Shown here piece after piece: positions 1-45,941 of a stretch of DNA of 45,941 bases. The first letter of the stretch is position 1; every line of letters starts with the position of its first letter. A program made the translations under genes and the position numbers. Below the pieces are notes generated by a model. It had not been told where the DNA came from. It ran no database searches and saw nothing but the letters and a program-made list of their open reading frames with translations. Source of the DNA: an uncultured Thermomicrobium sp. (lineage in GTDB: Bacteria; Chloroflexota; Chloroflexia; Thermomicrobiales; Thermomicrobiaceae); the NCBI GenBank assembly GCA_938028665.1, contig CALIMB010000075.1, positions 1 through 45,941 of the forward strand. The letters are read 5' to 3'.

Positions 1-955
1 GATCGGTTCCAAAGCCAGAGCCGAGTGCTCTCAGGGAAGGGAGCTTCCCCGAGCGACGAGCCCGCTCAAGCGCGGCATCCAATCGCAGGTCGTCAGCCGT
101 CTGATAAGCAGTCGCAAGCCCTTCGTCTAGCCAGGCTGGTAACACCGTGAACGGGTTGTCGGTCGCGCGCGCAATCACCACATGCAGCACTTCATGACTC
201 AAGATCCGCGCCAACTCCTGTTCAGCCCCGATCCCCGGTGCAATACCGGCCAAGACAAGCCAGTACTCGGGAATTGCAAGGCCTCCAATCCATTCCTCGC
301 TCTGTACTGGCAAGGCACTCCGCAACGCCTCCGGCGAAGGGTACAAGAGCACGCGAACCGGTCTCTCCAGCTCCACACCAAACTGTTGACCGAAGTCAGC
401 GATTGAGCGTATCGTGATGGCAAGCGCCTGCTCGTTGTACCGCTCGTCAGTGACAACACTGAAGAGCTCTACCGGACCACGTCTGCGTTCCACCCACTGG
501 TACCGATTGTCCAGGTAGCGCACCATTTGACTCGGCGAGTCAACCCAACTCCCCCCGGCGAGCACCACGCGCCAGTAATAGACGAGATCAATTCCTGGCG
601 GGAGGTAGTTCACGCGCATATCCCGCTCATAGCGCACCGAGAGCGCTGGAGCAGGCGTGATGGGTGGTCGGGCCACGAAGGTTACAGCACCAAGAAGGGG
701 ACGATAACGGAGCTCGAGGCGTTGAATAGGCTCGGTCGCCTGCACTTCGAGCGTAAAGACAATACGCTCAGGGAAGACGACAGCCGCAGCGAGGTCGTGG
801 AACTCGACACTCGCTGCGGCCTGAGTTGGCCGTACTGGCAAGACAACGAGCACAAGGACGGCGAGCAGAAGCTCAGCCGCTGCTCGCGTTACTTGCTTCC
901 TCGCTCTCGGCCGCCTGCTGGTGCAGGTATGCCTCGATGAACGGCTCGATTTCAC
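1..955 (-). CDS. Secreted peptidase MA-like metallopeptidase (gluzincin type), 3' end missing
   Basis: The visible 318 residues form a putative secreted or membrane-anchored zinc peptidase that runs off the left edge. A basic N-terminus (about residues 2-24) and a hydrophobic stretch (29-40) look like a signal peptide or anchor. The zinc motif HEVLH lies at about residues 254-258 and a PAWLDEGLA motif about 20 residues later; this HExxH plus downstream glutamate is the gluzincin arrangement seen in peptidase MA-like proteins. A beta-rich region precedes it. No ATG exists in this frame near the start. GTG at 955 keeps the basic signal-peptide N-terminus but has no well-spaced ribosome site, and it lies inside the 3' end of prfB, so the genes overlap by about 80 bases and are probably translationally coupled. 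Substrate unknown. The family call is fairly firm, the start is not. Confidence 0.72.
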   Translation of the reverse strand, partial: MKSSRSSRHTCTSRRPRARKQVTRAAAELLLAVLVLVVLPVRPTQAAASVEFHDLAAAVVFPERIVFTLEVQATEPIQRLELRYRPLLGAVTFVARPPITPAPALSVRYERDMRVNYLPPGIDLVYYWRVVLAGGSWVDSPSQMVRYLDNRYQWVERRRGPVELFSVVTDERYNEQALAITIRSIADFGQQFGVELERPVRVLLYPSPEALRSALPVQSEEWIGGLAIPEYWLVLAGIAPGIGAEQELARILSHEVLHVVIARATDNPFTVLPAWLDEGLATAYQTADDLRLDAALERARRSGKLPSLRALGSGFGTD

Positions 956-1998
956 CTTCCAGCACCGCCTGGATGTTCGGCGTACTGACCTCCGTCCGGT
1001 GGTCAGTCACCATTGTATATGGATGCAGCACATAGGATCGGATGCGGTTTCCCCAGCCTGTGACGACCGGCTTACCCTTGAGACGAGCTTGCTCCTCCTG
1101 GCGCTGGCGGATCTTCAGCTCCAAGAGACGAGCTTTGAGGATCTTCATTGCTCGCTCACGGTTCTGGATCTGCGACCGTTCGTTCTGGCAGGTCACGACG
1201 ATACCGGTCGGCAGGTGTGTGATGCGTACTGCAGACTCGGTCTTGTTGACATGCTGTCCACCGTGGCCAGAGGCACGGAAGGTATCGATCCGGATGTCCT
1301 CTTCGCGAATCTCGACGTCATCGTCCTCTTCAACGAGCGGCAAGACCTCCACCAGGGCAAACGAGGTATGTCGCCGGTGCGCCGCATCAAAAGGCGACAA
1401 GCGCACCAGCCGATGCGTCCCAGCCTCACCCTTCAAGTAACCATACGCGTACGGCCCGCGAACCTCGACTGTCGCGCTTTTGATTCCGGCCTCTTCCCCT
1501 TCAAGCAGGTCCACGACCTCTGCGGTGAACCCGGCTTGCTGCGCCCAGCGGAGATACATCCGCAGAAGCATCTCCGCCCAGTCTTGCGCATCCACGCCAC
1601 CAGTGCCAGCATGAACCGCTAAGATGGCATCGTGACTATCGTATTGGCCGTTCAAAAGCGTGCGGAGTTCAAGTTGCTGCACACGCTCCGCCAGCTCGGT
1701 AACCTCACGCTCGACCTCGCGTGCCAGTTCCAAATCCTCGCTGGCGAGGGCACGGAACTCCTGGAGCTCACGCGCCTGTTGGACGAGTGTTTCCCATTCG
1801 GTCACAAGCTCACGCAGTTGGCTCAGGCGACGCAGTAACTGCTGTGCGCGCGACGGATCCTGCCACAGCTCGGGATCAGCGGTCTCGTGCTCGAGCTGCT
1901 CGATCTGTCGACGCTTCCCAGGCAGGTCAAAGACGCACCCCAATGCGATCAAGTCGCTCGACCAGCTCTTCCAAGTCGATCAGCATCGGCTGTACCAT
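873..1998 (-). CDS. prfB: Peptide chain release factor 2 (RF2), expressed by programmed +1 frameshift
   Basis: RF2 recognises UGA and UAA stop codons and triggers hydrolysis of peptidyl-tRNA on the ribosome. The gene is in two frames. A 23-codon frame starts at ATG 1998 behind a GGGAGGTGG ribosome site and stops at TGA 1929-1927. The main frame resumes with GAC at 1928 and runs to TGA 873-875, giving 374 residues, the normal RF2 length. The GGQ catalytic loop is present within the motif GHGGQHVNKTES, followed by the conserved AVRITHLPTGI segment. The junction CTT-TGA-C is the textbook autoregulatory RF2 frameshift signal. An annotation opening with ATG at 1952 would miss the true N-terminus. 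The 3' end overlaps the downstream peptidase gene. Confidence 0.96.
1926..1941 (-). promoter_or_regulatory. prfB programmed +1 frameshift signal (GGGG ... CTTTGAC)
   Basis: Read on the minus strand the sequence is GGGGTGCGTCTTTGAC. It holds the CTT slippery codon, an in-frame TGA and a following C, the poor termination context of bacterial RF2 genes. A purine-rich GGGG three to five bases upstream of CTT can act as the internal Shine-Dalgarno-like stimulator. Low RF2 lets the ribosome pause at UGA and slip by one base, restoring synthesis. The signal is seen directly; the mechanism is established for the family. Confidence 0.93.
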
Positions 1999-2024
1999 TG
2001 TCCACCACCTCCCACGGAAAAAGT

Positions 2025-2044
2025 GGCTGACCGCACGGTCAGCC
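2025..2044. repeat. Perfect 20-bp palindrome at the prfB transcription start
   Basis: Nine-base arms GGCTGACCG / CGGTCAGCC are separated by CA. It lies just downstream of the probable prfB -10 element and 27 bases before the ATG, so it could be a protein operator or a hairpin at the very 5' end of the prfB mRNA. On the prfB strand it is followed by ACTTTTT, but it is too near the start of transcription to be an ordinary terminator. Confidence 0.7.
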
Positions 2045-2052
2045 TCTACTAG

Positions 2053-2058
2053 AGTATA
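2053..2058 (-). promoter_or_regulatory. Probable extended -10 promoter of prfB
   Basis: The minus strand reads TGC-TATACT, an extended -10 element (TGn plus a TATAAT-like hexamer). No good -35 box sits 17 bases upstream, as expected for extended -10 promoters. Predicted transcription start is near 2046, giving a leader of about 48 bases. Confidence 0.55.
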
Positions 2059-2075
2059 GCAGAAACACCTTCCGG

Positions 2076-2104
2076 TTGACGAATCCCGAGCGCTGCGGTA
2101 AGGT
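2076..2104 (+). promoter_or_regulatory. Probable sigma70-type promoter of the Rrf2-nifS pair
   Basis: TTGACG at 2076-2081 and TAAGGT at 2099-2104 are separated by exactly 17 bases. The predicted start near 2111 lies directly before the Fur-box-like palindrome. The -10 box is only a moderate match. Confidence 0.5.
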
Positions 2105-2116
2105 AAAAGCGCGGGG

Positions 2117-2131
2117 TGAGAATGATTCTCA
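2117..2131. promoter_or_regulatory. Fur-box-like 7-1-7 operator upstream of the Rrf2 regulator
   Basis: TGAGAAT-G-ATTCTCA is a perfect inverted repeat with a one-base centre. It matches the bacterial Fur consensus TGATAATnATTATCA at all but one base in each arm. It sits just past the predicted transcription start and 56 bases before the Rrf2 ATG, where a bound repressor would block transcription. Binding by Fur, another FUR-family protein, or the Rrf2 protein itself cannot be decided from sequence. Confidence 0.6.
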
Positions 2132-2186
2132 GCTGCGAGCGAGTTGCAGATTCTCCCCGCCGTACGCCAGCGATAGGACACGAACG

Positions 2187-2627
2187 ATGAAGGTCTCAAC
2201 ACGCGGTGAGTACGGGCTCCGAGCGATGGTCGCGCTGGCACGAATGTATGGGCGCGGGCCCATGCCGCTGAATGTGATTGCCCAAGACTCAGCTGTCCCA
2301 CTTGCATATTTGGAACAGCTGATTCTGCCGCTGCGCCGAGCGGGGTTGGTTATCTCCACTCGCGGGGCACACGGTGGCTATCAGCTGGCACGGCCACCAG
2401 AACAGGTCAAAGTCGGCGAGATCTACCGGGTCATGGAAGGACCGATCGCCCCGATGGACTGCGTCCGCGAAGATGCCGACGAGGACACTTGCCCGATGAT
2501 TGACGGCTGTGCGACGCGGGTCGTTTGGCTAAAACTGCGTGATAGCATCATCGAGGTACTTGACTCAACCACCCTTGCTGATCTCATCGCCCAGGCGCCA
2601 CGATCACGCGCCGGGCAGCCGGCGTGA
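2187..2627 (+). CDS. Rrf2-family transcriptional regulator (IscR/CymR type)
   Basis: A 146-residue Rrf2-family DNA-binding protein, the family that includes the Fe-S sensor IscR and cysteine regulator CymR. The N-terminus MKVSTRGEYGLRAM is typical, with the winged helix over about residues 1-70 and a wing motif STRGAHGGYQLARP. Three cysteines at 92, 102 and 108 fall where IscR-like proteins ligate a [2Fe-2S] cluster, although the first gap is wider than in IscR. ATG 2187 is chosen because it opens the conserved domain; upstream in-frame ATG 2076 coincides with the promoter. A cysteine desulfurase follows 37 bases downstream, so it probably controls Fe-S or cysteine-sulfur genes, including its own operon. 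Cluster binding is inference. Confidence 0.88.
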   Translation: MKVSTRGEYGLRAMVALARMYGRGPMPLNVIAQDSAVPLAYLEQLILPLRRAGLVISTRGAHGGYQLARPPEQVKVGEIYRVMEGPIAPMDCVREDADEDTCPMIDGCATRVVWLKLRDSIIEVLDSTTLADLIAQAPRSRAGQPA

Positions 2628-2664
2628 ACCACGCGCTCGCTTACTTTGCACGACGGAGGAGTGG

Positions 2665-3837
2665 GTGAATCGAACAGAGATTTATCTCGACCACGCTGCG
2701 ACGACTCCGGTCGATCCACGCGTGCTCGAGGTGATGCTGCCGTATTTCAGTGAGTGCTACGGTAATCCCTCGAGCATCTATGCCCTCGGCCGTGAAGCAC
2801 GTGCCGCACTCGACCAGGCACGTGCTCGAATCTCACGACTCCTCAACTGCCAGGCACGTGAAATCGTCTTCACGAGCGGAGGAACGGAGAGCAACAACCT
2901 TGCACTCAAGGGTGTCGCCTTCTGGCATCTTCTGCATGGGCGTGGACGCCATATCGTCACGACAACGTTCGAGCATCACGCGGTGCTCCACAGCACCGAA
3001 TATCTCGAGCGCTTCGGCTTTGAGGTCACCTGCATCCAACCAGATCGGGACGGAATTGTTCACCCGGAGTTGATCGAGGCAGCCTTGCGACCGGATACGA
3101 TTCTCGTCTCGGTCATGTATGCCAACAACGAAATCGGCACCATTCAGCCGATCGCTGAGATCGCTCGACTGTGTCGGGAACGCGGCATCCTCGTCCACAC
3201 GGACGCGGTGCAAGCCGCCGGCACTCTGCCGTTGGATGTCGAGGCACTGGGAGTTGATCTTCTCTCCGTAAGTGCGCACAAGTTTTACGGGCCAAAGGGG
3301 GTTGGGTTCCTTTATGTCCGCACCGGAACACCGATCCTCTGGCAACAGCATGGTGGCGCGCAGGAGAGCAATCGGCGAGCCGGCACTGAGAACGTGCCTG
3401 GCATTGTTGGGATGGCACGCGCCCTCGAACTCGCATATGAGGAACTTGAAGAGCGGAACGCGCACGTTTTAAAGCTGCGGGAGCAGCTCATTCATGGCAT
3501 CCTCAGCCGAATCCCTGGTGCACGCCTGAACGGCCATCGGGAGCTGCGCCTCCCCAACAACGTCAACGTCACCTTTGACGGTGTTGACGGAGAAACTCTA
3601 CTCCTCAACCTCGACTTGCACGGAATCGCTGCCTCCTCCGGCTCCGCGTGCACGACTGGCTCGACCGAACCGAGCCACGTCTTACTTGCCATTGGTCTCA
3701 CACCGGAGCAGGCGCGGAGCAGTGTCCGCCTCACCCTTGGCAAGGACAACACAGTCAGCGAGATCGAGCGCACACTCGATGTACTCGAGGAGACGGTGAC
3801 CCGCCTCCGCAAGCTTGCCCGAACTCGCGCTCGTTAA
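2665..3837 (+). CDS. Cysteine desulfurase, NifS/IscS class
   Basis: A PLP enzyme that removes sulfur from L-cysteine as an enzyme persulfide and supplies Fe-S cluster assembly or tRNA thiolation. The 390 residues begin with VNRTEIYLDHAATTP, the standard N-terminal motif. The PLP lysine is K206 in SAHKFYGPKG, HTDAVQ holds the cofactor-contact residues, and the persulfide cysteine lies in SSGSACTTGS; the long loop around it places the protein in the NifS/IscS class rather than SufS. GTG 2665 follows GGAGGA by four bases and is preferred over an upstream ATG inside the Rrf2 gene. It is paired with the Rrf2 regulator. No IscU-like scaffold gene follows, so its acceptor is unknown. The stop overlaps convergent scpB by four bases. 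Confidence 0.93.
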   Translation: MNRTEIYLDHAATTPVDPRVLEVMLPYFSECYGNPSSIYALGREARAALDQARARISRLLNCQAREIVFTSGGTESNNLALKGVAFWHLLHGRGRHIVTTTFEHHAVLHSTEYLERFGFEVTCIQPDRDGIVHPELIEAALRPDTILVSVMYANNEIGTIQPIAEIARLCRERGILVHTDAVQAAGTLPLDVEALGVDLLSVSAHKFYGPKGVGFLYVRTGTPILWQQHGGAQESNRRAGTENVPGIVGMARALELAYEELEERNAHVLKLREQLIHGILSRIPGARLNGHRELRLPNNVNVTFDGVDGETLLLNLDLHGIAASSGSACTTGSTEPSHVLLAIGLTPEQARSSVRLTLGKDNTVSEIERTLDVLEETVTRLRKLARTRAR

Positions 3838-4373
3838 TGCGTGTTCCGTCGGGCAAGGAGCGACTCACGGAGTTCAGCTGGCAACGGCGGCAAGGCGGCT
3901 AGAGTGGTAAGACCGAACCGCTCGAGAAAGAGTGCTGTAGTTCCGTACTCTACTGGTTGGCCAGGACCAGATCGCCGTCCGTTCGGCTCGATGAGTCCAT
4001 GCGCAAGCAAAGTTTGGAGCGCTGTACTGCAGTCGACACCGCGGATCGCCTCGATTTCGGCACGCGTGACCGGCTGGAGATAGGCAACGATAGCAAGTGT
4101 CTCCAGCGCAGCCGCGGAGAGGCGACCCGACTCACTCCCGAAGAAGCGAGTGATCAGGGAACCCAACTCCGGTGTAGTCGCAAGCTGCACCTGATCTGCG
4201 TGCCGGAGAAGGACGAGTCCAATGGTTCGTGCACGATGCTCAAGCTCTGCAAAAAGTGGCTCCAGTTCCTCCGGCACAAGCTGCAAAAGTGCAGCCAGCC
4301 GCTCACACGCCACCGGCTCACCAGCCGCGAAGAGTACGGCACCGAGCGCCGCAACCGGATCACGCTCTTCCAT
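3834..4373 (-). CDS. scpB: Segregation and condensation protein B
   Basis: ScpB (179 residues) is the tandem winged-helix kite subunit of the SMC-ScpAB condensin that organises and segregates the chromosome. The family core is visible: LSAAALETLAIVAYLQPVTR followed by an IRGVD motif and a LLAHGLIE segment. Start ATG 4373 (MEERDPVAAL) is chosen because ScpB homologues begin just before this helix; upstream residues in the frame are arginine-rich and unlike the family. It overlaps the end of scpA by 14 bases, so the two are probably translationally coupled. Its stop is interleaved with the convergent cysteine desulfurase stop. No smc gene is in the window. Confidence 0.9.
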   Translation of the reverse strand: MEERDPVAALGAVLFAAGEPVACERLAALLQLVPEELEPLFAELEHRARTIGLVLLRHADQVQLATTPELGSLITRFFGSESGRLSAAALETLAIVAYLQPVTRAEIEAIRGVDCSTALQTLLAHGLIEPNGRRSGPGQPVEYGTTALFLERFGLTTLAALPPLPAELRESLLARRNTH

Positions 4374-5088
4374 ACGGCTCGCGCTCCTTCGGCCATACCC
4401 AGATCTCGCCGAACGGCTCCCGTTGCTCCAGCTCAACAACACGCCGGCGCACAAGTGTTAAAAGTGCTAAGATCCCCACGACGACCTCGCTCCGCTTCGG
4501 TCGTTCACTGAGCAGTGTGCGAAAGGCACACCGTCCGACAAGACGCATCTGGATTCGTTCGATCATCGCTGTCAGTGAGATGACCGGTCTCCACCGCACT
4601 GTGCTGACCGGACGCTGTCGTCGGGCCCAGCGCTGTAAGGCTTGAAGCAGCTGCTCAGGGTGCCCTTCGGGAACAGCTGCCCGCGGGCGAGGCTGCGGCG
4701 GGCGCGACCAGGAACGCAGACCTGCTTCCTCGCGTGCTCGTAGCCAACTGGCAACGTCGCGGAACGCCTGGTACCGCTGCAGATCTCGGACGAGCGGATC
4801 CGCCGCGTCTTGCGGTGCATCGAATCGAGGCAAGAGGGCGCGGGCTTTGAGCGCCGCCAAGCGACTCGCGACGACCAGGAAGTCCGCCAGTACTTCTGGT
4901 TGCGCCTCTTCAAGCGGTTCCAGCGCTGCAAGAAACTGTTCCGTCACCGCACAAAGCGAAACCGCAGTAATTGGGAGCTGCCGGGCTTCGACCAGGTGCA
5001 GCAAGAGATCCAGCGGTCCAGAAAACTCACCGACTGTGACCGGCACATTGTGCAGACGGGCGGAGAGCACAAGTGCGCGCATGCTCAT
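4360..5088 (-). CDS. scpA: Segregation and condensation protein A
   Basis: ScpA (242 residues) is the kleisin that bridges the SMC heads and binds ScpB. The N-terminal signature FSGPLDLLLHLVEARQLPI is a clear match, followed by the VLADFLVVASRLAALKARALLP helix region. The C-terminal winged helix, expected in kleisins, spans roughly residues 170-240. The start at 5088 has a weak ribosome site and lies seven bases after the M50 protease stop, so translation may depend on upstream genes. Order M50 protease-scpA-scpB is common in Gram-positive and Chloroflexota genomes. Confidence 0.9.
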   Translation of the reverse strand: MSMRALVLSARLHNVPVTVGEFSGPLDLLLHLVEARQLPITAVSLCAVTEQFLAALEPLEEAQPEVLADFLVVASRLAALKARALLPRFDAPQDAADPLVRDLQRYQAFRDVASWLRAREEAGLRSWSRPPQPRPRAAVPEGHPEQLLQALQRWARRQRPVSTVRWRPVISLTAMIERIQMRLVGRCAFRTLLSERPKRSEVVVGILALLTLVRRRVVELEQREPFGEIWVWPKEREPYGRA

Positions 5089-5095
5089 TCACAAC

Positions 5096-5740
5096 CTAGA
5101 GCGGCGAGTCTCCGACAACGAGGCGAAAGAGGAGGCGGTACACCGGCAAATACATCGCCACCAGGATACTCCCGCCCAGACTACCAAACACGATCAGCAC
5201 GAGGAGGATCCCCACCCCGTACCGCTCCAGTGGTGCCAACACCGGATACCAAAACGCTGGCAAGATCCCAAGGAGAATCTTGAGCCCATCCAGTGGCGGG
5301 ATCGGGATCAAGTTGAAAGCCGCGAGTAACAAATTCACAAGCACAAGTCGTTGGACAAACGTTGTCACCATCTCAGGAGCGGCCGGGAATCCCAGTCGAT
5401 ATGGTAGAGCAAAGGCAAGAGCAACGATGACATTCGAGAGGGGGCCGGCCAGTGCGGTCAAAGCCATTCCCCGGTGTCCCCAGCGGAGGGAGTTGGGATT
5501 TACCGGCACCGGCCGTCCCCAACCGATGCCGAAGCCCAAGAAGACAATCATCAAGAGTCCAAGCGAACCGATCGGGTCGAGGTGAGCCAATGGGTTCAAG
5601 GTTACCCGACCGAGCCGCGCAGCCGTCTCGTCACCAAGCCGCAGCGCTGTCCAGGCATGGGCAAACTCGTGGATCGTGATTGCGATCACGAAGGCAACGA
5701 GTGTGGCTAGAATGGTTTCCGCATCGAGTCGTCCAAGCAC
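5096..5740 (-). CDS. Site-2 protease family (M50) integral membrane metalloprotease
   Basis: A 214-residue membrane protease of the M50/SREBP site-2 family, which cleaves substrates inside the bilayer. The zinc motif HEFAH is at residues 24-28 inside the first hydrophobic helix. The family's conserved LNPLAHLDPIG follows at about 48-58, and the third-ligand motif PPLDG at 148-152 lies after a later membrane helix. About five to six hydrophobic segments are present and no PDZ domain, so this is the compact YwhC/Rip3-like form. It lies six bases after oppF and just before scpA in one minus-strand run. Substrate unknown. Confidence 0.87.
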   Translation of the reverse strand: MLGRLDAETILATLVAFVIAITIHEFAHAWTALRLGDETAARLGRVTLNPLAHLDPIGSLGLLMIVFLGFGIGWGRPVPVNPNSLRWGHRGMALTALAGPLSNVIVALAFALPYRLGFPAAPEMVTTFVQRLVLVNLLLAAFNLIPIPPLDGLKILLGILPAFWYPVLAPLERYGVGILLVLIVFGSLGGSILVAMYLPVYRLLFRLVVGDSPL

Positions 5741-5746
5741 GGCAAG

Positions 5747-6781
5747 CTATGGCGTGCAGCCAGGATAAAGATGGCAGGCCACAAAGTGCCCACTACCCTG
5801 ATCCACGAAACGTGGCTCAACCTTCGCACACACATCCATTGCGTAGGGACAACGCGTGTGGAAGCGGCAGCCAGCCGGTGGGTTGATTGGGCTAGGCACA
5901 TCACCAGTCAGGATGATCCGTTCGCGCTTTTTCTCGATCTTCGGATCAGGGATCGGCACAGCACTGAGGAGTGCCTTTGTGTAGGGATGAAGAGGATCAT
6001 CGTAAAGCGCGTTGCGATCGGCCAACTCGACAATCTTGCCAAGATACATCACAGCTACACGGTCAGAGATGTGCCGCACCACACTGAGGTCGTGTGCGAT
6101 AAAGAGATAGGTTAGGTGGAACTTCTCCTGAAGCTCCTCCAACAAGTTGATGATCTGGGCTTGGATTGAAACATCGAGCGCGGACACCGGCTCGTCGGCG
6201 ACAATGAATTCCGGGTTTGCCGCAAGCGCGCGGGCAATCCCGATCCGCTGCCGCTGCCCACCGGAGAACTCGTGCGGATAGCGGTTGGCAAAGTACGGGT
6301 TGAGGCCGACGACCTCGAGAAGCTCCTGCACCCGTTGGTTCCGCTGCTCTTTCGGCACCAGCTTGTGAATCTGCATGGGCTCCGCAATGATACTACCGAC
6401 CGTCATGCGTGGGTTGAGCGATGCGTAGGGATCCTGGAAGATCATCTGCATATGCCGCCGCATCTTGCGCATCTCGCCCGGCGGCAGTTTTGTGAGGTCG
6501 ATCCCATTAAAGAACACCTGCCCAGCAGTCGGCTTGTAAAGCTGCAAGATTGCTCGCCCTGTCGTGCTCTTGCCACAACCGCTCTCACCCACCAGACCCA
6601 ACGTCTCACCACGGTAGATCTGGAAGGAGATATCATCAACTGCCTTCACCCAGCCCACACGCCGCTGCAGGATGATACCCCGAGTGAGCGGGAAGTACAT
6701 CTTCAGGTTACGGACGTCGAGCAATACATCTCGCTGCTGCGGGCTGCTCCTCGTCGAAGCAGGTCGCACTTCAGTTGCCAT
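5747..6781 (-). CDS. oppF: Oligopeptide/dipeptide ABC transporter ATPase, OppF/DppF type
   Basis: One of the two cytoplasmic ATPases that drive peptide import through Opp/Dpp permeases. Walker A GESGCGKS is at residues 65-72, with Q-loop [11 protein letters not shown], signature [15 protein letters not shown], Walker [13 protein letters not shown] and the H-loop in [10 protein letters not shown]. The C-terminal oligopeptide-transporter domain has the four-cysteine pattern C-x5-C-x6-C-x17-C, which in relatives can bind an Fe-S cluster. The family specificity loop with [18 protein letters not shown] is typical of OppF/DppF. Its start overlaps the end of oppD by 11 bases. No permease genes accompany it, so the transported peptide is uncertain. 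Confidence 0.9.
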
Positions 6782-7796
6782 CGTCAGCCCTCACCTCTCC
6801 ATAACGCTTTGGGCCGGCGAGCGACACCTCGTCCCAGTACCAGCAGGCAGAGCGGTGAACAGGATTAACCTCGAAGAGTGGGGGGTTCTTCTCACTGCAC
6901 TTTTCACGCGCAAAGTCGCATCGCGGGACGAACGGACACATGTCCGGCAAGTCGATCAGGTCAGGCGGGAGCCCGCGGATCGGATTGAGCCGCTCCTTGC
7001 GCGGCGCATCAAGGCGCGGGATAGAGTTGAGGAGCCCAACTGTATAGGGGTGCTTCGGGTTTTCGAATAGCTCCTCGGTCGGTGCTGTCTCCACGATATG
7101 CCCGGCATACATCACATGGATCCGGTCGGTCATTCCCGCGACCACACCAAGATCGTGCGTAATGAGGATCAGTGCCGTGTTGTGTTCACGCTGAAGAGTT
7201 CGGATGAGGTCAAGGATCTGTGCCTGAATCGTCACATCGAGCGCCGTCGTTGGCTCGTCAGCGATCAGGAGCGAGGGGTTACAAGAGAGGGCCATTGCGA
7301 TCATCACTCGCTGACGCATCCCACCGGAGAACTGGTGCGGGTACTGATCGACCCGCTGCTCGGCGTTCGGGATCCCAACCATCTTGAGGAGCTCGATAGC
7401 CCGCTGTCGCGCTTGCTGCTTGCTCATCCCCAGATGGAGTTCAAGTGCCTCGCTGATCTGCCGGTTGATTGTCAGCACCGGATTCAGCGATGTCATCGGG
7501 TCCTGAAAGATCATCGCGATCTTCCTGCCGCGGATCGAGCGGATCTCGTCGTCGCGCATTTTCAGGATATCTTCTCCCTCGAACAGGACTTCGCCGCTGA
7601 CGATCTTCCCCGGCGGGCTCGGGATGAGTCGCATGATCGAGAGGGCGGTAATGCTCTTCCCGCAGCCGCTCTCACCGACCAACCCAAGCGTCTCTCCCGA
7701 CATTAACCGAAAGGAGACCCCATCGACCGCCTTCACGACACCATCTTGGGTGAAGAACTGCGTGTGAAGATTGCGCACTTCGAGCAGCGGTTCCAT
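6771..7796 (-). CDS. oppD: Oligopeptide/dipeptide ABC transporter ATPase, OppD/DppD type
   Basis: Partner ATPase of OppF for peptide uptake. Walker A GESGCGKS is at 41-48, followed by [14 protein letters not shown], signature [15 protein letters not shown] and Walker [13 protein letters not shown], all diagnostic of OppD/DppD. The C-terminal domain carries CPFVPRC and two further cysteines, the possible Fe-S motif also seen in OppF. ATG 7796 follows AAGGAGG by five bases. A sigma70-like promoter 70-100 bases upstream shows that oppDF can be transcribed apart from the substrate-binding gene behind it. The downstream run oppF-M50-scpA-scpB has almost no spacing. Confidence 0.91.
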
Positions 7797-7868
7797 CGCG
7801 CCTCCTTCATCCCCTTCGCCCGCTGGTCGACCACATGCTGAAAACCCGCTCTCCGCGGCTACGGGCTC

Positions 7869-7897
7869 AGTCTAGCGGTTCCGCACTACAGCGTCAA
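7869..7897 (-). promoter_or_regulatory. Strong sigma70-type promoter of the oppD-oppF-M50-scpA-scpB run
   Basis: On the minus strand, TTGACG (7897-7892) and TAGACT (7874-7869) are separated by 17 bases. Predicted start is near 7862, giving a leader of about 65 bases before oppD. The rest of the 277-base gap back to the upstream lipoprotein gene holds no gene and no clear intrinsic terminator, so read-through from upstream is possible. Confidence 0.65.
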
Positions 7898-8073
7898 CCG
7901 CGCTCCTTACGACGAACTTCTCCACCAGTACCACACACAATTCTCTTACAGGGTACAGTGTCCCGACTTTCTCCACTGCCACCTAGTATCGCCTGAGGGA
8001 TCTTCATCAACCGCCTAACGTCCCCCTAACACTGACTACCCTACGAGCCAGACGGCAGTCCTTGAGCGCAGAC

Positions 8074-9828
8074 CTACCGGTATCCTGAGCCGCTTGCTGC
8101 CCGCACGCTCCACTGCTCGATCCCAACCCGTGTCCGTACGACAAGCGCATTGATCGCAGGTATCTGAAGTCGCTCGGAACGTACCACAAGAACGTCGGGA
8201 GAAGCGATCGGGAGCACCGGAAGATCGCTGAGCACCTGCTCTTCGATGGCCCGGTAGAGTCCGCTACGCTGCGCCCGGTCAGTCGTCCCCACTGCCTCAA
8301 CCAGGAGACGATCGACATCTGGACTTTGGTAGTGACCGAAGTTGAGTCCATCGAAAAAGGAATCACTCGACCAGACTGCAGACTGATCGGGATCGATGTC
8401 CCAGAGCACACCGATCAGCAGGGCATCAAAGTCCCGCTCCTGCGTTGCCCGACGACGTACCTCGCCCCAAGAGGCCAAGTCGAGTTGGACGTCGACGCCG
8501 ATCGTGCGCCACTGTTGCTGCAAGAGCTCAGCCACGGCGCGCCGGCTCGGATCAACCCCTGTCGCCAAGAGGTGGAACTGGAGACGGTGCCCCTCGCGGA
8601 CACGGATCCCATCGTCCCCCACGATCCAGCCGGCCTCGTCCAGCAAGCGCTGCGCTTCCGCTGGGTCGTACCGATAGCGCACCGGCGGCTCACCAGCCGC
8701 CCAAGACGCTGGCGGCTGAAGCCCCTCCGCGACACGCGCCCGCTCGCCCCACACCTTCTCGACAATCGCCGCACGGTCGATTCCGAGAAGCAACGCCTTA
8801 CGAATGCGTAGATCAGTGAACAGCTTCGTCTTCGCTGGATCAAGCTGCAGGGCCACGAGCACCAGCTCATAGCCCGGAAAGCGCTCGACGGTAACCCCGC
8901 GTAGCGCCGGAAGCTGACTCGCCTGGGCAGGGTCAAGTATCGCCCAATCAATCGTTCCATCCTGTAGTCCTCGGGCAAGTTCGTCCAGTGTACTGACAAT
9001 ACGGTATATGTACTGGGGGGCGGCTGGCGTACCCCGATAGTAGTCCGGATTCGCACGGAAAGTGAGCGAAACACCGCGCATCCATTGGGTGAGAATAAAT
9101 GGTCCCGTTCCGACCGCCGAAGAGAGCCCAAAGGGATCGGTTACCAGCTGTTGTGGGAGCACCGTCCCAAGCACATGTTCGGGAATGATCCCAATCGTCC
9201 CCAGGGTGGGTAAGAAGGAAGCATCGGGGCGCATCAGCGTGATCCGCACCGTGTGGCTGTCGACGATGTCCACCGATTTGACGCGCTCGGCAAGCCGCGA
9301 GTAGCGAGGCGAACGGACATCAGGATCGAGAAGTCTTGTATAGGTAAACGCGACGTCACTTGCTGTGAACGGTTGCCCGTCATGCCAGCGGACATTCTCG
9401 CGCAAGTGGAACGTGTAGGTTGTCCCGTCATCACTGATGTCCCAGGAAGTGGCAAGTGCTGGCACAGGCTCGCCGCTTGTGGGATCAAGTGAGACTAAGC
9501 CGTCGAAGACAAGGCGGCTCAGAGCATCAGAAAGTGGATCAGCAACGAACAGTGGATTGAGGGTACGCGGCTCCTCAAACCCTGCCTCGACGATCCCGCG
9601 CTCTCCCGGGACACTGGGCGTCGGTGTGACCGGCGTCACCGCGGGTGGAATGGAACTTCCTGTGACGCTGCCAGGTCTTTCCGGAGTTGCTGTCACGACG
9701 AGGTTGGGAGCGCTAGGAGTCGAGGGGAGAACCTCTGATGGCGTGACCTCCGTTGCTGGACCACGGCGGCAGGCAAAGGCGAGCACAAGCACAAGAACGA
9801 TCCAAAGAACGGACGAACGCTGACGCAC
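8074..9828 (-). CDS. Peptide-binding ABC transporter lipoprotein (SBP family 5)
   Basis: A 584-residue extracytoplasmic solute-binding protein of the OppA/DppA family. GTG 9828 follows CAGGAG. A basic N-terminus and hydrophobic core lead to LAFAC at residues 16-20, a slightly atypical lipobox, so Cys20 probably anchors it to the membrane. A Thr/Pro-rich linker follows to about residue 72. The mature domain shows the family pattern: LNPLFVADP, VFDGLVSLDPTSGEPVPALA, YTFHLRENVRWHDGQPFTASDV and the later hinge region FTDLRIRKALLLGIDR. Upstream is a weak TTGACC-like -35 box. It lies 277 bases before oppD, which suggests but does not prove that OppDF serve it. Ligand unknown; dipeptides, oligopeptides or nickel-type ligands occur in the family. 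Confidence 0.88.
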   Translation of the reverse strand: MRQRSSVLWIVLVLVLAFACRRGPATEVTPSEVLPSTPSAPNLVVTATPERPGSVTGSSIPPAVTPVTPTPSVPGERGIVEAGFEEPRTLNPLFVADPLSDALSRLVFDGLVSLDPTSGEPVPALATSWDISDDGTTYTFHLRENVRWHDGQPFTASDVAFTYTRLLDPDVRSPRYSRLAERVKSVDIVDSHTVRITLMRPDASFLPTLGTIGIIPEHVLGTVLPQQLVTDPFGLSSAVGTGPFILTQWMRGVSLTFRANPDYYRGTPAAPQYIYRIVSTLDELARGLQDGTIDWAILDPAQASQLPALRGVTVERFPGYELVLVALQLDPAKTKLFTDLRIRKALLLGIDRAAIVEKVWGERARVAEGLQPPASWAAGEPPVRYRYDPAEAQRLLDEAGWIVGDDGIRVREGHRLQFHLLATGVDPSRRAVAELLQQQWRTIGVDVQLDLASWGEVRRRATQERDFDALLIGVLWDIDPDQSAVWSSDSFFDGLNFGHYQSPDVDRLLVEAVGTTDRAQRSGLYRAIEEQVLSDLPVLPIASPDVLVVRSERLQIPAINALVVRTRVGIEQWSVRAASGSGYR

Positions 9829-9904
9829 TTCTCGCTCCTGGCACGTCCACGTCGCTCCCAGCCTGGCACACGCTGGCTAGGCCGGTCAAGGGTACCACCG
9901 GCGC

Positions 9905-10855
9905 TTACCGTGCCTCTGCTTGGCGCGCGACCGTCACCCGCGTCAGGTAGTGCCGGTAGGGCGTGTCTTCGCCGCGCACCACTGAGAGATACAGCTGCTG
10001 CAGGCGTGCCGTGATCGGGCCAATCTGCCCCGTGCCCAGTGTCCGACCGTCGATATTCCCAATCGGCGAGATCTGCACCCCTGTCCCACAGAGGAACGCT
10101 TCGTCGCAGATGTAGAGCTCGCTGCGATCAATCTCCCGGACCTCGACCGGAATACCAAGATCGTGCGCAAACTCGATGATGGTGCGGCGCGTAATTCCCT
10201 CCAAGATATCCGCCGTTACCGGTGTTGTGATCAACGTCCCGTTGCGGACAATGAAGAGGTTCGCCGCACTTCCCTCAGCCACCTTCCCATGGTGGTTCAG
10301 CATGATGGCATCGTCGAACCCACACTCCATCGCTTGGTCTTTGGCGAAGGCCGAGTTGACGTAGGCACCACAGACTTTGGCACGGCTCGGGATTACCACG
10401 TCGACCGTTCGCATCCAGGAACTGGTCATGAGCCGGATCGGATGGGTGATGGGGAGGTACTCCTGCATCGGCAGCATGTAGATTGCCAGCTCGTCACGCA
10501 CCCCTTTAAGCTTTGGCCCAATTTCGAGATCCGCCTTGTAGACAAAGGGACGAATATACACGTCGGTCCGCGGTGCATTCTGTCGCACCAATTCGACGAT
10601 CAAGTTCCCAAGCTGCTCCGCATCATAGGGGAGCTCAGCTCGCAAGAGTCGTGCCGATTGCAGCAGTCGCCGCGTGTGATCAGGAAGCCGAAAGATATTG
10701 ATTGTCTGACCGTCCCGGTCAAGATAGCCCCGTATGCCAGCGAAGACACCCGTGCCGTACTGCAACGCGTGCGTCGCGATACTGACCTTCGCCTCCTGGA
10801 GTGGCACAAAGCGCCCTTCGAAGAAAGCGATCGGAAACAAATCGGTTCCAGCCAT
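9905..10855 (-). CDS. ilvE: Branched-chain amino acid aminotransferase (class IV), copy 1
   Basis: PLP-dependent fold-type IV aminotransferase that catalyses the last step of leucine, isoleucine and valine synthesis or their first breakdown step. 316 residues. The PLP lysine is K160 in PSRAKVCGAYVNS, close to E. coli IlvE K159, with LNHHGKVAEGSAANLF and the C-terminal ILEGITRRTI motif. ATG 10855 is chosen because GGAGGAGAGG precedes it with good spacing; the ATG five codons upstream lies within that site. It starts 44 bases after the aldolase stop and is probably cotranscribed with it. A paralogue is at 27586-28548. D-amino-acid transaminase activity cannot be ruled out, but the sequence resembles BCATs more. 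Confidence 0.88.
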   Translation of the reverse strand: MAGTDLFPIAFFEGRFVPLQEAKVSIATHALQYGTGVFAGIRGYLDRDGQTINIFRLPDHTRRLLQSARLLRAELPYDAEQLGNLIVELVRQNAPRTDVYIRPFVYKADLEIGPKLKGVRDELAIYMLPMQEYLPITHPIRLMTSSWMRTVDVVIPSRAKVCGAYVNSAFAKDQAMECGFDDAIMLNHHGKVAEGSAANLFIVRNGTLITTPVTADILEGITRRTIIEFAHDLGIPVEVREIDRSELYICDEAFLCGTGVQISPIGNIDGRTLGTGQIGPITARLQQLYLSVVRGEDTPYRHYLTRVTVARQAEAR

Positions 10856-10899
10856 CGGCCTCTCCTCCATTCACTTTCTGAAGAGCTCGCCCTTCTTCA

Positions 10900-11664
10900 C
10901 TATATCTTCGCTGCAACCGCACCGAGCAGGGCGCGAGCTCCTGCAGCAAGTAGCGCGGTTGTATTCGCTGCCAACATGAGGAACCCACGCTCGAGTTGCC
11001 GCTGCGCCAATTCCGGCGTCGGCGCTGTTGTGCCCAGTGGCACTCGCCCGGCCACACGCCGCACAATGTCGTCGATCACCGCCTGCACGTCAGGATGAAG
11101 CGGCTGCCCCGGATATCCCATCGACTGAGCCAGATCGTTCGGTCCCACGAACAGCACATCGATCCCCGGAATCGCCAAGTACTCCTCCAGCCGTTCGACT
11201 GCCGCGATATTTTCGATCTGCACGATGACCAACGTCTCCGCGTTCGCCTGCTGCACATACTCGCTGAGCGGTTTGGTGAGTCCGAACTCCGCGGCCCGCA
11301 CCCCAGCAACCCCACGCCGCCCATCTGGGTAGTAACGACAGGCCTCAACCACCGCGACTGCTTCCTCGGGCGTGTTGACCTGCGGAACCATGACACCCGC
11401 GGCACCAAGATCGAGATACCGCAGAATCACCTGCCGGTGACCAAACGGCACCCGGACCATCGGCGTCGCACCAGCTACCTCAGCCGCCAGCACCATGTGG
11501 TAGGCTGACTCCTCGGTGAGATGGCCGTGCTCAGCGTCGATCAGGACAAAATCGAAACCGAGATATCCGCAGATCTCCGCCAACTCCGGAGATGGGTAGG
11601 GAATGAAGCAGCCGACGACGACCTCGCCTGCTCGGAGGCGCCGCTTGACTCGGTTCTCGCGCAT
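10900..11664 (-). CDS. HpcH/HpaI-type class II aldolase
   Basis: A 254-residue member of the HpcH/HpaI aldolase (citrate lyase beta-like) family, metal-dependent aldolases that split 2-keto-3-deoxy acids such as 4-hydroxy-2-oxoheptanedioate into pyruvate or oxaloacetate and an aldehyde. The family signature LIDAEHGHLT holds the catalytic histidine (H46). The GAAGVMVPQVNTPEEA segment and the metal-ligand region QIENIAAV ... IDVLFVGPNDLA, with conserved Glu and Asp, are present. ATG 11664 follows GAGGAG by nine bases; a longer reading would start in arginine-rich sequence outside the domain. The gene precedes a branched-chain aminotransferase. Sequence fixes the mechanism but not the substrate. 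Confidence 0.87.
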   Translation of the reverse strand: MRENRVKRRLRAGEVVVGCFIPYPSPELAEICGYLGFDFVLIDAEHGHLTEESAYHMVLAAEVAGATPMVRVPFGHRQVILRYLDLGAAGVMVPQVNTPEEAVAVVEACRYYPDGRRGVAGVRAAEFGLTKPLSEYVQQANAETLVIVQIENIAAVERLEEYLAIPGIDVLFVGPNDLAQSMGYPGQPLHPDVQAVIDDIVRRVAGRVPLGTTAPTPELAQRQLERGFLMLAANTTALLAAGARALLGAVAAKI

Positions 11665-11701
11665 CCGCACGCTCCTCACGTCCCAGCCAGCCCGCGCGGG
11701 C

Positions 11702-11707
11702 ATTCTA
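11702..11707 (-). promoter_or_regulatory. Probable -10 element of the aldolase-ilvE unit
   Basis: The minus strand reads TAGAAT about 38 bases before the aldolase ATG. No convincing -35 hexamer lies at 17 bases. It is divergent from the yceD promoter in a 147-base region. Confidence 0.35.
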
Positions 11708-11738
11708 CCGCGGGAAGAGCCGTCAGCGATAGGGCGGT

Positions 11739-11767
11739 TTGCCGCCCCAGATGCCACAGGTTACACT
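11739..11767 (+). promoter_or_regulatory. Sigma70-type promoter of the yceD-rpmF-fab-accC operon
   Basis: TTGCCG (11739-11744) and TACACT (11762-11767) are separated by 17 bases. Predicted start near 11774 gives a 38-base leader with a GGAGG ribosome site. It precedes the whole fatty-acid run. Confidence 0.62.
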
Positions 11768-11811
11768 TAGAGAGTTGCGCACCCCCAGGAGCGCAGCCGG
11801 AGGGCAGCCCC

Positions 11812-12336
11812 ATGCGCACGAGACACCTCGAGAATGACACGATTATTAATGTCGCTCAGCTTCTCAAGGCTCCTGTTGGCACCGAACGTTTTTTCACCGT
11901 TCACCTTGATTACCTGACACTTGACAGCGATCTTGGGGTTCGCGATGTCACCGCTTCAGTTCGTTTACTGCGTACTTCCAGTGGCATCTTGGCAACTGGC
12001 GAACTTCATGTCTCAGCCCATCTGACCTGTGTCCGCTGCCTCACTGAATTCGACAATCGGTACAGCGAAACCTTCGAGGCCGAGTACTGGCCGACGGTCG
12101 ACGTCTTAACTGGATTACCACTTCCGCCCCCCGAGGACGAGGACATTTTTACCATTGATCAGAATCACCATCTTGATCTTCACGAACTGCTTCGGCAGTT
12201 TGCAATTCTCGCCCTCCCGTCCTACCCAGTCTGCGGCCCACAGTGTCCAGGGCCGGAATCACTCTGGCGGCAGGAGGAAGAAATCGTCGACGCTCGGCTG
12301 GCCGTTCTCCAAGCGCTCCTTGACGAACGGCCTTGA
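11812..12336 (+). CDS. yceD: YceD-like DUF177 protein (rRNA/ribosome-linked)
   Basis: A 174-residue DUF177 protein, a family genetically linked to 23S rRNA accumulation and nearly always encoded beside rpmF. CVRC at residues 73-76, within LTCVRCLTEF, is the family's hallmark cysteine pair, and a second pair CGPQC sits near residue 140 before the C-terminal helix. A central EDED acidic stretch is also typical. ATG 11812 follows GGAGG by about seven bases. The gene opens the operon, so ribosome assembly and fatty-acid synthesis share one promoter, as in E. coli. No biochemical activity is established for the family. Confidence 0.86.
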   Translation: MRTRHLENDTIINVAQLLKAPVGTERFFTVHLDYLTLDSDLGVRDVTASVRLLRTSSGILATGELHVSAHLTCVRCLTEFDNRYSETFEAEYWPTVDVLTGLPLPPPEDEDIFTIDQNHHLDLHELLRQFAILALPSYPVCGPQCPGPESLWRQEEEIVDARLAVLQALLDERP

Positions 12337-12433
12337 CTATGCGACAACTTTTACTCAGCATGGAGTAGCCTCTCGCTCGAGGCCAGAGTGGTTTGTGTGA
12401 CACGAACGGCGAACGATTGAAAGGATTTCTCTC

Positions 12434-12643
12434 ATGGGCGCTGTCCCGAAGCATAAAGTCAGCAAGCGTCGGCAGGGCTTCCGTGCAGCACATCAGTACA
12501 TCGAAGTCCCACCGCTGACGACCTGCCCGACCTGCGGGCAGAAGCACCGCACACACTATGTGTGCCCGCATTGTGGGCACTACCGTGGTCGCCTGGTCAT
12601 CGACGTACGCCGGCAGAAACGGCAGCGACGCCCCGAGGCGTAA
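12434..12643 (+). CDS. rpmF: 50S ribosomal protein L32
   Basis: L32 (69 residues) is a small zinc-ribbon component of the large ribosomal subunit. The N-terminus MGAVPKHKVSKRRQGFRA is the standard L32 start, and two CxxC pairs (CPTC, CPHC) form the zinc site. An AAAGGA ribosome site lies before the ATG. It sits between yceD and fabH with a 97-base gap upstream that shows no gene. PlsX, which usually follows rpmF, is missing here. Confidence 0.95.
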   Translation: MGAVPKHKVSKRRQGFRAAHQYIEVPPLTTCPTCGQKHRTHYVCPHCGHYRGRLVIDVRRQKRQRRPEA

Positions 12644-12673
12644 TGATCGGGCGAACAGGCAGGGAGCGTCGCC

Positions 12674-13681
12674 ATGGCGCAGCGTGCCGCGATTACCGGC
12701 TGGGGAGCCTACGTACCAGCTCGTGTGCTCACGAACGCCGATCTTGAGCGGATGGTTGCGACATCCGACGAGTGGATCGTGACACGCACCGGTATCCGCG
12801 AACGCCGCATCGCTGGTCCGAAAGAGACAACGCTCTCCATGGCGACGGAAGCCGCACGACAGGCCCTGGCGAAGGCTGGTCTTGATCCCGCCCAGCTCGA
12901 CCTGGTCATCGTCGCGACCACAACTCCTGACTACCTGATGCCAGCGACCGCCTCACTTCTCCAGGCCGCAATCGGCGCATCGCGAGCGGGTGCGTTCGAC
13001 CTTGTGGCTGCCTGTTCCGGCTTTGTCTACGCGCTGAGCGTCGGTGCGCAGTTCATTATGGCTGGTACGGCTCGTGCCGTCCTTGTGGTCGGTGTTGACG
13101 CGTTGACGCGCTGGCTTGACTTCAGCGACCGCTCGACCTGCGTCCTCTTCGGTGACGGGGCAGGAGCGGTGGTCCTGGAAACCAGTACCGAAGACGAAGG
13201 GGTCCTCTCCACCGTCCTTGGCTCAGACGGTAGTGGCGCAATGCACTTGTACCTCGAGGGTTTTCCTGAGCTCCTCCTCGCCAACGGCTCGCTTCCCCCA
13301 AAGCGTCCAGTCATGCGGATGGACGGACGCGAGGTCTTCCGCTTCTCGGTGCGTATCATCGGTGAAGCAGCAGCTGAGGCGATCGCCCGCGCTGGACTCA
13401 CGCTCAATGATGTGGATCTCTTGATTCCACACCAAGCCAACCTGCGCATCATCGATGCAGCCGTCAAGCGACTCGGTTTACCCTGGGAAAAGGTCTGGGT
13501 CAATCTCGATCGTTACGGCAATACCTCTGCCGCTTCGGTCCCACTGGGGATTGCCGAAGCTGCCGAACACGGAGTCCTTCGGCCAGGAATGAACGTTGTT
13601 CTGGTCGCCTTTGGGGCGGGGCTTGCGTGGGCTGCGAGTGTCGTACGCTGGGGCGCTCGTGGTGTCCGACGTGGGGGATGA
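12674..13681 (+). CDS. fabH: 3-oxoacyl-[ACP] synthase III (KAS III)
   Basis: Starts fatty-acid synthesis by condensing an acyl-CoA primer with malonyl-ACP. 335 residues. Catalytic Cys114 (VAACSGFVYAL), His253 (IPHQAN) and Asn283 (YGNTSAAS) form the KAS III triad. The DEWIVTRTGIRERR segment and GDGAGA motif are standard. In organisms rich in branched or long-chain acids this enzyme accepts branched primers; primer preference cannot be read here. Start ATG 12674 follows GGGAG. fabD begins three bases after the stop. Confidence 0.95.
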   Translation: MAQRAAITGWGAYVPARVLTNADLERMVATSDEWIVTRTGIRERRIAGPKETTLSMATEAARQALAKAGLDPAQLDLVIVATTTPDYLMPATASLLQAAIGASRAGAFDLVAACSGFVYALSVGAQFIMAGTARAVLVVGVDALTRWLDFSDRSTCVLFGDGAGAVVLETSTEDEGVLSTVLGSDGSGAMHLYLEGFPELLLANGSLPPKRPVMRMDGREVFRFSVRIIGEAAAEAIARAGLTLNDVDLLIPHQANLRIIDAAVKRLGLPWEKVWVNLDRYGNTSAASVPLGIAEAAEHGVLRPGMNVVLVAFGAGLAWAASVVRWGARGVRRGG

Positions 13682-13684
13682 AGA

Positions 13685-14617
13685 ATGGGGCATGCATGGG
13701 TCTTCCCCGGGCAGGGATCCCAATCGGTCGGCATGGGGCGCGAGCTTGCTGAGTGTGAGCTGCTTGCCCGCACTGTCTTCGAGGAAATGGATGCAGTTCT
13801 TGGATTTGCGCTCTCACGTATTGTCTTCGAGGGGCCCGAAGAAGAACTCGCCGCTACGCGCAACCAGCAACCGGCTCTCCTCGCCACCAGCATCGCATAT
13901 CTCCGCGTCCTTGAGGCACGCGGTCAGCTCCCTGAACCGACTGTCGTTGCTGGACATTCGCTTGGCGAGTATACGGCGCTCGTTGCGGTCGGCAGCCTGG
14001 AACTTGCTGATGCACTGCGGATTGTCCGGCGACGCGGTGAGCTCATGGAGATGTACGGCGAAGGTGGCATGCTGGCTGTGATCGGACTCGAGCGTACGCA
14101 ACTCGCAGCAATCGCTGCCGAAGCTGGTGTGGAACTGGCCAACGAGAACGCCCCCAACCAGCTGACACTGAGTGGGCGAAACGAGGCGCTCGACTACGCT
14201 GCAAAGCTGGCTCGAACGGCTGGGGCTAAGCGCGTCGTTCGCCTCCCGGTCAATGCCGCCTTCCATTCTTCGCTCATGCGTCCGGTCGCCGAGGCACTGG
14301 CACGCGACCTCGCCACCGTTCCGATCCGCCCACCACGCACCCCGCTTGTCGCCTGCTCCGACGCGCGCGTTTTGACCGACCCAGAGGATCTGCGCCGCGA
14401 ACTCGTTTTCCAGATCTTCAGCCCGGTTCGGTGGGTCGACGTTGTGCGCCAAGCAACAGACCTTGGCGTCAGGACATTCTGGGAAATCGGCCCGGGTCAG
14501 GTCCTCAGTGGGCTGATTCGGCGCATTGTACCTGAGGCCACAACCTACACGGCCGAACAACTCCTCCAAGATCGAGCACGCTCTGTGGCCGGCCTGGAAC
14601 GGACAAAGGGGGATTGA
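13685..14617 (+). CDS. fabD: Malonyl-CoA:ACP transacylase
   Basis: Moves malonyl groups from CoA to ACP for chain extension. 310 residues. The nucleophile is Ser92 in GHSLGE and the catalytic histidine is His194 in NAAFHSSLM. FPGQGSQ at the N-terminus and the C-terminal IGPGQVLSGLI motif complete the family pattern. The ATG lies three bases after fabH TGA with a GGGGGA ribosome site inside the fabH end, indicating tight coupling. Its TGA shares a base with the fabG ATG. Confidence 0.95.
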   Translation: MGHAWVFPGQGSQSVGMGRELAECELLARTVFEEMDAVLGFALSRIVFEGPEEELAATRNQQPALLATSIAYLRVLEARGQLPEPTVVAGHSLGEYTALVAVGSLELADALRIVRRRGELMEMYGEGGMLAVIGLERTQLAAIAAEAGVELANENAPNQLTLSGRNEALDYAAKLARTAGAKRVVRLPVNAAFHSSLMRPVAEALARDLATVPIRPPRTPLVACSDARVLTDPEDLRRELVFQIFSPVRWVDVVRQATDLGVRTFWEIGPGQVLSGLIRRIVPEATTYTAEQLLQDRARSVAGLERTKGD

Positions 14618-15372
14618 TGGAAACGACCAGCGAGCGCGGAGCCGCGATCGTCACTGGCGCTGTCCGCGGTATCGGCCGCGCGACCGCGCTGCGTTTGGCA
14701 CGTGACGGCTTCAAAGTTGTTGTCAACTACCGCGGGGAAGCCGAGCTGGCCAACACCCTGGTCGAGGAGATTATCGCCGCCGGAGGGACAGCGATGGCCT
14801 ACCGGGCGGACGTCACCGATCCTGAGCAGGTTGGGACGATGATCCAGGCAGCAATCGATCGATTCGGCCGACTCGATGCCCTCGTCAACAATGCAGGGAT
14901 TACGCGTGATACGCTACTCCTGCGTATGCACGACGAGGACTGGCACGCTGTTTTGCAGACGAACCTGACGAGCGTCTTCTACTGCTGTCGCGCAGCACTG
15001 CGACCGATGCTGCGTCAGCGGTACGGGCGGATTGTCAATGTTTCCTCGGTCGTCGGACTCGTCGGGAACGCTGGTCAAACTAACTACGCCGCCGCAAAGG
15101 CAGGCATCATCGGGTTCACCAAGGCGTTGGCCCGCGAGGTTGCGAGTCGCGGGATCACAGCCAACGTGGTCGCGCCGGGCTTCATTCAGACGCGCCTAAC
15201 CGAAGTCTTACCCACCGAACTCCAGCAGAAGATCCTGGAACAGATCCCCGTCGGCTATTACGGAACGCCGGAAGACGTTGCCGAGGCGATAGCGTTCCTC
15301 GTCTCGCCCGCTGCACGCTATATCACTGGCGCCGTCCTCGCCGTCGACGGTGGACTGTTTATGGCTTCGTGA
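14617..15372 (+). CDS. fabG: 3-oxoacyl-[ACP] reductase
   Basis: NADPH-dependent short-chain dehydrogenase that reduces 3-oxoacyl-ACP. 251 residues. Cofactor motif TGAVRGIG is at about 13-20, NNAG at 91-94, catalytic Ser144, Tyr157 and Lys161 (YAAAKAG) match the FabG triad spacing, and the C-terminal GAVLAVDGG is typical. ATG 14617 overlaps fabD TGA (TGATG) and follows AAAGGGGG; a TTG one codon upstream would also fit. The operon context supports FabG over other SDRs. Confidence 0.94.
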   Translation: METTSERGAAIVTGAVRGIGRATALRLARDGFKVVVNYRGEAELANTLVEEIIAAGGTAMAYRADVTDPEQVGTMIQAAIDRFGRLDALVNNAGITRDTLLLRMHDEDWHAVLQTNLTSVFYCCRAALRPMLRQRYGRIVNVSSVVGLVGNAGQTNYAAAKAGIIGFTKALAREVASRGITANVVAPGFIQTRLTEVLPTELQQKILEQIPVGYYGTPEDVAEAIAFLVSPAARYITGAVLAVDGGLFMAS

Positions 15373-15378
15373 TCAGTG

Positions 15379-16731
15379 ATGATTCGGAAGGTGCTCATCG
15401 CAAATCGCGGCGAGATCGCTCTCCGTGTTCTCCGCGCTTGCCGGGAACTTGGCATCCCGGCCGTCGTCGCCTATTCCCAAGCTGACCGCGACTCCTTACC
15501 GGTGCAACTTGCTGACGAGGCTATCTGCATCGGTCCTGCTCCTGCCGAACGAAGCTACAACCATATTCCGAGCATCATCAGCGCAGCGATTGTCACTGGC
15601 TGTGATGCTATCCACCCCGGTTACGGCTTCCTGGCTGAGAACGCTCTCCTGGCAGAAATCTGCGGAGAGTGCGGGATTACGTTCATCGGCCCCCGCCCGA
15701 CCACACTCCGCGCATTGGGCGATAAGGCAGAGGCACGCCGCGTGATGCAGCGTGCCGGTCTCCCGATTGTCCCAGGTAGTGAGGAACCGGTGCGCGACGC
15801 GGGTGAGGCACGGCGGATCGCTCGGCGCCTCGGCTACCCACTCCTTGTCAAAGCAGCCGCCGGTGGTGGGGGCCGGGGCATGCGGATCGTCCGCGATGAG
15901 CGAGAACTGGTCACGGCGCTCTCGGTCGCGCAGCGCGAGGCCCAAGCAGCCTTTGGTGATCCGTCGGTCTATCTCGAGCGCTATTTGGAACAACCACGGC
16001 ACGTTGAGGTGCAGATCTTGGCCGACCAGCATGGCAACGTGTACGCCATCGGGGAACGCGACTGCTCCATCCAGCGGCGCTATCAGAAGCTGATCGAAGA
16101 AGCACCCGCGCCAGCGCTCACCTCGAAAGTACGGAAGGCACTCCACGAGGCGGCAGTACGTGGCGCACGTGCCGTCGGGTATGTCGGGGCCGGGACGTTC
16201 GAGTTCCTCCTCGACCGCGACGGGCTCTTCTACTTCACTGAGGCCAACGCTCGCATCCAGGTCGAGCATCCGGTGACCGAAGTTGTCACCGGGCTCGACC
16301 TCGTTCAGTGGCAACTTGCCATCGCCGCGGGAGAACGTTTAGAGCTCCACGAGCATAACCTCGAGCCGCGCGGTCACGCTATCGAAGTTCGGATCACTGC
16401 CGAAGATCCCGAGCGAGACTTCAGCCCGCGTGCCGGACGCATCGAGCACCTGGTCTGGCCGGGTGGACCGGGCATCCGAGTAGACTCGCACGTCTACTCC
16501 GGGTACGTTGTTCCTCCCCACTATGACTCACTCCTCGGCAAGATCATTGCCTGGGGCATCGATCGTGCACAGGCGATTGAGCGACTCGACCGTGCACTGC
16601 GCGAGACACTGATTCGAGGTGTTCCGACCCCGATCTCTGTCTTACGTCGCGTCCTGCGGCATCCTGACTTCCGTACCGCCCGGCACAGCACCACTTTTCT
16701 GACCGAGTTCCTCACCGGCCAGCGCTCCTGA
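15379..16731 (+). CDS. accC: Acetyl-CoA carboxylase, biotin carboxylase subunit
   Basis: ATP-grasp enzyme that carboxylates biotin on its carrier protein, the first half of malonyl-CoA formation. 450 residues. KVLIANRGEIA at the N-terminus, the ATP-grasp glycine loop AAAGGGGRGM (about 159-168), and FTEANARIQVEHPVTE are diagnostic. The usual EMNTR of the metal site reads EANAR, keeping the key Glu, Asn and Arg. ATG 15379 matches family N-termini; a GTG one codon upstream is possible. No accB, accA or accD is next to it, so partner subunits are elsewhere. A biotin carboxylase of a propionyl- or pyruvate-type carboxylase is possible, but the fab operon favours AccC. Confidence 0.92.
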   Translation: MIRKVLIANRGEIALRVLRACRELGIPAVVAYSQADRDSLPVQLADEAICIGPAPAERSYNHIPSIISAAIVTGCDAIHPGYGFLAENALLAEICGECGITFIGPRPTTLRALGDKAEARRVMQRAGLPIVPGSEEPVRDAGEARRIARRLGYPLLVKAAAGGGGRGMRIVRDERELVTALSVAQREAQAAFGDPSVYLERYLEQPRHVEVQILADQHGNVYAIGERDCSIQRRYQKLIEEAPAPALTSKVRKALHEAAVRGARAVGYVGAGTFEFLLDRDGLFYFTEANARIQVEHPVTEVVTGLDLVQWQLAIAAGERLELHEHNLEPRGHAIEVRITAEDPERDFSPRAGRIEHLVWPGGPGIRVDSHVYSGYVVPPHYDSLLGKIIAWGIDRAQAIERLDRALRETLIRGVPTPISVLRRVLRHPDFRTARHSTTFLTEFLTGQRS

Positions 16732-16748
16732 GCATGGGTACAATCGGA

Positions 16749-16774
16749 ACGCAGGGCTGCGCAGTGCCCTGCGT
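16749..16774 (+). terminator. Hairpin after accC, possible weak terminator
   Basis: A nine-base perfect stem ACGCAGGGC/GCCCTGCGT closes an eight-base loop 17 bases after the accC stop. No T-run follows, so it may be a Rho-type or mRNA-stabilising hairpin. The remaining 120 bases before nusB hold no gene. Confidence 0.4.
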
Positions 16775-16896
16775 GATTGTGAACGGCTCTACTCGCTGTC
16801 TCCATTTGTCTCCGGCAGCTCACGTCCTTACCGCAACCTCGCCGATGCTGACAACCAGCGTCCAGGGGGTAGCGAGGAAGCCGGGAGGAACCGAGA

Positions 16897-17322
16897 ATGA
16901 CGCTTAGTCGCATCCGACGCCAGGCACGTATCCTGGCACTTCAGATCCTCTACGAAGTCGACGTCGCAGGACACCGGTTGGAGGACGTGCTGGAGCGCTA
17001 CCGCAGTGATGCCCAGTATCCCCAGCCAGTACGCCGCTACACTGAGCGGCTGGTGACCGGCGTCTGGGCCAACCGGGAGCAGATCGACCGAATGATCGGT
17101 GAAGCGGCTCCCACCTTCCCGGTCGAGCAGCTTCCGCCGGTCGACCGAAACATCTTGCGGATTGCCATCTTTGAACTCCTGCATGAGGCAGATGTGCCGC
17201 TCAAGGCAGCAATCAACGAGGCTGTCGAGATCGCCAAACAGTACGGGGGTGAAAGTTCCAGCCGCTTCGTCAACGGTGTGCTGGGTACCATTGCCACCAA
17301 CCTTGCCTCGTCGGGAAACTGA
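16897..17322 (+). CDS. nusB: Transcription antitermination factor NusB
   Basis: NusB (141 residues) binds boxA RNA with S10 and supports rRNA antitermination. The helical family pattern is seen: RRQARILALQILYEVD at the start, PPVDRNILRIAIFELL in the middle and INEAVEIAKQYGGESSSRFVNGVLG near the end, both strongly conserved. ATG 16897 follows GGGAGGA. It is a plus-strand neighbour of the lipid operon and may be cotranscribed or have its own start in the 165-base gap. Confidence 0.94.
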   Translation: MTLSRIRRQARILALQILYEVDVAGHRLEDVLERYRSDAQYPQPVRRYTERLVTGVWANREQIDRMIGEAAPTFPVEQLPPVDRNILRIAIFELLHEADVPLKAAINEAVEIAKQYGGESSSRFVNGVLGTIATNLASSGN

Positions 17323-17329
17323 AGAGGAA

Positions 17330-17397
17330 GAGCTCCGACGAACGCCACCCTCCGCGAGGAGTCGCCACAGGCGGCTGTGCTTCTCCGCTCGGAGCTC
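17330..17397 (+). repeat. Long inverted repeat directly after nusB
   Basis: Nine-base arms GAGCTCCGA/TCGGAGCTC enclose about 50 bases with two nested small hairpins, including CTCC-GCGA-GGAG with a GNRA-type loop and CACAG/CTGTG. It starts eight bases after the nusB stop and could be a 3'-UTR structure. No T-run follows. Confidence 0.5.
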
Positions 17398-17493
17398 GCC
17401 TCCGACCATACCTCTCCTTCTCAGGGGGACGATTGCTTGCTCAAATCTGAGGGCACGAGACCGATCTTCGATCCCTCTAGTTGTGGCGGCAGG

Positions 17494-17520
17494 CAGTGCC
17501 ATAGCACTGTTTTCCTCTTT
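17494..17520 (+). terminator. Intrinsic terminator-like hairpin in the nusB-acpP gap
   Basis: CAGTGC-CATA-GCACTG is a perfect six-base stem with a four-base loop, followed at once by TTTTCCTCTTT. It probably ends the nusB transcript. The T-rich tail is also the start of the 24-bp direct repeat. Confidence 0.5.
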
Positions 17521-17594
17521 GCAATGCTCGCCACGAGGTTTGCGAGGTTGAGTATTTTTGTCACACTATTCACTGTTTTCCTCTTTGCAATGCT
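17505..17594. repeat. 24-bp direct repeat, two copies with a 66-bp period
   Basis: CACTGTTTTCC plus 13 further identical bases occur at 17505-17528 and again at 17571-17594. The 42 bases between the copies are unrelated to them. Bases on both sides of the copies differ, so the match is exactly 24 bases. No third copy or cas gene is seen. Confidence 0.75.
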
Positions 17595-18302
17595 TACCAG
17601 CCTGACCACCTGTCAGGGTAACGTGCCTGTCCTCGGCTACACTGGAGACACGGCACCGGAACCTGCTCGCCTGTCAAACGGAGTTGGCCCTTAACATGGA
17701 GCGACCCACGCTGGGTCCCATGCCTTTGTCTCTGTCCTTGAGACAAGCTCTTGACACGATCTCCCTTTTGCAGGAGCCTTTTTGCCGCTCTTCTTCCTCG
17801 CTCAAGGCGCCGCGACAAGCCCCCTAGCCCTGGAACAGTGTCTGTGCGGTGCGCGGCCAGTAGTGCAGTGGTTTCCAATCAGTGCAACAGCTGAACACGA
17901 CGTTGGAACGGACGCTCAAGACACCCTCTCGCACCAGTAAGGAGACGTGTGTGCAGAAGGTCATCGACGTATTCTGTGCCTCGCCTGTCTATGCCAAGTA
18001 GCACGGCATTGCCCTAAAACATCACAGGGGTCCACATGATGGTTTCCCAACAAAAGTAGGAGTGAAGTCGCAGCCAATCTTTGCTAAGCACCGGGTCTCG
18101 ACTGACCTCAGACATGCGCTTTGGCCGGCGTACCCGTACTGCGGGGTACGGTACGGCAAGAGATGCGTTTGCGGGTGGACGGAGGATGCCTCCCAAACCA
18201 CCTTGCGGATCAGAACGTCCTCCTGAAGGACTGTAGTCAGCGTATGAGGACTCTCTCCCGAGCAGAACAGGACGCGCCGAACCGATGTTGTGCGGTTACC
18301 GC

Positions 18303-18331
18303 TTGCAGAAGCAGCGTCGCTCAGTCATACT
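18303..18331 (+). promoter_or_regulatory. Possible promoter of acpP
   Basis: TTGCAG (18303-18308) and CATACT (18326-18331) have a 17-base spacer. Both boxes are moderate matches. The predicted leader would be about 50 bases. Confidence 0.3.
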
Positions 18332-18389
18332 ACCGGAGAAAGTGGGACGCCCGTGGATGCAGGATCTGTTCGCTGGGGAGGTGGTTCGC

Positions 18390-18635
18390 GTGTCGTCATC
18401 GATTCTGGAGCGGGTACAGGCCGTCGTCGCCGAGCAGTTAGGCGTCGATCCAAGCGAGGTGACACTGGACGCCGAGTTCGTCAAGGACCTCAACGCTGAC
18501 TCGCTCGACCTCGTCGAGCTGATCATGCAGCTGGAGGAGGAGTTCGGCATCGAGATTTCTGACGAAGAGGCGGCCAACATCGTCACTGTGCGCGACGCAA
18601 TTAATTTCATTGAAGAGCACCTCAACAAGCAGTGA
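18390..18635 (+). CDS. acpP: Acyl carrier protein
   Basis: ACP (81 residues) carries acyl chains on a phosphopantetheine arm during fatty-acid synthesis. The attachment site is Ser38 in NADSLDLVE. Helix [13 protein letters not shown] and the C-terminal helix region [21 protein letters not shown] are standard, and the protein is strongly acidic. GTG 18390 is chosen because GGGGAGG lies eight bases upstream; the in-frame ATG 18357 and GTG 18381 give extra N-terminal residues not seen in ACPs. The gene stands alone, 1.66 kb after accC, with its own terminator, which would allow the high expression typical of ACP. Confidence 0.94.
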
Positions 18636-18665
18636 GCTGATGCTGGTGTAACCCCAAGACGCAAC

Positions 18666-18701
18666 GGGCGCAGGACTCGCCGTTCCTGCGCCCCCTTTGT
18701 T
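18666..18701 (+). terminator. Terminator after acpP
   Basis: A perfect ten-base stem GGGCGCAGGA/TCCTGCGCCC with an eight-base loop is followed by CCTTTGTT. The tail is short on T but the stem is very stable. It lies 30 bases after the acpP stop and before tatC. Confidence 0.65.
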
Positions 18702-18747
18702 ACGCTTGTCCACGAGAAGGAACGCACGTCGGAGCTGTGGGGAAAAC

Positions 18748-19524
18748 ATGGTTAGTATCCTTGATCGCGTCCGCAGACAGTCGGCACCACAAGCCCCGGA
18801 GCCCGAACCGGAGCCGGAAGAGTTCTACAAGGAAATGACCCTCCAGGAGCACTTGGAGGAATTGCGGCAGCGTCTGATCTATTCCCTCCTCGCCGTCGCT
18901 GTTGGCTTCGTTATCGGACTTGCCTTAGCCTTCCCAACGATGCGGCTGATTGTCCGCATGTCTGGGATCGAGCGCCTCTATGCGATCACCCCGACGGAGT
19001 CGTTCATCACCTACACCAAGGTTGCCCTGTACCTCGGCATCGGCTTCGCGATGCCGGTCATTGTCTATCAAGTTATCCGGTTTTTGGCACCTGGCCTCAC
19101 GCGCAAGGAGCGGCGGTACCTTTTTCGTGCACTCCCCTTCGTGTCCGTTATGTTTGTCTCAGGTGTTGCTTTCGCCTTCTTCGTTCTGGTACCGCGTGCG
19201 CTGACTTTCCTCTCCCACTTCGGAGGGAGCGTCTTCGAGGCTCAATTCCGTGCCGAGGAGGTACTCTCTTTCTACATGACGCTCCTGCTCTGGGTCGGCA
19301 TCGTCTTTGAGCTACCAATTGTCATTTTCATCTTAGCTAAGCTCAATATCGTCACTGCTAAGCGCTTGGCCTCGCTTCGCAGGTTCGCAATCCTGGGCAT
19401 CGGAGTCGCCGCAGCGATAATTACGCCGACACCCGACCCCTTCAATATGTTCTTGGTCGCGGCGCCAATGTATCTGCTCTACGAACTGGGCGTCTTACTT
19501 GCCCGATTCGCCAAACCGGTGTAG
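18748..19524 (+). CDS. tatC: Sec-independent (Tat) translocase subunit TatC
   Basis: TatC (258 residues) recognises twin-arginine signals and forms the core of the Tat exporter of folded proteins. MTLQEHLEELRQRL before the first helix, six hydrophobic segments, FLAPGLTRKERRY, and the ITPTPDPF motif in the last periplasmic loop region are diagnostic. Ahead of the domain is a Pro/Glu-rich segment (about residues 11-25) that is not part of the TatC fold. ATG 18748 is preferred to an upstream in-frame start inside the acpP terminator. No tatA/tatB is nearby. A lipoprotein with a twin-arginine-like signal is encoded at 29470-31251. Confidence 0.94.
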   Translation: MVSILDRVRRQSAPQAPEPEPEPEEFYKEMTLQEHLEELRQRLIYSLLAVAVGFVIGLALAFPTMRLIVRMSGIERLYAITPTESFITYTKVALYLGIGFAMPVIVYQVIRFLAPGLTRKERRYLFRALPFVSVMFVSGVAFAFFVLVPRALTFLSHFGGSVFEAQFRAEEVLSFYMTLLLWVGIVFELPIVIFILAKLNIVTAKRLASLRRFAILGIGVAAAIITPTPDPFNMFLVAAPMYLLYELGVLLARFAKPV

Positions 19525-19528
19525 TAGC

Positions 19529-21295
19529 TCACCCCTCGAGCAAGTCAAGTTCTTCTGGACTGCGCGGGCGCACGTGAACCGTCCGCTCGTTGCGATAGCG
19601 CACCAGGCCGGGAGCTGCACCAGGAATACGCCGTACGTCACGCCGTCGCGTGACGTCAACCGCGATCTGTGTTCCTTCACGCCCCTCGCTATACCATGCG
19701 GCCAATGCCGCAGCCTGTTCCAGCACCTGCGGGTCTTCGGGGCCCGCCCACTGAATGATGACATGTGCGCCAGCAAGCCCCCGCGCGTGCAGCCAGGTGT
19801 CGTCCGGACGAGCGATCGAGAAGGTGATCCAGTCGTTCTCTCTGGCATTTCGTCCGACCACGATCCGGTCACCACGCAACGTGCGCCAGAGACGGAGCTT
19901 GCGTGGAGTGCTACGCCTCGTGGCCGGCACTGCACTTATCCCCCCGTCGGCGAGACCGAGCTCTTGCCGTAGCATCTCGAGCGTCTCTGCCGAATCAGCA
20001 ACGATGGCGAGCGCCTCGAGCTGCCGCAAGAATTCGAGCTCCAACCGCGCGGCTTCGAGCCGCGCAGGCACCTGCTTGACAGCAGCCTTCGCCTTCCGGT
20101 AGCGCTCAAAGTAGGCCTGTGCGTTCTCGATGGGAGACCGTTCTGGGTCGAGCGGAATTCTGAGACCATCAACCACAAGTTCGTGTTGCCCCGGAGCAAG
20201 TTCCCCAAGAGCCGCAAGAATTGCCTCACCCATTCGCCGCCACTGCTCTGCTTCGGCGGCCCGTGCCTGCTCTTGCTCGAGCGCGCGGAGACGTGCCTCA
20301 ACACGTGCTCGCTCGCGTTCAATCGCTTCAAGGAGCTTCTTTCGTCGTTGAGCATAGCGGTCATGCGCGAACCCCTCCGTCTGAGGACGCTCGGCAAAGA
20401 AGCGTTCGATCGCCAGCGAGATTGTTGGGAACGTCTCCACCTCCAGCCCCTGAAGATACCGAAGTCGCAGAGCAGCAAAGGAGACTGGCACACCTCCACT
20501 CCGGTAGAGTGTTGGCTCAAAGCAGCCAGATTGCAGCGGCGCGAGCACACTCGCCACGGCAGCGGCCAGGCGCTCGGGCAACTCCGGTTCGCTTCGCGCC
20601 TCGGCCACGGTCAGCGTCGAGGTTCCACACGCACGGAAAACCGTCTCCCGGGCCATCTGCGGACTAAAACCAGCCACGTGCTGGACAAGCACCGTTGGCA
20701 GTTCTGTATCTGGGCGGACTTCCAGAAGGAGCGAGGCGATCGCTTCTGGTGTAAGCTGCCGCGGGTCACGCTTGAGCTGCGGTGGTGGTTCCTGGTAGGG
20801 ACGGCCTGGCAACACTGGCCGTGCCGCACTCATCGCTGGCGTTACCCGCTTGAGCGCATCGAGGACACGCCCATCCCCGCCAACCAGAATGGCGTTACTG
20901 TGGCGACCCATAAGTTCAATCACTAGCTCGGTTTCGACTGGGACACGCTCCCCACCACTGCGACGCTCCTCCACCAGCACGGTAGCGAAGCGGAGCCGTA
21001 AGATCCGCTCCAGCGGCACCTGCTCGACTGCTTCAAGACGTGCACCACGCACGTATTTGCGTAGCAACAACAAGAACGGTGTCACCTGTTCTGGGTCTCC
21101 TGCAGGAACCATGCGCGAGAGGAAGAAACGGGGTTCCTGTGGATTGACATCAATGAGCAACCCCCAGCGCTGGCCTGCGTAAATTTCCAGTGCCACACGA
21201 AGTGGTGCAGTCTGCACGACCTTCTGAACACGTCCGCGAATCAGCGTGCGACGCAATTCATCGGCCAGTGCGGCGATTGTCAGGACATCGAACAC
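19529..21295 (-). CDS. rqcH: Ribosome quality control factor RqcH (NFACT/Rqc2 family)
   Basis: RqcH binds obstructed 50S subunits and recruits tRNA-Ala to add C-terminal Ala tails that mark stalled nascent chains for decay. The 588 residues show an NFACT-N domain with ELMGRHSNAILV, a central charged coiled coil (about 330-430), and the NFACT-R domain near 470-580 with WITFSIARPDDTWLHARGL. The Asp-Arg pair known to be needed for tRNA recruitment (positions about 97-98 in B. subtilis RqcH) aligns with Glu96-Arg97 here, an Asp-to-Glu change. Older names are FbpA or fibronectin-binding protein, but the RqcH role fits better. It is convergent with tatC (four-base gap) and divergent from gmk. Confidence 0.9.
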   Translation of the reverse strand: MFDVLTIAALADELRRTLIRGRVQKVVQTAPLRVALEIYAGQRWGLLIDVNPQEPRFFLSRMVPAGDPEQVTPFLLLLRKYVRGARLEAVEQVPLERILRLRFATVLVEERRSGGERVPVETELVIELMGRHSNAILVGGDGRVLDALKRVTPAMSAARPVLPGRPYQEPPPQLKRDPRQLTPEAIASLLLEVRPDTELPTVLVQHVAGFSPQMARETVFRACGTSTLTVAEARSEPELPERLAAAVASVLAPLQSGCFEPTLYRSGGVPVSFAALRLRYLQGLEVETFPTISLAIERFFAERPQTEGFAHDRYAQRRKKLLEAIERERARVEARLRALEQEQARAAEAEQWRRMGEAILAALGELAPGQHELVVDGLRIPLDPERSPIENAQAYFERYRKAKAAVKQVPARLEAARLELEFLRQLEALAIVADSAETLEMLRQELGLADGGISAVPATRRSTPRKLRLWRTLRGDRIVVGRNARENDWITFSIARPDDTWLHARGLAGAHVIIQWAGPEDPQVLEQAAALAAWYSEGREGTQIAVDVTRRRDVRRIPGAAPGLVRYRNERTVHVRPRSPEELDLLEG

Positions 21296-21406
21296 ACTCC
21301 CGCCTCCGCTTCTGTTCCAACACTCGGCAGGAACTATGGCACAATCACTTGCAGCGGCCAGGTGGTCGCGATTGGGTGGGAGCGGACGGCACGGGAGGTC
21401 GCGTCA

Positions 21407-22060
21407 GTGGCGGACGACCTCGGATTCAATACGCAGGCTGACGAACTCCTCGACGACCTCAAGCAGCGCGTCCGTCCCAAATTGATTGTCATCTCTGGCC
21501 CCTCAGGCGTTGGTAAGGATACTGTCATCGAGCGGATGCGTCAGGCACACCCTGATTTTTATTTCGCCGTGACCGCGACGACACGTCCCAGGCGCCCTGG
21601 CGAAATTGACGGTGTGCACTACCTCTTTATGACTCGCGAGGAGTTCCTCGCTGCCCGCGAGCGAGGGGAATTCCTCGAGTCGGCTGAAGTATATGGTCAT
21701 CTCTACGGCGTCCCAAAAGAGCGGGTGCGGCGCGCCCTTCGCAGTGGCAAGACGGTCGTCGTCAAGGTCGATGTGCAGGGCGCCGCCTCGATCCGTCGCA
21801 TAGTCCCACAAGCGATCCTGATCTTCCTCGCTCCACCCTCGATGGCCGAACTGATGCAGCGCTTGCGCACTCGCAAGACCGACGACCCGGCGACACTAAT
21901 GGAGCGGATCGCAACTGCCTCGCGCGAACTCGCCCAGGTCTACGAGTTCGACTACGTTGTCTTCAATGAGACAGACCAACTTGACCGGACACTCGCGACG
22001 ATCGACGCCATTTTGCTGGCCGAACAGAGCCGCGTCCACCAGGCGGAGATTGTCCTCTAA
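21407..22060 (+). CDS. gmk: Guanylate kinase
   Basis: Phosphorylates GMP to GDP with ATP, a step in nucleotide recycling. 217 residues from GTG 21407, which has GGGAGG eight bases upstream; an in-frame GTG at 21362 lacks that support. The P-loop GPSGVGKD is at 31-38, so there is an extra N-terminal segment of about 20 residues compared with E. coli Gmk. TTRPRRPGEIDGVHY binds GMP, and FLESAEVYGHLYG is the second family motif. Divergent from rqcH and convergent with def (four-base gap). Confidence 0.92.
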   Translation: MADDLGFNTQADELLDDLKQRVRPKLIVISGPSGVGKDTVIERMRQAHPDFYFAVTATTRPRRPGEIDGVHYLFMTREEFLAARERGEFLESAEVYGHLYGVPKERVRRALRSGKTVVVKVDVQGAASIRRIVPQAILIFLAPPSMAELMQRLRTRKTDDPATLMERIATASRELAQVYEFDYVVFNETDQLDRTLATIDAILLAEQSRVHQAEIVL

Positions 22061-22064
22061 CCAT

Positions 22065-22592
22065 TCAGGAGGCAGCAGCCGTCGTCGATTCCTCCTCTTC
22101 GTCCGGTATGTAGCGGAGCGTCGACCGATCTTCAATCCGGTCGACGAAGAGAATTCCGTCTAGATGGTCGATCTCGTGCTGAAGTACCCGCGCCAGAAGC
22201 CCGCTCCCCTTGATTCGGACTTCGCGTCCGTCAAGACCCAGCGCTTTGACGGTGACATGCATGAAGCGCGGCACCTCACCGTACCAACCAGGAATACTCA
22301 GGCACCCCTCGAGCCCAACCTGCCGACCGCTGGCGCGCGTGATCTCCGGATTGATGAGTGTCAGTTCTACCCCGGGATCTCCTTCCTCAACGTAGTCCGG
22401 AGGGATCGCCACAACAATCACCCGGCGCAGCACACCAATCTGGGGTGCTGCCAGCCCGAGCCCGCGTGCCGCCCGCACTGTATCCCAGAGATCCTGCGCC
22501 AGTCGCCGCACCTCGTCGTCAACTGTTCGGATCCGCAGCGACTTCTGTCGGAGCCGTGGATCACCTTCGGTAATGATCGTTCGCACTGCCAT
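22065..22592 (-). CDS. def: Peptide deformylase
   Basis: Metal-dependent enzyme that removes the formyl group from new protein N-termini. 175 residues. All three motifs are present: [18 protein letters not shown] with the metal cysteine, and QHEIDHLDG with the two metal histidines and catalytic glutamate. ATG 22592 (MAVRTII) matches the family start; a GTG six codons earlier at 22610 is possible. A Glu-rich C-terminal tail follows the domain. It is 45 bases downstream of priA, the usual priA-def order, but fmt does not follow. Confidence 0.94.
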
Positions 22593-22637
22593 ACGTTCCC
22601 ATTTCCTCACGCCTCACTGTGAAGAAAGTATAGCCGC

Positions 22638-25073
22638 TCAGAGTAAGCTGACCGGATCAACGTCGATAATCCAGCCGCCGTGCAACGGCACTCCGGCAAC
22701 AACCCGCGGGCCATCCGCCCCACGCACCAGTAGCTGCCACTGGTAGAAACCACGAATCCGACTCACAAAGGCCGGCGTTGGTCCAAGGACTTCAAGATCC
22801 TGCGCTGCGCAGCGTCGCGCCTCCGCGCGCAAGCGTTCGGCAACCTCCTCGGCAGCCAGCCGTCCTGCTACCTCATCACGGTGGCGCAGGAGAAGCCGCA
22901 CCAACCGCCGGAACGGCGGATAGCCGTGTCGCTCCCGGAAGGCGAGCTCCTCTTCATAGAAGGCCAGATAGTCCTGTCGGCTCGCTGCACGGATCGCGTA
23001 GTGCTCCGGTGTGTAGGACTGGATAATGACATGTCCACGCGGAAGATGCCGGCCAGCCCGACCTGCCACCTGCGTGAGGAGTTGGAACACACGCTCAGCG
23101 GACCGGTAGTCCGGTAGGTAGATGGCGCTATCAGCGTGCACAATCCCGACCACGGTCACCGCTGGAAAGTCGAATCCCTTGGCAACCATCTGAGTGCCAA
23201 CAATGACATCGACCTCGCGCCGCAGGACGGCCTGCAGCAGTCGCTGGGGGTCAACGCCTTGACGCATCACGTCTTGATCCCAGCGGAGTACCCGTGCCGT
23301 AGGAAAACGTTGCCGAACCTCTCGCTCGACCCGCTGTGTCCCTGCCCCATAGTACCCCAGTGTCGGCCGTCCACAAGTCGGACAGGTTGTCGTGGGCAGA
23401 CGCCGAAGATCACAGCGGTGACAGATAAGCTGGCGCCGATCAGCATGGAACACCAACGGTACATCACAGAGCGGACAACTCTCCACATGTCCACACGCGC
23501 GACACTGAACAAGCGTCGCCAGCCCCCGCCGGTTGAGCAGGAGAAGCACCTGCTCACCATTCTGGAGTGCCTGAGCGATCGCTCTCATGAGCACCCGACT
23601 GAAGAGGCCTGGATTACCGAGTTGATGTTCTAAGCGCATATCAACTACCTCGACCCGCGGCAGGGCAAGTCGCACTCTCTCTATCTGTCCTTGCTGGCCG
23701 AGTACTGCAGGGCCGACCCGTTCCCGCAGTCGCACCAGGCGCAACCGATTGGTCGTGGCCTGGTACATCGTCACGACGTCCGGTGTTGCGCTCCCCAGCA
23801 CGAGCACCGCACGCGAAAGTTCAGCAAGCCGCTGAGCCACCGCCCGCGCGTGGTAGCGCGGCGCCGGCTCCTGTTGCTTGTACGCTGCTTCGTGCTCCTC
23901 ATCGACGACAATCAGCCCAACATCACGAAGCGGTGCAAACAGCACTGAGCGCGGACCGACCACGATGTCGGCCCGTCCCTCGCGGATCGCCTCCCAGCTC
24001 GCTACCCGTTCCGCCTCCCGCAAACCGCTATGCAGGAGCACGGTCCGACCAGGAAACCGTGCCGCAACCCGCTGAACAACCTGCATGGCCAGCGCAATCT
24101 CGGGCACCAGCACAATCGCCTGCCGGCCACGCCGGAGGCACTCGCCAATTGCCCGTAAGTAGAGTTCTGTCTTCCCGCTCCCAGTCACGCCGTGGAGAAG
24201 TACTGCCTGGGGAGGCTCGCAGTCGAACGCCGCTCGAATCTCGTCCCAGGCCCGCTGCTGTTCGGGCGTCAGCGTCAGCGGTCGGTCCACCCCGCCGTTC
24301 GTCGGCGCCAGCGCGCCACGTGGGAACTCCACTAGCTCAAGTGCGCCGCGCCTGACCAATTCACGCACAGTCGCCGGCGCCAGCCCAAGCCGTCGCAGCT
24401 GTGTCTGTGGTAGCAAGGCTCCCTCGTGCTCCTTTTGCCAGCGCACGATCGCCTCGTAGACTGCGCGCGTCGTCTCGTCCAACGAGACCGAATCAGGCCG
24501 TGCGCGGATGAAGCGCTCGAAGGCGACACGCTGCACCGGTCGCACCACCGGGATCTGCTCGATCGTTCCTGACGCGATCGCTCGTTCGACGACCCGTGCC
24601 AGTGACCGCCCCAGCGCACGCCGCGCCTGCTCCAGAGTCAGCGGACCACGTTGGGCCAGAAGCTCGAGTAACTGCCGATGGACAGGTGAGATACGGCCAA
24701 CAGGAATGATCCCGGTCGGCCGGAGGAGATACTCGACTCGCTGGGCCAGCCTCGGCGGTAGGAAAAGCGCAACCGCCTCCCAAAGCGTGCAGAGCGTCTC
24801 CTCAGCGAGCCACGTGGCGAGCGTCCACTGCACCGCAGTTAGTGCGTACTCAGGTTCGACAAGGGCGACCAATGGGCGAACAGTGAATGGAGGAGACTCA
24901 GCGTGGAGCCGCGCCACAACGCCGAGTTGGACGGCATCCCGCAGGGGTACCCATACGGCCTGGTAGAGCCGAATCCGCTCGCTCAGACCAGATGGGACGA
25001 GGTAAGTGAGTACTGGGTGGCGCTCCCCCGGATCCAACTCGAGGACAACATCAGCGTACAGCACCTCGCTCAC
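22638..25073 (-). CDS. priA: Primosomal replication restart helicase PriA
   Basis: PriA (811 residues) is a 3'-5' superfamily 2 helicase that reloads the replisome at stalled forks. Walker A GVTGSGKT is at about 295-302, the DEEH box at 391-394, and the eight cysteines of the zinc region (CRAC, CPLC, CHRC, CPTC) lie between the helicase lobes. GTQMVAKGFDFPAVTVVGI and QVAGRAGR are motifs V and VI. The N-terminal DNA-binding region is less conserved, as usual. GTG 25073 overlaps the stop of the upstream desulfhydrase gene (GTGA), so translation of the two is probably coupled. Confidence 0.95.
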   Translation of the reverse strand: MSEVLYADVVLELDPGERHPVLTYLVPSGLSERIRLYQAVWVPLRDAVQLGVVARLHAESPPFTVRPLVALVEPEYALTAVQWTLATWLAEETLCTLWEAVALFLPPRLAQRVEYLLRPTGIIPVGRISPVHRQLLELLAQRGPLTLEQARRALGRSLARVVERAIASGTIEQIPVVRPVQRVAFERFIRARPDSVSLDETTRAVYEAIVRWQKEHEGALLPQTQLRRLGLAPATVRELVRRGALELVEFPRGALAPTNGGVDRPLTLTPEQQRAWDEIRAAFDCEPPQAVLLHGVTGSGKTELYLRAIGECLRRGRQAIVLVPEIALAMQVVQRVAARFPGRTVLLHSGLREAERVASWEAIREGRADIVVGPRSVLFAPLRDVGLIVVDEEHEAAYKQQEPAPRYHARAVAQRLAELSRAVLVLGSATPDVVTMYQATTNRLRLVRLRERVGPAVLGQQGQIERVRLALPRVEVVDMRLEHQLGNPGLFSRVLMRAIAQALQNGEQVLLLLNRRGLATLVQCRACGHVESCPLCDVPLVFHADRRQLICHRCDLRRLPTTTCPTCGRPTLGYYGAGTQRVEREVRQRFPTARVLRWDQDVMRQGVDPQRLLQAVLRREVDVIVGTQMVAKGFDFPAVTVVGIVHADSAIYLPDYRSAERVFQLLTQVAGRAGRHLPRGHVIIQSYTPEHYAIRAASRQDYLAFYEEELAFRERHGYPPFRRLVRLLLRHRDEVAGRLAAEEVAERLRAEARRCAAQDLEVLGPTPAFVSRIRGFYQWQLLVRGADGPRVVAGVPLHGGWIIDVDPVSLL

Positions 25074-26089
25074 TGCGCCACCTTCACCCCGTTACGGAAG
25101 ACCGTGGCTAGCTGGTCGGCTTGGGCAAACAGCGCTGGAGCTCCGCCGCTGTGCAGAAAGATAACCGTTTCGCCTGGAGCGACCTCTCCACGACGCACTT
25201 GCCCTACGAGCGCAGCCATCGCCTTGCCAGTGTACACGGGATCTAGCACAAGCCCCTCGGTTCGCGCAGCCAAAACAATCGCCTCCAATGTCTCAGAGCT
25301 CGGGACACCGTAGCCCGGCCCCACCCAGCGATCGTCGACGACGATTTCCTCCGGCGTGATCCGGATGTCGAGGCCGAGCAGCGCTGCTGTCTCATTGGCA
25401 AGCGTGGCGACCTGCTCACGGATAGCCTTTGTATCGTCCTCAACCGCCACACCGACAACGCGAAAGGGTGCGCCGAGGAGCTTCGCACCCAGCGCAAGAC
25501 CGGCGTGCGTCCCGCCCGACGTTGAGGTTGCAAGATACACCCGCGAGGCCTGGATTCCCCGCTCGACAAGCTGTTCAGAGAGCTCCAGCGCAGCGCGCAC
25601 GTAGGCCGCGGCACCCACCGGCGTGGAACCACCCGTGGGGATGACGTACGGTCGCTCCTGGCGCTGCTCGAGCTCACCAGCCAGGCGCTCGAGCAGTGCA
25701 CGGCGGGCTGTGCGCTCAGTGACAAGATGCACCGTAGCGCCAAAGAGATAGTCAAGCAAGAGGTTGCCCTGCAGGGGTGGATCAGATGCCGGGCTGTTCA
25801 GCACCAAGACACATCGCAAGCCGGCCCGTGCCGCCGCTGCTGCGGTCTGCCGACAGTGGTTGGACTGTGCTGGTCCCTCTGTCAGGATGACGGTTGCTCC
25901 CCGGGATCGCGCGTCGCCGATCAGGTACTCTAGTTTTCGCGTTTTGTTGCCGCCAAGCGCCAGCCCGGTCAGGTCATCACGCTTGACAAGGACACGTACC
26001 GCCCCGAGCACTGCGCTCAGGCTTGGTGCCTCCTCGAGCGGCGTTGGGAGCTGAGCAAGCGGAAAACGTGGCAACGCAGCGAGTCGCAT
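25070..26089 (-). CDS. PLP-dependent D-cysteine desulfhydrase / ACC deaminase family enzyme
   Basis: A 339-residue fold-type II PLP enzyme. The cofactor lysine is K49 in LGGNKTRKLE, the stretch GPAQSNHCRQTAAAAA carries the catalytic Ser, and the C-terminal FLHSGGAPALF is the family's phosphate/carboxylate motif. D-cysteine desulfhydrase (to pyruvate, sulfide and ammonia), L-cysteate sulfo-lyase and ACC deaminase are the known activities; the overall sequence is nearest to DcyD-like proteins, but the substrate is not certain. It overlaps priA by four bases. The divergent 103-base region upstream is shared with the class-III aminotransferase. Confidence 0.83.
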   Translation of the reverse strand: MRLAALPRFPLAQLPTPLEEAPSLSAVLGAVRVLVKRDDLTGLALGGNKTRKLEYLIGDARSRGATVILTEGPAQSNHCRQTAAAAARAGLRCVLVLNSPASDPPLQGNLLLDYLFGATVHLVTERTARRALLERLAGELEQRQERPYVIPTGGSTPVGAAAYVRAALELSEQLVERGIQASRVYLATSTSGGTHAGLALGAKLLGAPFRVVGVAVEDDTKAIREQVATLANETAALLGLDIRITPEEIVVDDRWVGPGYGVPSSETLEAIVLAARTEGLVLDPVYTGKAMAALVGQVRRGEVAPGETVIFLHSGGAPALFAQADQLATVFRNGVKVAQ

Positions 26090-26192
26090 CCCTTGACCTC
26101 CTGTTCCTCACCATCACTCCGCTTGGAAAGACAAGCCAGTGTGGCCGATAATCGCCTGCGGTGAATCGAGAGCGCATGAAGGAGGCAGGACA

Positions 26193-27572
26193 ATGGCCCG
26201 GCGGACGCTGACGATCGAAGAAGAGTACCGCGCCAAGCATCCGACTTCACAGATCCGCTACGAGCGAGCTCTCCGCGACTTCCCCAGCGGCGTCACCCAT
26301 GACGTCCGCTACCAGAAGCCGTTCCCGCTCTATGTCGAGCGGGCTAGCGGTTCCCGCAAGTGGGACGTCGACGGAAACGAGCTGATCGACTACACAATGG
26401 GACATGGTGCACTCCTCCTCGGTCACGCTCATCCGCAGATCGTTGAAGCTGTCCAGGTGCAGATCCGCCGCGGTACTCATTATGGTGCGGGCCACGACCT
26501 CGAACTAGAGTGGGCCGAGCGCATCCGTATGCTCAAGCCCTCGTGCGAGCGCGTAAAGTTCACCGCCTCCGGGACCGAAGCGACCCTTCTCGCTCTCCGG
26601 CTTGCCCGCGCCTACACCGGCCGCGAGAAGATCCTGAAGTTTGCTGGACACTTCCATGGGTGGCAGGATTACGCCTTACCCGGTGAGAAGCCGCCCTTCA
26701 CGGAGACAGCTATCCCGGGAGTTCCGCGAGCCGTGCTCGACACGGTTGTCGTTGCTCCGGTCAATGATCTCGCTTTCGTCGAGCGCCGGTTGGCCGAGAA
26801 GGACATCGCAGCAGTGATCTTAGAACCGAGCGGCGCTTCCTGGGCCGCAATTCCACTCCCCGAAGGTTTCCTGCATCAGCTCCGCGAGCTCACCGAGCGC
26901 ACAGGGACGCTCCTTATCTTCGATGAGGTCATCACCGGTTTCCGCTGGTCACCGGGTGGAGTGCAAGGACTTCTTGGCATTCGCCCTGATCTCACGACGA
27001 TGGCGAAAATCGTCGCCGGGGGGCTTCCAGGCGGTGCTGTTGGTGGCCGCGCCGATATCATGGCACTACTTGAATTCCGCGACGATCCAGAGTGGCAGCA
27101 GCGACGCGTCGCCCACCCCGGAACGTTCAACGCAAACCCGCTCTCCGCGGCCGCTGGGTGTGCCTGCCTCCAATTGGTTGCGGACCCAGCCGTCCAACAG
27201 CACGCCAACGCCATGGCAGCACGCCTCCGTCGTGGCATGAACCGAGTGCTTGTCACCCACCGTCTTCCAGGCTTCGTGTGGGGTGAGAGCTCTGTCTTCC
27301 ACATCGCCCTTGGTCACACGTGCGCCAACCAGTGCGGCGAGGACCTCCGGATGCCAGAGGGGGTCTCTCCACTCGTCCTCAAAACTGGAATGTCACCGGC
27401 TCTTGCCACTACCCTTTACCAGGCCATGGTGAACGAGGGAGTTGACCTCTTCCATGGCGGCGGGCTCCTCAGCGTCGCCCACACACCCGACGACGTCGAC
27501 CGGACGGTCGAGGCATTCGAGCGTGCCCTGTTGCGGATGCGCGATGAGGGTTGGTTCGACCAGATGTCGTGA
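26193..27572 (+). CDS. Class-III PLP aminotransferase, glutamate-1-semialdehyde aminomutase-like
   Basis: A 459-residue fold-type I enzyme of the class-III aminotransferase family. SGTEAT (126-131) binds PLP phosphate, D244 (LIFDEVITGFR) contacts the pyridine, and K272 (TMAKIVAGGLPGGAVGG) is the PLP lysine. The layout resembles HemL, but no heme-pathway genes are present and similar proteins have diverse substrates, so I do not call it hemL. ATG 26193 follows GAAGGAGG at ideal spacing; an ATG 18 codons upstream overlaps it. It is convergent with the second branched-chain aminotransferase, 13 bases apart. Confidence 0.82.
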   Translation: MARRTLTIEEEYRAKHPTSQIRYERALRDFPSGVTHDVRYQKPFPLYVERASGSRKWDVDGNELIDYTMGHGALLLGHAHPQIVEAVQVQIRRGTHYGAGHDLELEWAERIRMLKPSCERVKFTASGTEATLLALRLARAYTGREKILKFAGHFHGWQDYALPGEKPPFTETAIPGVPRAVLDTVVVAPVNDLAFVERRLAEKDIAAVILEPSGASWAAIPLPEGFLHQLRELTERTGTLLIFDEVITGFRWSPGGVQGLLGIRPDLTTMAKIVAGGLPGGAVGGRADIMALLEFRDDPEWQQRRVAHPGTFNANPLSAAAGCACLQLVADPAVQQHANAMAARLRRGMNRVLVTHRLPGFVWGESSVFHIALGHTCANQCGEDLRMPEGVSPLVLKTGMSPALATTLYQAMVNEGVDLFHGGGLLSVAHTPDDVDRTVEAFERALLRMRDEGWFDQMS

Positions 27573-27585
27573 GGAGCCTACCTCC

Positions 27586-28548
27586 TCAGTCACTCTCCCG
27601 CGATGCTCTCGCGGCCGGAGCCAGACCGACCGGCGTCCGCCACTCGGGTCGGCGCGGATCGATCCCACGCACCATATCGTGGTAGAGCTGCTCCAGCGCA
27701 CGGGTCACCGCACCTGGTTTGCCATCGCCAATCACGTAATGATCAATTTCACCCACAACCGTAATCTCAGCCGCCGTCCCACAAAGGAAGACCTCGTCAG
27801 CAACGTAGAGCTCGGTGCGATCGACCGCGCGTTCTTCAACAGGAAGTCCGAGTTCCTCACGAGCAAGCCGCAAAAGTGTATCGCGAGTGATACTTTCTAA
27901 GATGCTCTGCGTGACATCAGGGGTGATCAGCTTCCCAGCACGGACCAGCATGATGCAGGCTCCCGGTGCCTCAGCCACCTTACCTTCGCTATTGAGAAGA
28001 ATCGCCTGGTCATATCCGTCCAGAACTGCCTCCATAACAGCTAATTGTCCATTCCGGTAGTTCGAAATGTTCTTTACCCGCGGGGGCATCACATCATCGC
28101 TAATCCGTCGCCAGGAGCTGACCTTGGCACGCACGACCTTTCCGGTAAGCAGATGCGAGGGCATCGGACGTGTCGTGATATACAACCCTGCTTCTTCAGA
28201 AAATCCGCTCAGTGTCTTTGGCCCAGCAGTACGATAGGCAATCGGCTGAATGTACGTGTCCTCGCGGCACTCATTCACTCGCAGGAGCTGCAGGATCGCC
28301 TCACTGAGCTCGCTGCTGTTCCAGCGTGTGGCAAGCCGCACCAGTCGCATCGAGCGGAGCAATCGCTCCAAATGTTCGTCAAGCCGAAACACATACGCCT
28401 CGCCGGTCTCCGCATTCCAGTAGGCACGGATTCCCTCGAAGACTGCACCGACTGTGGACCAGCCAAGTTCCGTCACATGGACGGTCGCCTCTTCCCATGG
28501 CACCTGCTGACCATTCCACCAAAGATAGCGGGGATGTGCCTCGTTCAC
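27586..28548 (-). CDS. Branched-chain amino acid aminotransferase (class IV), copy 2
   Basis: A 320-residue class-IV aminotransferase. PLP lysine K159 lies in PPRVKNISNYRNGQLA; SEGKVAEAPGACIMLV and ILESITRDTLLRLARE are the matching family motifs. The Asn-rich NISNYRNG and ELGWSTVGAVFEGIRAYWN regions are as in the BCAT form that uses Leu, Ile and Val. GTG 28548 follows GAGGAGG; a longer reading begins with unrelated sequence. It shares family but only moderate sequence with copy 1 at 9905-10855, so they may have different substrate ranges or directions. It probably has its own promoter in the gene-free stretch upstream. Confidence 0.86.
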   Translation of the reverse strand: MNEAHPRYLWWNGQQVPWEEATVHVTELGWSTVGAVFEGIRAYWNAETGEAYVFRLDEHLERLLRSMRLVRLATRWNSSELSEAILQLLRVNECREDTYIQPIAYRTAGPKTLSGFSEEAGLYITTRPMPSHLLTGKVVRAKVSSWRRISDDVMPPRVKNISNYRNGQLAVMEAVLDGYDQAILLNSEGKVAEAPGACIMLVRAGKLITPDVTQSILESITRDTLLRLAREELGLPVEERAVDRTELYVADEVFLCGTAAEITVVGEIDHYVIGDGKPGAVTRALEQLYHDMVRGIDPRRPEWRTPVGLAPAARASRESD

Positions 28549-29469
28549 CGCACCCTCCTCGTTCCGAACCCCACTCACCAAGAAGCCCCAACGGAACTGT
28601 AATCCACAGCACCCCGTCAGAGAAGATCGCCGGCCATCATAGTACTCGGAGCTGGCGATCAGTAGGGGGTGTTGCGTCAGCTTACCGCTCAATCTTGAAA
28701 GCACTCGGCAGCTGCTCAGGCGAGCTGACGTGGACTGGCGAGTTCATGCACAGGCCCCTGCATCCACCCACGCCCTGGATCCTCCATCGACGTGGCTTAA
28801 GGCAGCGACAGATCTGACAAAGGCAGCACGGCTTGCCTCCCCACGATTTACCAACAGGACATTCCCAGGCAATGGTCGACACGCTCGAAGCATCACGCGC
28901 ATCTCTAGGGAAAAGTGACAGACCATGACCGCTTACCAATAGGGGCGGAAGAAGCGCCCAGCTTCCTTAAGAAACCTTCGATGAATCTTTCCTCGTTCCC
29001 AATACAGCCCGGGGAGACATGATAGCCGTACCAGCACATGTGGCACACGCGGACCTGGCACGCCGGTTAATGCCGGTAGGGAGTTTCCGCCCTCATCCAT
29101 CTCCCCTATCACCTCATTTGTCGAGACCCCTACTCACAACGACACACGACCAGGTGAACGGCAGGGGAAAGGTACCATCGTTATGAGGCGCGGGCCCTAT
29201 GTATCGCTCGATTGGAAGCCGTCAGCGAACTCGTCAGGCACGTGGCCTGAGAACTCTCGAGCACAGGTACTGCAACTTCGCCTCAGCCATACCAACCCAC
29301 CGACTGATCAAAGATCGTCATTTAGGTAGTCGCTGCACTGGAACATGGCGCAGCAGTTCCTGGGCCCTGCCAGCTTCGCCCCAGAGACAGAGTACAGGGA
29401 ACAGCCGGAGCATAGTGGGAAGGAACAGCGATCCAACTCACTCCCACTGGGGAACAACTCGGAGCTCCA
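28549..29469. other. Gene-free stretch between the second BCAT and the peptide-binding lipoprotein
   Basis: No coding frame of about 60-105 codons here has family features or a ribosome site. Seen inside: GATCGCC/GGCGATC with a 22-base loop in the BCAT leader, TCAGGC/GCCTGA around CACGTG near 29234-29250, and AGTGGGA/TCCCACT at 29414-29448, which may form a 3' structure after the lipoprotein gene. No tRNA-type sequence was found. It may hold the BCAT promoter and leader; otherwise nothing is visible. Confidence 0.5.
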
Positions 29470-31251
29470 CTAGCCTGACCGTTGCCGTACGACGACGCTG
29501 CTCAGGAAACGGCTGAAGAGCGCCCCGGGACCGATCAGCATCCCATCTCGTGTACGCGGCAAGCTCACCACCCATGGCTGGACGAGAAAGGTCGCGACCG
29601 GATGGACGATAGGGATCACGACACTCTCCCCTTGAATGACCAACTCACACTGTCGGTATGCGCCAAGCCGTCGCGAAAGTTCTGTCTCGCCGCGTGCCAG
29701 GGCTAAGAATCGCTCTAGCTCATCGCTTGACCAGCGCAGCCCCCGCAACGCCTTCCGCTCTCGGGAGAAGAGCCACTCGTAGATTGCCGCAGCGTCAGGA
29801 AACGGCAGCGGCCAACGCCACCAAAGAAGCTGAAACGTACCGTCTGTGACCACGCGCTCCCAAGACTGTCCCTCCAGACGTTCGATCTCCACACCAACGC
29901 CCAAATTGGCCGCCAACTGAGCAACAACGTCCCGCAACACTGCCTCTTCCACGGGTGAACTCGACGGAGGAGCAGCGACTCGGAGTGTCGGCATCATCCG
30001 CTGGCGGAGCGGTTCCCAGGTCTGGTAGACCTCCAATGGCGCAAAGCGGTGCATCTCGCGCAGGCTGGTATCCGGAACAACCCCTGGCACTCCCGGCGGC
30101 ACAAGCGTCACGGCCGGTTCGACTGCACCATAGAGGAGCTGGCGGAGTCGCTCGCGATCGATTGCTCGGCTAACGGTTCGGCGTAACTGCTCCTGGTCAA
30201 ATGGAGGAACATCGGGTTGTACGACCAGGAACCAGGTCTCCGGCAAGATACTCCGTTGCAGTCGTTTGAGCAGGCTTTCATCACTCGTGACCTCCGGGAG
30301 GAGCTCCAGCGGAACTGCGGCAAAATCCACCCGCCCCTGAAAGAACGGCAGCAGTGACTCTTTGGGCTGTGCCACCGTGACTGTACAACTGTCGAGTGTC
30401 AAAGCACGATGGTTCCAGTAGTACGGATTTGACGAAAGGACGTAGCCCGAACCGTGCTCCCATGAGATGAGCCTGAACGGGCCGTTAGAGACGCAGCGAC
30501 CCGCCTCGGTCCAGTTGTTCCCCCAACGCTCGACAGACGGACGATGTGCCGGAAGAAATCCGGGAGTGCCGAGAATCCACAGGAAGTAGCCAGAGGGGCG
30601 TTCCAGCTCTACCTCAAGTGTCCAGTCGTCCAATGCACGGACAGCCACTGCTTCCGGAGGCATCAGCCCCTGGCGTACGGCACGCGCGTTACCTACGACA
30701 TCGAGGAGCTCCGACTGGGGCGCAGGCTGTGCCGGATCCAACATGCGCTGCCAGGACCAGACAAAGTCAGATGCCCGCACCGGATCACTGTTCGACCAGC
30801 CAGCGCTGAGACGTCGAAGGGTGAACACCCAGCGCGTGCCATCAGCCGAGATGTCCCAACGTTCTGCCCAGTCCGGCTGCACATCATAATCAGGCGTCAA
30901 ACGGACAAGTCCGGCAAAGAGTTCCGGCTCACCACCACACGCGGCATCGGCGTTGAAGTCATGATTCCGTGGTTCGGTGAGTTGCTGACGGATAAAGATT
31001 CGTGCGAACTGCGGCGTGGCTGTCGCACGTGGTGTCGGGGTGGGGCGTGGTGTTGGCGTCACTTTCGGGGTCGGAACTGGTGCAGAGGAAGTTGGCGTTA
31101 CCGTCGGTGTCACAGTAGGCAGAGAGGTCGGAGTTGGAACAGGCTGATTCGGGCGACAGGTCAAAAGCAGGAGACCGGCACCTGCCAGGACGAGCCGGCG
31201 CCGGGTCAGCCGTCGCGAAGACCATCGTGTCGTGGTGGGCCGGTCGCCCAC
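29470..31251 (-). CDS. Peptide-binding ABC lipoprotein (SBP family 5) with twin-arginine-like signal
   Basis: A 593-residue OppA/DppA-type solute-binding protein. The N-terminus has TRRRLVL at residues 16-22, close to the Tat pattern (S/T)RRxFLK, then a hydrophobic core and LLLTC with Cys32 as probable lipid anchor. A long Pro/Thr-rich linker (about 36-80) spaces the domain from the membrane. The mature part has FVWSWQRMLDPAQ, TLEVELERPSGYFL, GTPGFLPAH and a DREQLRQLL-like hinge helix. GTG 31251 follows GGGAGGA by nine bases. It lies 21 bases after the ROK kinase stop, so they are cotranscribed; sugar-peptide uptake is one possibility, but no permease is present. Confidence 0.83.
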   Translation of the reverse strand: MGDRPTTTRWSSRRLTRRRLVLAGAGLLLLTCRPNQPVPTPTSLPTVTPTVTPTSSAPVPTPKVTPTPRPTPTPRATATPQFARIFIRQQLTEPRNHDFNADAACGGEPELFAGLVRLTPDYDVQPDWAERWDISADGTRWVFTLRRLSAGWSNSDPVRASDFVWSWQRMLDPAQPAPQSELLDVVGNARAVRQGLMPPEAVAVRALDDWTLEVELERPSGYFLWILGTPGFLPAHRPSVERWGNNWTEAGRCVSNGPFRLISWEHGSGYVLSSNPYYWNHRALTLDSCTVTVAQPKESLLPFFQGRVDFAAVPLELLPEVTSDESLLKRLQRSILPETWFLVVQPDVPPFDQEQLRRTVSRAIDRERLRQLLYGAVEPAVTLVPPGVPGVVPDTSLREMHRFAPLEVYQTWEPLRQRMMPTLRVAAPPSSSPVEEAVLRDVVAQLAANLGVGVEIERLEGQSWERVVTDGTFQLLWWRWPLPFPDAAAIYEWLFSRERKALRGLRWSSDELERFLALARGETELSRRLGAYRQCELVIQGESVVIPIVHPVATFLVQPWVVSLPRTRDGMLIGPGALFSRFLSSVVVRQRSG

Positions 31252-31272
31252 GAAGCTCGTCCTCCCGACGGC

Positions 31273-32250
31273 TCAGGGCAGGCGAATCTCCACACCTGCC
31301 CCCTCGCCAGCGAGGAAGGCACGGGCTGCGGCACCGTAGAGTCCGGTATCGTCCCCAAGCGCCGAGCGCCGCACTTCCACGTGTTCAGCGATGTAGTGAA
31401 TCGCGTAGATCGGCAACCAACGGCGGAGCGGCTCAAGCAGCAGGTCGCCAGCTCGGGCTACGCCACCGCCGATGACAATGAGCTGCGGATTGAAGACATT
31501 CACCAGCCCGGCCAGTCCGGCGGCGAGCGCTCGGGCTGCACCTTCGAGGATCGCGCGTGCTCCCGCATCACCTTGCTGAGCGGCCTCAACCACGTGGGCC
31601 GCCGTCACCGGCCCGTCACCAACTAACTCCCGCAGGAACTCTGAGCGACCCGAGCTGATCAACGCTTCGCCATCGCGTGCGAGCGCCCATCCTCCGATGT
31701 ACGCCTCAACACAACCGACTCCGCCGCAGTGGCAGCGAGGACCATTGGGATCGACCGGGACGTGTCCGACCTCTGTGCCCAGCCCGCGCACCCCTTCGAC
31801 CAGCTGCCCATGCGAAATGATCCCGCCCCCAACCCCTGTCCCCAGCATGATGTGGATCAGATGGCGGCACCCTTTGGCAGCACCAAACAGAGCCTCGCCC
31901 AGCGCCGCACCATTTCCATCGTTCCCAAGCACGACCCGCCGCCCAAGTCGCTCTTCCAGCAGCCGACGTAGCGGCACGTGCTGCCAACCAACCAAGTTGG
32001 GAGCAAACAACACCACGCCACTCGCTGGCTCCAGCGGCCCAGGAGCAACCACCCCCACCGGCACCGAGCGATCAACTCCCGCCTCTGTTGCTACATGGTC
32101 GACTAACCGCACAATCCGCTCCACCACCGCCAGTACGCCGTCACGCGCCCCTGTTGCGGTACTGTAGGGAGAGACAAGCGTTCCGTCACGACGCACCAGC
32201 GCTGCGCGCAGGTTGGTTGCACCAAAGTCGACCGCGATGACAGCGTCCAT
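31273..32250 (-). CDS. ROK-family sugar kinase (glucokinase-like)
   Basis: ROK proteins are sugar kinases or repressors; this 325-residue form lacks the N-terminal winged helix of repressors and begins with the ATP-phosphate motif VDFGATNLRAA, so it is a kinase. The catalytic Asp is D111 (NDGNGAALGE). GTGVGGGI binds ATP. His163 and the zinc motif CHCGGVGC (C173, C175, C180) are the ROK signature. Glucose, N-acetylmannosamine or similar substrates are known. ATG 32250 is chosen because it starts the ATPase fold. It is downstream of a glycosyltransferase and upstream of a peptide-binding lipoprotein. Confidence 0.88.
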   Translation of the reverse strand: MDAVIAVDFGATNLRAALVRRDGTLVSPYSTATGARDGVLAVVERIVRLVDHVATEAGVDRSVPVGVVAPGPLEPASGVVLFAPNLVGWQHVPLRRLLEERLGRRVVLGNDGNGAALGEALFGAAKGCRHLIHIMLGTGVGGGIISHGQLVEGVRGLGTEVGHVPVDPNGPRCHCGGVGCVEAYIGGWALARDGEALISSGRSEFLRELVGDGPVTAAHVVEAAQQGDAGARAILEGAARALAAGLAGLVNVFNPQLIVIGGGVARAGDLLLEPLRRWLPIYAIHYIAEHVEVRRSALGDDTGLYGAAARAFLAGEGAGVEIRLP

Positions 32251-32270
32251 AAAATCACCCACCTCGCTGC

Positions 32271-32981
32271 TCAGTCGAACAACCGGTAGCGGATGAGTGT
32301 CGCCAACACGGTCAGACCGTCGCGCCAGGTGATCTTCTTCCCTTCCCAATACTCGCGACCGTTGTAGGAGATCGGCACTTCATAGATTCGATAACCACGT
32401 TTGAGAATCTGGGCAGTGATCTCCGGATCGAATCCCCAGCGGTCGCTGCGCAGTCGCAACTGACGGGCTACCTCGGCAGTAAACACCTTGTATCCCGTCT
32501 CCATATCGGTCAGCGTGGTATCGTAGAGGACGTTCGCGACGAAAGTCAGGAACCGGTTCCCGACCCAGTGCCAGAAGTACATCGCCTTGTGCTCGCCGAG
32601 GAAGCGCGACCCGTAAACGACCTGACTACGCCCCTCCACGATTGGGCGGAGAAGCCGTGGATAGTCGCGCGGATCATATTCCAGGTCAGCATCCTGGACG
32701 ATCAAGACATCACCGGTCGCAGCCTGAAGGGCCGAGCGGATCGCTGCACCTTTTCCGCGATTCACCGGATGGATAATAAGGACAAGGTCGCTTGAGTGTG
32801 CCGCTTCTTCCTCTAAGAACTCGCGTGTACCGTCTGTTGAACCATCATCGACCACCACTACCTCACGCTCGTAGGGAAGCTCCACTGCTCGAACGCGCCG
32901 CAGGACTTCCCCGATCGTCCGTACCTCGTTGTACACCGGGATCAAGACTGAGAGGCGACGGATCGACCGGGGCACACTCAT
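32271..32981 (-). CDS. Family 2 glycosyltransferase, dolichyl-phosphate mannosyltransferase-like
   Basis: A 236-residue GT-A-fold glycosyltransferase. SVLIPVYNE, VVVVDDGSTDGT and QDADLEYDP (nucleotide-sugar DxD) are the GT2 motifs, and GNRFLTFVANVLYDTTLTDMETGYKV is typical of the DPM1/Ppm1 subgroup, which moves mannose or glucose to polyprenyl phosphate at the membrane. No transmembrane tail is present, so it may work with separate membrane partners. ATG 32981 follows GGAGG; GTG or ATG alternatives lie within two codons. ManC in the same run makes GDP-mannose, which fits a mannosyl donor role. Confidence 0.87.
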   Translation of the reverse strand: MSVPRSIRRLSVLIPVYNEVRTIGEVLRRVRAVELPYEREVVVVDDGSTDGTREFLEEEAAHSSDLVLIIHPVNRGKGAAIRSALQAATGDVLIVQDADLEYDPRDYPRLLRPIVEGRSQVVYGSRFLGEHKAMYFWHWVGNRFLTFVANVLYDTTLTDMETGYKVFTAEVARQLRLRSDRWGFDPEITAQILKRGYRIYEVPISYNGREYWEGKKITWRDGLTVLATLIRYRLFD

Positions 32982-32997
32982 CACTCCTCCACCCTTC

Positions 32998-34425
32998 TCA
33001 GAGGATGAACTTGCTCAAGTCCTCGTCGGCGACGATCTGCCCGACGCGCTGTCGCACGTACTCAGCATCGATTCGCAGCGTCTGACCGGCCAGTTCTGGT
33101 GCCCGGAAGCTGATATCCTCGATGACCTTCTCCATGATCGTCGCCAGACGCCGAGCACCGATGTCTTCTGCACGGCTGTTGACCAGAGCAGCAAGCCGGG
33201 CAACCTCACGCAGTCCCTCATCAGTAAACTCGAGTTCCACACCCTCGACCCGCAGCAGCTCACGGTACTGCCGCGTGAGAGCATTCTCCGGCACTGTGAG
33301 GATGCGGTAGAGGTCATCCTCTGTCAAACGATGGAGCTCAACGCGAATAGGGAATCGCCCTTGGAGCTCCGGGATCAGGTCGGATGGGCTTGCATTGTGG
33401 AAGGCGCCGGCAGCGATGAACAGAATATGATCGGTGCGCACTGGGCCGTAGCGCGTCATCACCACCGAACCTTCAACAATCGGCAAGAGATCTCGTTGCA
33501 CCCCTTCGCCTGAGACATCCGGCCCGTAGTCACCGTCCGTGGTAATCAACTTGTCGATCTCATCGATGAAGACGATCCCACTCTCCTCCGCCCGCTTGAT
33601 CGCCGCCTCGACAACTGCATCGAAGTCGACCAGCCGCTGGGCTTCTTGCTGCGTTAAGATGCGGCGAGCTTCGCGGATCGAAACACGACGTGTCCGGCGT
33701 CGTGTCTGGAGTGACTCGAGCAGTTCCGCGACCGTGTCTTGGAATTCATCGAGATCAACTCCGCCATTCTCCGCATACGGCGTAACGAAGAGATCGAACT
33801 CAGTCTCAAGGTCGAGCTCGATCGTCTCGTCTTCCAGTCCATCACGCGCGAGGAGGTCAAGTAAGCGTCGCCGTTCCCGAGCCATTCGCCGCTCGCGTTT
33901 GCGGCGCTCTTCGGGCGCCTCACTTTGGCGGTCACACTCCTCATCTTGCCCATTCTGCTTTGCGCGCCGTCGTTCACGTTGCTCGACCAGAAGATCAACG
34001 AGTCGCTGTAGTGCAGCCCGTGAGGCTTCCTCACGAACCGCTTCCAGGCGTTCGCCATGGAGCATGCTGATACTCGTTTCGACGAGCTCGCGGATGATCG
34101 ACTCCACATCGCGTCCGACGTAACCAACCTCGGTGAACTTCGTCGCCTCCACCTTGACAAACGGCGCATCGACCAGCTTGGCGACTCGTCGGGCAATCTC
34201 GGTTTTGCCAACGCCGGTTGGACCAATCATCAGAATATTCTTTGGCACAATATCGCGCCGCAGGTCTTCTGGCAGCTGCTGCCAGCGCCAGCGGTTACGA
34301 ATCGCAATTGCGACCGCACGCTTTGCCTCCTCCTGGCCGACAATGTACCGATCGAGCTCGGCGACGATCTCGGCTGGAGTCAGCGGAATGGCACGCCGCT
34401 CAGGGCGAACGCTTGGTGTCATCAA
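32998..34425 (-). CDS. hslU: ATP-dependent protease ATPase subunit HslU (ClpY)
   Basis: HslU is the AAA+ unfoldase that feeds substrates to HslV. 475 residues from ATG 34425 (34434 and 34443 are alternatives; none has a strong ribosome site). Walker A GPTGVGKT is at about 67-74, pore-loop GYVGRD at 100-105, the charged I-domain occupies the middle, Walker B is [10 protein letters not shown], and the C-terminal tail ends in DLSKFIL, the HslV-docking end. It overlaps hslV by 26 bases, so the two are coupled. The I-domain is rich in Arg/Glu. Confidence 0.95.
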
Positions 34426-34993
34426 CCTGTTCATCGGTCTCACACTCTGGTGGTGCGGTGAGAAGCGTCACCGCGTGATTGGTATAGACGCAGAGGTCAG
34501 CGGCCACCTCCATCGCAGCGCGCGCAATCTCTGCTGCGCTCATCCGCGTGTGTCGCAACAAGGCACGGGCTGCTGCCGCAGCGTAGGGCCCACCAGTCCC
34601 GATCGCAGCGATCCCATCGTCCGGTTCGATCACATCGCCGTCACCGGAGATCATCAGGAGTTGGCGAGGATCAGCTACAAGCAGCTGGGCTTCCAGTCGT
34701 CGCAGGTAGCGGTCGGTTCGCCATTCCTTAGCCAGCTCAACGGCTGCACGACGGAGATCACCATCGCAGGCGCGCAGATGCTGCTCGAACTTCTCGAATA
34801 GCGTCAACGCATCCGCAACTGCACCTGCAAAACCCGCCAGCACTCGTCCACCGGCAAGGGCACGGATCTTCCGCGCCTGGCGCTTGAGTACCACGTCACC
34901 CGCCGTTACTTGGCCATCTCCGGCAACCGCAACCTGCCCATCCCGAAGAACACCCAGGATGGTCGTCCCATGCCGGACTCTGCCCTCGTGCAC
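34400..34993 (-). CDS. hslV: ATP-dependent protease peptidase subunit HslV (ClpQ)
   Basis: HslV is the N-terminal-threonine peptidase that forms double hexamers. 197 residues. The catalytic Thr10 begins [10 protein letters not shown] and is followed by [16 protein letters not shown] and [12 protein letters not shown], all standard. GTG 34993 has AGGAGG nine bases upstream and no nearer start codon, so nine residues must be removed to expose the threonine; T. maritima HslV also has a short propeptide. It follows topA by 57 bases. Confidence 0.95.
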
Positions 34994-35049
34994 GCTCTGT
35001 GCCTCCTGCGGCCGGGGTGGCCGTCAACTCTTCAAGTATACTCCCTTTT

Positions 35050-37278
35050 TCAGGCCTCGACGGGTGCCGCTGCTTCGGCTGGTTGGTAGCTGCACGAGTT
35101 GCAGCGGATCGTCTCCTGTCCACGCCGCACGGTCACCACAAGCACCCCACCGCACTGCGGACACCGCTCACCGGTCGGACGCTCCCAGCTGACAAAGTCA
35201 CAGTCTGGGTAACGACTACAGCCGTAAAACGTGCGGCCCTTCCGACTGCGCCGGATGACGATCTCCCCCTTACCACACTGCGGGCATGGCACGCCGACCT
35301 TTTCGAGCAGTGGCCGCTTGTTCTTGCACTCCGGGAAGCCCGAGCAGGAGAGGAAGCGGCCGAACCGGCTTTCCTTGACCACCATTGGCCGTCCACACAG
35401 TTCACACACCTCGCTCGTCGGTTCATCGGCAACGCGCACCCGTTCCATCGTGCGCTCCGCCTCTTCCACCTGACGATGGAACGGCTCGTAAAACTGCCGC
35501 ACAACCGGCACCCACTCCCGCTCTCCCGTAGCAATCTCGTCCAGCTCTTCCTCCAGGCGAGAGGTGAAACCAGTATCGACCACGTCAGGGAAGTACTGCA
35601 CTAAAAGATCGGTGACCAGCATTCCCAACTCAGTCGGCACGAGTTTGCGGTCTTCCACGCTGACATAGCGCCGCTGCTTGAGCGTTTCGATCGTTGGCGC
35701 GTACGTACTCGGCCGCCCGATCCCAAGCTCCTCCAAGGTCTTGACGAGTGTCGCTTCGCTATACCGTGGCGGAGGCTGCGTAAAGTGTTGCTGCGGCCTC
35801 ACCGTGAGCAGCCGCAGTATCTCTCCCTCGCGGAGCGGCGGTAATGGCCGCTGATCGAGCTCGTCACTCTCCTCCTCGTCTCGTCCTTCGCGATAGACTG
35901 CTAAGAAGCCTGGGAACCGGATAACCGAGCCGGTTGCTCGGAGGAGATAGGGAGCGTCCGTTGCACCCAGCTCAGGCCCAGCACCGATCTCAACCGTCAC
36001 CGTGTCGTAGATCGCGTTTGCCATCTGGCTGGCAATGAAGCGCTCCCAGATAAGCCGGTAGAGCTGGTATTGCCGCGGCGTGAGATACGGACGCACCGAC
36101 TCCGGATCGCGCGCTGGGTCGGTCGGTCGGATCGCCTCGTGAGCCTCTTGCGCACCCTTCGCCTTTTTTGCATAGACAGGCGGCTGCACAGGTAAGAAGT
36201 CAGCGCCCCAGCGTGCCGCGATCACCTCGCGCGCTCGCTGCTGTGCCGAGGCAGCAACCTGTACCGAGTCAGTCCGCATATAGGTGATAAGGCCGACGCT
36301 GCCCTCCGGACCAAGCTCTACGCCTTCGTACAGCTGTTGGGCCAGCTGCATCGTCAGACTGACCGGGAAACGCAATTTGTGGCCCGCTTCCTGCTGGAGC
36401 GTGCTCGTGATGAAAGGCGGTGCGGGACGCCGCTGCTTCTGCCGCTCTTTGACTGAGACAACCCAGTAGTGTGCTCTCTCCAGCTCAAGCGCCACCGCGT
36501 GAGCTACCTCTTCATTCGGCAGTTCCGGCTTCTCGCCACGCACTCGGGTAAGCACGGCGGTGAAGCTTTGGGGCTCATGTTGCCCATTCACTTGAGGGGA
36601 AAGATCGACTTCGATCGTCCAGTACTCTTGCGGAATAAAGGCTTGAATTTCGCGCTCACGCTCCACGATCAGGCGCAAAGCGACCGACTGAACACGCCCA
36701 GCTGAAAGTCCACTCTTCACCTTCCGCCAGAGGAGCGGGCTGATCTCATATCCGACCAGTCGGTCGAGAACACGCCGCGCCTGCTGTGCGTTGACCAACC
36801 GCATGTCAATCCCACGCGGGTGCGCCAGTGCCTCGCGGATCGCCTCTTCAGTGATTTCGTGAAACACAATGCGCCGAATCGGTTTGTCGTGCGCCCCGGT
36901 CGCTTCGATCAGATGCCAGGCAATAGCCTCCCCTTCACGATCAGGGTCGGTTGCCAGGATTAACTCCCGAGCGTGTTGCACACTCTGCCGCAGCTCCTGA
37001 ATGACCGGTAATTTCTCCTTGAGGATCGTGTAGGTTGGTTGGAAGTCCTGAGCTACATCGACACCGAGCTTGCTTTTGGGCAAGTCACGCACGTGTCCCA
37101 TCGAGGCCTTGACGGCAAACCCTGATCCAAGAAACCGACTAATGGTCCGCGCCTTCGCTGGCGACTCGACGATAACAAGTGCCTTCCCATCAACACTCGT
37201 CGCCCGATCCGTGCTCCGCGCTATCGACTTCGTTGCCTGACCCTTTTTCGTTGTCTTCCGTGTCTTCTTGGTCGCCAT
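35050..37278 (-). CDS. topA: DNA topoisomerase I (type IA)
   Basis: Relaxes negative supercoils by a covalent 5'-phosphotyrosine step. 742 residues. TOPRIM motif VESPAKA (E39) and DPDREGE (111-117), active-site Tyr333 in ITYMRTDS, and three C-terminal zinc ribbons (CELC, CPQC, CPQC pairs) are seen. A basic Lys/Arg-rich N-terminal stretch of about 30 residues precedes the domain. ATG 37278 follows GAGGGGG; an upstream in-frame start lacks a site. It is 44 bases after manC and before hslV. Confidence 0.95.
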   Translation of the reverse strand: MATKKTRKTTKKGQATKSIARSTDRATSVDGKALVIVESPAKARTISRFLGSGFAVKASMGHVRDLPKSKLGVDVAQDFQPTYTILKEKLPVIQELRQSVQHARELILATDPDREGEAIAWHLIEATGAHDKPIRRIVFHEITEEAIREALAHPRGIDMRLVNAQQARRVLDRLVGYEISPLLWRKVKSGLSAGRVQSVALRLIVEREREIQAFIPQEYWTIEVDLSPQVNGQHEPQSFTAVLTRVRGEKPELPNEEVAHAVALELERAHYWVVSVKERQKQRRPAPPFITSTLQQEAGHKLRFPVSLTMQLAQQLYEGVELGPEGSVGLITYMRTDSVQVAASAQQRAREVIAARWGADFLPVQPPVYAKKAKGAQEAHEAIRPTDPARDPESVRPYLTPRQYQLYRLIWERFIASQMANAIYDTVTVEIGAGPELGATDAPYLLRATGSVIRFPGFLAVYREGRDEEESDELDQRPLPPLREGEILRLLTVRPQQHFTQPPPRYSEATLVKTLEELGIGRPSTYAPTIETLKQRRYVSVEDRKLVPTELGMLVTDLLVQYFPDVVDTGFTSRLEEELDEIATGEREWVPVVRQFYEPFHRQVEEAERTMERVRVADEPTSEVCELCGRPMVVKESRFGRFLSCSGFPECKNKRPLLEKVGVPCPQCGKGEIVIRRSRKGRTFYGCSRYPDCDFVSWERPTGERCPQCGGVLVVTVRRGQETIRCNSCSYQPAEAAAPVEA

Positions 37279-37322
37279 CGTCCCCCTCTGAAAGTATGAG
37301 GCAGCAAGGATACCCTGTGAGT

Positions 37323-38396
37323 TCACAAGAGATCCTGCCGCCCGAGTCGTTCCAGCTGACGCACGATCTCCCGTACATCTTGTGCACGAGAGCGGTGCGC
37401 GACAAGCAGCACATCGTCACTATCGACGATCACTAGGTCCTCAACGCCGAGTGTTACCACCAATCGACGGCCGCCATAAATGAGCGTAGCACGCGTGTCC
37501 AGCCCCAGGTGCTCACACCCGAGCGCAACCGAATCATCAGCATTGTCCGCGAGGAGTTCAGCGAGACCATGCCAGTCGCCAAGATCGGCCCACCCGAACT
37601 CGGCCGGCACAACCGCCACTTCGCTCGCGCGCTCCATGATGCCGTGGTCAATCGTCACCTCCGGGATGGTCGGCCAAAGTTCCTCAAGACACTGCGGTCC
37701 CTCGGGCGTGCCCCAGCACGCCGCGATCGCAGCGAGCGGGGCATAGACGTCGGGAAGCAATTCTCGCAGCACTGTGAGGAACACATCGACCCGCCACAGG
37801 GACATACTCGCGTTCCAGCAGTACTCCCCCGAGCGGACATAGGCTTCGGCGGTCGCCCGATCCGGTTTTTCCTTAAATTCGCTCACGCGGTGAACCGTCC
37901 ATTCGTCCACCGTCAAGAGCGGCTCGCCGACACGGATATATCCATACCCAGTTTCCGGGTAGCGTGCCGGTACACCGATGGTCACCAGGTAGCCCTCGCG
38001 CGCGGCCTGCACCCCAGCACGCACCGCACGCTGGAACGCCTCCGGTTCAGCGACAAAATGGTCGGCCGCGAAGGAACCCATGAGCGCCTGCGGTGCGTAC
38101 CGCGCCACAAGGAAGGCAACCAAGCCAATGGCCGGGCCGGTACCGCGCGGCGTGGGTTCAGCAATGATCTGCTCAGCCGGGAGCTCGGGAAGCTGCTCGC
38201 GCACTGCCGCCACATGCGCCGTTCCTGTCACCACGAAACACTGTCTCGGTGCAACGAGCGGCCGCAGACGCTCCCAGGTAGCCTGCAACATCGACTGCGG
38301 ACCGGGGAGTGGCAAGAGAAATTTTGGCCGGTTCCGTCGACTCGCTGGCCACAGACGCGTCCCACTTCCGCCAGCGGGAATGACCGCCCAGATCAT
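37323..38396 (-). CDS. manC: Mannose-1-phosphate guanylyltransferase
   Basis: Makes GDP-mannose from mannose-1-phosphate and GTP. 357 residues. The pyrophosphorylase motif PAGGSGTRLWPASR (8-21) and RPKFLLPL are diagnostic; the mannose-specific FEFKEKPD-like site reads SEFKEKPDRA. No C-terminal isomerase domain is present, so this is the short form. Its ATG overlaps the dprA stop (ATGA), so translation is coupled. A DPM1-like glycosyltransferase in the same run would use its product. Confidence 0.9.
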   Translation of the reverse strand: MIWAVIPAGGSGTRLWPASRRNRPKFLLPLPGPQSMLQATWERLRPLVAPRQCFVVTGTAHVAAVREQLPELPAEQIIAEPTPRGTGPAIGLVAFLVARYAPQALMGSFAADHFVAEPEAFQRAVRAGVQAAREGYLVTIGVPARYPETGYGYIRVGEPLLTVDEWTVHRVSEFKEKPDRATAEAYVRSGEYCWNASMSLWRVDVFLTVLRELLPDVYAPLAAIAACWGTPEGPQCLEELWPTIPEVTIDHGIMERASEVAVVPAEFGWADLGDWHGLAELLADNADDSVALGCEHLGLDTRATLIYGGRRLVVTLGVEDLVIVDSDDVLLVAHRSRAQDVREIVRQLERLGRQDLL

Positions 38397-39496
38397 GGCT
38401 TTCCCCCTCTTGCCGGCACGGGCATGGCCAGTGCATAGTATTGCGCCCCAAGATGCGTCACAAGTCCTTCAAGCTGCAACTCCAGCAGCAAGGCACTCAG
38501 CTGAGCAATCCCTATCCCAAGCTCAGCTGCCAGCTCGTCGATATGCTTTGCTTCACTTCCCAGCGCCGCGATGACCGGCCGCGCTGCATCGGGAACACGA
38601 GGAGCAACCGGCAAAGCTAGCTGCCGCGCTTCAAGCTGTAGATCCTCCAGCACGTCCCGTGCTGCCCCGACCGGCGTCGCCCCCTCGCGGAGCAAGCGGA
38701 GGATACCCGCCGTCCCTTCTGAGAAGATTGGCCCCGGGACGGCATAGACCGAGCGGTTCTGATCCAGCGCAAAGTTCGCGGTGATCAGCGCCCCGCTCCG
38801 CGCTGGTGCTTCCACCACTACCACCCCAAGTGACAAACCGCTAATGATCCGATTGCGCACTGGAAAGTTCCCAGCATGCGGCGGTGTACCTGGCAAGAAC
38901 TCTGTCACCAACGCCCCTTGCTCGACGATACGCTGGGCCAATCCCCGATGCGCCCCCGGATACACCACATCAATCCCTGTACCCAACACCGCGATCGTCC
39001 GCCCACCCGCCTCCAGCGCCGCTTCGTGTGCCGCTCGGTCGATCCCCCGCGCTAGCCCGCTCACCACTGTTACCCCGGCTTGCGCGAACTCCGTCGCGAA
39101 GGCCCGAGCGACCTGAACCCCGTAGCTTGAGGCCTGGCGCGTTCCAACTAGCGCAACTGCACGCCCGTCCCGCGGCTCGAGCGTGCCACGGACGAAGAGC
39201 GCTAACGGTGGGCTGGCAATTTGGCGCAGGAGTGCCGGGTACTCTTCGTCTGGGTAGACGAGCACCTCGGCACCAACCTGCGCTGCTTGTTCCTGCACCC
39301 TCTCTGGTAAACCACTCTGACGAGCTGCGAGCAGCCGCGCCAGTGGCCCCTCGGGGAGACCAAGAGCCCGGAGCTCTGCCTCCGGTGCCTGCCAGGCCGC
39401 CAGCGCGCTGCCGAACCGCTCGAGCAGTCGCTCGAGTCGCCGCAGGCTCATCCCCTCGATCGCATGAAACCCAATCCAGGCTGTCCGTTCGTCCAC
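38393..39496 (-). CDS. dprA: DNA processing protein DprA
   Basis: DprA binds incoming single-stranded DNA and loads RecA during natural transformation. 367 residues. The Rossmann-like domain shows ALVGTRQASSYG (about 115-126), SGLARGIDRAAHEAAL (146-161) and GTGIDVVYPGAHRGL (172-186), then FPVRNRIISGLS. A C-terminal winged helix (about 300-360) follows. GTG 39496 is chosen after a GGGGGGG site; the GTG one codon earlier is also possible. Overlaps manC by four bases and is divergent from the response regulator. No comEA/comEC is nearby. Confidence 0.92.
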   Translation of the reverse strand: MDERTAWIGFHAIEGMSLRRLERLLERFGSALAAWQAPEAELRALGLPEGPLARLLAARQSGLPERVQEQAAQVGAEVLVYPDEEYPALLRQIASPPLALFVRGTLEPRDGRAVALVGTRQASSYGVQVARAFATEFAQAGVTVVSGLARGIDRAAHEAALEAGGRTIAVLGTGIDVVYPGAHRGLAQRIVEQGALVTEFLPGTPPHAGNFPVRNRIISGLSLGVVVVEAPARSGALITANFALDQNRSVYAVPGPIFSEGTAGILRLLREGATPVGAARDVLEDLQLEARQLALPVAPRVPDAARPVIAALGSEAKHIDELAAELGIGIAQLSALLLELQLEGLVTHLGAQYYALAMPVPARGGKP

Positions 39497-39579
39497 CACA
39501 TCCCCCCCGGGCGGACGTGTGCCGAATCCTACCAGCAGCCAGTTTGCCGCGTCGACGCCAGGAGCTGCTCTCCTCTTGT

Positions 39580-39588
39580 TGGTACACT
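39580..39588 (+). promoter_or_regulatory. Probable extended -10 promoter of the two-component pair
   Basis: TGG-TACACT is an extended -10 element 21 bases before the response-regulator GTG. No good -35 box lies upstream, as is common with extended -10 promoters. The predicted leader is only about 15 bases. Confidence 0.45.
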
Positions 39589-39609
39589 CCTGTTCTTGGG
39601 AGGAGTCGT

Positions 39610-40332
39610 GTGACACGGATCTTGCTCGTCGAAGATGATGAGACACTGCAGGTGACCATCCGTTACAGCCTCGAGCGGGCTGGCTATATGGTCACTGTTG
39701 TCCGTGACGGTGAGACGGCGCTCGAAACCGCGAGCACCCTCCGACCCGACGCCGTCATCCTGGACATCATGCTGCCGGGCCTGGACGGATTTGAGGTCTG
39801 TCGGCGCCTGCGTGCCCAGAGCGCAGTCCCGATCCTGATCCTCACTGCGCGCGACGATGAGTTCGATCGTGTTCTTGGGCTCGAACTCGGAGCCGACGAT
39901 TATCTCACGAAACCATTCTCGATGCGCGAGCTCGTAGCACGCGTGAAGGCACTCCTGCGAAGACGCGAACTCCTTGTCCGCGAGTTGACCAGCCAACCGT
40001 CTACCAGCGAGGTCATGACCTTGGGGCCACTCCGGATCGACTTCGCTGCTCGGCGAGTTTGGCGAGGCACTCGCGAGGTGTCGCTCAAGCCGCGGGAATT
40101 CGAGCTTTTGGCATACCTTGTCCGTCACCGCAACCGAGTCTGCCGCTCGGAGGAACTCCTCCGCGCTGTCTGGGGCTATGAGACGTTCGGAGATAACCGG
40201 ACGCTTGCAGTCCACGTGCATGGACTCCGAGAGAAACTCGAGGACGATCCGCGACATCCACGTCTCATCGAAACGGTGCGGGGAGTCGGATATCGTCTAA
40301 CCACCAGCCACCTTGAGCTAAGTCGGCGTTAA
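39610..40332 (+). CDS. OmpR/PhoB-family response regulator
   Basis: A 240-residue DNA-binding response regulator. The receiver domain has acidic ED at 8-10, phospho-acceptor Asp52 (VILDIMLPG), the Thr of LILTAR, and Lys in YLTKPF. The C-terminal winged helix shows SLKPREFELLAYLVRHRNRVCRSEELLRAVWG-type spacing and ETVRGVGYRL, typical of PhoB/PhoP. GTG 39610 follows GGGAGGAG. The cognate kinase starts 67 bases downstream. Target genes are unknown; phosphate control is one possibility. Confidence 0.92.
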   Translation: MTRILLVEDDETLQVTIRYSLERAGYMVTVVRDGETALETASTLRPDAVILDIMLPGLDGFEVCRRLRAQSAVPILILTARDDEFDRVLGLELGADDYLTKPFSMRELVARVKALLRRRELLVRELTSQPSTSEVMTLGPLRIDFAARRVWRGTREVSLKPREFELLAYLVRHRNRVCRSEELLRAVWGYETFGDNRTLAVHVHGLREKLEDDPRHPRLIETVRGVGYRLTTSHLELSRR

Positions 40333-40399
40333 TCGTGGTCACGATCTCGTTATCACTCGCTCTCCTCAATCGGTTACCCTTCAGAATGGGTACACAGCG

Positions 40400-41665
40400 A
40401 TGCTGACGATCCTGCTGGCAACGGTTACTAGTCTGCTTCTCGGTGCCTTCCTCGCTTGGCTCTGGCAGCGACGCATACTCCGAGCACGGCTCGAGGCGGC
40501 TCTTCGCACGCTGCGTCTTAGTCATCCAACCGCAACACCGTTACAGCGCCCCCTACTGGGCGAGGATCCGCTCGGGTCGCTCCTCAGCCAGCTGGACGAG
40601 TCGCTTAAGGGGCTCGAACGTGCTCTAGAGCAAGCACGCGCTCGCCAGGCGCAACTTGCCACGCTCTTCGATCATCTCAGCGATGGCGTCGTCCTTGTCG
40701 ATCCGGAAGGGAATGTTGTCGGATTGAACCGGACTGCCCGTAGCCTTCTCGCCGGTGCCCGGGACGGCGCCATTGGACGGCCATACCCAGAAGTGTTGCG
40801 GGATTACGAACTGAATGAACTGGTCAGCCAGGCACTCCGTGAGCAGTTGCCGCTACCCGGCCGCTTCGTGGAACTCGGGCGCCCCCGACGGACTGTCCAG
40901 GCACAGGCCTCTGTTCTACACGGCGCGGACCGTCCACTCGTCACACTCGTCCTGCGCGATATCACTGAACTGCGTCGCACCGAGATGATTCGCCGCGACT
41001 TCGTCGCCAATGTTTCCCATGACCTTCGTACACCGCTGGCTGCTCTGCAGGCCTTGGTCGACACGCTGCTCGATGGAGCACTCGCTGACCGAGAGGTAGC
41101 TGAAGACTTCTTGCGACGGATTGCCACCGAGGTCGACCACCTGACACGTCTGGTGAACCAGCTCCTAGAGTTGACCAAGGCAGAAAGTGGTCAACTGCAG
41201 CTTGCACGCGTACCGACCGATCTTGCCGAGTTGGCACGCGTCACGCTTCGACGGTTCGAGCCACGTGCCGCCGCCAAGGCCATTACCCTCGATCTCCACG
41301 CCGCACCGGACCTTCCGCTCGCCTCCTGTGATCCTGACCGGATCGGGCAGGTGCTTTCCAACCTGCTCGATAACGCGCTTAAGTTCACCCCGGAAGGCGG
41401 CCGCATCACCGTCGAGCTTTCGCACCAGGCAGACGAGCTCGTCGTCCGGGTCCAGGACACTGGGCCAGGCATCCCCAGCGAGGAGCTTGATCGTATCTTT
41501 GAGCGCTTCTTTAAAGGCGACCGCGCTCGGACAAGCTCAGGGAGCGGGCTTGGGCTGGCTATCGTCAAGCACCTTGTGCAACTCCACGGCGGGCGGGTCT
41601 GGGCCGAAAGTCCACCTGGCGGGGGTGCGGTGGTGAGCTTTACTCTGCCTCTGCAACGAACCTGA
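40400..41665 (+). CDS. PhoR-like sensor histidine kinase
   Basis: A 421-residue kinase with one predicted membrane helix (about 2-22), then a cytoplasmic coiled coil, a PAS domain (about 85-190), HisKA with His207 in ANVSHDLRTPL, and a HATPase domain with N-box NLLDNALKF, DTGPGIP and GSGLGLAIV. Without an external loop the signal is probably sensed in the membrane or cytosol, as in PhoR/WalK relatives with a PAS domain. It is the partner of the response regulator upstream and ends with a strong terminator. Confidence 0.93.
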   Translation: MLTILLATVTSLLLGAFLAWLWQRRILRARLEAALRTLRLSHPTATPLQRPLLGEDPLGSLLSQLDESLKGLERALEQARARQAQLATLFDHLSDGVVLVDPEGNVVGLNRTARSLLAGARDGAIGRPYPEVLRDYELNELVSQALREQLPLPGRFVELGRPRRTVQAQASVLHGADRPLVTLVLRDITELRRTEMIRRDFVANVSHDLRTPLAALQALVDTLLDGALADREVAEDFLRRIATEVDHLTRLVNQLLELTKAESGQLQLARVPTDLAELARVTLRRFEPRAAAKAITLDLHAAPDLPLASCDPDRIGQVLSNLLDNALKFTPEGGRITVELSHQADELVVRVQDTGPGIPSEELDRIFERFFKGDRARTSSGSGLGLAIVKHLVQLHGGRVWAESPPGGGAVVSFTLPLQRT

Positions 41666-41766
41666 AAATGCAACGAGATCGCCACATCTGCGTGCCCAAC
41701 ATCGTTATGCTCCAAGACAGGTACAAGAGAAAACTCTTCGTGCAGCCCCGTACTCCTCCTCACGAC

Positions 41767-41813
41767 CGGGCGGCACCGCGCCCCCACCGGTGCCGCCCGC
41801 CTCTTTTCTTCCG
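41767..41813 (+). terminator. Strong intrinsic terminator after the histidine kinase
   Basis: A perfect 12-base stem CGGGCGGCACCG/CGGTGCCGCCCG with a nine-base loop is followed by CCTCTTTTCTTCC. It lies about 100 bases after the kinase stop. The rest of 41666-42020 holds only this element, the next promoter, and no gene. Confidence 0.85.
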
Positions 41814-41948
41814 CATGAGGAAACCAATCGTAAAGTCGGATGATGAAACCACCCGGGATCCTTCTGCGTCATACTCATGAGGAGGTAAAGGGTAGACGTA
41901 GGCTGTCATGCACGGAGGCACTCGGGTGTTTACCGTATGAGGGGAAGG

Positions 41949-41977
41949 GTGTCAGCGAGTGATCGGCGAGCTACACT
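41949..41977 (+). promoter_or_regulatory. Possible promoter of the secreted repeat protein
   Basis: GTGTCA (41949-41954) and TACACT (41972-41977) have a 17-base spacer. The predicted start near 41984 gives a 37-base leader with AAGGAGGT. Moderate match only. Confidence 0.4.
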
Positions 41978-42020
41978 GGATGCGCTGCCGAAACGGTCGA
42001 ACGAACGGAAGGAGGTCACA

Positions 42021-44519
42021 ATGCAAACCGGACGGCGACCGTCAAGGCTGACGCGACTGCTCACGGCACTGCTACTGACAACCAGTAGTTTCTTTGCATT
42101 GATCTCGCATGCGAGTGGAGCCCCGCCCCTGAGCGAGCAACAGTCCCGCGTGACATTTGCTGCTGTCTACAACGGAGAGACACTTCCTGGCAACGTAGGA
42201 CCGATCTGGAGCACCGTGATCATCCAGAACCTCGAGGCATTACCCATCCAGATTCGCCTGCGCAATCAGCGCACCGGTGGCACGAGTACTAGCCCGTTCA
42301 CCCTCGCCCCACGCGCTGCTCGTGCCTTTACAGCAGCGGAATTGGGCGGATTTGGTCTCGTGCCGAGTGGAGGTAGCGCTGGCCTTATTGTGGAGGCCGA
42401 GTTTACCGAGGCAAGCCGCTCCATCCTTACTGAGCTTGGTATCTGCAGCCTGTTCGCTTGCAGTCCGGCAATCGCTGCGGTTGAGAAACACGGTGTACCC
42501 AGCCCGCTGGGCAACGATGCCCGTACAAGCAGCGCTTTCCAGAGCGTCTCTGGCTCCACCGGGATGCGTGACGATGATTGGCAAGCTGCCAACCAAGGCC
42601 GAAATTGGGTCCTGCCAGTGGTCCAGACCAACAACGATTGGAACACCATCATCAAGGTTACTAATCTGCGCAACCAGCAGAACCAGGTGACAGTCACCCT
42701 GCAACGCTCACGTGGCGTCACCGTGGGGAACGCAACCTATACGCTAACCCAGACCATCGGTGCTGGTCAGACCTGGACGATCGATCTTTCTACGATCGTC
42801 CCAGCAGAGTGGGTCGGGGCTGCCTTCATCGACGCCCAGATGATGGGGATCGCAGTGGTCGCCGAGCGTTACAAGCCAACGTGGCGCATGCTCCTCACGA
42901 ATGAGGGTATCCCACGGAGCACGGCGACAACCCGGTACGCTCCGGTGGTGTTCCGTGACTACAACAACTGGAACACCGGCATCACCTTGGTGAATCTCGA
43001 CACGACAAATACCAATACCCTGACACTCACCTACTACGACCGGAACGGCGCAGTGCAGGTCGTGCCACCGGAGCTCGGATCGATTACCTTACAGCCTGGG
43101 GAGAGCGCCTTCATCTACCGACCCGACATCAGTACTACTCCCAGCCTTGACCCCGCACGGGTCAACGCAGTGGTGATTAGTGGTCAGCGCCCCTTTGCTG
43201 CCGCCGTTGATGAGGTCAAGTACCTGGCTGGCCCCGGCCAGGGCCAGGCGATGAGCTACATCGCACCGCTCGCACCCGACGTTGCCGGCAGCAAGCAAGC
43301 TTGGACAGCTGCTGAGACACAAGCACGCACGGCCGGACAGGTAACGGGCCGGAGCTGGTTTACCCACACCCTGGCTCTCCCGCTCTTCCAGGTCGGCGAT
43401 AGCACGGGGCAGGGAGATGTCAGTGGCTTTACACTCTTCAACCCCACCGCGCGACAGCAGCTGGCCAACGTGCAGCTCCTTGCCGCAAACGGAGCTCCCG
43501 TCACGCCAAGCCAGGTCGGAACCAGCGAGAATCCGGTGCTTGTCGCCGTGCCTGCTGGTGGCTATGCGGTCATCTACCCTTACTCGAGCGACTTTGGCAC
43601 GACATTTAACGCGGCACCACGGAACTTTACCGGCACCGCCTTGATTGGCGTGACCGATGGGACAGGCAGTGGTACCGGCTTTCTGGTCGCCGTTTCTAAT
43701 GTCGTCAACTATCAGGTGCAAGGTGATGGCTCCGGTGTCTTTGTCCTGACGCCGACCCGGAACCCTGCTCTCACGCTGACCAACTTCCAGCTTCTCCTGC
43801 AACCGAACGTCACCTTGGCCACCGTCAACACCAACGTCCCCTTCGCGGTAACGCTGACGAGCAGTGGGAACCCACTTGCTGGCCGAACCATCCGCTTCCA
43901 GATCAGTAGTGAGGGACAACCCCAAGTTACCCCCACGATGGGTACGAGCGATATCGACGGCCACGTCACTACAACAGCCACGAATAGTCAGCCGGTTACC
44001 AACACTGTGACTGCCTGGTGGGACCTCAATGGCAATGGCTCTCAGGATGCCACCGAGCTGTCTGATACGAGCCGTGTGACCTGGGTGGCAGCAGGCCAGC
44101 TTTCAGGCACGGTAACGGTGAAGCGGAATAACACCCCAATTACAACGGTACCCCAGAGCGACCTCGCCGGAAATAACACGGTTACCGTGCAGGTCGAGTG
44201 TGACATTAATCCAGACACACCGACCGGTGTGCCCATCCTGCTGCAATTCACAACAGCCGATCACAACACCGGCACGAATAATGTGCAACCGAAGGCGCGT
44301 TGGGCAACTCAACAATCAGCGAGCTCTTCTGGCCTCATGAGCCTAACGACGGGTGCCAGTAACATTGGATCGACAAGATTGGTTCTGGTTGCCGGCGATG
44401 CAAACGCCGCCGGCGGAGACCAGTTCACAATTTCCTGCTTCCTCGACTATGGACTCACCGGTGTTCTGGAGCCAACGGATCCAGTCCTTGGCACGGCAAC
44501 CATCACGGTTACATCATAG
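42021..44519 (+). CDS. Large secreted repeat protein of unknown function with Ig-like C-terminus
   Basis: An 832-residue exported protein that I do not recognise by name. Residues 1-33 form a signal peptide (basic start, hydrophobic core, ASGA end). The body has four similar beta-rich units, roughly at 42-165, 195-300, 305-415 and 448-575; units 2 and 3 share W-N-T-x-I-x-x-x-N-L and all share a hydrophobic PF/AV-type block near the end. From about 598 to 690 is a Big_1-like Ig domain with PLAGRTIRF and SDIDGHVTT; WWDLNGNGSQDATE (666-679) resembles a calcium-binding loop. Residues 690-832 are a second beta-rich domain. No anchor or sorting motif is seen, so it is probably released or loosely surface-bound. 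ATG 42021 follows AAGGAGGT. Confidence 0.75.
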   Translation: MQTGRRPSRLTRLLTALLLTTSSFFALISHASGAPPLSEQQSRVTFAAVYNGETLPGNVGPIWSTVIIQNLEALPIQIRLRNQRTGGTSTSPFTLAPRAARAFTAAELGGFGLVPSGGSAGLIVEAEFTEASRSILTELGICSLFACSPAIAAVEKHGVPSPLGNDARTSSAFQSVSGSTGMRDDDWQAANQGRNWVLPVVQTNNDWNTIIKVTNLRNQQNQVTVTLQRSRGVTVGNATYTLTQTIGAGQTWTIDLSTIVPAEWVGAAFIDAQMMGIAVVAERYKPTWRMLLTNEGIPRSTATTRYAPVVFRDYNNWNTGITLVNLDTTNTNTLTLTYYDRNGAVQVVPPELGSITLQPGESAFIYRPDISTTPSLDPARVNAVVISGQRPFAAAVDEVKYLAGPGQGQAMSYIAPLAPDVAGSKQAWTAAETQARTAGQVTGRSWFTHTLALPLFQVGDSTGQGDVSGFTLFNPTARQQLANVQLLAANGAPVTPSQVGTSENPVLVAVPAGGYAVIYPYSSDFGTTFNAAPRNFTGTALIGVTDGTGSGTGFLVAVSNVVNYQVQGDGSGVFVLTPTRNPALTLTNFQLLLQPNVTLATVNTNVPFAVTLTSSGNPLAGRTIRFQISSEGQPQVTPTMGTSDIDGHVTTTATNSQPVTNTVTAWWDLNGNGSQDATELSDTSRVTWVAAGQLSGTVTVKRNNTPITTVPQSDLAGNNTVTVQVECDINPDTPTGVPILLQFTTADHNTGTNNVQPKARWATQQSASSSGLMSLTTGASNIGSTRLVLVAGDANAAGGDQFTISCFLDYGLTGVLEPTDPVLGTATITVTS

Positions 44520-44561
44520 CCATGAGCGTCCCAGTGCATCGCTGCTGCGGCTGCTGACCAC

Positions 44562-44601
44562 ACCGTCCTGGGGGAACCAGCCCCAGGACGGTTTCCCTTT
44601 T
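44562..44601 (+). terminator. Strong intrinsic terminator after the secreted protein
   Basis: A perfect 12-base stem ACCGTCCTGGGG/CCCCAGGACGGT with a seven-base loop is followed by TTCCCTTTT. It lies 43 bases after the stop codon. Confidence 0.82.
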
Positions 44602-44693
44602 GAGCCGCCTTGGTTACAATCCCGGCAGGGTATGCCAGGGCTGGACCTGGCACGAGTGGGTCAACAACCGGGAAGGGAGAGGAGCTTCACACG

Positions 44694-45056
44694 ATGGCAA
44701 CTGCGCAGCGGCAGTCATCTGCCTTCTGGGACTACGTAGCCGCCCTGGTGATGGTTATTGGTCTCTGGCTTGCCGCCTCCCCCTATGTCATTCCCGACGC
44801 CTGGCTGTACGATGTTACACGTCTCACTGCTACCTTCTTTGGCGGCTGCATCGTGATGTTGGCGATTGCCGAGCTGGCCCTCTCACCGGGGCTTCGCTGG
44901 GTTGGACTTGCCAATGTACCGATCGGTCTTTGGATCGTGGCTGCACCCTTTGTGAGTGGCGAGACAGCCAACGGTACGATGGTCGCGAGTATGGTGGTCT
45001 CTGGCTTGGCCGTCGCTATCCTGAGTCTGGCAAGCGTCTTCCTCGGCCGGCGGTGA
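44694..45056 (+). CDS. SPW-repeat-type small membrane protein
   Basis: A 120-residue membrane protein with four predicted helices. Two SPW-like repeats are seen, GLWLAASPYV (about 25-34) and GLWIVAAPFV in the second half, matching the SPW family (vitamin K epoxide reductase-unrelated, function unknown). ATG 44694 follows GGAGAGGAG; a longer reading begins before the likely promoter. A TACAAT -10-like box lies about 75 bases upstream. It stands alone between two terminator/gap regions. Confidence 0.75.
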   Translation: MATAQRQSSAFWDYVAALVMVIGLWLAASPYVIPDAWLYDVTRLTATFFGGCIVMLAIAELALSPGLRWVGLANVPIGLWIVAAPFVSGETANGTMVASMVVSGLAVAILSLASVFLGRR

Positions 45057-45145
45057 GTGATCCAACAATTCGCCTCGATATGGAGCAGGCCGTAGCTGAT
45101 TGCGGCGGCCTGCTGCGTCTTCGAATAGTCGCTGACAAGGACAGT

Positions 45146-45166
45146 AGCTGCGAATTATTCGCAGCT
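45146..45166. repeat. Perfect 21-bp palindrome (10-1-10)
   Basis: AGCTGCGAAT-T-ATTCGCAGCT is fully symmetrical. It lies 90 bases after the SPW gene with no T-run after it, so it is more like an operator or structural site than a terminator. Confidence 0.6.
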
Positions 45167-45793
45167 CGGCTCACTTGTTGCGTCTTCGGATACTGCTGGC
45201 GAGGCGAGACAAATCGGCCCGACAGCGTGATGTCAGTAGCCCGACTGGTAGGAGAGTACTTGGTGTTCGAGATAAGAAAACACCAGTCGCAGCGCCACAG
45301 AAGATCGTCACTGGTAGAGGTCGGAGGGATGGAAGGGGACGCAAACCGTGGGTGGGAGCACATGCGGCAACCCTGATGGTGGCCACTAAGCTGTATCGCG
45401 GTCTGCCCTTCTCTCTCAACACAGCTTAGGCGCTCCAGTCCACCCGGACCTCTGGTGGGGGATACCGAAACACCTTCTGCCAGCGCGACACAGTGCCTTG
45501 AAGTGGCAGCACAGGGAGAACGGGACGACGACACCGAGCGGATTGCAGCCGCCAGAGTAGTCTGCGTAATGCCCAAGAGAGCGGACATAGTAACAGAGCT
45601 CGTTTATATCAGAAGTTATTTTTCTCTGCACACTCAGAGAGCTATCAGTTCTGATCATGAGTTATCAATGATCACATGAGATCATGAACACCGTAATCTA
45701 CTTTAGATCAAGCGCACAGGACGTACGCACGTGAGTGTCCTTTTGCCACAAAATTGTTCGCCGTGTCTTCTGCATTATTCAGCCATCAACAGG

Positions 45794-45829
45794 AAAACGT
45801 GGCCCGAAAAACGGCATCACGGGAACACG
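45794..45829 (-). terminator. Possible weak terminator of the DUF1015-like gene
   Basis: On the minus strand CGTG..CCCG pairs with CGGG..CACG across an internal loop and is followed by TTTTC, directly after the stop codon. The stem is interrupted, so confidence is low. Confidence 0.3.
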
Positions 45830-45830
45830 C

Positions 45831-45941
45831 TCAACCCAGGGTGAGCGGGTCGGCGAGATCGAAGAAGACGAGACCCTGCGGTACTTTAGGGTAGAAAGAC
45901 GTTGTCTTCGGCGGGAAGAGCCGGCCACTCTCCGCCCAGGC
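45831..45941 (-). CDS. DUF1015-family protein, C-terminal 36 residues only
   Basis: Only the last 36 codons and stop TGA (45831-45833) are in the window; the gene continues past the right edge. The tail reads LFPPKTTSFYPKVPQGLV, the conserved C-terminal PPKxTxFYPKxxxGLV signature of DUF1015 proteins, a family with no proven activity that is often near serine-biosynthesis genes. With so little sequence the call rests on that one motif. Confidence 0.65.
   Translation of the reverse strand, partial: AWAESGRLFPPKTTSFYPKVPQGLVFFDLADPLTLG

Follow-up and report, generated by a model that had tools for sequence, protein, structure and literature searches.

A predicted secreted tetrad of ASRAH domains with an Ig-like tail in Thermomicrobium, a candidate glycan-binding protein of the cell envelope

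What kind of protein is built from four diverged beta-rich units, exported by a Thermomicrobium cell and left without a family name? The question is raised by a gene on the forward (+) strand of the window, that is, the whole stretch of 45,941 nucleotides analysed here. The window belongs to a 2.78-Mb genome near Bacterium HR28, whose protein is 83% identical, and Thermomicrobium sp. CFH 73360 (78%). The open reading frame (42021..44519) starts from the ATG at 42021, stops at nt 44517–44519, encodes 832 residues and has full-length orthologues. A Shine-Dalgarno sequence, AAGGAGG (42009..42015, +), can be read 5 bases in front of the ATG and is conserved in the orthologues.

An earlier note had described the product as an orphan surface or biofilm protein of an undescribed family. 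The gene itself is as that note described it. The reading frame is real, and the product starts with a signal peptide, which is followed by four beta units that have diverged, by a Big_1-like domain carrying a complete calcium-type loop and by a second Ig-like domain. A Pfam scan of the protein finds no enzyme domain, amidase included. Big_1 alone matches at E values up to 1, and neither PF07100 (ASRT) nor PF18986 (DUF5719) gives a direct match over its curated cut-off. Searches of PDB sequences with phmmer and hmmsearch gave no meaningful match.

By inspection, the N terminus is a Sec-type signal peptide, RR..LTRLLTALLLTTSSFFALI..ASGA, covering residues 1–34 (42021..42122, +) and lacking a lipobox cysteine; the first cysteine is residue 142. 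Export is thereby predicted. The mature protein has 799 residues, 83.8 kDa, a pI of 4.9 and 2.6% Glu. That the protein is secreted, and probably lies at the cell surface, is supported by the signal peptide, by the Ig-like domains at the C terminus and by relatives in which a protease of secreted type is part of the chain. No LPXTG, SLH or C-terminal helix anchor is seen in the protein, so that retention at the surface is a guess.

Fold of the four units

The units, all on the + strand, are U1, residues 43–158 (42147..42494), U2, residues 193–302 (42597..42926), U3, residues 303–418 (42927..43274), and U4, residues 448–580 (43362..43760). Raw pairwise BLOSUM scores between them are barely above those of shuffles and not significant alone. 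Profiles from 24 family members relate U2 to U3 (P 4e-14), U3 to U4 (1e-12), U2 to U4 (3e-8) and U1 to U3 (2e-4). The most diverged, U1, joins the others through a bridge profile, for which 18 distant Chloroflexota proteins supplied 72 units. In profile-profile comparison (hhalign) the bridge gives P values of 6.7e-8 for U1, 3.6e-17 for U2, 9.1e-23 for U3, 1.2e-16 for U4 and 1.2e-9 for ASRT, while reversed profiles and both Ig-like domains stay at noise. The four beta-rich units are, by these profiles, one domain.

That domain is, with high confidence, ASRAH. The ASRAH superfamily, of domains like the Anabaena sensory rhodopsin transducer (ASRT), was defined in 2009 by De Souza, Iyer and Aravind (PMC2739507). 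Its hallmarks are a sandwich of eight strands, an almost absolutely conserved Asn where strand 2 ends and an early Trp, and its members were predicted to bind sugars in a cleft on the side of a sheet (PMC2739507). Canonical PF07100 proteins were taken from Chloroflexota genomes for the comparison with ASRT. The pooled units match them with P 1.5e-5, and with P 1.3e-6 when tandem ASRT repeats are added, against about 0.9 for the reversed control. U3, the one unit modelled, was predicted from the 12 units of the window protein, L003 and L004. The model (m571b6895f922) has eight strands and moderate confidence (pLDDT 66.6, pTM 0.62). It matches Thermotoga TM1070 (1nc7) with a VIA Z of 10.6 and an rmsd of 3.4 over 107 aligned positions, and by Foldseek with E 8e-4 and probability 1.00, above unrelated structures. 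ASRT follows at Z 8.2 and carbohydrate-binding modules come next at Z 6.4.

The strand-2 Asn is present in every unit: N70 in 22 of 24 members (the other two have gaps), N215 in 22 of 24, and N325 and N474 in all 24; in the U3 model, N325 is the last residue of strand 2. The early Trp, which in the superfamily follows a polar residue where strand 1 begins, is clear in U2 alone (N195-W196, Trp in 16/24), and U1, U3 and U4 carry Tyr, Phe or another residue there. Each of U2, U3 and U4 has further conserved positions, which are W207, R283 and K285 in U2 (24/24), WNTG 317–320 and D397-x-VKY in U3, and the invariant columns D466, G469 and D569-G570 in U4.

ASRT and TM1070 (PF07100) are intracellular single-domain homotetramers. 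The window protein resembles them in the predicted fold of U3, the profile match and the conserved Asn. Unlike them, it is exported, carries four domains per chain and lacks the His and Cys, placed at the ligand, of the SHExxCxxN strand that marks ASRAH family 1 (ASRT-like), in whose place U3 has WNTGITLVN and U2 has WNTIIKVTN. The ligand residues of ASRT lie at Asn-7 and Asn-3; their U3 equivalents are N318 and T322, adjoining the invariant W317. DUF5719 (PF18986) matches the same Chloroflexota genes as the family alignment, one of them over its cut-off, and PF07100 matches overlap this gene set too. DUF5719 is probably the same kind of repeat, although the window protein does not reach PF18986. 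The description as an undescribed family must therefore be given up, because the units fit one known domain (PMC2739507), an outcome that the earlier note itself had named as evidence against it.

The tetrad, its tail and its relatives

Nor is the protein an orphan. Relatives occur in 26 of the 158 genomes of the class that were searched. Its own family, with 21 genomes, accounts for 20 of these, and the one family genome without a relative is 54% complete. Across the genus the gene is retained, with orthologues 69–83% identical in five other genomes, one of them cut by a contig end and one split into two frames. Orthologues in three genomes of a neighbouring genus are about 50% identical, and two further paralogues lie on contigs 71 and 2 of the same genome. 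Across a phylum sample, the family alignment has matches in 76 of 400 Chloroflexota genomes. Among viral contigs and plasmids, relatives were not found. Among the distant members are a four-unit subtilase (L069), proteins that differ in their N-terminal regions (L070, L071) and free-standing chains of about 480–540 residues.

Several members have features of their own. The split orthologue (L043, near nt 9380 in G123, a 99%-complete genome) differs by one base in a short G run; the break may be genuine or may come from a sequencing error. In paralogues such as L034 and L014, U1 is followed by an insert with a weak match to DUF4815 (PF16075), and 9 of 24 members match it. We do not assign DUF4815 to the window protein, which lacks the insert. 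At G421:C2:1804014-1805466 (L103, L108) two adjoining frames each encode two ASRT-type domains with a direct PF07100 match, a possible split tetrad.

Each of the 18 distant Chloroflexota proteins that were examined contains four units, neither more nor fewer. For each of 72 units (U2, U3 and U4 of 24 proteins) the nearest neighbour is the unit in the same position of another protein; mean identity in the family is 37% by position and 21% within one protein. Because the number is exact and identity follows position, the arrangement is old and fixed, unlike an expandable stalk. Secreted ASRAH forms were reported as dyads or tetrads only, and the tetrads were proposed to mimic the ASRT tetramer (PMC2739507). 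The four-unit rule and the position-kept identity likewise suggest a single-chain mimic of the ASRT tetramer, and a cytosolic tetramer whose subunits were joined for extracellular use.

The closest known arrangement is ASRAH family 2, in which secreted tetrads are fused to an N-acetylmuramoyl-L-alanine amidase in Roseiflexus, Chloroflexus and Herpetosiphon (PMC2739507). The window protein shares with it secretion, exactly four ASRAH domains, the phylum and the strand-2 Asn. It differs in having no amidase or other enzyme, in its C-terminal Big_1-like and second Ig-like domains and in an extra NGE..GP segment in unit 1. ASRAH family 3, the actinobacterial lipoproteins, combines a lipobox-Cys signal peptide with two ASRAH domains, a plan from which the window protein departs on both counts.

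The tail begins with a Big_1-like Ig domain, residues 586–690 (43776..44090, +), which the unit profiles do not match. Residues 595–667 match Big_1 (PF02369), as known from intimin-type and other surface proteins, with E 5.4e-7. The window protein, with 30.1 bits, stays below the Pfam cut-off of 34.9, and relatives with the same domain exceed it; the earlier assignment stands. The domain also differs from Big_1 in ending with an EF-hand-type loop, DLNGNGSQDATE, residues 668–679 (44022..44057, +). This loop, D668-x-N-x-N-G-x-x-D676-x-x-E679, has the full 12-residue pattern D-x-[DN]-x-[DN]-G-x-x-[DE]-x-x-E and is conserved in the same-genus orthologues and several paralogues. The calcium-loop feature read earlier is thus borne out as a motif, and the loop would be predicted to bind calcium. 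Residues 691–832 (44091..44516, +) form a second Ig-like beta sandwich, with AlphaFold pLDDT mostly 60–86 and generic Ig-like matches (Z 9.6). Many unrelated sandwiches match it, and no family is claimed. The full-length AlphaFold model from three sequences has pLDDT 40 and is usable for residues 690–832 only.

Within the genus, the Ig tail is 44–76% identical and U3 is 89–95% identical, so the tail evolves faster than the head. A head on a fast-evolving Ig stalk is a plan common to many adhesins, and the protein could hold cells in mats or biofilms by binding the polysaccharide of neighbours. Adhesins usually pair a variable tip with a conserved anchor, whereas here the head is the conserved part and an anchor is not visible. 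We regard an adhesin as unlikely; a biofilm role is possible.

In genus g5 (L047, L048, L049), the gene 5′ of the orthologue encodes another protein that looks secreted and has EF-hand-type loops as well as several Big_1 domains. This arrangement suggests a two-gene surface unit.

Control region and neighbouring genes

The earlier note gave the gene its own promoter and terminator. Upstream lies TGAAACC-N16-CGTCATA (41844..41873, +), whose boxes are invariant and whose spacing is fixed in six orthologous upstream regions that have otherwise diverged. In a search of 21 family genomes the motif has a single copy in each of the six Thermomicrobium genomes with the gene, always 5′ of it, and no copy elsewhere. 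The form TGAAAC-N16/17-CGTC is similar to the promoters that ECF sigma factors recognise, Bacillus SigW, SigX and SigM among them, and the factor is putatively of the ECF type. A literature search on ECF-like promoter motifs found no match. The gene's own promoter is accordingly retained as a conserved ECF-like site and not as a sigma-70 one, no sigma-70-like promoter being found before the gene. Before the paralogues the strict pattern finds no copy; one paralogue group (L035, L038, L042, L055) is preceded in four genomes by TGTAAC-N17-CGTT, which may be a further ECF-like site.

The terminator is confirmed as an intrinsic one, a strong hairpin with a 12-bp stem and a T tract (44562..44592, +). 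Stem and T tract are kept in four orthologues, with equivalents in L003, L004 and L046. The proposal of strong expression finds no support in codon usage, a weak test: codon adaptation is 0.64, rank 26 of the 29 window genes, compared with 0.73 for ribosomal proteins.

Further upstream, just 3′ of the histidine kinase gene, a 24-nt element, GCAGCCCCGTACTCCTCCTCACGA (41742–41765), is followed by a 12-bp hairpin (41767–41799), both on the + strand (41742..41799). Six of the 7 genus genomes contain the element, in one copy each, at this locus only and with 0 mismatches. The hairpin is likewise confined to the locus, and three of its pairs are kept by changes on both sides (covarying). An Rfam scan of the leader and of 41742–41799 found no riboswitch or other family. 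The region is a candidate RNA element or terminator, and the stretch CUCCUCCUC could pair with ribosome-binding sites.

Directly 5′ of the gene, also in same-genus orthologues, is a two-component pair, a PAS histidine kinase and a response regulator. The protein might bind wall fragments outside the cell and signal with this pair as an envelope sensor or co-receptor. The ECF-like promoter fits such a role, as does the proposal that intracellular ASRAH proteins are sensors (PMC2739507). But the kinase has PAS, HisKA and HATPase domains only (Pfam), with no clear external sensor. Its link to the gene is not kept, because in the next genus the neighbour is a Big_1 protein instead, and the gene's own promoter and terminator set it apart from the pair. 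A sensor is accordingly quite improbable.

Other neighbours are an SPW-domain membrane protein (PF03779) directly 3′ (44610–45053), kept at several same-genus loci, and an AAA ATPase with a proteasome-type protease, an HslU/HslV-like pair (33001–35023), which adjoins topoisomerase I and a mannose-1-phosphate-guanylyltransferase-like gene.

Predicted role at the cell envelope

We give about an even chance to a protein that is secreted, is no lipoprotein and presents a glycan-binding head on a short stalk of Ig-like domains. After Sec export it would be soluble or loosely held by the wall, and a place in the envelope is fairly probable. The four ASRAH sandwiches of one chain may assemble into a pseudo-tetramer that resembles the homotetramer of ASRT/TM1070, a packing drawn by analogy. 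Clefts on the sheet face would be lined by strand 2, and the conserved W-N-T-G strand of U2 and U3 would sit where ASRT has its ligand-touching SHExxCxxN strand. The two Ig-like domains would form the short stalk, the first ending in the calcium-type loop. The gene would be transcribed from an ECF-type promoter of its own and so probably responds to a signal from the envelope. Sugar binding itself, argued from the superfamily, has roughly equal odds either way. The absence of the ASRT His and Cys from the units counts against it, as do the two-component pair and the SPW protein, neighbours that give no hint of sugars.

S-layer-type coats are often made of extracellular arrays of beta sandwiches, and there are several paralogues per genome. 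The four sandwiches might thus form a lattice or coat as a structural wall or S-layer component that binds no free sugars. The wall of T. roseum is dominated by protein and has a regularly structured outermost protein layer (PMC2615216). However, the major T. roseum wall protein is reported at about 75 kDa, with Gly, Pro, Glu and Ala as abundant residues (PMC2615216). Identity with it is rejected on composition for the window protein, the one paralogue compared, which has a larger mass and low Glu. The codon usage is unlike that of an abundant protein. The invariants of U1–U4 (W, N, R/K, D) have polar or aromatic side chains and lie at strand 2 and the last strands, which is more like a binding site than packing alone. 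We think a wall or S-layer component improbable. It is far less probable that the protein-rich wall or the regular outer layer of Thermomicrobium, and perhaps that of further Chloroflexota, is built from ASRAH tetrads as an S-layer-like coat of single-chain pseudo-tetramers controlled by an ECF factor.

The protein is a new domain architecture within a family spread through the Chloroflexota. A fold and a predicted glycan binding can now be attached to large secreted proteins that are unnamed in Pfam and NCBIfam, and the main use of the finding is in naming this large group of 'hypothetical' surface proteins. In Thermomicrobium itself, the protein is a candidate component of a poorly understood envelope.
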